The position numbers and the translations under genes are program-made. A DNA stretch of 46,104 nt, from NCBI GenBank assembly GCA_021781555.1, contig JAJXWQ010000001.1:71392-117495 (forward strand). The letters run 5' to 3'. The stretch comes from a bacterium. GTDB taxonomy: Bacteria; Cyanobacteriota; Sericytochromatia; S15B-MN24; VGJW01. Position 1 is the first letter of the stretch, and each line of letters begins with the position of its first letter. The notes beneath the pieces are model-generated. The model worked only from the letters and a program-made list of their open reading frames with translations, searched no databases and was not told the DNA's origin. Shown here piece after piece: positions 1-46,104 of this stretch.

Positions 1-144
1 GGCGGGAGCAGGGATGAAAGGACAGCTCCACGAGGGCCGTCTATCAAGGCTCACATCGTATCATGCGCCCGATCCCAAGATCCAGCGCACTTTGGGTAGG
101 CGCCAGGTTAAGGCGGAGGACCCGGCAGGGTAGCGCCGCGACCG
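1..144. other. Left edge without a gene
   Basis: No convincing reading frame, RNA or hairpin is visible here. The stretch lies downstream of the minus-strand secF gene and may hold its transcript end, but I see no clear hairpin followed by a T run. Confidence 0.5.
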
Positions 145-1245
145 CTAGGCGGTAGCGCCACTCTTGGCCGGAGCCGTCGGCTTGTTCTTGAGCCCATCGC
201 GCCAGAGCACGAGCAACGGCGCGGCATTGAAGATGCTGCTGTAGGTGCCGCTGATGACGCCGATCAGCATCGACAGGGTGAAGTAGAAGATGCTCGACCC
301 GCCGAAGATGACCAGTGGCATGAGCGTCAGCGCCACCGTCAAGCTGGTATTGATCGACCGGGCGAAGGTCTGGTTGACACTGCGATTGGCGACGTCAGCA
401 AAGCTGTCCGTCTTCTTGGCATAGCGGAGATTCTCGCGGAAGCGATCGAAGATGACGATCGTGTCATGGACCGAAAAGCCCATGACCGTGAGCAAGGCCG
501 TGACGAACAGAGAATCCGCCTCGGCGCCGAACACCAGGCACATGATGGCGAACATGCCAGACATGACCAGGACGTCATGCACCATGGCCGCGATCGCGCA
601 GACGGCAAAGTCAAACTGATACCGCACCGCGATGTAGGCGAGGATGGCGATGATGCCCGTGGCAAGGGCGATGAGCGCGTTGCGCAGGAGCTCCTTGCCG
701 ATGGTGGGACCGACGGAGTTCTCGCTGTCCTTGACGAAGGGGCCGAGGTGCTGCTGGGAGAGCCCCTTCATCAGGTCCTTGACCTGCAGGAGATCCAGCC
801 GCTTGGTCCGCACGATGAGCGTGGAGCCCGCCGAACCGACGCTGCTGGTCGCCGACCGCGACACGCCGCCCATCACGGTCTGGATCTCGGCACCGCTCAG
901 GTGCTCGCTCCCGACGATCGTGGCCTTGCCGCTCGGATCGTACGTGCGGTCGTAGATGGTGACCTTGGAGACGGCCTGCCTCAGCTGCTCGACCTTGACC
1001 GGCCGCTCGAAATGAAACTGCAGCAAGGAGCCACCGGTGAAGTCGATGCCGAGCTTGACCGGCGATCCGAAGCGGACCATGCACATGATGATGGCGATGA
1101 TGCCGGGAATGAGCACGGCACCGGAGATCCCGAACCAGACGAACTTCTTGCCCATGACGTCGATCTTGACGTCGGGCTGGGTGTACGCCGGAACTTCCTT
1201 GGGATCCGTCGGGGTACTCGGTTTGAAATCGGGCTGCTGAGCCAT
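145..1245 (-). CDS. secF: Protein translocase subunit SecF
   Basis: SecF works with SecD in the inner membrane, where the pair uses proton motive force to help SecYEG pull preproteins across. The product is about 366 residues, within the usual range. A first membrane helix (about residues 35-57) is followed by the family motif GIDFTGG (66-72), then a periplasmic part, then five helices in the last 180 residues. The conserved MGFSVHDTIVIFDRFREN block sits in that second half. I chose the ATG giving MAQQPDF. A longer frame exists, but its extra 15 residues overlap the end of secD and are Arg/Pro-rich. The gene starts 7 bases after the secD stop, so the two are cotranscribed. The stop is TAG in a CTAG context. 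Confidence 0.95.
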   Translation of the reverse strand: MAQQPDFKPSTPTDPKEVPAYTQPDVKIDVMGKKFVWFGISGAVLIPGIIAIIMCMVRFGSPVKLGIDFTGGSLLQFHFERPVKVEQLRQAVSKVTIYDRTYDPSGKATIVGSEHLSGAEIQTVMGGVSRSATSSVGSAGSTLIVRTKRLDLLQVKDLMKGLSQQHLGPFVKDSENSVGPTIGKELLRNALIALATGIIAILAYIAVRYQFDFAVCAIAAMVHDVLVMSGMFAIMCLVFGAEADSLFVTALLTVMGFSVHDTIVIFDRFRENLRYAKKTDSFADVANRSVNQTFARSINTSLTVALTLMPLVIFGGSSIFYFTLSMLIGVISGTYSSIFNAAPLLVLWRDGLKNKPTAPAKSGATA

Positions 1246-1252
1246 CTCTTGT

Positions 1253-2596
1253 CTAGGCCTCCTTGGCCTCGGGGAGGCCCTTGATCGCAAAGGGGTTCCT
1301 GAGCCCCCCTCTGGCCTCGAGGATCTGGTGGAGCAAGGCGCGGGTCACCGTGATGGCGGTGAAAAGGCTGCACAGGACGCCGATCGCCAGGGTGAGAGCG
1401 AATCCCCTCACCGGGCCGGTACCCAGCATGTACAGGATGGCGGCGGTGAGCAGCGTCGTGGAGTTGGAATCGAAAATCGCCGTGAAAGCCCGCTTGAAGC
1501 CGATCTCGATCGAAGAGTACAGACTTCGGCCGCGCTTGAGCTCCTCCTTGGTGCGCTCGAAGATGAGGATGTTGGCATCGACCGCCATACCGACCGACAG
1601 GATGAACCCGGCGATGCCCGGGACGGTCAGCGTGACCGGGATGAGCTTGTAGATGGCCAGCACCAAGATGGCGTAGATGGCCAGCGCCAGGTCTGCGACC
1701 AGACCCGGTAGCCGGTAGTAGGACGCCATGAACAGGACCACGAGCCCGAACCCGACGAGGCCCGCCTTGATGGACGAAGCGACCGTGTCGGAACCGAGCG
1801 AGGCGCCGACCTCCCGGACCTCGACCTCCTTGAGGGTCGTGGGCAGGGCGCCGGCCTTGAGCTGGCTCGCCAGCAGCTGCGCCTTGCGGGCGGTGAAATT
1901 GCCGTGGATCTCGGCGTCGCCCTGGAGGATGGGCTCCTCGACCTTGGGGGCCGAGATGATGGTCTTGTCGAGCTTGATGGCGATCTCTTTGCCTACGTAC
2001 TGGCTCGTCATCTCGCCAAAGAGCCGGGCGCCCTCGCCGTTGAACTTGAGGACGACCTGCCAGCCGCCGCCCGGACCGTTGTTGGGGACGGCCTTGGCAT
2101 CGACGAGCATCTTGCCGGTGAGGGCGCTGGGCTGCCAGGCCTCGGTCGAGGCGCTGGCGTTGGCTACCGGAGAGGTCTGGACGGGTGTCTCGAAGACGAG
2201 CTGGGCGGTCTTGCCAAGGTACCTGCGCGCCTCGTCAGGGTTCTTGATGCCGGGAAGGTCGATGACGACGTCGCGACGCCCCTGACGCTGGATGAGCGGC
2301 TCGGACACGCCGTACTGGTCCACGCGATTCCGCAGAACCTGGATGACGCTGGCCATCACCTGGGCGTTGACCTTGACGGCCGGGCTGGTCTTGGTCGCCG
2401 GCATGTCCTGGGCCTGGAGCACGAGGTGCATGCCGCCCTGGATGTCGAGACCCCGCTTGAACGGCCAGTCCTTGTTGTTGGAAACGACCCACATCGCACC
2501 GATCGTGAGCATGACGACCAGTAGCAGGACGAGCTGGCGCGGATTCAACGACAAGGACGAATCTCCCGAGAGCGCCCGGTCCGAGCAACCTGGCAT
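1253..2596 (-). CDS. secD: Protein translocase subunit SecD
   Basis: SecD is the larger partner of SecF in the accessory translocase complex. The product is about 447 residues. It has an N-terminal helix (LVLLLVVMLTIGAMWVV), the DIQGGMHLVLQ motif after it, a large periplasmic domain with a VIDLPGI segment, and a C-terminal block of helices holding GMAVDANILIFERTKEEL, which is diagnostic of SecD. The open frame extends 89 codons further upstream, but that part is not SecD-like and crosses a repeat copy. ATG at 2594-2596 is therefore the likely start, although a start a few codons later cannot be excluded. A possible -10 hexamer TAAACT (2649-2654, minus strand) lies about 50 bases upstream. It is transcribed ahead of secF. 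Confidence 0.94.
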   Translation of the reverse strand: MPGCSDRALSGDSSLSLNPRQLVLLLVVMLTIGAMWVVSNNKDWPFKRGLDIQGGMHLVLQAQDMPATKTSPAVKVNAQVMASVIQVLRNRVDQYGVSEPLIQRQGRRDVVIDLPGIKNPDEARRYLGKTAQLVFETPVQTSPVANASASTEAWQPSALTGKMLVDAKAVPNNGPGGGWQVVLKFNGEGARLFGEMTSQYVGKEIAIKLDKTIISAPKVEEPILQGDAEIHGNFTARKAQLLASQLKAGALPTTLKEVEVREVGASLGSDTVASSIKAGLVGFGLVVLFMASYYRLPGLVADLALAIYAILVLAIYKLIPVTLTVPGIAGFILSVGMAVDANILIFERTKEELKRGRSLYSSIEIGFKRAFTAIFDSNSTTLLTAAILYMLGTGPVRGFALTLAIGVLCSLFTAITVTRALLHQILEARGGLRNPFAIKGLPEAKEA

Positions 2597-2719
2597 ATGA
2601 GCCTGAAACGACAGGCGTTGGCTGGCATCGAGGGCAATTGAGTCCCCCAGTTTAGGGTGGCGGACGGGTGGGGTCAAGCCTGCCAAAGGAAGAGACCGAT
2701 CGGGACCGCCAGCCAAGGC

Positions 2720-2771
2720 GCTCCAGGTTTGCAGGGATCGGGCCCGAGGAGTCAAACGGGGTCCGGTTGCG
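2720..2771 (-). repeat. Palindromic repeat, partial copy 1 (inverted)
   Basis: Read on the minus strand this matches the right half of the dispersed repeat: the GCAACCGG-CCCCGTTTGACTC core, then the CGGGCCCGATCC segment and a diverged CAAACCTGGAGC end. It is the only copy in this orientation. It lies between secD and the bioY-like gene, which point away from each other. Confidence 0.75.
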
Positions 2772-2798
2772 GGGCCAAGCGGCGCCCCGCCGTCTGAG

Positions 2799-3461
2799 TT
2801 GATAAGATGGACGCTCGTGATTTCCCTGCTCAACGTCCTCGTGCTGGCCAGCCTCACCGCCATCGGCGGTTTCTTGCCTATCCTCGTGCCCTATGCCACG
2901 GTGGGGACGCCCATCTTGCCCGGTGCGCACGAGCTGATGCACTGGCGAGCGATTTCGGTCGGCCTCTGCACGCTCTCGCTCCAGGTGCCCGCCGTCTGGG
3001 TGTCGGGTTGGCTGCTCGGGCCCAGGCTCGGACTGGCAAGTCAGGTGGTCCTGCTCCTGGTGGGGCTGGCGGGGCTCCCGATCTTTGCCGCGGGAGGAGG
3101 GATCCACTATACCGGCGAGCCGACCTTCGGTTATCTCCTGGGATTCCTGCCGGCGGTCGTCCTCATCGGGGCTCTGACCCGCAAGGGCCAGCAGGCACGT
3201 CCGCTCGGCGCCATCATGTGGACGGCGGCGGGCCTCGTCCTGGGGCAGGCGGCGATGTGGGGCGTCGGATTGACCTGGCAGGCGATCGCCCTGGGCGGCA
3301 GGCCCGCCATCTGGCGAGCCTCGGTCGAGGGCACGCTCCAGCTTGCGGCGAGCTACGCCTGCTTGATGGCCGTCATCGTCGTGGCCCAGGCGCTTCTCGC
3401 GGCGCTGCGCAACCGGGCCCCGTTTGACTCCTCGGACCCGATCCTTCCCAAGACGCGCTAG
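2799..3461 (+). CDS. bioY: BioY-like transporter substrate-binding (S) component
   Basis: This is an integral membrane protein of up to 220 residues with about six hydrophobic helices. The segment LLVGLAGLPIFAAGGG followed by PTFGYLLGFLPAVVLIG resembles the BioY signature of biotin ECF transporters, in which the S component binds biotin in the membrane and passes it through an energising module. No ATPase or EcfT gene is nearby, so a shared module elsewhere or solitary action is inferred. The start is unsettled: TTG at 2799 gives MIRWTL, while GTG at 2817 lies 8 bases after a -10-like TAAGAT. The last 20 residues (from about LRNRAPFDSSDP) are encoded by a repeat copy and its terminal CTAG provides the stop, so the tail is probably not part of the ancestral protein. 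Confidence 0.68.
   Translation: MIRWTLVISLLNVLVLASLTAIGGFLPILVPYATVGTPILPGAHELMHWRAISVGLCTLSLQVPAVWVSGWLLGPRLGLASQVVLLLVGLAGLPIFAAGGGIHYTGEPTFGYLLGFLPAVVLIGALTRKGQQARPLGAIMWTAAGLVLGQAAMWGVGLTWQAIALGGRPAIWRASVEGTLQLAASYACLMAVIVVAQALLAALRNRAPFDSSDPILPKTR
3403..3461 (+). repeat. Palindromic repeat, partial copy 2 (inside bioY end)
   Basis: The right half of the repeat: GCTGCGCAACCGGGCCCC, GTTTGACTCCTCGGACCCGATCC and a diverged end closing in CTAG (3458-3461). It is translated as the C-terminus of the bioY-like product. The CTAG supplies TAG stops to bioY on the plus strand and to dtd on the minus strand. Confidence 0.8.
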
Positions 3462-3898
3462 CGCTCGACCAGGAGCGTGAACGGGCCATCGTTCACGAGC
3501 TCGACCTCCATCAACGCGCCGAACACCCCGGTCCCGACCTGCAGCCCGGCCTGCCGGATCCGCTCCACGAAACGCTCGTAAAGGTGACGCGCCAGGTCCG
3601 GGCGGGCCGCCGCGGTGAAATCCGGCCGGCGCCCCTTGAGGGTGTGGCCGTAGAGCGTGAACTGACTCACGACCAGGACGGCACCGCCCTCCTCGCGCAC
3701 GGATCGGTCTGGCTTCCCGGTAGCGGGCTCGGGAAAGATCCGGAGATCGAGGCACTTGTCGGCCACGAAGTCCGCCCGGGCCTCATCGTCGTCGGCCCCG
3801 ACTCCCAGCAGGACCGCGATACCGCGGCCGATCCGACCGGACACCTCGCCAGCGACCCGTACCTCGGCACGGCTGACCCGCTGGATCAGGGCTCTCAT
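3458..3898 (-). CDS. dtd: D-aminoacyl-tRNA deacylase
   Basis: Dtd hydrolyses D-amino acids, and misattached glycine, from tRNA in the cytoplasm as a proofreading step. The 146-residue length is the family norm. Both active-site signatures are present: SQFTLY (78-83) and NDGPFT (136-141), the cross-subunit proline motif region. ATG at 3896-3898 follows the rsmA stop by 2 bases, so it is the last gene of the nif3-der-plsY-rsmA-dtd run. It converges on bioY, and the two stop codons share the palindromic CTAG. Confidence 0.95.
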   Translation of the reverse strand: MRALIQRVSRAEVRVAGEVSGRIGRGIAVLLGVGADDDEARADFVADKCLDLRIFPEPATGKPDRSVREEGGAVLVVSQFTLYGHTLKGRRPDFTAAARPDLARHLYERFVERIRQAGLQVGTGVFGALMEVELVNDGPFTLLVER

Positions 3899-3902
3899 GC
3901 CG

Positions 3903-4853
3903 TCAGGCCAGCGCGTCGGCGAGCCGGGCGAACTCGGCCAGGTCCAGGGTCTCGCCGCGCCTCCCCGGATCGATGCCGGTCGCGTCGAAGGCCCGCTCCA
4001 GGGCGGTCTTGTCGAAGGCGGCGGCCCGGAGGGCGTTCATCAAGGTCTTGCGCCGCTGCCCGAAGGCGCCGCGCACCACGCGGAAAAGGGTCGCCGGCGA
4101 GGCCACGACGACGGGCGGCGAACGCCGGGGCTTCAGCCGGACCACCGCGGAATCCACCTTGGGGCGTGGGACGAAAGCGGTCCGTGGCACGCCGAAGGCG
4201 ATCTCGACCTCGGCGGCGTACTGGACCAGGACCGAGAGCGAACCGTAGTCCTTGGTCCCCGGGACTGCAATCATCCGCTCGGCCACTTCCTTCTGGACCA
4301 TCAAGACGATCGCCTCGGCCCGGGGGACGACCTCGGTCAGCGGCCGGGTCTCGAGCTGCCGAGCCTGCAAGAGCTCGAGCAGGATGGGCGTTGTGATGTA
4401 GTAGGGGATGTTGGCGACCACACGAAGGGTGGAGCGGGGGCCCGCGGCGGCCTCGGTCTCTGCCGAGGCTTCATCGAGGCCCAGGTCCTGCCACCCGAGC
4501 TTCAGGAAATCGCCCCAGATCACGTTCAAGCTGGCGTGCTCGCGGCCCAGGGCATCGAGGTCGGGCTTCATCCGCTCATCGATCTCCACCGCCACGACAC
4601 GGCGGGCGCGTTCGAGCAGTTGCCGGGTCAAGAGGCCGGTACCCGGACCGATCTCGAGCACCGTGTCTCCAGGAGCGATCTCCGCCGCGGCGGCGATGCG
4701 GGGCGCGACACCCGGATCGACGAGGAAATTCTGGCCGAGGCGACGCCTCGCCCTCACAGCGATCACAGGCGCGTCGGGCTGCATCTCCGGGCCGGGGCCG
4801 GCCGGGCGCCGCCGAGCCCTCCGAGGTCTTCGGGCTCCGATCTTGCCCGGCAT
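3903..4853 (-). CDS. rsmA: 16S rRNA dimethyladenosine transferase RsmA (KsgA)
   Basis: RsmA uses SAM to dimethylate two adjacent adenosines near the 3' end of 16S rRNA during late 30S assembly. Visible motifs are LGQNFLVDP, the SAM-binding LEIGPGTGLLTRQLL, VAVEID, and the catalytic NIPYYITTPIL (the family's N-L/I-P-Y). PRPKVDSAVVRL and the FGQRRKTLMNAL helix mark the C-terminal domain. ATG at 4851-4853 overlaps the plsY stop in TGATG, which argues for coupled translation. A later ATG at 4784 (MQPDAPV) would drop an Arg-rich tail that is unusual for the family and is a real alternative. Confidence 0.94.
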   Translation of the reverse strand: MPGKIGARRPRRARRRPAGPGPEMQPDAPVIAVRARRRLGQNFLVDPGVAPRIAAAAEIAPGDTVLEIGPGTGLLTRQLLERARRVVAVEIDERMKPDLDALGREHASLNVIWGDFLKLGWQDLGLDEASAETEAAAGPRSTLRVVANIPYYITTPILLELLQARQLETRPLTEVVPRAEAIVLMVQKEVAERMIAVPGTKDYGSLSVLVQYAAEVEIAFGVPRTAFVPRPKVDSAVVRLKPRRSPPVVVASPATLFRVVRGAFGQRRKTLMNALRAAAFDKTALERAFDATGIDPGRRGETLDLAEFARLADALA

Positions 4854-5545
4854 CACGGACGCTGCTCGGGCGCACCGGAGCCCGCGGCGTCCCCGGCCTG
4901 GACGATGCGCGCGTCCGGATCCGCAAGATGCGATCCGGCCCCGAAGCGCGGTTCGGTGCCGAGCATGATGCGCGAGATGTTGGATCGATGCCGGAAAATG
5001 ACGTAGACGGCAGCGGCGAGCGAATAGGCCACGAATGCCGCGGGATCGGCCCCGAGGCCCGGGCGCGGGAGTGCCAGCATCATGCCCGGCAGGACCGCGG
5101 CGGCCGTGATGCTGGCGATCGACACCACCCGGGTGAGCCGGAAGACGATCCCCCAGACAGCCAGGACGGCCAACCCCGCCAGCACGTTCAGCGCGAGGAT
5201 GGTGCCGACGCCCGTGGCCACGGCCTTGCCACCCTTACCGCGCATGAAGACCGAGAAGCTGTGCCCGACGATCGCGCCGCACGCCGCCACGACCGGCAGC
5301 CACCCCGGCGCGTGGGCCAGTCCCTGGGCCGCCGCCACCGGGCCGGCTCCCTTGGCGACATCGAGCACGAAGCACGCAATGCCCGGCACCTTTCCCAGCG
5401 TACGCACCACGTTGGTCGCCCCGATGTTGCCGCTACCGTGCTGGGTGATGTCGATGCCAAAGAAGAGCTTGGGGATCAGGAAGGAGAATGGAATCGCGCC
5501 GATCAGGTAGGAGACCAGCAGCGTAAATCCGGCCAGGGCTACCAC
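4853..5545 (-). CDS. plsY: Glycerol-3-phosphate acyltransferase PlsY
   Basis: PlsY transfers the acyl chain from acyl-phosphate to glycerol-3-phosphate, giving lysophosphatidic acid at the inner membrane, the first step of phospholipid synthesis. The protein has about five membrane helices and the three conserved cytoplasmic blocks GSGNIGATNVVR, GHSFSVFMRGKGGKAVATG and FRHRSNISRIMLGTEPRFG. At 230 residues it is slightly long because of about 30 residues after the third block. The start appears to be GTG at 5543-5545. Its stop overlaps rsmA. A full repeat copy separates it from der upstream, so it may have its own promoter or depend on read-through. Confidence 0.94.
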   Translation of the reverse strand: MVALAGFTLLVSYLIGAIPFSFLIPKLFFGIDITQHGSGNIGATNVVRTLGKVPGIACFVLDVAKGAGPVAAAQGLAHAPGWLPVVAACGAIVGHSFSVFMRGKGGKAVATGVGTILALNVLAGLAVLAVWGIVFRLTRVVSIASITAAAVLPGMMLALPRPGLGADPAAFVAYSLAAAVYVIFRHRSNISRIMLGTEPRFGAGSHLADPDARIVQAGDAAGSGAPEQRP

Positions 5546-5653
5546 GCCTCTGCCCCGCTCGCTCCACCGAGGCCCGGAACGCCCCGCGAGACCGAACCCG
5601 TCTCCGGGGGGATTTCCTGCGCCATCGTCCGCAACAGAACGCCGGACAACGCG

Positions 5654-5761
5654 CTAGACCTTTTGCAGTTTGAACGGGGCCCTCTGCGCGGTCGCTGCGC
5701 TGCGCATCCGGGCCCCGTTTGACTCATCGGGCTCGATCCATTCAAACCGGGAGCACCCTAG
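5654..5761 (+). repeat. Palindromic repeat, full copy 3
   Basis: A 108-base unit bounded by CTAG at both ends (5654-5657 and 5758-5761). It holds a CCTTTTGCAG lead, an inverted pair AACGGGGCCC / GGGCCCCGTT, a GC-rich inner hairpin GCGCGGTCGC...GCGC, and an outer pair GTTTGAA / TTCAAAC. It fills most of the plsY-der gap. The right-hand CTAG is the der stop codon. Confidence 0.92.
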
Positions 5762-7089
5762 CTCGACCGCTCGCGCCGGGCCCGGAAGAACAGCCGGATG
5801 GGAGTCCCCTTGAAGCCGAAGGCCTCCCGGAACTTGCCCGTCAAGTAGCGCTCGTAGGAATCGGTCACCAGGGTCGGATCGTTGCAAAACAACAGGAACG
5901 TGGGGGGCCGGGTCGGGCCCTGGCTGGTGTAGTAGACACGCAAGCGCTTGCCGTGCCGGGTCGGCGGCGGGTTCAAGCTGAGGGCCTCGGTCACCACCTC
6001 GTTGACCACGCCCGTGGTGACGCGCCGCCCGTTCTCGCCGGCGGCCGCCATGGCCGCAGGGAGAATCTTGTCGATCCGCTGACCCGAGAGCGCCGAGGTG
6101 AACACCACGGGCGCCCAGTCGACGTGATGGAGCTCGCGCAGGACTTCCTCCTGGAACTTGGGCAGCGTATAGGTATCCTTGGGCACCAGGTCCCACTTGT
6201 TGATGACCACGACGAGCGCCTTTCCGCCCTCGAGCGCCAGGCCGGCCAGACGCTGATCCTGCTCGGTGACCCCGACCGTCGCGTCGACGACCAGCACGAC
6301 GACGTTCGCTCGCTCCATCGCCTTGAGCGCGCGCACGACCGAGAACTGCTCCACTCCGTACGGGACCTTGGACTTGCGCCGGATGCCCGCGGTATCGACC
6401 AGTACGACCTCGCGCTCATCCACACTGACCCGGGTGTCGATCGCATCCCTCGTGGTGCCCGACTCGGGCGAAACGATCATCCGCTCGTGGCCGATCAGCC
6501 GGTTGACCAGGGAGCTCTTGCCCACATTGGGGCGACCGACGATCGCAACCTTGAGAGCCTCGAGCGCCGCCTCGCCAGCGGGTGCTGGCGCCGCCGGAAG
6601 CGCCCTCACGACGGCGTCGAGAAAGTCACCCGTGCTGGTACCGTGCAGACCCGACACCGGGAGAGGGTCGCCCAGGCCGAGTTCGAAGAATTCCATCGCG
6701 AGCGGGTCATCGCGAACGTCGTCGCACTTGTTGGCCGCGATGAGGACGGGCTTGCGCGCCCGTCGCAAGATCTCGGCGATCTCGTGATCGGAAGACGTCG
6801 GACCGGCCTTGGCGTCGACGAGCAAGACGATGACGTCGGCTTCCTCGATCGCCGCCTTGGCCTGCTCGGACACGTTCTGCAAGAGCTCGTCGGCCGTTCC
6901 GGGCACGATGCCGCCGGTATCCACGAGCAGGAACTCGCGCCCGTTCCAGTCGGCCTTGAGGTAGTGGCGATCGCGCGTCACGCCCTCCTCGCCATGGACG
7001 ATGGCCTCCTGGCCGCCCACGATGCGGTTGATGAGCGTGGACTTGCCGACGTTGGGCCGCCCCACGATCGCGACGACGGGAAAGCTCAC
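5758..7089 (-). CDS. der: Ribosome assembly GTPase Der (EngA)
   Basis: Der is an essential tandem-GTPase factor for 50S subunit maturation. The product is 443 residues. Domain one has GRPNVGKS (10-17), DTGG (57-60) and NKCD (120-123). Domain two has GRPNVGKSS (185-193), DTAG (232-235) and an NKWD motif. A C-terminal KH-like domain ends with the PTRPPTFLLFCN segment typical of Der. The start is GTG at 7087-7089 in a GTGA overlap with the nif3 stop, so translation is probably coupled. The TAG stop is contributed by the CTAG edge of a repeat copy. Confidence 0.96.
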   Translation of the reverse strand: MSFPVVAIVGRPNVGKSTLINRIVGGQEAIVHGEEGVTRDRHYLKADWNGREFLLVDTGGIVPGTADELLQNVSEQAKAAIEEADVIVLLVDAKAGPTSSDHEIAEILRRARKPVLIAANKCDDVRDDPLAMEFFELGLGDPLPVSGLHGTSTGDFLDAVVRALPAAPAPAGEAALEALKVAIVGRPNVGKSSLVNRLIGHERMIVSPESGTTRDAIDTRVSVDEREVVLVDTAGIRRKSKVPYGVEQFSVVRALKAMERANVVVLVVDATVGVTEQDQRLAGLALEGGKALVVVINKWDLVPKDTYTLPKFQEEVLRELHHVDWAPVVFTSALSGQRIDKILPAAMAAAGENGRRVTTGVVNEVVTEALSLNPPPTRHGKRLRVYYTSQGPTRPPTFLLFCNDPTLVTDSYERYLTGKFREAFGFKGTPIRLFFRARRERSS

Positions 7090-8177
7090 GGCAGGATCAC
7101 CTCGAAGGGCTCGTTCTCGTGGAAGGCTTCGATGGGCACCGACGCGGGCAGGCGTCGGGCCAGGTGCCCGACGAGGACGTCGACGACCGGCTCCTCGGAG
7201 GCCTGGTGGCCAACCTCGAGCACGGCCAGGCCGCGATCTCGAACCTCGAGAGCGGTGTGATAGCGGATCTCGCCGGTGACGAAGAGCTCGACACCGCGAT
7301 CCGCCGCCAGATGGGCCAGCTCGCTGCCAGCCCCCGAGCAGATGGCGACGCTCGAGACCACCCGTCCGGCATCCCCTACCAGGCGCAAGCTACGCGGCGA
7401 CAGAGCCCGGTGAATCCGAGCGGCGATCTCCGCGATCGGGGTCGGCTGGGCGAGGGGGCCATAGAGGCCGAGGCCCCAAGGATCGGACGAGTTCTCGAGC
7501 CGCACGACCTCGTAACTCACCATCTCGTAGGGATGCACGCGCCGCATCGCTGCCACCACGTCGTCGACCTGTCTCTGGCGAGCGACGACCTCGAGGCGCG
7601 CACCCGACACCGCCTGGAGGCGAGGCAACATCCCGGTGCCGCCCCGGACCCGGAAGGTGCCCTCCGACTGGAGCGAGAGGCTGGCCAGATCGGATCCGCC
7701 CGGCAAGCCAGCCCCGGCCTCCCACATCGCACGGGCGACTTCCTCGCGCTTCTCGGCCGGCACGAAGACATGGATCTTGAACCATGGTTCGCTCCCGCCC
7801 GGCTCCAGCACGCGATCGAGTCGCCAGCCCATGAGATCGGCCAGGCGGTGGTTGGAAGCCGTGGCGTCGAGATTGGTGTGGGCCGCGTAAGCCGTGACGT
7901 CATGGGCCAGCAGCAGGGCGGCGGTTCGGGCGGGATCGCGGTCGGTGCGAAGCTGCTTGGTGGCCTTGAACAGCAGCGGGTGGTGCGTCACCAGCAGGTT
8001 ATGACCGCGGGCGATCGCCTGCTGAACGGCCGCCCGCGAGGGATTGAGCGCGACCAGGACCCCCGTGACCTCACCGCCAGGATCCCCGACCTGGAGACCG
8101 CTGTTGTCCCACGACGCGGCATACGGCAGAGGAGCCAGCTCCTCCACCAGTGCCATCACTGATTGTCTATCCATCAT
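7086..8177 (-). CDS. Nif3-family dinuclear metal-binding protein (YqfO type)
   Basis: This family has a toroidal hexamer fold with a two-metal site. It is often labelled GTP cyclohydrolase 1 type 2, but its physiological reaction is unsettled. At about 363 residues it is the long form carrying an inserted PII-like domain (roughly residues 130-230, KIHVFVPAEKREEVARAMWEAG onward). Metal ligands are visible in VTHHPLLF, AHTNLDA and, near the C-terminus, GEIRYH and EVGHQASE. Two adjacent ATG codons (8175-8177, 8172-8174) begin MMDRQSV. The longer open frame running into lysA antisense is not protein-like. It heads the cluster ending in dtd and is transcribed away from lysA. Confidence 0.9.
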   Translation of the reverse strand: MMDRQSVMALVEELAPLPYAASWDNSGLQVGDPGGEVTGVLVALNPSRAAVQQAIARGHNLLVTHHPLLFKATKQLRTDRDPARTAALLLAHDVTAYAAHTNLDATASNHRLADLMGWRLDRVLEPGGSEPWFKIHVFVPAEKREEVARAMWEAGAGLPGGSDLASLSLQSEGTFRVRGGTGMLPRLQAVSGARLEVVARQRQVDDVVAAMRRVHPYEMVSYEVVRLENSSDPWGLGLYGPLAQPTPIAEIAARIHRALSPRSLRLVGDAGRVVSSVAICSGAGSELAHLAADRGVELFVTGEIRYHTALEVRDRGLAVLEVGHQASEEPVVDVLVGHLARRLPASVPIEAFHENEPFEVILP

Positions 8178-8269
8178 CTCGACGCCGAAAGCCAATCCTA
8201 CCAGATAAAGGCTGGACGAATTCCAGCGAACCGCTGGCCAGCGACGCCTTCGGCGCGGACTCGATGCGC

Positions 8270-8275
8270 TATACT
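8270..8275 (+). promoter_or_regulatory. Possible -10 element for the lysA operon
   Basis: TATACT lies 53 bases before the proposed lysA start, inside the 150-base divergent gap with nif3. I see no good -35 at the usual spacing (TTCGGC is 15 bases away), so this is a weak proposal. Confidence 0.3.
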
Positions 8276-8327
8276 GGGAGGGTCCGCAAGGAAACCAGCT
8301 TTTCGCTGCGCACGTCCTGGAGAAACG

Positions 8328-9716
8328 TTGGCGATCGCCCGCACCACCTGCAACCAGGCCGTCAGGCCTCTCACTGCCACGTTCGGATCGCGTGGTTGGA
8401 GTATAGGCGGATGCGCGCTCGACGATCTTGCCGATCGTTACGGTAGCCCGCTTTATGTCATGGACGAGGCCACGATCGCCGCGGCCGCGTCGGCGTTCGT
8501 TCTCGGCCTGCGGTCGGCCTATCCGGGACCCTCCGAGATCCTGTACGCGTCCAAGGCCCTTTGCAACACCGGTATCAACCGGTTGATTCACGAGCTCGGC
8601 CTCGGTACCGAGGTGGTTTCGGGCGGGGAACTCGCAACCGCCCTGGCGGCCGGCATTCCGGCCGATCGTATCGTATTCCAGGGCAACGCCAAGAGCCCGG
8701 ATGAGATCGCCATGGGGCTCGAGGCCGGCGTCGGGCGATTCATGGTCGACAACCTCGACGAGATCGAGGTCCTGCAGGCCCGTGCAGCCAAGGCCGGACG
8801 CCAGGTGCGGGTCCTGCTGCGGATCAACCCCGGGATCGAGGCCCATACCCACGAGTTCATCCGCACGGGCCACGTGCAGAGCAAGTTCGGCATCCGACCC
8901 GGCGCTGCGCTGGACTTTGCCCTGGAACGCCTCGGGGCCAGTGGCAACCTTGAGTTCATGGGCCTGCAGATTCACGTTGGTTCCCAGATCTTCGACATCG
9001 CCCCCTTCGTCGAGGCCGCAGGAGTCGGTCTGGATCTGGCCGCGGATCTGGCCGGCCGCGGCCTGGCCGTGCGCGAGCTGGACCTCGGGGGCGGTCTGGG
9101 GGTTGCCTACACCGAAGCCGACGATCCGCCCTCGATCGCCGATCTCACCGCCGCCGTCGGCAAGACTGTCGCGCAAGGCTGCGAGCGGCGCGGGTTGCCG
9201 CTACCCAAGCTCATGCTGGAGCCGGGGCGGGCGATCGTGGCGACGGCTGGCTGCACCGTGTACCAGGTCGTCGCCGAGAAGCGCACCCACGATCGCCAGT
9301 ACCTTCTGGTCGACGGCGGAATGGCCGACAACCCGAGGCCGGCTCTGTATGACGCCAGCTACTCTTGCGATCCGGTGGCGGGCCGCATGGGCAATCGAGG
9401 CGACGCGCCGCTGGGGGCGGAGTCCACGTGGACCGTCGCCGGCAAGGCCTGCGAGGAAGGGGACGTCCTCATCAAAGAGGCCAGCCTTCCGTCGGTCGGG
9501 GGGAAACGCCGCCTGGTGCTTTGGACTACGGGCGCGTACTGCTTTTCCATGGCGAGCAATTACAACCGTCTCGTCCGGCCGGCCATGGTTCTCGTCGGCG
9601 ATGGCCAGGCCGACCTGGTCCGCGAGCGTGAGAGCCACGCGGACTTGCTCGCGCTCGACCGGCTACCGCAGCGCGTTGTCAGCCCCTCGACCCGACCCGA
9701 TCTGGCCAGCCCATGA
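8328..9716 (+). CDS. lysA: Diaminopimelate decarboxylase
   Basis: LysA removes CO2 from meso-diaminopimelate to give L-lysine, using PLP. The fold-type III barrel is clear: ILYASKALCN with the PLP lysine (K76 from the start used here), GELATAL, HVGSQIFD, the phosphate-binding DLGGGLG, LMLEPGRAIVA and the C-terminal TGAYCFSMASNYN. The frame is open from 8163, but the first 55 codons are not conserved-looking. TTG at 8328-8330 has GGAG five bases upstream and gives about 462 residues. This start is likely but not proven. The stop overlaps cdaA as ATGA. It leads the lysA-cdaA-ybbR-uppS-holA operon, an order also seen in Cyanobacteria. Confidence 0.93.
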   Translation: MAIARTTCNQAVRPLTATFGSRGWSIGGCALDDLADRYGSPLYVMDEATIAAAASAFVLGLRSAYPGPSEILYASKALCNTGINRLIHELGLGTEVVSGGELATALAAGIPADRIVFQGNAKSPDEIAMGLEAGVGRFMVDNLDEIEVLQARAAKAGRQVRVLLRINPGIEAHTHEFIRTGHVQSKFGIRPGAALDFALERLGASGNLEFMGLQIHVGSQIFDIAPFVEAAGVGLDLAADLAGRGLAVRELDLGGGLGVAYTEADDPPSIADLTAAVGKTVAQGCERRGLPLPKLMLEPGRAIVATAGCTVYQVVAEKRTHDRQYLLVDGGMADNPRPALYDASYSCDPVAGRMGNRGDAPLGAESTWTVAGKACEEGDVLIKEASLPSVGGKRRLVLWTTGAYCFSMASNYNRLVRPAMVLVGDGQADLVRERESHADLLALDRLPQRVVSPSTRPDLASP

Positions 9717-10561
9717 GCTGGGGCGAGGCACTCGACACCCTGCGCCAGTTCCTCGCCGCCCTGAGATGGCAGGACGGCGTCGACATCGCGCTCGTGAGCT
9801 TCATCCTCTACCGCCTCTTCCTCCTCATCCGAGGCACCCGGGCGGTGCAGCTCCTCCGCGGCCTGCTCTTCCTGCTGGTGGCCTATCTCATCTCCAGCGC
9901 CTTGCAGCTGCATACGATCACGTGGCTCGTGCAGAGCACGGCCACCATGATCATCGTCGCCATCCCGGTGGTCTTCCAGCCCGAGCTCAGGCGCGCCCTC
10001 GCGCTCTTGGGCCAGGGCGAGCTGTTCGGCGGCGAGCTGTGGGTGTCTTCCAAGGTTAGCAATCCCCAGCGCGTGATCGACGAGATCGTGAGCGCCGCCC
10101 GCCACCTGGCCAGCCGCAAGATCGGCGCCCTCATCATCATCGAGCGCCAGACGGGCCTGCAGGAGTTTATCGAGACCGGCCGGGCCATCAACGGCGAGAT
10201 CTCGGCCGAGTTGCTGGCGAGCCTGTTCAATACCGCCAGCCCCTTGCACGACGGAGCCGTGATCCTGAGGGGCGATCGCATCGCCGCGGCGGGGGCGCTC
10301 CTGCCGCTTTCCGAGTCCATCAAGCGGAGCTCGCGCCGCCCGATCGGCACCCGGCACCGAGCTGCGCTCGGTTTGACCGAGACGACCGATGCCCTGGCGG
10401 TGGTGGTCTCCGAGGAGACCGGAGCCATCTCGGTGGCCCGGGAAGGCCAGCTTCAGCGCTTCCTGACCGACGACGAGCTGCGGGCTCAGCTGGAGATCCA
10501 CTACCAGGTTCCCCGCCAGCAGCCTGCCAATCTCGGCCTGGCGCTCTTTGGTCGGAAGTGA
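9713..10561 (+). CDS. cdaA: Diadenylate cyclase CdaA
   Basis: CdaA condenses two ATP into the second messenger c-di-AMP, which controls potassium and osmolyte balance and cell-wall integrity. The 282-residue protein has three N-terminal membrane helices (about 24-38, 48-64, 74-90) and a cytoplasmic DAC domain with the catalytic DGA in LHDGAVIL (178-185) and the nucleotide-binding GTRHRAALG (212-220). It overlaps lysA upstream (ATGA) and ybbR downstream (GTGA). As in other phyla it sits next to the YbbR-domain gene. Linkage to lysA and uppS ties the messenger to envelope precursor supply. Confidence 0.95.
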   Translation: MSWGEALDTLRQFLAALRWQDGVDIALVSFILYRLFLLIRGTRAVQLLRGLLFLLVAYLISSALQLHTITWLVQSTATMIIVAIPVVFQPELRRALALLGQGELFGGELWVSSKVSNPQRVIDEIVSAARHLASRKIGALIIIERQTGLQEFIETGRAINGEISAELLASLFNTASPLHDGAVILRGDRIAAAGALLPLSESIKRSSRRPIGTRHRAALGLTETTDALAVVVSEETGAISVAREGQLQRFLTDDELRAQLEIHYQVPRQQPANLGLALFGRK

Positions 10562-10950
10562 GCGTCTTGGCCGACAAGAGCGCTCAATCCACGACCGGCC
10601 TCAAGATCCTGGCCGTTCTGATGGCGATCGCCCTCTGGGGCTTCGTCGGCGTCTCGCAGCGCGTCGGACTCGACTATCCCGCCCACCGACGCCTCTCGGT
10701 CGAGATCGAGGTCAAGCATCCGCCCCCGTTCGAGCACATCCATCTGGTGCCCGCCTTCGCCGATGTCGTCGTCGAAGGCCCGGCCCATGCCGTCGATCGC
10801 CTGACCGAGGGCGACATCGAGGCCTACGTCGATCTGGGCTACCTCGCCCCGCGCCAGGATCGCGCTCCGGTCCGGGTGTTAGTTCCCGATTCGCTCAAGT
10901 ATCAGGTGACGCCAGGGGTCGTGACCCTGGTGCCCGTTCCGCTGCGATGA
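10558..10950 (+). CDS. YbbR-domain protein, CdaA regulator-like (short form)
   Basis: YbbR-domain proteins (CdaR in Firmicutes) are anchored outside the membrane and modulate CdaA. This one has 130 residues: an N-terminal signal-anchor helix (about 14-32, LKILAVLMAIALWGFVGV) and a single YbbR-like beta domain with the DVVVEGPAHAVDRLTEGDIEAYVDL pattern, against three or four domains in Firmicutes. The start is GTG, sharing GTGA with the cdaA stop, so translation is coupled. Function is inferred from domain and position; the short length makes a simpler scaffold role possible. Confidence 0.85.
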   Translation: MSVLADKSAQSTTGLKILAVLMAIALWGFVGVSQRVGLDYPAHRRLSVEIEVKHPPPFEHIHLVPAFADVVVEGPAHAVDRLTEGDIEAYVDLGYLAPRQDRAPVRVLVPDSLKYQVTPGVVTLVPVPLR

Positions 10951-10993
10951 TGGAACTTTAGGCGGTAGAATGCGTCCTTTCATCGAGGTACCC

Positions 10994-11764
10994 ATGGCAA
11001 GAGCTCAGACGCTCGCTACCGACCCATGGCCCGGCGTGGATCGTGCGGCGGTTCCGCGCCATCTGGCCGTGATCATGGACGGCAACCGGCGCTGGGCGCT
11101 GATGCGCAGCCTCCCGGGCAAGACCGGCCACCGGGCGGGGCGCGAGACCTTGCGCCAGCTGGTCACTTACTGCCGCGAGCTCGGCATCGCCCATCTCACT
11201 GCGTTCGCCTTCTCGACCGAGAACTGGAAGCGCTCGGAGGACGAGGTGAGCTTCCTCTGGGCTCTGTTCCGGGACACCCTGGATCGCGAGGTCGACGACC
11301 TCCACAAGAACAACGTCAAGATGCGCTTCATCGGCGAGATCCAGGAGCTCGGTCGGGACATCCAGCGCTCGATCGCCGCCGCCGAGGACCGCACTCGCCG
11401 CAACACCGGTTTGGTCTTCAACATCGCCCTCAACTACGGTGGCAGACGCGAGATCATCTCGGCCACGCGCCGGATCGCAACGGCAATCGCCGAAGGCCGC
11501 CTGGCCCCGGACGAAGTAACCGAAGACCTCTTCGGCCGTTTCCTTTACACCAGCGACCAGCCGGATCCTGACCTCTTGATCCGTACCTCGGGCGAGTTCC
11601 GCATCAGCAACTATCTCCTCTGGCAGCTGGCGTACACCGAGATCTACGTTACGGACACCTACTGGCCCGATTTCGGGCGCGAGGATCTGGTCAAGGCGCT
11701 CTTGAGCTTCCAGAAGCGCGATCGCCGCTTCGGCGCCTGCGCATCCCGGCGCCGTGACGCCTGA
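10994..11764 (+). CDS. uppS: Isoprenyl (undecaprenyl) diphosphate synthase
   Basis: UppS is a cis-prenyltransferase that builds the C55 carrier lipid for peptidoglycan and surface glycans from FPP and IPP. Family signatures are complete: AVIMDGNRRWA with the catalytic Asp, GHRAGRETL, FAFSTENWKR, NIALNYGGRREI and DLLIRTSGEFRISNYLLWQ. ATG at 10994 has GAGG five bases before it and gives 256 residues. An upstream ATG at 10970 sits in a -10-like TAGAAT (10966-10971), so it is less likely and an internal promoter is possible. It falls 43 bases after ybbR and 27 before holA. Confidence 0.95.
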   Translation: MARAQTLATDPWPGVDRAAVPRHLAVIMDGNRRWALMRSLPGKTGHRAGRETLRQLVTYCRELGIAHLTAFAFSTENWKRSEDEVSFLWALFRDTLDREVDDLHKNNVKMRFIGEIQELGRDIQRSIAAAEDRTRRNTGLVFNIALNYGGRREIISATRRIATAIAEGRLAPDEVTEDLFGRFLYTSDQPDPDLLIRTSGEFRISNYLLWQLAYTEIYVTDTYWPDFGREDLVKALLSFQKRDRRFGACASRRRDA

Positions 11765-11791
11765 TCCGCGATCCGGGAGCGCGGGCACCCG

Positions 11792-12802
11792 ATGATCACG
11801 ATCCTCCACGGCAAGGACGCCTTCTCGATCGCAGAGGAGGTCGAGCGCCTGATCCAGGAGCTGGTGGCCCCCGACTGGCGAGCCCTCAACCTCTCGGTGC
11901 TACCGGGCACGACGAGCATCGCAGAGATCGCGGCGGCTGCCCGCAGCGTGCCCTTCTTCGGCGATCGCGTGGTGGTCGTGCGGGACTGCCCTTGGTTCAA
12001 CCCGTCTTCGCGCAAGGGCGCCGAAGTCGACCCGGAGGCCCTCGAGAGCACGGGCACCGATGCCCACGCCGTCGTCGCCCTGCTGCAAGACGGCCTCCCG
12101 CAGGGCTGCAACCTGGTGCTCGTCGTCGGGGACCGCATCCACGCAGGAATGACGACCTCCAAGGCTGCCTTGGCCGCGCAGAAGTCGGGCCGGGCCAAGA
12201 TCGTGGAGTTCGCCGGGCCGGATCCCTATCGCAAGCAACCTACCTACGCCTGGGTGGAGCGCCGGGCCAGGGCCCTTGGTGGGGCGATCGCCCCCGATGC
12301 GGCCGAGTTTCTCGTGGACCGCCTCGGTCAGGACCGCTACCAGCTCGATCAGGAGCTGCGCAAGCTCCTCAGCTTCGCAGAGCAGCGGCCGGCATCCTGC
12401 GACGACGTCGAGCTCCTTTCGCCACCCGGAGAATCCGACATTTTCAAGCTCGTCGAGCACATCGTGGCGTTCCGGGTAGCCGAGGCGATCGTTTCCTTGA
12501 GGACGATCCTCGTGCACGACCACGAGCTCAAGATCCTCGCCACGATGGCCACGCTCATGCGGGTCTACCTGCACGAGAAGGCGCTGGCCGAACGGCGGCG
12601 ATCGGTGGAAGACATCGCCACGGCGATGCGGCGCACGCCGGGGAGGGTTCGGCGCGATCTCGAGCTGTTGCGGCGGTGGACCTCGCGCCGGCTGCTCGAC
12701 GCCCTGGGCCACCTGATACAGGCAGAGAGCGACCTCAAGCAGAAGAGCAGTAACGAGGGCCTGGTCATGGAGCGCCTGATCGCCCAGCTCGTCGCGCCGT
12801 AG
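11792..12802 (+). CDS. holA: DNA polymerase III subunit delta
   Basis: The delta subunit opens the beta sliding clamp within the clamp loader. The 336-residue product has the typical start (MITILHGKDAFSIAEEVERL), a PFFGDRVVVVRD segment in domain I, DRYQLDQELRKLLSF in domain II and an all-helical C-terminal collar domain with IFKLVEHIVAFRVAEA. Sequence identity in this family is usually low, but the three-part layout is clear. It is the last gene of the lysA operon and converges on the minus-strand lipoprotein across a repeat copy, which may act as a two-way transcript end. Confidence 0.92.
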   Translation: MITILHGKDAFSIAEEVERLIQELVAPDWRALNLSVLPGTTSIAEIAAAARSVPFFGDRVVVVRDCPWFNPSSRKGAEVDPEALESTGTDAHAVVALLQDGLPQGCNLVLVVGDRIHAGMTTSKAALAAQKSGRAKIVEFAGPDPYRKQPTYAWVERRARALGGAIAPDAAEFLVDRLGQDRYQLDQELRKLLSFAEQRPASCDDVELLSPPGESDIFKLVEHIVAFRVAEAIVSLRTILVHDHELKILATMATLMRVYLHEKALAERRRSVEDIATAMRRTPGRVRRDLELLRRWTSRRLLDALGHLIQAESDLKQKSSNEGLVMERLIAQLVAP

Positions 12803-12833
12803 CGGTCGCTTCGCGGCGCGAGCAAGCCGGGGG

Positions 12834-12939
12834 CTAGGCCTTTTGCAGTTTGAACGGGGCCCTCTGCGCGGTCGCTTCGCTGCGCAACCGGGCCCCGTTT
12901 GACTCATCGGGCTCGATCCATTCAAACCGGGAGCTCTAG
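12834..12939 (+). repeat. Palindromic repeat, full copy 4
   Basis: A 106-base unit bounded by CTAG (12834-12837 and 12936-12939). AACGGGGCCC (12853-12862) pairs perfectly with GGGCCCCGTT (12890-12899), and GTTTGAA (12848-12854) can pair with TTCAAAC (12921-12927). The right CTAG is the stop codon of the lipoprotein gene. Bases 12803-12830 (GCGGTCGCTTCGC followed by GGCGCGAGC) look like the remains of another inner hairpin. Confidence 0.92.
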
Positions 12940-13805
12940 GCGTCCGGTTGGAACACCACCAGGTGCGTGAGCGGAGTGTCCGGCCGCACCAGGACGCGAT
13001 CGCCGATCGCCAGGGCAGCCGAAGATCCACCATCGAGGTTCATGGCGTCCCGGCAACCGAGATCGCGCATGGCCTCGGCTTCGGTCCGCAGCGAGATCGG
13101 CTGCGGAAAGCCCACCAGGAGGAGCACCCGACCACCGTGGGAGAGCCCGGCGGCGACCCGGCGCGCCCGGTCGAGCAGGACGGGATCCCTGAACCCCTCG
13201 AACCTCGGGTGGAGCCAGATCGAGCCGTCCCGTACCAGCCTCGGCCCGGCCTGGAAGAAGAAGGGGCAATCGCGCCTGGCGGCCTCGATCTTGAGGGTCC
13301 GCAGGACAGCCACGCCGCGGGCATCGATCTCGAGCGCCGTCCCCAGATCGTCCCGTGGCTGGCCCTGCCAGACCTGTCCAGCGGAGATCAGGGTCCCCAT
13401 GGTGCGGTGCGAGCTCTCCCCGAAGAAAGCCCCACTCGCCACGATGGCAGCACCGGCCCGCCGGCGCAGGGCATCGAAGCGCTCGCAGGCCCTGTGCGGG
13501 TGCGCGCGGTCGCGGGCGAACAGCAACTCGGCGTGCACGTCGGGAAGCGAGACCCGCACGACGTAGGCCAAGCGACCCCTGAAATGGCGGCGCCAGATCC
13601 GGTAGGGCAGAGCCTGCGGTCCGGTTCTGGGTCGGACGCGAAGCGACGATGCGGCGGGCGGCGGCGGGGGCGGAGGGGGGGGAACCACGCCGAAGTCAGC
13701 CCGGCCCGGAGCCGGACCGCGCTGCTGCATGCCAAGGTGAAGGCACCCGGAGGTGGCCAGCACGCAGGCCAAGGAGGCAACCACAGGAAGCAGCAGACGA
13801 GCCAT
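12936..13805 (-). CDS. Phosphodiester glycosidase-domain lipoprotein
   Basis: This is a 289-residue lipoprotein. It has a short hydrophobic signal, then a lipobox-like LATSGC with Cys21, a linker holding nine consecutive prolines (about 42-50), then a domain of the phosphodiester alpha-GlcNAcase / DUF2233 type, recognised by NAGPA-like hallmarks: SGAFFGE, FFFQAGPRLVRDG and the near-terminal NLDGGSSAAL. Members cleave sugar phosphodiesters in envelope polymers; the substrate here is unknown. The proline run would need elongation factor P. ATG at 13805 has no Shine-Dalgarno but lies 6 bases after TAGGCT, a possible leaderless start. The stop comes from a repeat edge. Confidence 0.85.
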   Translation of the reverse strand: MARLLLPVVASLACVLATSGCLHLGMQQRGPAPGRADFGVVPPPPPPPPPAASSLRVRPRTGPQALPYRIWRRHFRGRLAYVVRVSLPDVHAELLFARDRAHPHRACERFDALRRRAGAAIVASGAFFGESSHRTMGTLISAGQVWQGQPRDDLGTALEIDARGVAVLRTLKIEAARRDCPFFFQAGPRLVRDGSIWLHPRFEGFRDPVLLDRARRVAAGLSHGGRVLLLVGFPQPISLRTEAEAMRDLGCRDAMNLDGGSSAALAIGDRVLVRPDTPLTHLVVFQPDA

Positions 13806-13907
13806 GGACCGAGCCTAGATCCGCGCGTGGATCCGGTCTGCGTCCACGATGGGCAGGATTTCTCGTGACTGGCGGCTCGGGTGGAACCGGGCGTGCCGCC
13901 CGCCGGA

Positions 13908-14690
13908 TCAGCGGCCCGAAACGCGCTGGCCGCAAAGCAGCGAGAGCTTCGAACCCAGGCCGCGCAAGGCAGCGCTCTCGGTCGCCGTGAGCCGTGCTCG
14001 AGAAAGCACGCGCCGGAGGGTCGCGAGCTTCTTCTCGCGGTTGTGCGGCTTGAGAAAGCTGCTCGCCTCCAGAAGGCCGATCCAGTCCTGGCCCAGATCC
14101 CCGAGCACGTCGGGGCCGGGAGGGGCAAGCTCCGGCGGGCCTCCTGCACCCTCGGGGCGCCCCGCTGGATCTGGAGTGCGCCAGAACTCCCAGGCCACCA
14201 CCAGCACCGCCTGGGCAAGATTCAACGATTCACCCGGACGGGCCGTCGGCAGGCGGAGCACCTGATCGCACCGGCGGAGGTCCGCCTTGGACATCCCGTA
14301 CCGCTCGCTGCCGAAGACCAGGGCGACCGGGCCCGGAACCGCTCCGGCCAGTGCCACCGCGCTCCGGGGCTCGAGGAGATCCCAGGTCTCGTAGGACCGA
14401 TGCGCCGTGGTCCCGATCGCCAGCTGAAAACCCGCCAGTGCCGATTCAAGATCAAGAGCCTCGCAGGCCGCCTCGAGGATATCCTCGCAGTGGACGGCCA
14501 GGCGCCTGGCGGCTGGATCCCGCGCGATTCCCGGGGAGCCAACTATGAGCAACCGCGCGAGGCCGAGGTTGGCCATGGCCCGGGCAATCGACCCGACATT
14601 CTCGGGTGTTTGCGGGCGGATGAGGATGATCGCCAGACGCTCGCGCAGCGCTCCACTCGACAGCGCCGCACTCGTGTCCTTGCCAGCCAT
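13908..14690 (-). CDS. TrmH/SpoU-superfamily RNA methyltransferase (TrmJ-like)
   Basis: These enzymes methylate a ribose 2'-OH of tRNA or rRNA using SAM held in a trefoil knot. The motifs are present in order: RPQTPENVGSIARAMANLGL, VFGSERYGMSKADLRRCD and LPTARPGESLNLAQAVLVV. The C-terminal helical extension (EKKLATLRRVLSRARLT) is the TrmJ-type tail, so 2'-O-methylation near tRNA position 32 is the best guess; the precise target is not determinable here. It has 260 residues. TAGAGT lies 6 bases before the ATG and there is no Shine-Dalgarno, as for the neighbours on both sides. It is transcribed away from eda. Confidence 0.9.
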   Translation of the reverse strand: MAGKDTSAALSSGALRERLAIILIRPQTPENVGSIARAMANLGLARLLIVGSPGIARDPAARRLAVHCEDILEAACEALDLESALAGFQLAIGTTAHRSYETWDLLEPRSAVALAGAVPGPVALVFGSERYGMSKADLRRCDQVLRLPTARPGESLNLAQAVLVVAWEFWRTPDPAGRPEGAGGPPELAPPGPDVLGDLGQDWIGLLEASSFLKPHNREKKLATLRRVLSRARLTATESAALRGLGSKLSLLCGQRVSGR

Positions 14691-14811
14691 CGCTGGACTC
14701 TACCACGCCGCCCGACCATCTGGCAGGCAGGCGCCCCGCCTGTCAGGTCGCCGAGCGCAGCGCCTCTAGCGGATTCCAGAGACCGCCGTGCCCCGTCCCT
14801 GGACTTGCCGC

Positions 14812-14841
14812 TTGAGCGGAGAGGCCAGGGACGGCTATCAT
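14812..14841 (+). promoter_or_regulatory. Promoter of eda, possibly leaderless
   Basis: TTGAGC (14812-14817) and TATCAT (14836-14841) are 18 bases apart, a good sigma-70-type pair. The eda ATG follows the -10 by only 5 bases, so transcription would begin at or beside the start codon. Confidence 0.55.
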
Positions 14842-14846
14842 GTGGG

Positions 14847-15497
14847 ATGCTCGAAGAGGTGCAACCGGCAAGCTCGCCCGCTGAGCCCCTCGACCGCCTA
14901 CTGGAAGCCCGGCGCGTCGGCCTGGTGCGGACCCGCAGCGCCGAGACGGCGCTGGCCCTGGGCCGGGCGTTGCTCGATGCGGGCCTGGACGCGATCGAGG
15001 TGAGCTTCGTCACGCCGGACGCCGCTCGCGCGATCGCCGCTCTCGCTGCCGAGGGACGCGGCATCATCGGTGCGGGCACCGTGGTCGATGTCGAGCGGGC
15101 CCGGGCCGCGGTGAACGCGGGCGCCGCCTTCCTGGTCTCTCCGGGCCAGCCCGCCGGCGTGGTCGAACTGGCGCACGAGGCCGGGGCCAGCGCCATCCTG
15201 GGCGGGCTGACCCCGACCGAGATCCTCGCGGCTCTGGCCCTGGGAGCCGACTTCGTCAAGGTCTTTCCGATTCGTGCGATGGGCGGCCCCTCCTACCTGC
15301 GCGACGTACTGGCGCCGCTGCCCGGCACGCGGTTCCTGGTCTCCGGCGGCGTCACGCTCGCCAATCACCGCGAGTACCTGGCAGCCGGGGCTGCGCTGTG
15401 CACCCTCGGCTCGGGGCTGGTGCCAGAAAACCTCCTGGTCTCCGGGGACTGGCCGGCTGTCACGGCGCACGTGCGGGCGGCCCTGGCCGCCTCCTGA
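14847..15497 (+). CDS. eda: KDPG aldolase (2-dehydro-3-deoxy-phosphogluconate aldolase)
   Basis: Eda splits KDPG, or the related KDPGal, into pyruvate and glyceraldehyde-3-phosphate in the Entner-Doudoroff or sugar-acid pathways. The 216-residue TIM barrel shows GLDAIEVSFVTPDA, IGAGTVVD, FLVSPGQP, the Schiff-base lysine in DFVKVFP and SGGVTLAN. ATG at 14847 is preferred because a -10-like TATCAT sits just before it; the much longer open frame upstream is antisense to the methyltransferase. No edd gene is adjacent. It may serve the sugar locus starting at 17.4 kb, though the two-component genes lie between. Confidence 0.92.
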   Translation: MLEEVQPASSPAEPLDRLLEARRVGLVRTRSAETALALGRALLDAGLDAIEVSFVTPDAARAIAALAAEGRGIIGAGTVVDVERARAAVNAGAAFLVSPGQPAGVVELAHEAGASAILGGLTPTEILAALALGADFVKVFPIRAMGGPSYLRDVLAPLPGTRFLVSGGVTLANHREYLAAGAALCTLGSGLVPENLLVSGDWPAVTAHVRAALAAS

Positions 15498-15509
15498 CCG
15501 GCCCGGGTC

Positions 15510-16208
15510 CTATTCGCGCACGAAGCGATAGCCGAGGCCGCGGACCGAAAGGAGGTGGCGCGGGCGGGCAGGATCGGGCTCCAGGATCCGCCGCAAGCGC
15601 ATGATGAAGTTGTCGACGGTACGCGTGTTGACCGGCCCCTCGAGACCCCAGGCGTACACCATGAGCTCCTCGCGGGAGACCACCTTGCCCTCGCGCTCGG
15701 CAAAACAGCGCATGACGGCAAACTCGAGTGAGGTGAGCTTGGCGGGAACCCCCGCGATGGTGGCCTCGGCGCGTTCGAAGTCGAGGCTCACCTGGGCGAA
15801 CTCGAGCCGGATCGGTCCCGCGCTGCGCGCCCGATCCCACTCGCGCCGACGCAGCAGGCCGGAGACCCGCGCCAGCAGCTCCTCGAGGTTGAATGGCTTG
15901 GTGACGTAGTCGTCGGCCCCCACCTGGAGGCCGTGGATCTTGTCCTTGTCGAAGTTCTTGGCCGTCAGCATCAACACGGGCACGAAAATGCCCTTCTTGC
16001 GGATGGCCCGGCAGACATCGAACCCCGACAGGGTCGGGAGCATCACGTCGAGCACCAGCAGGTCGAAGCCGCGCTGCTGCGTCGCAACCAGGTCGTAGGC
16101 CACCTGGCCGTCGCCGACCACCGCCACGTCATGCCCGTCGAGTTCGAGGTTGAACTTGAGGCCGTTCGCAATGTGCGCCTCGTCCTCGACGACCAGGATC
16201 CGGGCCAT
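15510..16208 (-). CDS. OmpR/PhoB-family response regulator
   Basis: A 232-residue DNA-binding regulator. The receiver domain has the acidic pocket (VVEDE), phospho-acceptor Asp54 in LVLDVMLP, a Thr in LMLTAKN and Lys104 in DDYVTKPF. The winged-helix output domain follows (LTSLEFAVMRCFAEREG, NTRTVDNFIMRLRRIL and GLGYRFVRE). It begins 5 bases after the histidine kinase stop, so the two form one transcript and a cognate pair. The divergent sugar locus upstream of the kinase is a plausible target. A family label beyond OmpR/PhoB is not safe. Confidence 0.95.
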   Translation of the reverse strand: MARILVVEDEAHIANGLKFNLELDGHDVAVVGDGQVAYDLVATQQRGFDLLVLDVMLPTLSGFDVCRAIRKKGIFVPVLMLTAKNFDKDKIHGLQVGADDYVTKPFNLEELLARVSGLLRRREWDRARSAGPIRLEFAQVSLDFERAEATIAGVPAKLTSLEFAVMRCFAEREGKVVSREELMVYAWGLEGPVNTRTVDNFIMRLRRILEPDPARPRHLLSVRGLGYRFVRE

Positions 16209-16213
16209 CGGAA

Positions 16214-17266
16214 TCAGGGCCTCGGGTCCGCGGCGGGCGCGCCAGCGGGGGAATCCGAAGCAGAGCCCTCGGGGCCCTGGCCGCCCGGTTCGCCTGCCCG
16301 AGCCTTCGTGGCTGCGTCGCGCCGGCGCGACTCCGGCCGGTTGCGGGGCTCGCGCAGGGTCAGCACGAAGGTGCTTCCGAGGTTGTCACCCGGACTCATC
16401 GCCTCGATCTTACCGCGCATCTCGCGCACCATGACCCGAACGAGGTAGAGACCGAGGCCGGTCCCCTTGCGGGTCCGGGTAAGCTCGTTCCCCAGACGGT
16501 AGAAACGGGTGAAGATGCGCTTGAGCTGGGATCTGGGGATCCCCACGCCCGAATCGCGCACGCGGATCGCGACGTCGCCATCGGAGGTCCGGCTGCCGAG
16601 GATCAAGATGTCGACCTGCCCTTCTCGCGAGTACTTGATGGCGTTCTCCACCAGGTTGTACACGACGATCTCGAGTGCCGCCGGATCTGCCTCGACGACG
16701 AGGTCGGGCATCATGATGCGGATGGAATCGCCCGCCAGACCGTAGCGTCGCCGCGCCAGCGCAACCATGCTGGCGACCAGAGGCGCGACCTCGACGCGCT
16801 CCAGGTGATACTGGCGCCCCCGATGCTCGGCGCGACCGGCCTCGAGCAGGCGCTCCACGAGCCCCTGCAGCCGCTCGACGTCATCGCTCATCAGGACGTG
16901 GAATTCCTGGACCTTTTCCGCAGGCAGGTTGCGCAGGCGCAGCGTATCGAGGTGAAGCTTGAGGCTGGTGAGCGGGCTCCTGAGCTCGTGGCTCACCGCG
17001 TCGAGGAAGTTGGTCTGCCTCTGGTTGTCGCGGATGAGGCGAGCCTGGCCCACGATGAACAGGATCAAGCCCGTGATGACCAGGCCGAAGAGGACCCCGC
17101 CCCCGATGACGAGGAACCACTGCGCCACGCCCAGTCTGCCCGCCTGGCGCAGGCTGTAGGACACGACGGTGAGGATCCAGCCAACCGTCAAGGCCAGGAC
17201 GATGACCACCAGGGTCACGCCCATTGCGATGTAGGGTCCAATGGACTGCGGTCGCGAACGCGCCAT
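16214..17266 (-). CDS. Sensor histidine kinase, almost no extracellular domain
   Basis: A 350-residue kinase. Two membrane helices (about 12-35 and 49-73) are joined by only about 13-15 residues, so it likely senses within the membrane or through another protein. No clear HAMP domain is seen. The dimerisation domain carries phospho-acceptor His93 in DAVSHELRSPL. The ATPase domain has an N box (NLVENAIKYS), G1 (RDSGVGIP), an F box (FTRFYR) and G2 (GTGLGLYLV). A charged Ala/Gly/Pro-rich tail of about 40 residues follows. It is the first gene of the kinase-regulator operon and diverges from the GH36-like gene by 146 bases. Confidence 0.93.
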   Translation of the reverse strand: MARSRPQSIGPYIAMGVTLVVIVLALTVGWILTVVSYSLRQAGRLGVAQWFLVIGGGVLFGLVITGLILFIVGQARLIRDNQRQTNFLDAVSHELRSPLTSLKLHLDTLRLRNLPAEKVQEFHVLMSDDVERLQGLVERLLEAGRAEHRGRQYHLERVEVAPLVASMVALARRRYGLAGDSIRIMMPDLVVEADPAALEIVVYNLVENAIKYSREGQVDILILGSRTSDGDVAIRVRDSGVGIPRSQLKRIFTRFYRLGNELTRTRKGTGLGLYLVRVMVREMRGKIEAMSPGDNLGSTFVLTLREPRNRPESRRRDAATKARAGEPGGQGPEGSASDSPAGAPAADPRP

Positions 17267-17412
17267 CAGGCGCCCAACCTATCGCAGCAGGAGCCGATAG
17301 CGCAAGTGCACCTTGTCGAAGCCGGACTGGACGCGCTGCCACCCTGCTTGAGAAGCGGCGCCCGCTCCTGATACGCTTCCGGCGATCCCGCACCCGACCA
17401 GGAGCTCCGCTT

Positions 17413-19644
17413 GTGCGCAGCCTAGCCATCCCCATCGTCCTCGCCTCGCTGACCACCGCGCAGGGTGCATTTGCGGGCGCGAATGCCGCGCCAGACCGCA
17501 CCCTGGCCGGACTGGCGCGCGGGGGTCTCACCCTCGGGGGACCTGGCGTGGCAAGCGTCGCCCTGCATCTGGCCAGTGGCCACGAAGCTACCGGTAGCCT
17601 CAGTCCCGCCGGCCACCAGTCCGGGGGACAGGGTGCGGGAATGTTCGTGGCCTCACGCTATGACCTCATCGGCGCCATCGACCGGATCGCCACGGCCTCC
17701 TTGACCCTCACCAGCTACCCGGCCGAGCAGGTCACGGTCGCCTCGCTGGATTACGACGGGCCAGCGCTGGCCGCGCGAGACGCGATAGCCGTGCGCATGC
17801 ACCTGCCGGGCTTCGCCCGCGGGATGGCCATTCACCGCCTGGCACCCGGATCCGCGGCTCCGGTCTGGACCTCCGATTACCGGAGCCTGCCGCCCGACAA
17901 TCTCATGCTGGTCTGGGAGCGCACCCATCGCATCGAGTACCAGCTGCTCGCACCCCTTGCCGGCGGGGGCCTGGTCGGGTCCGTCGGAGTTCGGGGGTAC
18001 GAGTTCGGCATCACGATGAGCGCAGGCGCAGTCACGCTTGGTCATCACGTGCCGCTCTTCGTCTTTGCCACGGCATTGTCCCCCTACCAGCTCACCCGCA
18101 AGGCCTACCAGATCGCGTTCCGGGACGCGGGCTTCTACGGCAGGCTCCGCTGGGAGAAGGGCTATCCCGACGCCTTCACACGGCTGGGCTGGAGCTCGGC
18201 GCCGGCCTACTCGGACGTCACGGAGGCCGACGTCCTGGATGCCGCGCGCGCGTTTCGTTCGCGCGGCCTGCCCCTGGGCTTCGTGCTCCTCGGCGATGGC
18301 TGGTTGACCGTCCAGGATCGGCGCCTGGCCGGCTTCGGGGCAGCGCTGTCACGCTTTCCGGACGGCCTGCCCGGTCTGGTCCGCAAGCTCCGCATGGGCT
18401 TGGGAGTTCGCGACGTCGGCGTCTGGCACCCGCTCGCTGGCTACCGGGACGGTGTCGACTCCCGCTCGGCGATCGGGAAGGCACATGCCTTGCTGGCGGC
18501 CGCCCACGGCGCCTACCTGCCCGATCCGCAGGGCGATGCGGATTTCTTTGCTGACTGGTACACCCAGCTCGGCCGCGGGGGCGTGGACTTCGTCAAGGTG
18601 GGCGATCAAGCCGGCCTGGCAGCCTTCACGTCCGGCGTGATGCCGCTGTTCGACGCCGGGCAGGGCGAACTCCGCAACCTCGAGACGGCAGCGGTTGGCC
18701 ATTTCGGCCGGCTGGGCGGCGTCAACCTGCTGTGCAGCGGGGATCTCGCTCTCGAAGCCGCCTACAACTGGCACTATGCCGATCTCGCCCGGGCCAGCGA
18801 GCCCCTCGGGCCGCAAGGCTCGGACGGTGTCAAGGATCGCATCATGCAGGATGTCTTCGACTCGTACTGGCTGTCGAACTTCGCCTATCCAGATTACGGA
18901 AGCTTCCGGTCGGCCGCTCCGGAATCACGGTTCGAGGCGATCGCCCATGCCATCAGCGGAGGTCCCGCCTACACCTCGGACATCCCGGGCACCGAGAACG
19001 TACCCCTCTTGCGCAGCCTGACGCTGGCCGACGGCACCGTCTTGCGCGTCGACGATCCGGGCTTGCCGGCGCGGGACAGCCTGCTATCCGATCCGGCCGT
19101 GACAGCGGCCCCCCTCCTGGTCTGGAGCCAGGTCCGCAGGCCGGGGCAGATCTGCGGCATGGTGGCGGCCTTCAACGTCGACAAGGGCCTCTGGCGCGAG
19201 GACGGCGCCGTGAAGCCAGCCGATGTCGACCCGATGGCGCCCTTTCCGCAACTCGCCCGATTCGCCGTATACGACGCCAACGCGCGCACGGTCCAGGAGG
19301 TCACGGGGCCAGCCTCCAAGGTCAAGTTCTGGCTGCCGGAGATCGGGGCGGATATGTTCACGATCGCCCCCATCTCCGCGGGCACGGCGTGTCTCGGTCT
19401 GCTCGACAAGCTGGTCGGCCCTGCTGCCATCGTCGCCGTCTCGCACCCGGCCGGTGGGATCGCGGCGACCTTGCTGCAAGCAGGGGATGTCGGCTTCTAT
19501 CTCCAGACCCCCCCGGCAGCGGTCCGGGTCGCGGGCACGCAACTCCCGGAAACGGCCTATGGCTATGACGACCACCTGCTGGTGATCCCGGCGGCAGCCT
19601 TCAAGAATGTGTCCGGACCTGTCCGCGTCCGGGTAAACTTCTAG
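17413..19644 (+). CDS. Secreted GH36 / raffinose-synthase-like glycosidase
   Basis: A 743-residue exported protein. A signal peptide (RSLAIPIVLASLTTAQGAFA) is followed by a beta-rich N-terminal part and a TIM-barrel region resembling the raffinose synthase/Sip1 branch of GH36 alpha-galactosidases: SSAPAYSDVTEADVL, GFVLLGDGWLT, VGVWHPLAGY, VDFVKVGDQ, MPDW-like YPDYGSF and AISGGPAYTSDIPG. Family members carry the nucleophile as K-[VLY]-D; here it reads K395-V-G397-D398-Q, so the Asp is absent or shifted by one. An Asp in QGSDG (D471) could be the acid/base. The start is GTG with AGGAG eight bases before it. The symporter downstream suggests a sugar product. Confidence 0.75.
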   Translation: MRSLAIPIVLASLTTAQGAFAGANAAPDRTLAGLARGGLTLGGPGVASVALHLASGHEATGSLSPAGHQSGGQGAGMFVASRYDLIGAIDRIATASLTLTSYPAEQVTVASLDYDGPALAARDAIAVRMHLPGFARGMAIHRLAPGSAAPVWTSDYRSLPPDNLMLVWERTHRIEYQLLAPLAGGGLVGSVGVRGYEFGITMSAGAVTLGHHVPLFVFATALSPYQLTRKAYQIAFRDAGFYGRLRWEKGYPDAFTRLGWSSAPAYSDVTEADVLDAARAFRSRGLPLGFVLLGDGWLTVQDRRLAGFGAALSRFPDGLPGLVRKLRMGLGVRDVGVWHPLAGYRDGVDSRSAIGKAHALLAAAHGAYLPDPQGDADFFADWYTQLGRGGVDFVKVGDQAGLAAFTSGVMPLFDAGQGELRNLETAAVGHFGRLGGVNLLCSGDLALEAAYNWHYADLARASEPLGPQGSDGVKDRIMQDVFDSYWLSNFAYPDYGSFRSAAPESRFEAIAHAISGGPAYTSDIPGTENVPLLRSLTLADGTVLRVDDPGLPARDSLLSDPAVTAAPLLVWSQVRRPGQICGMVAAFNVDKGLWREDGAVKPADVDPMAPFPQLARFAVYDANARTVQEVTGPASKVKFWLPEIGADMFTIAPISAGTACLGLLDKLVGPAAIVAVSHPAGGIAATLLQAGDVGFYLQTPPAAVRVAGTQLPETAYGYDDHLLVIPAAAFKNVSGPVRVRVNF

Positions 19645-19767
19645 AGAATCGTCCATTCGGGGCATCACGCCCGAGAGGGGCCCGGACGACCGTATTGCAG
19701 CACGCCGCACCCGCCTGGCCTGCTCGCGAGAAGCGCCTGGCGGGCCGGGGATCGAGAGGACGCAGCC

Positions 19768-21405
19768 ATGCACGCGCACTGGATCGACTACGCCGTCCTG
19801 GCCGTCTACACGGCATTCGTGCTGGGCATCGGCCTGGTACTGCGCAAGAGCGTCCACACCTCGGATGACTTCTTCGTGTCGGGCAGGCGGATCCCGGGCT
19901 GGGTGACCGGCCTGGCCTTCCTGTCGGCCAACCTGGGGGCCCTCGAGGTGATGGGAATGGCCGCGAACGGAGCCAAGTACGGTGTGCTTGCCGCACACTT
20001 CTACTGGATCGGGGCGATCCCTGCGATGGTGTTCGTCGGCGTGTTCATGATGCCGTTCTACTACGGTAGCAAGGCCCGCAGCGTCCCCGAGTATCTGAAG
20101 CTCCGCTTCGACGAGAAGACCCGGGCCCTGAATGCCATCTCTTTCGCCTTCATGACGGTCCTGGCCTCCGGCATCAACATGTTCGCGATGGCCAAGGTCT
20201 TCCAGATGCTGCTCGGGTGGTCGATGGACGCCAGCATTCTCATCTCCGCCCTGGTCGTCCTCGGTTACACCATCCTCGGCGGCCTGTCCTCCTCGATCTA
20301 CAACGAGGTCCTGCAGTTCTTCCTCATCTGCTTCGGTTTCGCTCCTCTGGTGGCGATCGGGCTCCACGACGTCGGCGGCTGGAAGGGCCTCGTGGCCCGG
20401 ATGCCTCCGGGCTTTTCGCACGCCTGGGCCGGTCTCGGTGCGGCGTCGACCAACCCGATGGGAGTCGAATGGCTCGGAATGGCGATGGGCCTCGGCTTCG
20501 TCCTCTCGTTCGGCTACTGGTGCACGGACTTCCTCGTCGTCCAGCGGGCCCTGGCGGCCGAGGACATGACCGCGGCGCGCAACACCCCCCTCATCGCCGC
20601 ACTGCCCAAGGCACTCTTCCCGTTCCTGGTGATCGCACCGGGCCTGATCGCCATCGCCCTCACCCTGCATCCCCTAACCGGCACCGCTCCGCTGCTACAG
20701 AAGCTTCCAGACGGCACCTACGACTACAACAACGCCCTGCCCCTCTTGCTCGAGCGCTATTACCCCTCCGGCATGCTGGGCCTGGGCCTGACAGCGCTGC
20801 TGGCATCCTTCATGAGCGGCATGGCGGGCAACGTCACGGCCTTCAACACGGTCTGGACCTACGACCTGTACCAGGCCTACATCCGCAAGGGCCGATCCGA
20901 CGCCCACTACCTGAAAATGGGCCGGTTTGCCACGATCGGCGGCATCGTGCTGTCGATCGGCGCAGCCTACCTCGCCATGCACTACAACAACATCATGGAC
21001 TACATGCAGTTGCTGTTCAGCTTCTTCAACGCGCCGCTGTTCGGCATCTTCCTGCTCGGCATGTTCTGGAAGCGAACGACCGGCCACGGCGCGTTCTGGG
21101 GCCTCTTGATGGGCACGCTGGCGGCCTTCGGACACTACATCTTGACCCAGCTGGGCGTTCTCCACTACCCCAGCGCCATGGCTGCCAACTTCTACCAGGC
21201 GATCTACGCCTTTTCGGTGTGCTTCGTGGCCGGCATTCTCATCAGTCTCGCGACCCGGCCGCGATCGGACTTTGAGCTCGAAGGCCTGGTCTATAGCTTG
21301 ACCCCGCGAATCCGGGACGACCGGGCTCCCTGGTACCGCCGGCCGGCCATCCTGGGCGCCGGAGTGCTGGCCGTGGTCGTCGTCCTCAACATCCTCTTTT
21401 GGTGA
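19768..21405 (+). CDS. Sodium/solute symporter (SSS family, SGLT-like)
   Basis: A 545-residue membrane protein with 13-14 helices. Family marks are SDDFFVSGRRIPGW near the N-terminus, the SSS signature region GGLSSSIYNEVLQFF and the SFGYWCTDFLVVQRALAAED block, close to vSGLT. Sugar transport driven by sodium is the best guess; myo-inositol or organic acids are possible. ATG at 19768 has GAGAGGA about 8 bases upstream. The location 123 bases after the secreted GH36-like gene supports uptake of its product. A repeat copy follows the stop. Confidence 0.88.
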   Translation: MHAHWIDYAVLAVYTAFVLGIGLVLRKSVHTSDDFFVSGRRIPGWVTGLAFLSANLGALEVMGMAANGAKYGVLAAHFYWIGAIPAMVFVGVFMMPFYYGSKARSVPEYLKLRFDEKTRALNAISFAFMTVLASGINMFAMAKVFQMLLGWSMDASILISALVVLGYTILGGLSSSIYNEVLQFFLICFGFAPLVAIGLHDVGGWKGLVARMPPGFSHAWAGLGAASTNPMGVEWLGMAMGLGFVLSFGYWCTDFLVVQRALAAEDMTAARNTPLIAALPKALFPFLVIAPGLIAIALTLHPLTGTAPLLQKLPDGTYDYNNALPLLLERYYPSGMLGLGLTALLASFMSGMAGNVTAFNTVWTYDLYQAYIRKGRSDAHYLKMGRFATIGGIVLSIGAAYLAMHYNNIMDYMQLLFSFFNAPLFGIFLLGMFWKRTTGHGAFWGLLMGTLAAFGHYILTQLGVLHYPSAMAANFYQAIYAFSVCFVAGILISLATRPRSDFELEGLVYSLTPRIRDDRAPWYRRPAILGAGVLAVVVVLNILFW

Positions 21406-21427
21406 GCCGCGTGCCACGAGGCCCGTT

Positions 21428-21516
21428 CCTCTTGCCGTCTGGACGCCCTCCTGCGCGGTCGCTGCGCTGCGCCACCGGGCCCCGTTTGACTCCCTGGACC
21501 CGATCCTGCCCAGGCG
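21428..21516 (+). repeat. Palindromic repeat, diverged copy 5
   Basis: The core CTGCGCGGTCGCTGCGCTGC, then CCACCGGGCCCCGTTTGACTC and TGGACCCGATCC, is well kept. The left arm is eroded (TTGCCGTCTGGACG) and the right end has lost the CAAACCGGGAGC and CTAG parts. It separates the symporter from the small membrane protein. Confidence 0.75.
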
Positions 21517-21567
21517 AAACGGCTCCGGTCTGTTCCATCGCCCCGTGTTTCGAAGGATGACCACCTG

Positions 21568-21819
21568 ATGCTCGATATCCGCATTCCCATCTCGGCGCTC
21601 TTCCTGGGGGTCGGAGCGCTCCTGGCGTTCTACGGCGCTTTTTTCCACCCATCGACGCCCGCCACCGCGAACATCAACCTGGACCTGGTCTGGGGTCTGG
21701 TGATGTTTTTCTTCGGGCTCGGCATGGGTGCCTGGACCTGGCGGTCAAGGCGTAGCGGCGACGCGATCGAGCGGCGGATCCCCGCGGATCGCGAAAAGAC
21801 CGCGGCTCGGTCCCGATGA
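21568..21819 (+). CDS. Small two-helix membrane protein
   Basis: An 83-residue protein with two predicted helices (about 8-28 and 40-58) and a basic, polar tail. GAAGGA about 10 bases before the ATG and a coding-like third-position GC pattern support it. Small proteins of this layout beginning M-L-D-I-R-I-P are often found beside SSS symporters, which suggests an accessory role; that is inference from position. It converges on the coiled-coil gene with 34 bases between. Confidence 0.75.
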   Translation: MLDIRIPISALFLGVGALLAFYGAFFHPSTPATANINLDLVWGLVMFFFGLGMGAWTWRSRRSGDAIERRIPADREKTAARSR

Positions 21820-21853
21820 CCGCGCCGCGGGACCCGTCAAAACTTCAAAAGCT

Positions 21854-24800
21854 TCAGCGCGGCCGCCGCTTGCGCTGGGTGTCTTCCTCGGCCCCCGGAG
21901 CCGTGCGGCCCACGAGGCGTCCCCAGAGGTCGATCGGCTTGCCATCCGAGGTGTCGACAGGTCCGACCGCCGGAGCCTGAGGCGGGATCGGGGGTCGGGC
22001 GGGCGAACTGGCCGCCGCGTTCGGGGGCGGAGCCGACGTGACCGGACGGGGCGTCGCAGCTGGCGCAGAAGGCATGGCGCCTTTCCCCTGGCGGACCAGG
22101 TGCATGACCATCTGCTGAAGCTCCGAGTTCTGCGCCTTGAGGCGCTCGACCTCCTCGAGGGTGCGAGCGTCGGACTTGCCGATGGTGCTGTGCAGGTTCG
22201 AGAGGAGCTGGATCATGTGGTACTGACGCTGCCCGAGCCGCGTATTCTCTTCCTTGAGCTCTTCGACCTGGTCGTGGTAGGTTCGCGCCTGCTGCGAGAT
22301 CTGATCTCGGGCCGAGTCGAGATCCTGGTAGAGCTGGTTGATGAGCGCGGTCTGTTCTTCGCGGATCACCGCCTGCACGGCCTCGATCGCCGACTTCACA
22401 TCAGCCACCTGCCCATCGCCACGCTCGACCTTGATGCGCAGCGTATCGAGGTCGTTCGTGACCTGCCGGCGCAAGGTCTCGATCGTCTCGGCGGCATCGA
22501 GCTTGCGCTCCAGATTCGCGACGCCCTGGCGCTGCTGCATCTCGGCAGCGTCGAGCTTGCGCTGGAGATCCTCGGCGGCCTGACGCTGCTGCGTCTCGGC
22601 ACGATCGATACGGTGATGCAGGCCGTCCTGGCTGCTCTTCAGGTCTTCCAGCCGCCCGGCCAGGCTGGCCAGATCCCGGAGCTCATCCTTGCGCGCCCGA
22701 AGCTCGAGATGGATCCGATCGATCTCGGCTCGGCGGTCCGTGGCCTCGCGATCCAGGATCCCCTCGACCCTGCGGATGGCGCCCTGCGAGTCGTCGCTGA
22801 CCTCCCGCAAGGCTCTGCGGAGATCGCCCTGCGCTTCGATCTGCGACTCCCAGCCGCTCCGGAGCCCGGCCAGGGCACCATTCAGCCGCTCCTCGGCCAG
22901 GCTCTGGTCGGAGATCCAGTCCTCGATCTTGCGCGCGAGATCCTCCACGCGATCCGATAACCGCACGAGGCCCTCGGTCGTCTTGCCCTCGGACTGCTTG
23001 ACCTTGAGCGTGGCGTTGGCGAGTTCGTTCTCGATGTCGTGTTTGAGGTCATGGATCTCGGTGAGGTCGTGCTTGCGCGCATCCTGCAAGCTCTCGAATT
23101 GCTCGAGGACCTCCTTGAAGGTCTCCCGCATGCCGCCCACGATGGATTCCGTGCGCGTCTCGGACTCGCCCATCAGATCGATCAGCCGCCCGAAGACGCG
23201 ATCGCCCTCTTTTTCCACCAGGGCCTGGACCTCGCCCTTGGTCACGAGCACGTCGCCAGGCTTGACGCTCCGCAGCCGGCCGTCGGACTCGCCGCGGACT
23301 TCAGCTTGACCCCGGCGGGCCGCTTCGGGCACCGCAGCGCGCGCCGTCCGCATGGCGACGCGATCCCGGTCCGCCCGGAAGGCCTCGATGTGGCTGGCGC
23401 GCTCGGCGGCCGCGGCGGCTCCATCCTCGGCCTGCGCGTCGATCACGCGAGCATACTCGAGCGGTTCTTGTTTACCCTCGGCCTCGGCCTCTACCAGCAG
23501 AGGCGGCCGGGGCGTCTTGCCCTTGTTCCAGAAGAGGCTGATCCCCCGCCGTCTGGCCGGCTCGAGAACAGCTTCGTCCGCTCCAGCGGAAGCGCTCTCC
23601 TCCGAGCCCGTGCGGGCCGCTGCGGGCGCGGCTCCGTCCTCGAGCTCGGATCCATCGGCCAGGCCGAGTTCAGGGGCATCAACCCTCTCGCCAGCGGCCC
23701 CGGCGAAGTCTTCCAGGCGGTCCACGGGACCCTCGATCTCATCCACCCACGCGGGCTCCGGGGCCACGGCTGCGGCGGGCTCCCGGGCTGGCTCCGGATC
23801 GGCATCTCCACCGAAAGCTGGATCCTGAGCACCGGCCAGAAGCCGAGGTTCGACTCCCACGGGATCGAGCTCTTGCCCCGGAGCGGACCCACCCTCGGCG
23901 CTCTCCGGCGCGAGGTCGAGGTCGCCTTCGTCTTCGGGGAAGAGCCAGTCTCGACCTGGCAAGGCTGCATTTGCCGCGTCCAGCTCCGCCGCATCCCCCC
24001 CCCTGGCTGGCCGGGGGTTCACGTCGAGCGACGGTCGGGCGACGCGCTTGCGCCTGCGTTTTTTCTTGAGCTCCGGGGCCTCGGCGAGCGCATCGAGATA
24101 ATCGACACGCTCCATCGCGAGGGGAGCCTCGGGCCTGCGACTCCGGCGCCCCAGAAGGATGATCCCGCCCAGGGCGATCCCGGATACCCCCAGAGCGAAA
24201 GGGATCACGATCCGCCGGCTCGCCGGGAACGCCGGCAGGCCCAGGCTGGCCAGCCGCTCGGGGGACGGCGGATCCGGCAGCGGCTTGGCGTCGGGCGAGG
24301 GGAAGAGCGAGCCCGTGAGCGTGGGCTCCCCGGCCGGCGCGCCCGGCATGCGGGTCACTACGACCAGGCCGGCAGGCTCCGATCGTGCGATCTCGAAATC
24401 GATCATCTGGCCGTCGCCACCGCCGCCGGCCGGATCCGCGGCGATCTGCAAGGAGCCTTGGGCCTGCGGTAGATCGCGTTTGAAAAGGGCGCTCTGGTCG
24501 GACGACAGGCCGTTCTGGCCCGCCAGCAAATGGCCACGGGCATCGAAGATCGCGGCCCCGTCCGCCTTCGAGAAATCCGGCAGCAGGGCGCCGATCTCCG
24601 CCAGCGGGACGGCCGTCCCGACCGCCGAGACGCCTCCGGGCAGCGCGTCGACGATCACCAGTTCGCCGTTGCGCACCTGGACCGGGTCTCCCCCGAGCGC
24701 CGCCCGGATGTCTCCGCGGGTCAGCAATGCCGTGCCTGACGGATGGTGCACGAGGTTGCCGTCGGGATCGCGCACGACGAGTTCGAGGGGCAGCCACTCA

Positions 24801-25090
24801 CCAGCCGGGCCGACGATCGCCGGCTGCCGGGAGTCAAAGCCGGCGGAACCGAGGCTTTCGGCCTGTCTCAGCCGGGTAACTATCGCCTGGATGTAGGCGT
24901 CGAGCCGATCCAGTACCTGCTGAGCATAAGGTTTCGAGACCGCCGAGGTTTCGGTGGACGAGGGGCTGGTCGCGACCGGAGCCGTGGCGGCCAGAGCCAC
25001 CCGGGGCCCGGCAGCATAGAGGACCCCGAGAACCAGAGGGGCCAGAGCCCAGCCTCCGGATCGGAGCAGGTCGCGTCGAAATCCAGGCAT
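21854..25090 (-). CDS. Membrane-anchored coiled-coil protein, unknown family
   Basis: A 1078-residue protein I cannot assign. An N-terminal signal or anchor helix (about 14-35) precedes an alpha/beta segment (50-250) whose start and end (VLDRLDAYIQAIVTRLRQAESL; a G-x-L/hydrophobic strand pattern, LAGQNGLSSDQSALFK) loosely recall Cache/PDC sensor domains. A second helix (293-314) is followed by a basic patch KKKRRRKR and about 250 acidic, low-complexity residues. Residues 615-1000 are almost continuous coiled coil with near-repeats QRKLDAAEMQQRQ / ERKLDAAET (830-870). The tail is Pro/Ala-rich and basic. It resembles a chemoreceptor topology but lacks the receptor signalling tip. ATG has GGAGG nine bases upstream. 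Its transcription unit appears to be single. Confidence 0.85.
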   Translation of the reverse strand: MPGFRRDLLRSGGWALAPLVLGVLYAAGPRVALAATAPVATSPSSTETSAVSKPYAQQVLDRLDAYIQAIVTRLRQAESLGSAGFDSRQPAIVGPAGEWLPLELVVRDPDGNLVHHPSGTALLTRGDIRAALGGDPVQVRNGELVIVDALPGGVSAVGTAVPLAEIGALLPDFSKADGAAIFDARGHLLAGQNGLSSDQSALFKRDLPQAQGSLQIAADPAGGGGDGQMIDFEIARSEPAGLVVVTRMPGAPAGEPTLTGSLFPSPDAKPLPDPPSPERLASLGLPAFPASRRIVIPFALGVSGIALGGIILLGRRSRRPEAPLAMERVDYLDALAEAPELKKKRRRKRVARPSLDVNPRPARGGDAAELDAANAALPGRDWLFPEDEGDLDLAPESAEGGSAPGQELDPVGVEPRLLAGAQDPAFGGDADPEPAREPAAAVAPEPAWVDEIEGPVDRLEDFAGAAGERVDAPELGLADGSELEDGAAPAAARTGSEESASAGADEAVLEPARRRGISLFWNKGKTPRPPLLVEAEAEGKQEPLEYARVIDAQAEDGAAAAAERASHIEAFRADRDRVAMRTARAAVPEAARRGQAEVRGESDGRLRSVKPGDVLVTKGEVQALVEKEGDRVFGRLIDLMGESETRTESIVGGMRETFKEVLEQFESLQDARKHDLTEIHDLKHDIENELANATLKVKQSEGKTTEGLVRLSDRVEDLARKIEDWISDQSLAEERLNGALAGLRSGWESQIEAQGDLRRALREVSDDSQGAIRRVEGILDREATDRRAEIDRIHLELRARKDELRDLASLAGRLEDLKSSQDGLHHRIDRAETQQRQAAEDLQRKLDAAEMQQRQGVANLERKLDAAETIETLRRQVTNDLDTLRIKVERGDGQVADVKSAIEAVQAVIREEQTALINQLYQDLDSARDQISQQARTYHDQVEELKEENTRLGQRQYHMIQLLSNLHSTIGKSDARTLEEVERLKAQNSELQQMVMHLVRQGKGAMPSAPAATPRPVTSAPPPNAAASSPARPPIPPQAPAVGPVDTSDGKPIDLWGRLVGRTAPGAEEDTQRKRRPR

Positions 25091-25391
25091 CGTCCCATTC
25101 CTCCGGGATCATACAGCCCCAGATCATAGCCCTTCGGCCACCTTCCGCAGTAGCCGCCATCACGATCCCCCGCGACCTCGGCCGAACCGTGTCGTGCTTG
25201 CGCCAGGGGCGGCCGGGATCGGGCAGTCGTCAAGGCAGCGTCAGTTGCTTGTCGTCGGGCGCGAGCACCCCTTGTGCACGGGCGATCTGGGCTCCTTGTA
25301 CCCAGGCCCGCAAAGGCCGCACCGACCGGGCTTTGCGTCGATCTTACGGAATGATTTCAGGGCCTCGGGCCGTGGCCCCAGGCGTCCCGCC
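25091..25391. other. Intergenic stretch with possible promoter
   Basis: No protein-like frame is seen in these 301 bases. On the minus strand two TATGAT hexamers (25108-25113 and 25123-25128) lie just upstream of the coiled-coil gene and could serve as its -10; no convincing -35 accompanies either. The rest shows nothing I can name. Confidence 0.4.
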
Positions 25392-25664
25392 TCACCTGGC
25401 TCCGAGGTACTCGCGGTAGAGGCTCGAGGTAAGTCGCCCGGCCTCCAACTCGGAGAGAGCCCAGCGAAATTCCTCGGGACCGTGGTCCCCCTCGACGCGG
25501 CACCGGCCACCGAGGACGAGGTCGAGTAGCCGAGATTGAGCCTCCTGGTCCTCGATGCGATCCTCGTCGAGGTCCCGACGGATATCCGCGAACTCCCCCG
25601 ACCGCGACACCTGGTAGGCCAGGTCCGCGAGGTCCGTCTGGTAGGTGCGCGTGATCTCCGGCAT
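25392..25664 (-). CDS. Small acidic hypothetical protein
   Basis: A 90-residue product (MPEITRTYQTDLADLAYQV...) predicted as mostly helical and acidic, with no signal or membrane segment. I chose the second ATG because AGAGGA lies about 9 bases before it; the frame could begin 7 codons earlier. Third codon positions are strongly G/C, as in the neighbours, which supports real coding. No family recognised. A link to the secreted-protein gene 119 bases upstream is possible. Confidence 0.6.
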   Translation of the reverse strand: MPEITRTYQTDLADLAYQVSRSGEFADIRRDLDEDRIEDQEAQSRLLDLVLGGRCRVEGDHGPEEFRWALSELEAGRLTSSLYREYLGAR

Positions 25665-25783
25665 CGCTCGGATTCCTCTCGTCATCAGCAGCCCCCCGCG
25701 CGGCCGTCAGTGGCGGACCTGCGATTGCTGGGTCTTCGTATCGTCCCACGAATTCGCGTCATCCGGACCTTCGCCGGCTGGCC

Positions 25784-26386
25784 TCAACCCGCTGGCCGCG
25801 GGCGGACGGTGCGTGCGGGACGGCCAGGGGCCCGGGCAGCCGGCCACTCCCTACGGGGCAAGCTGGCATCGCCGCGCCAGAACAGGGTACCCCAGGTCTG
25901 CTGCTCCACGCTCATGTACGAGTTGTCCGGCGACGTATCCAGACGCAGGCCGAGATCGAATCCGAGGTAATCTCCCGAGACCTCCCGGAGCCCGATCTGG
26001 GCCAGCGTCGTCCGCATCGTGTTGACCTCGTCCCAGAGGACCTTCAACGGGACCCGGCCCCCGTAGAACTCGTAGAAGAACCGCGAGATGATGCCCATCG
26101 CCACGGCATCCGGACGATCGGCGGGGAGTTCGACCTCGACCTGCTCCTTGACGATGCGATCGTCCACGAGGAAGACCCTGATGATCGTCTCGTAGCCGCC
26201 AAACCTGCAGGCGTAGAGCTGGCCGCCCTCGCCACCTGAGGGGACGAGGTGGAAGCCCGCGGCCAGCCGCTGCGTCGCGATCCAGCGCCGGAGGGTCGAG
26301 AAGGGCTCCCCACCCTCCGCCCGGGCCGGCCCGGCCTGGGCCACCAGGGCCGTGATGGCCACGCAGGCCCAAAGCCTGGCTCTCAT
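25784..26386 (-). CDS. Secreted hypothetical protein
   Basis: A 200-residue product with a clear signal peptide (MRARLWACVAITALVAQAGPA, cleavage after ARA) and a mixed alpha/beta mature part. No known domain is recognised, and the end is Arg/Pro/Ala-rich. Its ATG overlaps the nth stop as ATGA, so it is translated from the cinA-nth transcript. The open frame continues far upstream through nth in another frame, which I discard. Confidence 0.75.
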   Translation of the reverse strand: MRARLWACVAITALVAQAGPARAEGGEPFSTLRRWIATQRLAAGFHLVPSGGEGGQLYACRFGGYETIIRVFLVDDRIVKEQVEVELPADRPDAVAMGIISRFFYEFYGGRVPLKVLWDEVNTMRTTLAQIGLREVSGDYLGFDLGLRLDTSPDNSYMSVEQQTWGTLFWRGDASLPRREWPAARAPGRPARTVRPRPAG

Positions 26387-27042
26387 CCGCACCGCCGTTG
26401 ACCCTCCGGGCAGAGCCGCAGTAACGGGCAACGCGAGCACTCGGGGTTGCGGGCATGGCAGATCTCGCGGCCGTGATGGATCAGCCAGTGGTGGGCTTGC
26501 CCCCAAAGTTCGACCGGGATGCGCCGACGCAGCTGCTCCTCGGTCGACTCGGGAGTCCTGGCGGCAGCCAGGCCGAGGCGGTTGGCCACACGAAAGACGT
26601 GCGTGTCGACCGCGATCGCCGGGGTACCGAACGCGTTGGCCAGCATCACGTTGGCCGTCTTGCGGCCGACTCCAGGCAGCTCGATGAGCTGCTCGAAGGT
26701 CCCGGGGACCTTGCCCCCGTGCTGCTCGAGCAGGGCCCGGCTCGTGGCGACGATGCTGCGGGCCTTGCTCGGGCCCAGGCCGCACGAGCGGATCCAGGGC
26801 TCGAGCTCCTCGGGCTGCATCCTGGCGAAGTCAGCCGGATCGGAAGCCACCTCGAAGAGCCTTCGCGTCACTTGGTTTACACGTTTGTCAGTACACTGCG
26901 CAGACAAGATTACAGCAACAAGTAGTTGAAATGTTGTCTCAAACTCGAGCGCCGTACCGGCCCCACGGTAGGTCTCGGCCAGGATACGCAGGATCTCCTC
27001 CGTTTCCGGCGGGGGGACGCCCGGGGTCGGCGATCGGTCCAT
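26383..27042 (-). CDS. nth: Endonuclease III
   Basis: Nth is a base-excision glycosylase and AP lyase for oxidised pyrimidines. The 219-residue product holds the helix-hairpin-helix LPGVGRKTANVML with the catalytic Lys, the catalytic Asp in AVDTHVFR and four cysteines spaced C-x6-C-x2-C-x5-C at the end for a 4Fe-4S cluster. ATG at 27040-27042 (MDRSPTP) is chosen; upstream codons overlap cinA. It lies 13 bases after cinA and overlaps the secreted protein gene. Confidence 0.95.
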   Translation of the reverse strand: MDRSPTPGVPPPETEEILRILAETYRGAGTALEFETTFQLLVAVILSAQCTDKRVNQVTRRLFEVASDPADFARMQPEELEPWIRSCGLGPSKARSIVATSRALLEQHGGKVPGTFEQLIELPGVGRKTANVMLANAFGTPAIAVDTHVFRVANRLGLAAARTPESTEEQLRRRIPVELWGQAHHWLIHHGREICHARNPECSRCPLLRLCPEGQRRCG

Positions 27043-27055
27043 TCTGAATACCGGA

Positions 27056-28315
27056 CTAACCAAGGGACGCCGGGGTTCCCGCCGGCGCAAGCTGACGAAA
27101 CAGCAGCGCAAGGGCAACCTGCGTCGCAAACAGCTTGACCCGGTCCCTCGGGTGGGGGCCCAGACGGCGCTCCTGCACGATCGACCGGTCCTCGGGGCCC
27201 GCCAGGGCCACGAAGACCCGGCCGACGTCCTCTGGTGCCACCTGCGGCCCCGGCCCTGCGTAACCGGTGATCCCGATACCCCAGTCGGTCTTTGTCAGCT
27301 GGCGGACCCGCCGGGCCAGCTCGGTCGAGACCTCGGCGCTCACATCCGTGTACCGGGTAATGACCTCGGGATCCACGCCAAGCAAGCCAGCCTTCTGGTC
27401 GATCGTGTACACGACGAACCCACCGGCGAAGAACTCCGAAGCCCCCGGCACGTCGGTGAGCCGGCTGGCCAGGAGTCCGCCCGTCATGCTCTCGGCCGTG
27501 GAAAGCCGCATGCGGGAGTCCCTGAGCCGCTGGCCGACGGCATGGGCCAGGGTCTGGTCGTCGCGCCCGAAGTAGAACTCCCCGACCCGGGCCAAGATCT
27601 CACGCTCCACGGGATCGAGGAGCGCGTCTGCGGCGGCAAGATCCTTGGCCTTGGCCGACAGGCGCAGATGAATCTCGTACGATCCGGTGTAGGGAGCGAC
27701 CGAGGGGTTGGCACCCGCCAGCAGGTCCTTCACCCGCTCGGCGATCGCGGTCTCGCTCGCGCCGGCAAACTTGAGCAGGCGCGAGGCCAGAATGCCTTGC
27801 GAACGCCCAACGAGCCTCGGGATCGCCCACGTTCGCCACATGGCCTCGAGCTCGTGCGGCACCCCGGGGAAGGCCATGATGAGCGCGCCATCCTTCGTGA
27901 CGGCCGCACCGAGGGCGGTGCCGGCCGGATTGGGGATGAGCTCGGCCGACGGGGGGAAATACGCCTGTTTGAGTTCTGTCGGGGTCATGACGCGATGGCG
28001 CCGCTTGAAGAGTTCCTCGAGTCGAGCGGCCGCATCTGGCCGGATCTCCAGAGCCTCCTTCCCCAGGACGGCCAGCGCCTCGATCGTGAGATCGTCCGGA
28101 GTCGGGCCGAGACCACCGGTGCAGATGACCAGTTCCGCCCGGGCCGCTGCCTCCTGGAGCACCCCGACCAGGCGCTCCAGATTGTCGCCCACCGCCGTGA
28201 CCCGGAAGAGGTCAATGCCGAGCTGGGCGAGCTCCCGGGCCAGGAAGGCCGCGTTCGTGTTGACGATCTGGCCGACCAGAAGCTCGGTGCCGATGGAAAG
28301 GATCTCGGCGTTCAT
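27056..28315 (-). CDS. cinA: CinA: nicotinamide-nucleotide amidohydrolase / competence-damage protein
   Basis: CinA has an N-terminal MoaB-like (COG1058) domain and a C-terminal NMN deamidase domain that recycles pyridine nucleotides. Both are visible in 419 residues: AEILSIGTELLVGQIVNTNA, CTGGLGPTPDDLT and AFPGVPHELEAMW in the first part, and STAESMTGGLLASRLTDVPGAS and GITGYAGPG in the second. cinA is often near pgsA and rimO in other bacteria, as it is here. It is separated from upp upstream by two tandem repeat copies and followed closely by nth. Confidence 0.95.
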   Translation of the reverse strand: MNAEILSIGTELLVGQIVNTNAAFLARELAQLGIDLFRVTAVGDNLERLVGVLQEAAARAELVICTGGLGPTPDDLTIEALAVLGKEALEIRPDAAARLEELFKRRHRVMTPTELKQAYFPPSAELIPNPAGTALGAAVTKDGALIMAFPGVPHELEAMWRTWAIPRLVGRSQGILASRLLKFAGASETAIAERVKDLLAGANPSVAPYTGSYEIHLRLSAKAKDLAAADALLDPVEREILARVGEFYFGRDDQTLAHAVGQRLRDSRMRLSTAESMTGGLLASRLTDVPGASEFFAGGFVVYTIDQKAGLLGVDPEVITRYTDVSAEVSTELARRVRQLTKTDWGIGITGYAGPGPQVAPEDVGRVFVALAGPEDRSIVQERRLGPHPRDRVKLFATQVALALLFRQLAPAGTPASLG

Positions 28316-28333
28316 GCCGCGCCTGCTGACTCA

Positions 28334-28417
28334 AGCCCTCGGCGCGGTCGCTGCGCTGCGCAACCGGGCCCCGTTCGACTCCTCGGACCCGCTCCAGTCA
28401 AAGCGGGAGCACCCTAA
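28334..28417 (+). repeat. Palindromic repeat, copy 6 (left arm lost)
   Basis: Begins within the inner hairpin (CGGCGCGGTCGCTGCGCTGC) and keeps the CAACCGGGCCCC core, the CTCGGACCCGCTCC segment, CAAAGCGGGAGCACC and a terminal CTAA. It abuts copy 7 head to tail; the CTAA is shared between the two. Confidence 0.85.
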
Positions 28418-28521
28418 GCCTTTTGCAGTTTGAACGGGTCCCTCTGCGCGGTCGCTTCGCTGCGCAACCGGGCCCCGTTTGACTCATCGGGCTCGATCCA
28501 TTCAAACCGGGAGCACCCTAG
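28414..28521 (+). repeat. Palindromic repeat, full copy 7
   Basis: A 108-base unit nearly identical to copies 3 and 4, with one change in the left core (GGGTCC for GGGCCC). It starts with CTAA and ends with CTAG (28518-28521), which is the upp stop codon. Confidence 0.92.
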
Positions 28522-29174
28522 TACGTGCCGAAGCTGCGGTCGCCGGCGTCGCCCAACCCCGGCACGATGTAGCCCCGCTCGTTGAGGTGGGAATCGATGC
28601 TGACCGTGAAAAGCGGCACATCGGGATGCGCCGTGCCAAGTCGCTCGATGCCCTCGGGACTGGCGATCAGGCACAGGAACTTGAGCCGCTCGACGCCCCG
28701 GGCCTTGAAGAGATCGATGGTGGCGACGGCCGAGCCACCGGTCGCCAGCATGGGATCCACGACCAGGACCAGCGCCTGCGGCGGGAAGCGGTCGGGCAAC
28801 TTGACGTAATAGCTGACCGGCTGAAGGGTCGATTCGTCGCGGTACAGGCCGATGTGGCGCACCTCGGCCTCGGGCAGCAGCTCCATCGCCGGCTCGACCA
28901 TGGCCAGCCCTGCCCGCAAGATCGGCGCGATGATGATGGGATAATCCCGCAGGGTGCGTCCGGTGGCCGTACCCAGGGGGGTCTCGATCTCGATGGGATC
29001 GGTCGGCAAATCGCGGGTGGCCTCGAGGATGAGGAACTTGGCGAGTTCCCGGGCCCGCTGCCGGAAGCGCGAAACCGGGGTGTCCTTCTGGCGGAGCTCC
29101 GACAACGCATGGTGGACCAGCGGGTGATCCAGGATGTGAACGCGCTCGAGGGCCTTCGGTGTCAGGGTGGTCAT
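28518..29174 (-). CDS. upp: Uracil phosphoribosyltransferase
   Basis: Upp salvages uracil to UMP using PRPP. The 218-residue product has the type-I PRTase PRPP loop VVDPMLATGGSA, the APILRAGLAMVEP block and the C-terminal GYIVPGLGDAGDRSFGT that binds uracil. ATG at 29172-29174 shares ATGA with the pgsA stop. The longer frame seen upstream is a shadow of pgsA. It is the last gene of the propeller-rimO-MBL-pgsA-upp operon; the stop lies in a repeat edge. Confidence 0.95.
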   Translation of the reverse strand: MTTLTPKALERVHILDHPLVHHALSELRQKDTPVSRFRQRARELAKFLILEATRDLPTDPIEIETPLGTATGRTLRDYPIIIAPILRAGLAMVEPAMELLPEAEVRHIGLYRDESTLQPVSYYVKLPDRFPPQALVLVVDPMLATGGSAVATIDLFKARGVERLKFLCLIASPEGIERLGTAHPDVPLFTVSIDSHLNERGYIVPGLGDAGDRSFGTY

Positions 29175-29719
29175 TTGGAAAACACGCTCCGCGATTGCCA
29201 GACGTACTCGGCGCCCGACGTGACCGTCAAGAGGAGCGCCAGGCCGTAAACCACGTCTGCCGGCCATTCTAGCGCACTGCCAGGCCAGAGGTACAGCGCG
29301 ATCGCCACCATCTGGAGCGCCGCCTTCACCTTGCCGGACCAGGCGGCCGCCTTGATACCCAGACCGCGTTCGGCGATCGCCACGCGCAGTCCGGTGATGA
29401 GAAACTCCCGCCCCACCACGATCAGCGCGGTCCACGCCGGGATCACCCCGCGGTAGGCCAGCTCGACCAGTGCCGAGCTCACGAGCACCTTGTCGGCCAG
29501 CGGATCGAGCAATGCGCCGAGCGGCGAGGTCTGGTTCCACCGGCGCGCCAGGAACCCGTCCAGCCAGTCCGTGACCGACGCCAGGACGAAGCACGCCAGC
29601 GCGAGGTCCGCCCACGGAGGGCTGGCGGCCCGCGTCCCCACCGGCGAGATCTCGAAGGCGACGATGAGCGGCACGACCAGAACCAGCCGGAAGAGCGTCA
29701 GCAGATTGGGAACGTTCAA
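29171..29719 (-). CDS. pgsA: CDP-diacylglycerol-glycerol-3-phosphate phosphatidyltransferase
   Basis: PgsA makes phosphatidylglycerol-phosphate from CDP-diacylglycerol in the inner membrane. The 182-residue protein has four or more helices and the full CDP-alcohol phosphotransferase motif D-G-x2-A-R-x8-G-x3-D-x3-D, seen as DWLDGFLARRW then GALLDPLAD. Translation appears to start at TTG (29717-29719) in a TTGA overlap with the MBL stop, giving M-N-V-P-N-L-L-T, the usual family start. It is followed by an ATGA overlap with upp. Confidence 0.94.
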   Translation of the reverse strand: MNVPNLLTLFRLVLVVPLIVAFEISPVGTRAASPPWADLALACFVLASVTDWLDGFLARRWNQTSPLGALLDPLADKVLVSSALVELAYRGVIPAWTALIVVGREFLITGLRVAIAERGLGIKAAAWSGKVKAALQMVAIALYLWPGSALEWPADVVYGLALLLTVTSGAEYVWQSRSVFSK

Positions 29720-30624
29720 CGCTCGATCTCGCGCCCCGCCACCGCCGGAAGTTCGATCTCGTCGCCCTCCATCGCGGCGGTGATCACCATCGCCGAGCCC
29801 AGCTTTCGGGCCTGGCGGCGAGCCGAGGAGAGCACCGCGTCGACGGCACCGTCGTCGCGGAGGGGATCGTGGTGGAAGAGCACCAGATGCCTGGCCCGCG
29901 CCTCGATGGCCAGGGCGATCGCATACTCGATCGTGCTGTGGCCCCAGCCGACCTTGTCCGGGTACTCGGATGCCAGGTACTGGGAATCGTGAATCACGAG
30001 ATCGGAATCGCACAGGAAATCGCAGTGGCGGCGATCGTCGGGCGTCAGGGCAGCTCCGACCGGAGCTCGTAGATCCGTCTCGGCGATGTTCCTGGCAAAG
30101 GGCTCATGATCGGTCGAATACACGAGCGTCGCCCCGTCGGCAGAAAGACGGTACCCCAAAGTCAGGGCCGGATGGTTGAGGTACTGCGCCGTGACATCGA
30201 TGCCTCCTACCTTGAAGCTTTCCTCGACCAGCTCGTGGTAGTGGATCGTGGCCCCGAGATCCTGGAGGCTCACCGGGAAGTAGGTGTACTGCATCTGCCC
30301 GGCCAGCGTGTCCTCGAGGTGCTGTCCGAGGCCGCGGGGGGCGTAGATATGCCAGCTGTTGCCCGCGACGAACAGCGGGGCGAAGAAAGGCATGCCCTGG
30401 ATGTGGTCCCAGTGGGTGTGCCCGATGAGAAGGTGTCCATCGACCGACGGAGCCTCGGCCACCAAAGCCTGCCCAAGGCCGTGTGCACCGGTCCCGCAAT
30501 CGAGCACGGCCAGGGTGCCGTCCTCGGCGCGGACCTCCACGCACGAGGTGTTGCCACCATAACGCACGGTCGTCGGGCCGGCCTTGGCGATGGACCCTCG
30601 GGTGCCCCAGAAGCGGACCCGCAT
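29716..30624 (-). CDS. MBL-fold metallohydrolase
   Basis: A 302-residue metallo-beta-lactamase-fold protein with a complete di-metal site: HTHWDH (69-74, preceded by G), His151, Asp172 in YSTDH and a late His in LFHHDP. The start (MRVRFWGTRGSIAKAGP) and the GGNTSCVEV segment place it with the phosphodiesterase-like (RNase Z / PhnP-like) members rather than beta-lactamases. The substrate is unknown; cyclic nucleotide or phosphonate esters are possible. Its ATG directly follows the rimO stop and its stop overlaps pgsA. Confidence 0.88.
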   Translation of the reverse strand: MRVRFWGTRGSIAKAGPTTVRYGGNTSCVEVRAEDGTLAVLDCGTGAHGLGQALVAEAPSVDGHLLIGHTHWDHIQGMPFFAPLFVAGNSWHIYAPRGLGQHLEDTLAGQMQYTYFPVSLQDLGATIHYHELVEESFKVGGIDVTAQYLNHPALTLGYRLSADGATLVYSTDHEPFARNIAETDLRAPVGAALTPDDRRHCDFLCDSDLVIHDSQYLASEYPDKVGWGHSTIEYAIALAIEARARHLVLFHHDPLRDDGAVDAVLSSARRQARKLGSAMVITAAMEGDEIELPAVAGREIER

Positions 30625-32007
30625 CTAGGAATCCTGGCGCGGCCGCGCGCGCCCGGAGCTGGACCGCGGGCCGTCGGCCTGGGGGTCGGGCACGAACTCT
30701 CCGTGGAGGTCGTAAGGCCCGGTCCGGGTGATGCGTACCGGTACGATCTCCCCGGGGAGGGCCGCCGGTTCGCCGGTCACGTAGGTCGTACCGTCGATCT
30801 CCGGGGCATCGCGGTAGGTCCGGCCCAGGGCCTCGCCGGTCTTGACATCGATCGCCTCGATGAGGCAATCGAGCGTCTTGCCGACTAGACCCTCGTGCAG
30901 GGTCCGGGAGACCTCCTGCTGGAGTTCCATCACCAGACGCCTGCGGCGGTTGCGCTCGCGCTTGGGAACCGTCGGCTTGAGGTCCGCGGCCGGCGTGCCC
31001 TGCTCCGGCGAGTACGCGAAGGCCCCCACGTGCTCGAGCCGCTCGCGCGACAGGAACTCCAGCACGTGGTCGACGTGCCCGGGAGTCTCGCCTGGGAAGC
31101 CCATGATGAGCGTCGTCCGGATGACGAGGCCGGGAACGGTCGCGCGCATCCGGGCCACGAGCTCGTCCGGCGGCTCATGGCGGGGGCGCCGCATGGCCCG
31201 CAAGACATCGGGATGGGTGTGCTGGAGCGGCATGTCGAGGTACTTGACGACCTTGGGCACATCCCGGACGGCCTCGAGCAACTCCTGGGTCATGTAGTTG
31301 GGGTAGGCGTACAGGATCCGGATCCAGTCGATGCCGTCGACTTCGGCCAGATCGTGCAGCAACGCCGCCAGGCGGAACTTGCCGGTCTCCTTCTGCCCGT
31401 AGCGCGTCGTGTCCTCGGCGATGAGGACCAGCTCCTTGACCCCGGCCGCGGCCAGCTGGCGTGCCTCCCGGAGGATGGCGGGCCGCTCGCGGCTCACGTA
31501 CCGCCCGCGCATCTGCGGAATGATGCAGAAGCTGCACGAATGATCGCAACCCTCGGCAATCTTGAGGTAGGCGGAAGGCCCGAGGCTGGTGAAGAGACGC
31601 GGAAGATCCTTGTTGAGCACGGGCGCGCCAACCAGCGGAAGAGGCGTCACGGCGTTGCAGCGCTCGCCCCCTTCGACTCGGCGCACCACCTCGACGATGC
31701 GGTCGAAGTCCGCGGTGCCAAGGAAGGCCGCGACCTCGGGGAGGCTGTCCCAGAGGTCGGCCTGATGGCGCTGCGCCAGGCAGCCCGTCACGACGATCTT
31801 CTTGCCGGAACCGGCCAGCTCCAGGATCGTCCGGACCGACTCGGAGGTGGCGTCGCCGATGAAGGAGCAGGTGTTGACCAGGACCAGGTCAGCCTGTTCC
31901 TCGGGCACGATCTCGTGCCCGGCTCCGGCCAGCAGGCCGAGCATGTTCTCGGAGTCCACCGTGTTCTTGGAACAGCCGAGACTGACGATGCCGATGCGCG
32001 AGGAAAT
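30625..32007 (-). CDS. rimO: Ribosomal protein S12 methylthiotransferase RimO
   Basis: RimO is a radical-SAM enzyme that methylthiolates an Asp of ribosomal protein S12. The radical-SAM cluster motif CDHSCSFC (154-161), the UPF0004 cysteines (C12, C47, C76) and a C-terminal TRAM domain are visible in 460 residues. The first conserved block, IGIVSLGCSKNTVDSENM, is only included if translation begins at ATT (32005-32007), which has GGGGAG six bases upstream. An in-frame TGA lies 7 codons further up and no ATG, GTG, TTG or CTG lies between. The first standard start, GTG at 31959, would lose the essential C12. It begins 16 bases after the propeller gene. Confidence 0.92.
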   Translation of the reverse strand: MSSRIGIVSLGCSKNTVDSENMLGLLAGAGHEIVPEEQADLVLVNTCSFIGDATSESVRTILELAGSGKKIVVTGCLAQRHQADLWDSLPEVAAFLGTADFDRIVEVVRRVEGGERCNAVTPLPLVGAPVLNKDLPRLFTSLGPSAYLKIAEGCDHSCSFCIIPQMRGRYVSRERPAILREARQLAAAGVKELVLIAEDTTRYGQKETGKFRLAALLHDLAEVDGIDWIRILYAYPNYMTQELLEAVRDVPKVVKYLDMPLQHTHPDVLRAMRRPRHEPPDELVARMRATVPGLVIRTTLIMGFPGETPGHVDHVLEFLSRERLEHVGAFAYSPEQGTPAADLKPTVPKRERNRRRRLVMELQQEVSRTLHEGLVGKTLDCLIEAIDVKTGEALGRTYRDAPEIDGTTYVTGEPAALPGEIVPVRITRTGPYDLHGEFVPDPQADGPRSSSGRARPRQDS

Positions 32008-32023
32008 GGCGAACTCCCCGGGC

Positions 32024-33202
32024 CTAGCTCACGCCGGGAGCGAGGACGATGTCGCCGGGCGGCTGGACGTGCGCGGAGTCGAGCGAGTACACGACGGGTC
32101 CCTGGACATCGCACGGCGAACCGCGGTTGGCGCAAGAGTTGCCCGTGAGATCGGTGGAGTAAATGGTACTCGAACCGATATTGCCGATCCAGAGGAAACT
32201 CCCGTCGCCCGACATGGCGAGCGGTCCGGGCTCGGTGCCGCCGGTTGCGTAGGGACCGCTGGGCTGCTGCGTGGCCGTGGCGATGCGGTAATAGCCGTTG
32301 GCAGACGGCATCGTGACGTACAGGTACTGGCCATCGGGGGAAAGTGCCATCCCGTCCGTGCCACCGGTCGTCTGCCCCGACTGGCCGTTGATCGGGATCG
32401 GCTGGCCCTCCTGTGCGGAGGCGGGGTTGCTCACGTCCACCATGAAGACCTGCGCCGCGCCACGGTCCGAGATGTAGAGGTGATGGCTCTTGGGATCGAG
32501 GATCACACGATCGGGCTGGACGGCGCCCGGGAGGCTGATCGAGTTGGTCTGGTTCATCAATCCGCCCGCGCTGTTCGTGATCACGGCCAGCGTGCCCGTG
32601 GTGGTGCAGTTGGAGCAAGGGCTGCTGGAGGACGACTGCGACTGGACCGTCGACGACACGACGTAGATGTACGGACGCGTGGGATCGGGATCCGCCACGA
32701 TCCCCGCCGGGACGAAGGGGGTGCTGTTGTTGGAGAAGCTCAAGGTGTCGTCGGCGTTCTGGGTCGCGACGTTGATGCGCGTCACGGTCTTGGGGCTCGG
32801 GTTGGAGACGAAGAGATACTGCTCGTCATCCGGATTGGATGAGTTGATCGTCTCGAAGGTGAGGTACTCCGGGTCGGCACCCGCCTGCACGGATTTCTGG
32901 ACCGAGCGGGTCCGGCGGTTGACGAAAGAAATGGTCCCGTCCGTCTTGTTGGCCACAAACAGAGTGTCCTCGGAACCACCAGGGGAGAGGATCGCGCGTA
33001 CCGGGCCCTGCCCCACCGGAATCGGATCGCCTTGCGCCGGATTCTGGCGAACCACGTCGACGACATCGACCTGGTTGGTACTGAACTGCGTCACGTAGCC
33101 CAGCAGCGACGGCATGCCGGTCTGCGGTGCCGAGATGTCGGACCGGGTACAGCCAAGCACACTGGTGACGGCGATCGTCAAGGGAAGCCAGCGAGCGCGC
33201 AT
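32024..33202 (-). CDS. Beta-propeller lipoprotein (YncE-like)
   Basis: A 392-residue lipoprotein. ATG at 33202 has AAGGAG five bases upstream. The signal TIAVTSVLGC ends in a lipobox Cys. The mature part shows repeated propeller-blade patterns such as DTLFVANKTDGTISFVN, QYLFVSNPSPKTVTRIN, HHLYISDRGAAQVFMVD and QYLYVTMPSANGYYRI, as in YVTN / lactonase-type proteins. A Ser/Gln-rich insert with C-x2-C (SSPCSNCTTTG) interrupts one blade. Its enzymatic or binding role is unknown. It precedes rimO, apparently as the first gene of the operon. Confidence 0.85.
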   Translation of the reverse strand: MRARWLPLTIAVTSVLGCTRSDISAPQTGMPSLLGYVTQFSTNQVDVVDVVRQNPAQGDPIPVGQGPVRAILSPGGSEDTLFVANKTDGTISFVNRRTRSVQKSVQAGADPEYLTFETINSSNPDDEQYLFVSNPSPKTVTRINVATQNADDTLSFSNNSTPFVPAGIVADPDPTRPYIYVVSSTVQSQSSSSSPCSNCTTTGTLAVITNSAGGLMNQTNSISLPGAVQPDRVILDPKSHHLYISDRGAAQVFMVDVSNPASAQEGQPIPINGQSGQTTGGTDGMALSPDGQYLYVTMPSANGYYRIATATQQPSGPYATGGTEPGPLAMSGDGSFLWIGNIGSSTIYSTDLTGNSCANRGSPCDVQGPVVYSLDSAHVQPPGDIVLAPGVS

Positions 33203-33414
33203 GTGAGCTCCTTGGAGTGGGGAGCGTGCCGGGAGATCCGCAGGCTCCTTGGGTGGGTCCATCTTAGCAAACCTCGCCACGCCTAGCATAGCGGCTCCAG
33301 GCGCGTGGCGAGGTGATACCAGCCACCTACCGGCCCGTGCTGCCCTGCGCCTCCATACCCTGGCGCAAGCCACGCGCACGGGCGAAGGGTCCGCTCAACC
33401 GGTAAACTCGAAGG

Positions 33415-34488
33415 ATGGTCGTCATGGTGCTCCCCTACGCCAACCTGGGCGGAACCGAACGACACGTCTGGTTCCTCGGGCGGGAACTCGTGCGACGCGG
33501 CGTCCCCGTGACCGTGGTGGCGCCCGCTGGACCGGCTGGCGATCTGTTTGGCGAGGCCGGAATCCAGACGGTCCCCATCCCCGCACCCTCGCTCGGATCG
33601 TTCGGCCGCATCGTGGCCACGCTGAGGCAAGTCGTCCCTCCCGGGGCCCTCGTCCACGTCCACGCCGCGATGGAGCTGGTCTGGGCGGCGAAGATCGCCG
33701 CTCCCGCAGCGCGCTTCGTTTATACCTGCCACGGCTTCCACTCGCGCCTCGACTATCTCAAGGCCGGGCTGTTCCTCAACTCGACCGGAGCCGAGGTCAT
33801 CGCGGTGTCCGGGCCCGAACGGGACAAACTTCTGGCGGGCCAGCTCGTTGCCGGCCGCTGCCATGTCGTGCCCGGTGCCGTGGACAGCGAGAGCTTGCGT
33901 CCCCCCCGCTGTGACCCGCCAGACGGTCTTGCCCTCGCATCCGGCCAGCCGCTGATCGGTACGGTTGCTCGCCTTGACCGCCACAAGGGTATCGCTCGGC
34001 TGATCGCCGCGATGCCGGCCGTCCTGGCGCGCCATCCCCGGGCCGGCCTCGCCATCGCAGGAGACGGGCCGGAACGCCCTCGACTCGAACGCCTGGCTCG
34101 CAGCCTCGGCATCGGCGGGTCCGTGTCGTGGCTGGGACGCGTCGAGGATCCGGGCCCGATCTTGCGGGCGCTCGATGTCTTCGCGCTCCCGACCCGGGCC
34201 GAGTCCTTCGGCATGGCCCCGCTCGAAGCGATGGCATGCTCGGTTCCGGTCGTGGTCACGGCCTTGCCCGCCATCCGGCAGGTGGTGCGCGACGGCGTCG
34301 ATGGTGTGCTGCTGCCGCCGACGGATGGACCCGAACGTTGGGGGATCGTGCTGGCCGATCTGCTGGCCGCCCCGGACCGACGCCGCGAGATGGGCCAGGC
34401 CGGCTCCCACCGGGCCCGCGACTTCTCGCTCGAAGCCCTCGGCGACAGGACGCTCGAGATCTACGACCTGGCGGCCCGTCGCTCCTGA
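33415..34488 (+). CDS. GT4-type glycosyltransferase
   Basis: A 357-residue GT-B fold enzyme that would move a sugar from a nucleotide donor to a glycan or lipid carrier on the cytoplasmic side. Features are MVLPYANLGGTERHVWFLGREL near the N-terminus, PGAVDSESLRP, IGTVARLDRHKGI, AGDGPERPRLE and the donor-binding ESFGMAPLEAMAC (E-x7-E). There is no good Shine-Dalgarno; TAAACT lies 6 bases before the ATG, a leaderless arrangement. It converges with the O-antigen-ligase-like gene, their ends overlapping by 28 bases. Confidence 0.9.
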   Translation: MVVMVLPYANLGGTERHVWFLGRELVRRGVPVTVVAPAGPAGDLFGEAGIQTVPIPAPSLGSFGRIVATLRQVVPPGALVHVHAAMELVWAAKIAAPAARFVYTCHGFHSRLDYLKAGLFLNSTGAEVIAVSGPERDKLLAGQLVAGRCHVVPGAVDSESLRPPRCDPPDGLALASGQPLIGTVARLDRHKGIARLIAAMPAVLARHPRAGLAIAGDGPERPRLERLARSLGIGGSVSWLGRVEDPGPILRALDVFALPTRAESFGMAPLEAMACSVPVVVTALPAIRQVVRDGVDGVLLPPTDGPERWGIVLADLLAAPDRRREMGQAGSHRARDFSLEALGDRTLEIYDLAARRS

Positions 34489-35711
34489 ACCCGCGCCGCC
34501 AGGATCAGGCCGGCGCAGGCAAAGAGCAGAACCGCATTGCGACCCTCGGAGAGCTGGTAGTCGAACAAGCCCATCGTGAAGTAACCCACGATGGCTGCTC
34601 CGAGCGCCGGTGCGATCCGGCCGGTCCACGGGTGGGTCCGGCCGCTGCGAATGCCGCCCGAAGCGACCGCCCCGAAGAAGAGCAGCAAGAAGATCAAGGT
34701 CACGATGCCCTGCTCGCAGGCCACCCCGAGGTAGATCGAGTGCGCGTGCGTCAGGTGCTCGAACTCCCGCGGATCGCGAAAGTGCGGATAGACCGTGGCC
34801 CAGGTCCCGGGCCCCCAGCCGAGCCAGGGCCGGACAGCGATCATCCGCAAAGCCCCTTCCCAGACCAGGAGATGCCCCTGGTTGCTCTCGTAATGCGGCT
34901 GGAACAGGGTCAAGAACCGTGCTCGCACTGCCGGGAACAGCGGGGGGATCGCCACACCGGCAGCCACCACGGCCAGCCAGATAGCACGCACCTGCCCAAA
35001 GGCGCCGCTCCGCCGCCACCACCGGGCCAGCAGCACCATTCCCATGACCCCGGCCCCGATCCAGGCCGATCGAGCCTCGGTCATGATCAGGCAAGCGACC
35101 ATGGCCGCCAGCGGCGGCCCATAACGCCGCCAGCGGCCCGGCCCGAGCGCCAGGCCTGCGCCGATCGCCAGCAGCAGGTAGCCGGCGAAGAGATTCGGAT
35201 GGCCGAAGATCGAGTCGGCCCGATGATCCGGGAAACCGAGCTGGATCACCATCGGGCCCCAGCGGTCGAACCAGTCCACCCTGGCGATCGCCAGCGCCAT
35301 GCCGAACACCACCCAGGGGGTGGTGCCCCAGAAGATCGCCCCGAGCGCTCCTTCGACGCGCTCGGGCGTGTCGCAGCCCACCATGAACGCCCAGGCCGCC
35401 ACCAGGTAGGCGCCCACCACCAGCACCCACGGCCACGAGACCGCAGGCTGCACGGATACCGCGGCGCTCAAGCCCATGCTCGCCAGGAGCGGGATCCAGA
35501 CACCTGGCAGACGCGGCCTGGCCCGGTTCGCCAGCTCGGGGCCAGGAGCCCCGGTTTCGGCAGCGGTGGCGCTGCCCATCGCGCCGGTGAGGTCCGCGGG
35601 CAGGGACCGCTTCGAGCCCCCCTGCCAGACACGTAAAGCCAGGCCCGCCGCCGCGATCAGGATCAGCACTCCGGCCAGGATGACGCTGATGGGCAGCAAC
35701 CACAGGCTCAC
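34461..35711 (-). CDS. O-antigen ligase / Wzy-type polymerase-like membrane protein
   Basis: A membrane protein with about 11 helices. The signature is in the second half: the large loop with FQPHYESNQGHLLVWEGALRMI, then VRPWLGWGPGTW, and LTHAHSIYLGVACEQG, which together mark the WaaL/Wzy (Wzy_C) family that joins or polymerises glycan chains on a lipid carrier at the outer face of the inner membrane. The start is uncertain: GTG at 35709-35711 (VSLWLLPIS) or TTG at 35766-35768. The longer frame runs antisense into the next gene. It lies within the glycan gene group. Confidence 0.85.
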   Translation of the reverse strand: MSLWLLPISVILAGVLILIAAAGLALRVWQGGSKRSLPADLTGAMGSATAAETGAPGPELANRARPRLPGVWIPLLASMGLSAAVSVQPAVSWPWVLVVGAYLVAAWAFMVGCDTPERVEGALGAIFWGTTPWVVFGMALAIARVDWFDRWGPMVIQLGFPDHRADSIFGHPNLFAGYLLLAIGAGLALGPGRWRRYGPPLAAMVACLIMTEARSAWIGAGVMGMVLLARWWRRSGAFGQVRAIWLAVVAAGVAIPPLFPAVRARFLTLFQPHYESNQGHLLVWEGALRMIAVRPWLGWGPGTWATVYPHFRDPREFEHLTHAHSIYLGVACEQGIVTLIFLLLFFGAVASGGIRSGRTHPWTGRIAPALGAAIVGYFTMGLFDYQLSEGRNAVLLFACAGLILAARVQERRAARS

Positions 35712-35802
35712 CCGGAGGAGGCGGTAGGAGCCGTTCCAGGTGCTGCTAGACTCGCGAACAGAAGACAAGGGAGTGTAGATTGTAAGCCCGGAGGGCCTCT
35801 CG

Positions 35803-36708
35803 ATGCCAGATCTGGTCGTCGTCGTTCCAAACCTTAACGGCGCGTCCTTCCTTATCGACACCCTGTCGGCGGTCGGTCCGGCTGCCGACACTTTTTCCCA
35901 CGAGACGGTCGTCGTGGACAACGGATCGACCGACGGCAGCGCCGAGCTGGTCCGGCGGGAGCTGCCCGGGGTCCGGGTCATCGCCAACCCAGAGAACCGG
36001 GGCTTCGCGGTCGCGTGCAACCAGGGCGGCCAGGCGGTGGAGAGCCGCTACGTGCTGCTGCTGAACAGCGACGTGACCCTGCCGCCCGGAAGCCTGGCTC
36101 GCATGGCCGAGGCCATGGATGCCAACCCGGATGTCGGGGCGCTCACGCCCACGCTGATCTGGCCCGACGGTCGTCTGCAGGGCGCCAAGCTGCCGCGCCG
36201 GCATCGCGGGGATCTGGTGCCGCTCCCGGTCGTACCAGGGACCTGCCTGCTGGCGCGCCGCGAGGCCCTCGACGCCGTCGGTTGGCTGGACGAGCGGTTC
36301 TTCTTCTACAACGAAGATCTCGATCTGTCGCTCCGTCTGCGCAAGGCCGGATGGCGGATCGCCTGCATCCGTTCTGTCCGCGTGCCCCATGTCGACGGCG
36401 GCTCGACCCGCGCTGACCTCGAGATCCGGGCCCGGGCCATGCTCGAGGGCTTCCGGGGCGGTCTGCTGCTGGTCCGCAAGCACTACTCTTGGGCCGCCGG
36501 CCCGGCACGCTTCGGCCTGCGCGTTTATCTGCAAGCCCAGCGCCTGCGCATCCGGGCCATGCGTGCAGTGGACATGACGCTCTCAGACCGGGACCTCGCG
36601 CTGTCCGCGTGTCTGGAGCAGGCACGGGCGGCACTCGCCGATCCCGAGTCCCGAGACGTCAGGGACTCCCTGGCGACGCCGACAGGGTCGGGCGACGGCT
36701 CCCGGTGA
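35803..36708 (+). CDS. GT2-family glycosyltransferase (rhamnosyltransferase-like)
   Basis: A 301-residue GT-A enzyme. Seen in order: VVVPNLNGASFLIDTL, VVDNGSTDGSAELV, NPENRGFAVACNQG, the metal-binding LLLNSDVTL (D-x-D variant NSD), GTCLLARREAL and the acid ERFFFYNEDLDLSLRLRKAGW. This layout is typical of WbbL/RfbF-type enzymes adding rhamnose or similar sugars to polysaccharide. GGAGGG lies 7 bases before the ATG and TAGATT is further upstream. It precedes the LpxB-related gene by 10 bases. A close relative, in the opposite orientation, lies at 38.5 kb. Confidence 0.9.
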   Translation: MPDLVVVVPNLNGASFLIDTLSAVGPAADTFSHETVVVDNGSTDGSAELVRRELPGVRVIANPENRGFAVACNQGGQAVESRYVLLLNSDVTLPPGSLARMAEAMDANPDVGALTPTLIWPDGRLQGAKLPRRHRGDLVPLPVVPGTCLLARREALDAVGWLDERFFFYNEDLDLSLRLRKAGWRIACIRSVRVPHVDGGSTRADLEIRARAMLEGFRGGLLLVRKHYSWAAGPARFGLRVYLQAQRLRIRAMRAVDMTLSDRDLALSACLEQARAALADPESRDVRDSLATPTGSGDGSR

Positions 36709-36718
36709 TCGCCTCGCC

Positions 36719-37933
36719 ATGAGCCGCCGGGTCCTCTTCATCAGCAACGGCCACGGCGAAGATCGCGTGGCGGCGGCGATCGCCGCCCGCTGGACCGCTC
36801 CGGATACCGAACTCGCCGCCCTGCCCATCGTGGGCAGCGGCAACGCCTACCGCGCCCTGAACATTCCCATCGTGGGGCCGACCGCCACGATGCCCTCGGG
36901 CGGCTTCATCCTGCACGACCAGCGAGCGCTCGCCGCGGACCTGCGGGGCGGCCTGGTCCGGCTGACCGCGCTCCAGCTGCGTGCGCTGTGGCAAATCCGG
37001 CGGGATCTGGCCCTGGTCGTGGCGGTCGGCGATCTCGTGCCGCTGGCGCTGGCCTGGCTGTCGCGAGCGCCCTACGCCCTGGTGGGCTGCGCAAAGTCCG
37101 ACTACTACGTCGACGGTCGCTTCTCGGACTACTTCCCCCACGAGCGCTGGCTGCTGGCTCGGCGACGCTGCCTCGCCATCTACCCGCGGGACCGCCTCAC
37201 GGCTGCGAATCTGAGCTCGCATGGATTTCGCGCCTGGGACCTGGGGAACCCGATGATGGACGACATTCTCGGCGCCGAGCCAGACCCCGGTGGCGATCCG
37301 GCAGCGCGCGACCCACAACCCTTGCCCGTGGCCGACCCGGTCATTGGCCTCTTGCCCGGCAGTCGGGACGAGGCTCACGGCAACTTCGCCGAGCTCCTGG
37401 AATCCTGCCGGGGGATCGCCGCGATGGCTCCCGACGGAATCCACGTACGCTTCAGCGCCGCGATCGCCGACAGCCTGAACGTCGACCGCTTGCTCGAGAT
37501 CGCCCGTGCCGCGAGCTGGACCCCCAGGCGCGAGGACGGCGCGATCGCACTCTTCGGGCCCGCGGGTGAGTCGCTGGTGCTGCCGCGCGGGAGCTTCGGG
37601 GAATGGTGCCGCTCGGTGCACGCCGTGGTGGGTCTGGCCGGCACGGCGAACGAGCAATGTGCCGGCCTCGGTCTGCCCGTGGTCGTGTTTCCGGGTCGCG
37701 GGCCGCAATTCGATGAGCGCTTCGCCCGGCGCCAGGTTCGCCTCCTCGGCGAATCGATCCTCCTGGTGGATGGTCCCGCTGCGGTCGCCGAGGCCGTCTG
37801 GTCCGTGCTCCGGGATCCCGCGCGTCGGTCCCGCATCGTGACCAACGGTCGCCTGCGGATGGGCTCTCCCGGGGCCTCCCTCCGGATCGCCGCACACCTG
37901 GCCGGGGTGCTGGCCGAATTGCCGCCGCGGTGA
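36719..37933 (+). CDS. Lipid-A-disaccharide synthase-related protein
   Basis: A 404-residue GT-B-like protein beginning VLFISNGHGEDRVAAAIA, the mark of the LpxB-related family described in Cyanobacteria and Deinococcus. Further parts are LALVVAVGDLVPLALAWL, KSDYYVDGRFSDYFPHE, LGNPMMDDI, IGLLPGSRDEAHGNF and GLAGTANEQCAGLGLPVVVF, the last two matching LpxB donor-site positions. The reaction is not established in this family; it may act on a surface glycolipid rather than lipid A. It is cotranscribed with the GT2 gene just upstream. Confidence 0.87.
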   Translation: MSRRVLFISNGHGEDRVAAAIAARWTAPDTELAALPIVGSGNAYRALNIPIVGPTATMPSGGFILHDQRALAADLRGGLVRLTALQLRALWQIRRDLALVVAVGDLVPLALAWLSRAPYALVGCAKSDYYVDGRFSDYFPHERWLLARRRCLAIYPRDRLTAANLSSHGFRAWDLGNPMMDDILGAEPDPGGDPAARDPQPLPVADPVIGLLPGSRDEAHGNFAELLESCRGIAAMAPDGIHVRFSAAIADSLNVDRLLEIARAASWTPRREDGAIALFGPAGESLVLPRGSFGEWCRSVHAVVGLAGTANEQCAGLGLPVVVFPGRGPQFDERFARRQVRLLGESILLVDGPAAVAEAVWSVLRDPARRSRIVTNGRLRMGSPGASLRIAAHLAGVLAELPPR

Positions 37934-38006
37934 CGGTTCGCCACCGTCTTTGAGGCCGAGGGGCCGGGCCCGCCATCGGACCTCCACCTGGATCCGCCCG
38001 AGATTT

Positions 38007-38028
38007 CGATCGTGTTAAACAACGATCG
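38007..38028. promoter_or_regulatory. Inverted repeat, possible operator or transcript end
   Basis: CGATCGT (38007-38013) and ACGATCG (38022-38028) form a perfect 7-base inverted repeat around an A/T-rich centre. It lies 74 bases after the LpxB-related gene and 110 before the small orphan gene. It could be an operator or a weak hairpin. Confidence 0.35.
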
Positions 38029-38060
38029 GCTCTCTTGAAGCCTCCTCAAAACTTCCTTTG

Positions 38061-38106
38061 CCCGCGGCACCCTCGGGTGTCCATGCCTCGAAAAGAAGTT
38101 CGCGGG
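38061..38106 (+). promoter_or_regulatory. Possible folded 5' leader of the small orphan gene
   Basis: CCCGCG (38061-38066) can pair with CGCGGG (38101-38106), enclosing a hairpin CACC-CTCG-GGTG (38068-38079). The fold ends 32 bases before the start codon. I recognise no known riboswitch consensus. Confidence 0.3.
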
Positions 38107-38138
38107 AGCCAGTCGGGATCCACGAGGAGATCAGGAAG

Positions 38139-38402
38139 ATGGGCGTCAATTCGGTCAGCAACAGCAACAACGGCGGCGCATATTCGGCCAGCTCCTTCGC
38201 GCCAGACCCCAACATCAACAAGTTCGCCGACCAGCAGTTCGCCAAGGGCACCGGCGGCTCGGCCTGGTTCAAGGACTACTACAAGAATGCGGGCCTGAGC
38301 CAGGACCAGGCCAAGACGGCCTTCGAGGGCTACGAGCAGTGGCTCAACCACGAGGCGATGAAGGTCATGGACCAGTGCGCCTCGGACATGGGGAGCAACT
38401 AG
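38139..38402 (+). CDS. Small orphan protein, Asn/Ser-rich N-terminus
   Basis: An 87-residue soluble protein starting MGVNSVSNSNNGG, with a flexible N-terminus and a helical C-terminal half (DQAKTAFEGYEQWLNHEAMKVMDQCA). There is no Sec signal and one Cys. GAGGAGATCAGGA upstream supplies ribosome-binding sequence. A 27-codon longer frame exists but is less protein-like. The N-terminus recalls unstructured export signals of non-Sec secreted proteins, but this is only a resemblance. No family recognised. The TAG stop is the left CTAG edge of a repeat copy. Confidence 0.7.
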   Translation: MGVNSVSNSNNGGAYSASSFAPDPNINKFADQQFAKGTGGSAWFKDYYKNAGLSQDQAKTAFEGYEQWLNHEAMKVMDQCASDMGSN

Positions 38403-38463
38403 ACCTTTTTCAGTTTGAACGGGGCCCGGTTGCGCAGCGACCGCGCCCCGTTCAAACTGCAAA
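38399..38463. repeat. Palindromic repeat, short near-perfect copy 8
   Basis: This copy starts at CTAG and then forms a 19-base stem with one mismatch (arms 38407-38425 and 38445-38463; core CAGTTTGAACGGGGC / GCCCCGTTCAAACTG). The loop itself pairs (CGGT-TGCGCAGCG-ACCG). It lacks the right third of the full unit. It sits exactly between convergent genes and could end transcription both ways, though no U run follows on either strand. Confidence 0.9.
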
Positions 38464-38473
38464 CTCATCCCGG

Positions 38474-39298
38474 CTACTCCGCCAGAATGGCGCGGATCTC
38501 ACCGGCGGCCTGAACCAGGGCGCGACCCTCGGCTCCGCGTGTCCTGGCCCGGGCGACGGAAAGCGCCAGGGTCAGGCGTAGCCAGAGACGGGCGAGGCCA
38601 TAGGCCCACGGATGGTAGCGGCGTACCAGTAGCAACCGCCCCCGGTACAGGTTGGCCAGCGCCATCGGGCGCACCAGCGCGGTGCTGGCCTTCTCGTGGT
38701 GAATGATCCGCCCCTCGGGGTTGAAGTAGTTGCGCCAGCCGGCCCGCCTGAGCCGCAGGCCCAGATCGAGATCCTCGTAGTAGAAGAAGAAGGTCTCGTC
38801 GAGGCCCCCGATCGCCTCGAGGGCCTCCCTCCGGAGCAGCAGTGCCGCGCCGACCAACCAGGGGACGCGCCGCGGGTGCTCTTGATCCCACGCCAGCGGC
38901 GAGAAGATCGAGGCCGGCAGGCGGTGGGGCTTGCCATCCGACTGCAGCAGGCGGCAGCCGACGGCGCCAGCGTCGCGGTGGGCGTCGGCGAACTCGACCA
39001 GCGCCTTCAGGGTGCCGGGCAGGACCTCGGTATCGTTGTTGAGCAGGAGCACGTACCGGCTCCGGGTGCCGAGGATGCCCTGGTTGGCTGCCCGCGCGAA
39101 TCCGCGGTTATCCGGGTTCGCGATGCACCGGACGGCGGGGAAGCGCTGGCCCAGGAGCTCGACGGAATCGTCCGCCGACGCATTGTCCACCACCAGGATG
39201 GCCTCAGGATCGAGGCCATCGGCCAGCAAGCTGGAAACGCAACGGGCCAGGAACTCGAAGCGGTTGTAGTGCGGAATGACGACGGCGAGATCTTGCAT
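38474..39298 (-). CDS. GT2-family glycosyltransferase
   Basis: A 274-residue GT-A enzyme with the same plan as the one at 35.8 kb: LAVVIPHYNRFEFLARC, VVDNASADDSVELL, NPDNRGFARAANQG, LLLNNDTEVLPG, GAALLLRREALEAIGGLDE and FFFYYEDLDLGLRLRRAGW. It probably adds rhamnose or a similar sugar to a surface polymer. ATG at 39296-39298 follows the diguanylate cyclase stop by 2 bases, so c-di-GMP synthesis and this enzyme share a transcript. Confidence 0.9.
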   Translation of the reverse strand: MQDLAVVIPHYNRFEFLARCVSSLLADGLDPEAILVVDNASADDSVELLGQRFPAVRCIANPDNRGFARAANQGILGTRSRYVLLLNNDTEVLPGTLKALVEFADAHRDAGAVGCRLLQSDGKPHRLPASIFSPLAWDQEHPRRVPWLVGAALLLRREALEAIGGLDETFFFYYEDLDLGLRLRRAGWRNYFNPEGRIIHHEKASTALVRPMALANLYRGRLLLVRRYHPWAYGLARLWLRLTLALSVARARTRGAEGRALVQAAGEIRAILAE

Positions 39299-39300
39299 GC

Positions 39301-42126
39301 TCAACTCGGGGCCATCGTGCGCGGATCGCTGGCGGCCTCCAGCCGGAACCGCTCTATCGCCGCCGCGACGTGGGCCGCTGCGGCCTGTGCCAGACGGATC
39401 TCGGCGACCGAGAAGGCGCCCCGCCGCCGGCCATAGAGCTCGAGCACCCCGATCGGCGCCCCGCGATGGACGAGCGGCACGGCAAGACCGCGGTGGATCC
39501 CGGTGCGTTCGATGACGGACTCCACATGCGGCCGGTTGGCCCGAGGATCGTAGAGGAGATCGGGTGCGAGCTGGGGTTCCCGGGTCCGGAGCGCCTCGGC
39601 TGCTAGCGCCTCGGGAGGCGCAGCCCACTCCTGGACCTCCCGCGCGGTCAGGCCGAAGCTGGCGCGTACGATCAGCGGGTCGGGTGCGAGGGGGTCGAGC
39701 TCCCCGGCCGCGACCAGCAGCACGCCCACCTCGGCTCCCAGGGCCTGGCAAACGGTCGAGGTCGCGCCCACCAGCAGGTCTTCGAGGCCATGGGGGTCGC
39801 GCAGGCGCGCCTCGAGATCCTGCAAGGCCAGCAGGTGCACGCTGGACTCCTGGAAGAACTCTTGCCAGCTAGCTGAAACCGCCAGCTGGCTGAACTGCGA
39901 AAAGCGCCCGACGACCGCCAGGACGGTGAGCTGCTCTTGGGGCGAAAACGGCGCCAGGCGTATGTGATCGCCCAGCGTGTCGCACAGCCCCAGCATGAAG
40001 TTCTCGCTGCTGGTCAACGGAACGCCCCTGGCGAACCACGCAGACAGCGAGGCCCGCAGGCCCGCATAGAGGGGATGCTGGAGGATGACTTCGGGGCCGG
40101 CCGACCAGAGCCGGGTCTCCTCATCGCGCCTCCCGGCGATGTCGTCGCCGAGATGGTCGAGCACCTGCTCGACGAAATGCCCCCAGCGGGCCAGGTCCGA
40201 ACCATCGATCTCACCCATGGCCGACAGCTGCGAGGTCAGAACCGCCAGCAGGGGATCGGCAGCCTCCTTGAGGTAGCGCTGCCAGGCGGTGATATCCATC
40301 GCCACCTTGACCCGGGTCGGAAGACGCCGCTGAACGGTGGGCTCCGGGCCGTCGGGCTTGCGTTCCTGGGGCTCGACGTCACCCTGCGACCACGAGCACA
40401 CCCGGTCGCGCCCGAGGTTCTTGGCCTTGTAAAGCGCCTTGTCGGCCCGATCGATGAGCTCCTCGGGGGTGGTCTCGCTGGTGGGATGGCTGGCGATCCC
40501 GAGACTGGCCGTCATCCGGGCGGGCTTCTGGCCCTTGCCGGTGAAGACATGGGCCCGGATCTTCGAGCGGATCCGTTCGGCCACGGCCAGCGCCACCTCG
40601 TGGCCCGTCTCGGGAAGGATGACCGCGAACTCTTCGCCTCCGTATCGCGCCACGACATCGGTTTCCCGGACGCTGTCCTTGAGGATCTGGGCCATCGACC
40701 TCAGGACCTGGTCTCCGAGCAGGTGGCCGTTGCCGTCGTTGAAGGCCTTGAAGTGGTCGACATCGAGGATGATCAGGGATGTGGCGAAGGCATAGCGAGG
40801 GGCGCGCCGGAGCTCGTTCTCGAGCTGGCGCTGGAAGTAGCGCCGGTTGTACACGCCGGTGAGGCCATCGGTGATGGCAAGCTGCTGCGTGGCGCGGTAG
40901 AGCTGGGCGTTGCGAATGGCAAACGTGGCGTAGGAAGCCAGCGTCCACAGCAACTCCTGATCGTGCTCCGAGAACTGTCCTGGAGCACGACCGAGCACCG
41001 CGATCGCCCCGGCTGCGCGATCATCGCCCGTGATCGGGACCGCCAGCAGGGAGCGGAATTCACCGATGTCCCCCGCGGCGGATCCTGGCGCCAGATCCTC
41101 CACCCGGACCGGACTTTGCTCGGAGACGGCCCGCCCGATGAGGGCCTCGCAAGCCTCCAGCTGGCCGTCGAAGCTCCCGCTGGCGCTGCGCTGCAGCGCC
41201 AGTTCCCCCGTCTCCGGATCCACCAGGTACAGCAGCACCTCGTCGCCGGAGATGATTCCGGCGGACTCCCGGGCGATCAGACGCAGGGTCTCCTTGAGGT
41301 CGATCTGCGAAACAATCTTCTGTGCCACGCCGTGCAAGAGCGTCAGCTCGCGATTGGCACCGTCCAGCCGCAGGTTCGCCGCTCCCAGCTCGGCCAGCGA
41401 CGCCCTGAGCCGCGACCGGGCCTCCCGCATGCGCAGCAAGACGACGAACAGCACCGAGGTTCCCAGGAGCGGAACGACGACGAGGGCGGCCCCCAGCCAC
41501 GCATGGGCCTGGTAGGACACCACGAGCAGGACCGAAACCGGAGCCTGCACGAGGGAGAACAGCAACTCCCAGCGGTCGTCCTCCCAGAACACCCGGTGCA
41601 GCGGAACGCGCTTCTCGAGGGCGATGTATCCGCTCACCAGGACGATGTTGACGACCAGGTAGACCACGGCGCCCGCCATCAGCCAGGGCCAGTGAGTATG
41701 CCCTTCATCGGCGTAGAAGCGGCCACCGCGCAAAAACAGAGCGGCCGAAAGGTAGGCAATGGAGTACTGGCCGAAGTTGAACCATGCCGCCTGCCATGGC
41801 CGGCGCTGGACGGCCGACGCCACCACCGTGGTCATGATGAGGATGAACACGAGGCTGCGCGGTCCGAGGAGGATCAGCGCCGCGAAGAGGACCGCGAAGC
41901 TGGCCGTGAGGCGCCCACCCTGCGGCAGCGGGACCGTAACCAGCTCCGTCGCCACGCCCAGGGCCGCCATCGCCCACAGGACCGGGCTCGCCAGGGGTGT
42001 CCACAGCCCACCGGCGTGGCCGACCGAGCCCCCGAACGCCATCACCGCCGCGAACGTCCCGAGCGCGGCGACCGAGTGGAAGTAGAGCTTGCCGAGGGGC
42101 AAGCGCCTGGTTCGAGCTTGGGTCAC
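39301..42126 (-). CDS. Membrane diguanylate cyclase, MASE-like/GAF/GGDEF/GAF
   Basis: A multidomain c-di-GMP synthase of about 941 residues. Residues 10-230 hold seven or so helices of the MASE type. A short coiled segment is followed by a GAF domain (about 260-410), then a GGDEF domain (415-580) with active-site GGEEF (496-500) and the inhibitory I-site RETD (487-490) five residues before it. A helical region of unknown type (605-760) and a second GAF (about 770-930) follow. Having sensory domains on both sides of the cyclase is uncommon. GTG at 42124-42126 is the best start but has no clear ribosome site. An extended -10 promoter lies upstream. Confidence 0.92.
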   Translation of the reverse strand: MTQARTRRLPLGKLYFHSVAALGTFAAVMAFGGSVGHAGGLWTPLASPVLWAMAALGVATELVTVPLPQGGRLTASFAVLFAALILLGPRSLVFILIMTTVVASAVQRRPWQAAWFNFGQYSIAYLSAALFLRGGRFYADEGHTHWPWLMAGAVVYLVVNIVLVSGYIALEKRVPLHRVFWEDDRWELLFSLVQAPVSVLLVVSYQAHAWLGAALVVVPLLGTSVLFVVLLRMREARSRLRASLAELGAANLRLDGANRELTLLHGVAQKIVSQIDLKETLRLIARESAGIISGDEVLLYLVDPETGELALQRSASGSFDGQLEACEALIGRAVSEQSPVRVEDLAPGSAAGDIGEFRSLLAVPITGDDRAAGAIAVLGRAPGQFSEHDQELLWTLASYATFAIRNAQLYRATQQLAITDGLTGVYNRRYFQRQLENELRRAPRYAFATSLIILDVDHFKAFNDGNGHLLGDQVLRSMAQILKDSVRETDVVARYGGEEFAVILPETGHEVALAVAERIRSKIRAHVFTGKGQKPARMTASLGIASHPTSETTPEELIDRADKALYKAKNLGRDRVCSWSQGDVEPQERKPDGPEPTVQRRLPTRVKVAMDITAWQRYLKEAADPLLAVLTSQLSAMGEIDGSDLARWGHFVEQVLDHLGDDIAGRRDEETRLWSAGPEVILQHPLYAGLRASLSAWFARGVPLTSSENFMLGLCDTLGDHIRLAPFSPQEQLTVLAVVGRFSQFSQLAVSASWQEFFQESSVHLLALQDLEARLRDPHGLEDLLVGATSTVCQALGAEVGVLLVAAGELDPLAPDPLIVRASFGLTAREVQEWAAPPEALAAEALRTREPQLAPDLLYDPRANRPHVESVIERTGIHRGLAVPLVHRGAPIGVLELYGRRRGAFSVAEIRLAQAAAAHVAAAIERFRLEAASDPRTMAPS

Positions 42127-42161
42127 GTGGCGGCGCGGAGAGGAATCGCTCCCGCAGAAGA

Positions 42162-42192
42162 ATTGTAACACGCCGGAGTTGTCCCGAAACAA
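42162..42192 (-). promoter_or_regulatory. Extended -10 promoter of the diguanylate cyclase
   Basis: On the minus strand TTGTTT (42187-42192) is followed after 19 bases by TGT-TACAAT (-10 at 42162-42167 with the TG extension). This lies in the 157-base divergent gap shared with typA. Confidence 0.5.
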
Positions 42193-42283
42193 GGGATAGA
42201 ATCGCCGTTTGAGGCACCAAAAAGCCGATCGCGCTGCTTCATATTTGACCGGAGAGGCCAACCGCCTTACGATCCATACTTCA

Positions 42284-44062
<1,779 letters not shown>

Positions 44063-44083
44063 CCCAGAGCCCTCGGGCCACTA

Positions 44084-44136
44084 CCGCATCCCCGGCGGCG
44101 CGAAACGGTATGCGAACCGCGCCCCCCGGGATGCGG
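44084..44136. terminator. Long GC-rich hairpin after typA
   Basis: CCGCATCC (44084-44091) pairs with GGATGCGG (44129-44136). The stem continues inward to 19 pairs with two C-C mismatches around a 15-base loop. It is 22 bases past the typA stop. There is no U run, so it may be a rho-type end or an mRNA-protecting structure. Confidence 0.55.
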
Positions 44137-44201
44137 CGTGTCGATCCTGTCATAAAGCGGGTAAGATAGCTGACAAGCTTCGTCCCCGGGAGAAATTTCA
44201 C

Positions 44202-44948
44202 ATGAAGTTGGCCGCTGCGCTGCTGGGCGCGCTGGTACTGAGCCTGGCGGGTTGTTCGTCCACGCCGGGCCAGACGGCCGGTGGAAGTCTGGCGAATAGC
44301 CTCGAGGCACAGTATTTTCTCCCGACCGCGGTCGGCGAGCAGCTCACCTACGCCGTGACCTACGCTGGCACCGATCCTGCCGATCTGGCGTCTCCGGCGG
44401 CCCCGATGGCCACGGCTTCCTTCCAGTCGACCGCCTCGATCCAGGTCCTCTATCTGTCGCGTTACCAGGCCATCTTCGAGCTGGACGGCGCCAACGGGGC
44501 CACGGTCGCCACGGCAAGCGTCGCCGTCAATCCCGATGGTTCGCTCACGGACCTGCCCGGCATCGCCGGACCGGACGGCTCCCTCGAGACCGGCATGGTT
44601 CAGGTCGATCCGGGGCTCCTCACCTACGGAGCCTCCTTCGACGGGGCCGTCGTGACCCCGGGTGCCCCCACCGCGATGACCTGGGCGGGGCAATCGGCCA
44701 ATTCGATCGAGCTCACGGGAGCCGACACCGAGGCGACGGATTCGTGCGCCGTCAGCAACTGCCTCGGCTCCACCACTTCCATCAACGTCGACGACTGGGT
44801 CGGCCAGGGACTCGGCCCGCTTCCCGTCCGGAGCGTCGTGGAGACCCGTGTGGAGACGGAGATCGGGACCTCGAGCACCCAGGCCTCCCTCAGCGACCTC
44901 GTCTTCGACGCGACGGTTTCGGCGACGCTCACCGGCCTCACCCCGTAG
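44202..44948 (+). CDS. Lipoprotein of unknown function
   Basis: A 248-residue lipoprotein: signal MKLAAALLGALVLSLAGC with lipobox Cys18, then a Ser/Thr/Ala-rich, beta-strand-rich chain. The start of the mature part (AQYFLPTAVGEQLTYAV) follows the Y-F-P-L-x-x-G-x-x-W-T-Y pattern common at the N-terminus of bacterial secreted lipoproteins of unknown role. Two Cys (SCAVSNC) may pair. GGGAG lies about 10 bases before the ATG, and TAAGAT at 44162 is a possible -10. Confidence 0.82.
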   Translation: MKLAAALLGALVLSLAGCSSTPGQTAGGSLANSLEAQYFLPTAVGEQLTYAVTYAGTDPADLASPAAPMATASFQSTASIQVLYLSRYQAIFELDGANGATVATASVAVNPDGSLTDLPGIAGPDGSLETGMVQVDPGLLTYGASFDGAVVTPGAPTAMTWAGQSANSIELTGADTEATDSCAVSNCLGSTTSINVDDWVGQGLGPLPVRSVVETRVETEIGTSSTQASLSDLVFDATVSATLTGLTP

Positions 44949-45229
44949 GGGGATGACGCGGGCCAGCGGCAGGACACCTGGGCCCGCCGCCGACTTCGGG
45001 TTGCCCGAATGACCGCCGCCCCGTGTCCTTGGACCGTCGGGGACCGGGCCGTTGAAAAGATTTCGACACATCCCGCAATGATGCTGAAACCGCCCTTCGG
45101 TAGGATCCCCCCTATCGCTTGCGGTCGGCCGATGCCAACATCTTGTTGTTGGGGTTGGGTGCCCGGATCGAGGCCAGGCGCCAGGTCTTCGCGGACCGGT
45201 GCGATCGTGCCGACCGGAGGAAAGTAGCC

Positions 45230-46104
45230 ATGTGGGAAATCGCGGGATCGACCGGAGAACTTGCAGCTCGAGGGGTGATCCTCTTGCTGGGCGTCTTCGG
45301 TGGATTCGTGCTCCAGCGCTTCTTGTATGCGAGGCGTCTGGATGCCATGACGTCAGCTGTCACCTCGGTGGCCCGGGACGATCTTGACGTGCACCTCGAC
45401 GCGCAGGGCGGAAAAAGCGTCCGCGCCTTCCTCGCGGCCTTGCAGCAGCTTCGGGAGCGCAGGGTCTCGGTGCGCCAGTCCTACCACGAGGCCCGGCTCG
45501 CCGACATGCGGCGGATGGTGACCCGCACCGAGGGCCTGAGCGGATCGACCGCCGGCCAGGTGAAGGCTGCCTACGATGTCCTGACGGAGATCGAGCTTCT
45601 GAAGGCGAGCTACCGACTCAAAGGGGACTTCGTGGGATCGCTCGAAGGCGTGGTACAGAGCACGTCGAGCGCGATCGAGCAGATCGCCGCGACCACTGGC
45701 CAGGTCGCCCGCAACTCCGAGGAGCTGGCCAACGGTGCGGTCGGAACCTCGGCGAGCGTCGAGCAGATCGCAGCCAGCATCCAGCAGGTCGCAAGGAACG
45801 TGGAAGACGCCCAGACGGCGACGGCGAGGGCGTCCGCAGCCGCAGTCGAGGGCCAGCTTGCCGTCCAGCAGACGATCGCCGGCACGGCTCACATCACCGC
45901 GGTCATGTCACGGGTCTCGAGCGCCATCGACAACCTGGGCAAGAACTCACTCCAGATCGGCCGCATCGTCGAGGTGATCGACGATATCGCCGAGCAGACG
46001 AGACTGATCGATAGAAGAGGGCGATCACTCCCGGTCTCGCGATTCCAGGACATCGAGCGAGTCGATCCCCTTGGCGGGCCTCTGGCGGCGCGGATCGCCG
46101 CATA
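45230..46104 (+). CDS. Methyl-accepting chemotaxis protein, cut by window end
   Basis: The frame is open from ATG 45230 (GGAGG nine bases upstream) to the window end, about 291 codons. One N-terminal anchor helix (about 14-33) is followed directly by helical, coiled-coil receptor sequence with no external domain: SAIEQIAATTGQVARNSEELA, SVEQIAASIQQVARNVED and IGRIVEVIDDIAEQT. The signalling tip should follow as N-L-L-A-L-N-A-A-I-E-A-A-R-A-G, but from 46001 the frame reads RLIDRRGRSLPVS, unlike the family. Either the gene is broken or the sequence beyond 46000 is misjoined. A short, soluble-facing receptor sensing an internal signal is likely. Confidence 0.82.
   Translation, partial: MWEIAGSTGELAARGVILLLGVFGGFVLQRFLYARRLDAMTSAVTSVARDDLDVHLDAQGGKSVRAFLAALQQLRERRVSVRQSYHEARLADMRRMVTRTEGLSGSTAGQVKAAYDVLTEIELLKASYRLKGDFVGSLEGVVQSTSSAIEQIAATTGQVARNSEELANGAVGTSASVEQIAASIQQVARNVEDAQTATARASAAAVEGQLAVQQTIAGTAHITAVMSRVSSAIDNLGKNSLQIGRIVEVIDDIAEQTRLIDRRGRSLPVSRFQDIERVDPLGGPLAARIAA

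Follow-up and report, generated by a model that had tools for sequence, protein, structure and literature searches.

The 46,104-nucleotide window, by which we mean the whole stretch of DNA analysed here, encodes a lineage-specific membrane protein of 1078 residues in which a Cache-like domain is joined to a scaffold instead of to a catalytic output. We propose, as a tentative model somewhat short of probable, that this protein spans the membrane as a Cache scaffold with no catalytic part, and that it recruits a neighbouring histidine kinase or modulates its activity; we infer this partnership from gene order only.

The window belongs to a genome assembly of 3.8 Mb in 181 contigs (G000). A search for photosystem reaction centres was negative in all genomes of its class (0/18), and the same search matched many genomes of other classes of the phylum as well as the control, Synechococcus elongatus. 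We therefore place the host among the non-photosynthetic Cyanobacteriota. A second photosystem-free family, with genomes of about 1.8-2.2 Mb, falls in another class and resembles the Vampirovibrionia; by exclusion, the class of the window genome is probably the Sericytochromatia, which have been described as lacking photosynthesis and are known from metagenomes (PMC8245535).

Results

The scaffold gene and its domain layout

The scaffold gene is a minus-strand frame of 1078 codons that starts with an ATG at 25090 and runs down to 21854. Its product is organised, in order, as a signal peptide, an external domain, one membrane helix, a disordered acidic linker, a coiled coil, a Pro-rich stretch and a short, basic C-terminal tail.

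21854..25090, minus strand: gene for the 1078-aa Cache/coiled-coil membrane protein (subfamily A)
25100..25104, minus strand: GGAGG ribosome-binding site, 9 nt ahead of the ATG (sequence)
24989..25090, minus strand: signal peptide, residues 1-34, with an A-L-A/A site (hydropathy; cleavage site predicted from sequence)
24341..24940, minus strand: predicted dCache-like external domain, about residues 51-250 (AlphaFold2 model, Foldseek, Pfam matches of paralogs)
24155..24211, minus strand: transmembrane helix, residues 294-312 (hydropathy)
24086..24103, minus strand: conserved juxtamembrane motif DYLDAL, residues 330-335 (ortholog comparison)
23261..24085, minus strand: acidic disordered linker, residues 336-610, net -20 (composition)
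23231..23260, minus strand: conserved motif PGDVLVTKGE at the coiled-coil entry, residues 611-620 (ortholog comparison)
22088..23239, minus strand: coiled coil, residues 618-1001, about 385 residues (hydrophobic periodicity; AlphaFold2)
21941..22087, minus strand: Pro-rich stretch, residues 1002-1050 (hydropathy, AlphaFold2)
21857..21940, minus strand: conserved C-terminal tail KPIDLWGRLVGR...RKRRPR, residues 1051-1078 (ortholog comparison)

This frame is a true gene, as is evident from its codon-position composition (G+C of 0.81 at position 3 vs 0.49 at position 2), from orthologs in four other genomes, and from purifying selection relative to the same-genus ortholog in G001. The first 720 residues of the G001 protein are 73% identical to the window protein, and the two genes differ at 119, 101 and 230 sites in codon positions 1, 2 and 3, respectively, which argues that selection acts on the protein.

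Hydropathy places the core of the signal peptide at residues 15-33 and the membrane helix at residues 294-312. The start of the signal peptide, FRRDLLRSGG (25061-25090, minus strand), is twin-arginine-like, and the RR is not kept in relatives. On the cytoplasmic side, a basic patch, KKKRRRKR, lies at about residues 342-349, and the linker (about residues 336-610) contains 57 D+E vs 37 K+R; its length ranges from 56 to 275 residues among subfamily A orthologs. Residues 615-1005 possess a 3.54-residue hydrophobic repeat with a power of 5.4 vs 1.7 at the 99% shuffle level, and the linker, tested in the same way, has none. AlphaFold2 predicts long helices at residues 618-700, 706-856 and 869-1001 of the coiled-coil part with modest confidence (pTM 0.23), and, again with modest confidence, a disordered protein end with a short helix at 1055-1059.

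Within the cytoplasmic part of subfamily A, conservation is highest in the tail, with 11 of 24 ungapped columns invariant vs 19 of 176 in the middle of the coiled coil. The consensus of the tail is [KR]PID[LF]W[GS]R[LF]xGR...RKRR (in short, PIDLWGRLxGR…RKRR), and a search of the window genome for a second copy of the tail core found none, making the core unique there.

The initial annotation had the coordinates 21854-25090 and the 1078 residues right and gave no strand, which is minus. The domain order that it proposed is borne out by hydropathy, linker composition, periodicity analysis and AlphaFold2. This includes its long acidic linker ahead of the coiled coil (net -20, residues 336-610) and its estimate of about 385 residues of coiled coil, for which the 3.54-residue repeat far exceeds shuffled controls and long helices are predicted. 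Structure prediction of the external part (dCache-like) and the coiled-coil part (long helices), which it had recommended, likewise agrees with this layout.

The external domain has a Cache-like fold

An AlphaFold2 model of the external domain, built from nine relatives, reached a core pLDDT of around 90. Searched against the PDB with Foldseek, the model yielded 34 matches at E<=1e-3, nearly all of them dCache sensor domains of chemoreceptors or kinases; the best was 6iou (E 5e-6), and one clear non-dCache entry, the PAS protein PpsR, was among them. The TM-scores were only about 0.4, partly because the query includes disordered ends. In profile searches, the window protein had no match to Pfam dCache_1, and members of a paralogous subfamily, described below, matched it with E-values of 2.3e-5 to 4e-3 (17-24.5 bits, below the gathering cutoff of 45); every one of these matches fell on the membrane-proximal end of that profile, which is the right part. 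A profile of the external domain searched against PDB sequences gave a weak lead to the chemotaxis receptor 9b9s (E 0.18), with which the fold search agreed.

We conclude from the modelled fold that the external domain is a divergent dCache-like domain beside the membrane helix. The suggestion of a possible Cache-like external domain is thus supported by Foldseek matches that are mainly dCache and by the weak dCache_1 matches of the paralogs. The HMM search for Cache domains that had been proposed as a check gave a divided result, with matches below cutoff for the paralogs and none for the window protein.

The protein belongs to no known family

A Pfam search with the whole protein found no family over cutoff and returned generic coiled-coil cross-matches only, such as SMC (23 bits vs a cutoff of 567, confined to the coiled coil); searches of NCBIfam and of PDB sequences yielded nothing beyond generic coiled-coil noise. 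Neither ATPase heads nor a full-length match to an SMC or structural coiled-coil family was found in the protein. Pfam also detected no MCPsignal domain, no cyclase output domain, and no HisKA or HATPase_c domain, the last two being present in the neighbouring kinase gene instead. Two earlier claims, that the protein is of no known family and that it is not a kinase, cyclase or chemoreceptor, therefore stand, and the reading of it as a sensor or scaffold fits a layout in which a Cache-like domain occurs without an output domain.

Subfamily A is present in 5/5 genomes of its taxonomic family, including the window genome. A phylum-wide profile search with the coiled coil and tail, covering 386 genomes, found it in 0/381 outside the family. 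A scan of genome contigs for the scaffold protein gave the same-genus relative alone.

Two relatives place the scaffold gene directly ahead of a histidine kinase

The neighbourhood of the scaffold gene in the window contains the following genes.

16214..17266, minus strand: histidine kinase with two membrane helices and a short loop (HisKA/HATPase_c, hydropathy; orthologs directly after the scaffold gene in G002 and G003)
15510..16208, minus strand: OmpR-type response regulator paired with the kinase (family by sequence inspection)
17224..21819, plus strand: raffinose-synthase-like gene, Na+/solute symporter and 83-aa ORF, between the scaffold gene and the kinase
25392..25685, minus strand: conserved 97-aa ORF just upstream of the scaffold gene (orthologs in G001 and G003)
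25784..26395, minus strand: small secreted protein, conserved in four genomes in the interval from nth to the scaffold gene (orthologs in G001, G003 and G004)

The gene order in G003 is cinA, nth, small secreted protein, 97-aa ORF, scaffold gene, histidine kinase and response regulator. The end of the scaffold gene and the kinase lie on the same strand and are separated by 19 bp in G003 and 39 bp in G002, which represent two other genera of the family. In the window, the order up to the scaffold gene is as in G003, and the kinase-regulator pair is found 4.6 kb downstream, past three opposite-strand genes. The raffinose-synthase-like and symporter genes also flank the kinase in G001 (L045), where the scaffold gene and kinase are probably parted by opposite-strand genes as well. 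The raffinose-synthase-like gene followed by the sodium/solute symporter (17224-21405, plus strand) was apparently inserted between scaffold and kinase in the window genus. The view that the scaffold gene stands alone thus holds locally in the window and fails in G002 and G003, where it directly precedes the kinase-regulator pair; it fails also in that the window keeps the pair 4.6 kb downstream and in that a paralog lies beside pilin genes in the same genome.

Neither of the small ORFs upstream of the scaffold gene (the 97-aa ORF and the secreted protein) had a Pfam match. The 97-aa ORF is 57% identical in G003, and its C-terminal half, inspected by eye, is a putative FlgM-type anti-sigma-like sequence.

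The kinase has a loop of about 17-32 residues between its two membrane helices, with HisKA straight after, and no separate sensor domain. The kinase-regulator pair (15510-17266, minus strand) is single-copy and class-wide, occurring in 15/18 genomes, and a scaffold gene ahead of the kinase, looked for across the class, was found in no genome outside the family. Because the pair is class-wide and lacks the scaffold gene outside the family, the kinase does not need the scaffold and cannot owe its existence to it; the family-restricted scaffold is rather a later addition beside an older kinase. Overall gene order is conserved within the family, so the adjacency could be inherited by chance. As a sign of partnership, the adjacency of scaffold and kinase genes is suggestive rather than conclusive.

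An ortholog lacking the Cache domain and a paralog beside pilin genes

The G004 ortholog (L012:1737-3524), of 595 aa, possesses the signal peptide, membrane helix, motifs, coiled coil and tail and is without the Cache domain, for which there is no room because the upstream gene stops 21 bp before the ortholog. Since the Cache domain was lost and the rest kept, the core of the protein seems to consist of its coiled coil and tail, and sensing appears dispensable in G004. This comparison of sequences suggests that scaffolding is the core function and sensing an input.

A distant paralog, subfamily B, has the same layout and is 795-1171 aa long where complete. It is found in G000, G001, G002, G003 and, in a shorter form, G009, with fragments in G001 and G002. 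The external domains of the two subfamilies match profile to profile (97%, E 9e-11), and subfamily B is without the subfamily A motifs. In related genomes subfamily B adjoins type IV pilin-like genes, and its cluster in several of them also has genes for a PMT_2-type membrane glycosyltransferase-like protein, an ABC1 kinase and a secretin. The 1171-aa paralog of the window genome (C44, L046:2481-5996, minus strand) has a prepilin-like gene next to it, as well as a membrane protein of the PMT_2 family. The G009 homolog was considered as a member of subfamily A and rejected, as it sits among pilin genes and is without the A motifs.

The type IV pilin and secretin genes beside the paralog in several genomes, and the retention of the scaffold without its Cache domain in G004, favour an alternative in which the protein is a cell-pole or envelope landmark like FimV/HubP or PodJ that organises motility or pilus machinery, the Cache domain being mostly an anchor or localisation cue and the kinase incidental. 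The topology is also FimV/HubP-like, with an external domain, a membrane helix, an acidic cytoplasmic region and a conserved C-terminal module (PMC12918733). However, LysM and TPR were not matched in the scaffold protein and subfamily A itself is not beside pilus genes, and we regard a landmark role as possible but doubtful.

Discussion

A model for the scaffold protein and its client

If the protein does recruit or modulate the kinase, it would cross the inner membrane once, with a dCache-like sensing domain on the outer side and a scaffold without enzymatic function in the cell. Binding of a ligand, or docking of a periplasmic partner, would shift the membrane helix; the acidic linker would give flexible spacing, oligomerisation and the setting of distance would fall to the coiled coil, and a client would dock on the conserved C-terminal tail. 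The likeliest client would be the two-membrane-helix histidine kinase (16214-17266), acting via the adjacent response regulator. No ligand motif was found, which counts against this model, as does the absence of the Cache domain from the G004 relative. Signalling by rigid helix movement, as in chemoreceptors, is unlikely because the long disordered linker parts the membrane from the coiled coil; recruitment and local concentration are the more plausible means of control, as reported for PodJ and PleC (PMC8980812). A broader and rather unlikely extension is that the protein represents a new class of detached sensory input, in which an output-free Cache scaffold would give both signal and location to a sensor-less, class-wide kinase through its coiled coil and C-terminal peptide, the paralog being the equivalent for a pilus system.

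Alternatively, the protein might be a structural envelope filament or spacer that takes no part in signalling, its Cache-like domain being a degenerate relic. The signature R-x-W-[YF] marks amino-acid binding by Cache domains; it was sought in residues 1-340 of all subfamily A and B members and is absent. This absence, the loss of the Cache domain in G004 and the lack of any enzymatic part are consistent with a relic, but the Cache domain is slow to diverge between species (83% identity vs 57% for the linker) and the DYLDAL motif and the tail indicate specific partners, making a purely structural role improbable. A ligand sensor for chemotaxis, joining chemoreceptor arrays via its coiled coil without a signalling tip, would suit a fold typical of chemoreceptors (Foldseek) in genomes that encode them (3 to 15 MCPsignal matches each), but is very unlikely for a protein that has no MCPsignal match, beside whose gene no chemotaxis genes were noted, and whose long disordered linker would not pass on rigid helix motion.

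Comparison with known systems

FimV/HubP proteins, which comprise a periplasmic domain, one membrane helix, an extensive acidic cytoplasmic region and a conserved C-terminal module (PMC12918733), are the closest topological analogues, and the scaffold protein shares with them a membrane helix followed by an acidic cytoplasmic region. It differs in having a Cache domain rather than LysM, and a coiled coil and short tail rather than TPR (the FimV domain); Pfam found neither a LysM-like periplasmic domain nor a C-terminal TPR in it.

PodJ, a coiled-coil membrane scaffold of Caulobacter crescentus that also contains a disordered region, recruits the histidine kinase PleC and regulates it (PMC8980812). 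The scaffold protein is likewise a membrane scaffold with a coiled coil and a disordered region, its link to a kinase being gene adjacency in two relatives only, and no sequence relation to PodJ is detectable in Pfam or NCBIfam. The cytoplasmic coiled coils of PodJ are N-terminal and its periplasmic part is unrelated to that of the scaffold protein. Unlike the scaffold protein, PodJ thus has the reversed domain order and no Cache domain.

Like dCache chemoreceptors and histidine kinases such as Mlp24 and HK1S-Z16, the scaffold protein has a dCache fold on the outside, with a membrane helix after it; unlike them, it continues into a long acidic linker and a coiled coil instead of an MCP, kinase or cyclase output. 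Cache domains are normally found on one polypeptide with a kinase, a cyclase or a chemoreceptor tail; this one is attached to a scaffold, alongside a kinase that has no sensor domain. Should the partnership prove real, sensing would fall to one protein and catalysis to another, and the pair would provide an early handle on signalling in non-photosynthetic cyanobacterial relatives that are known mostly from metagenomes.
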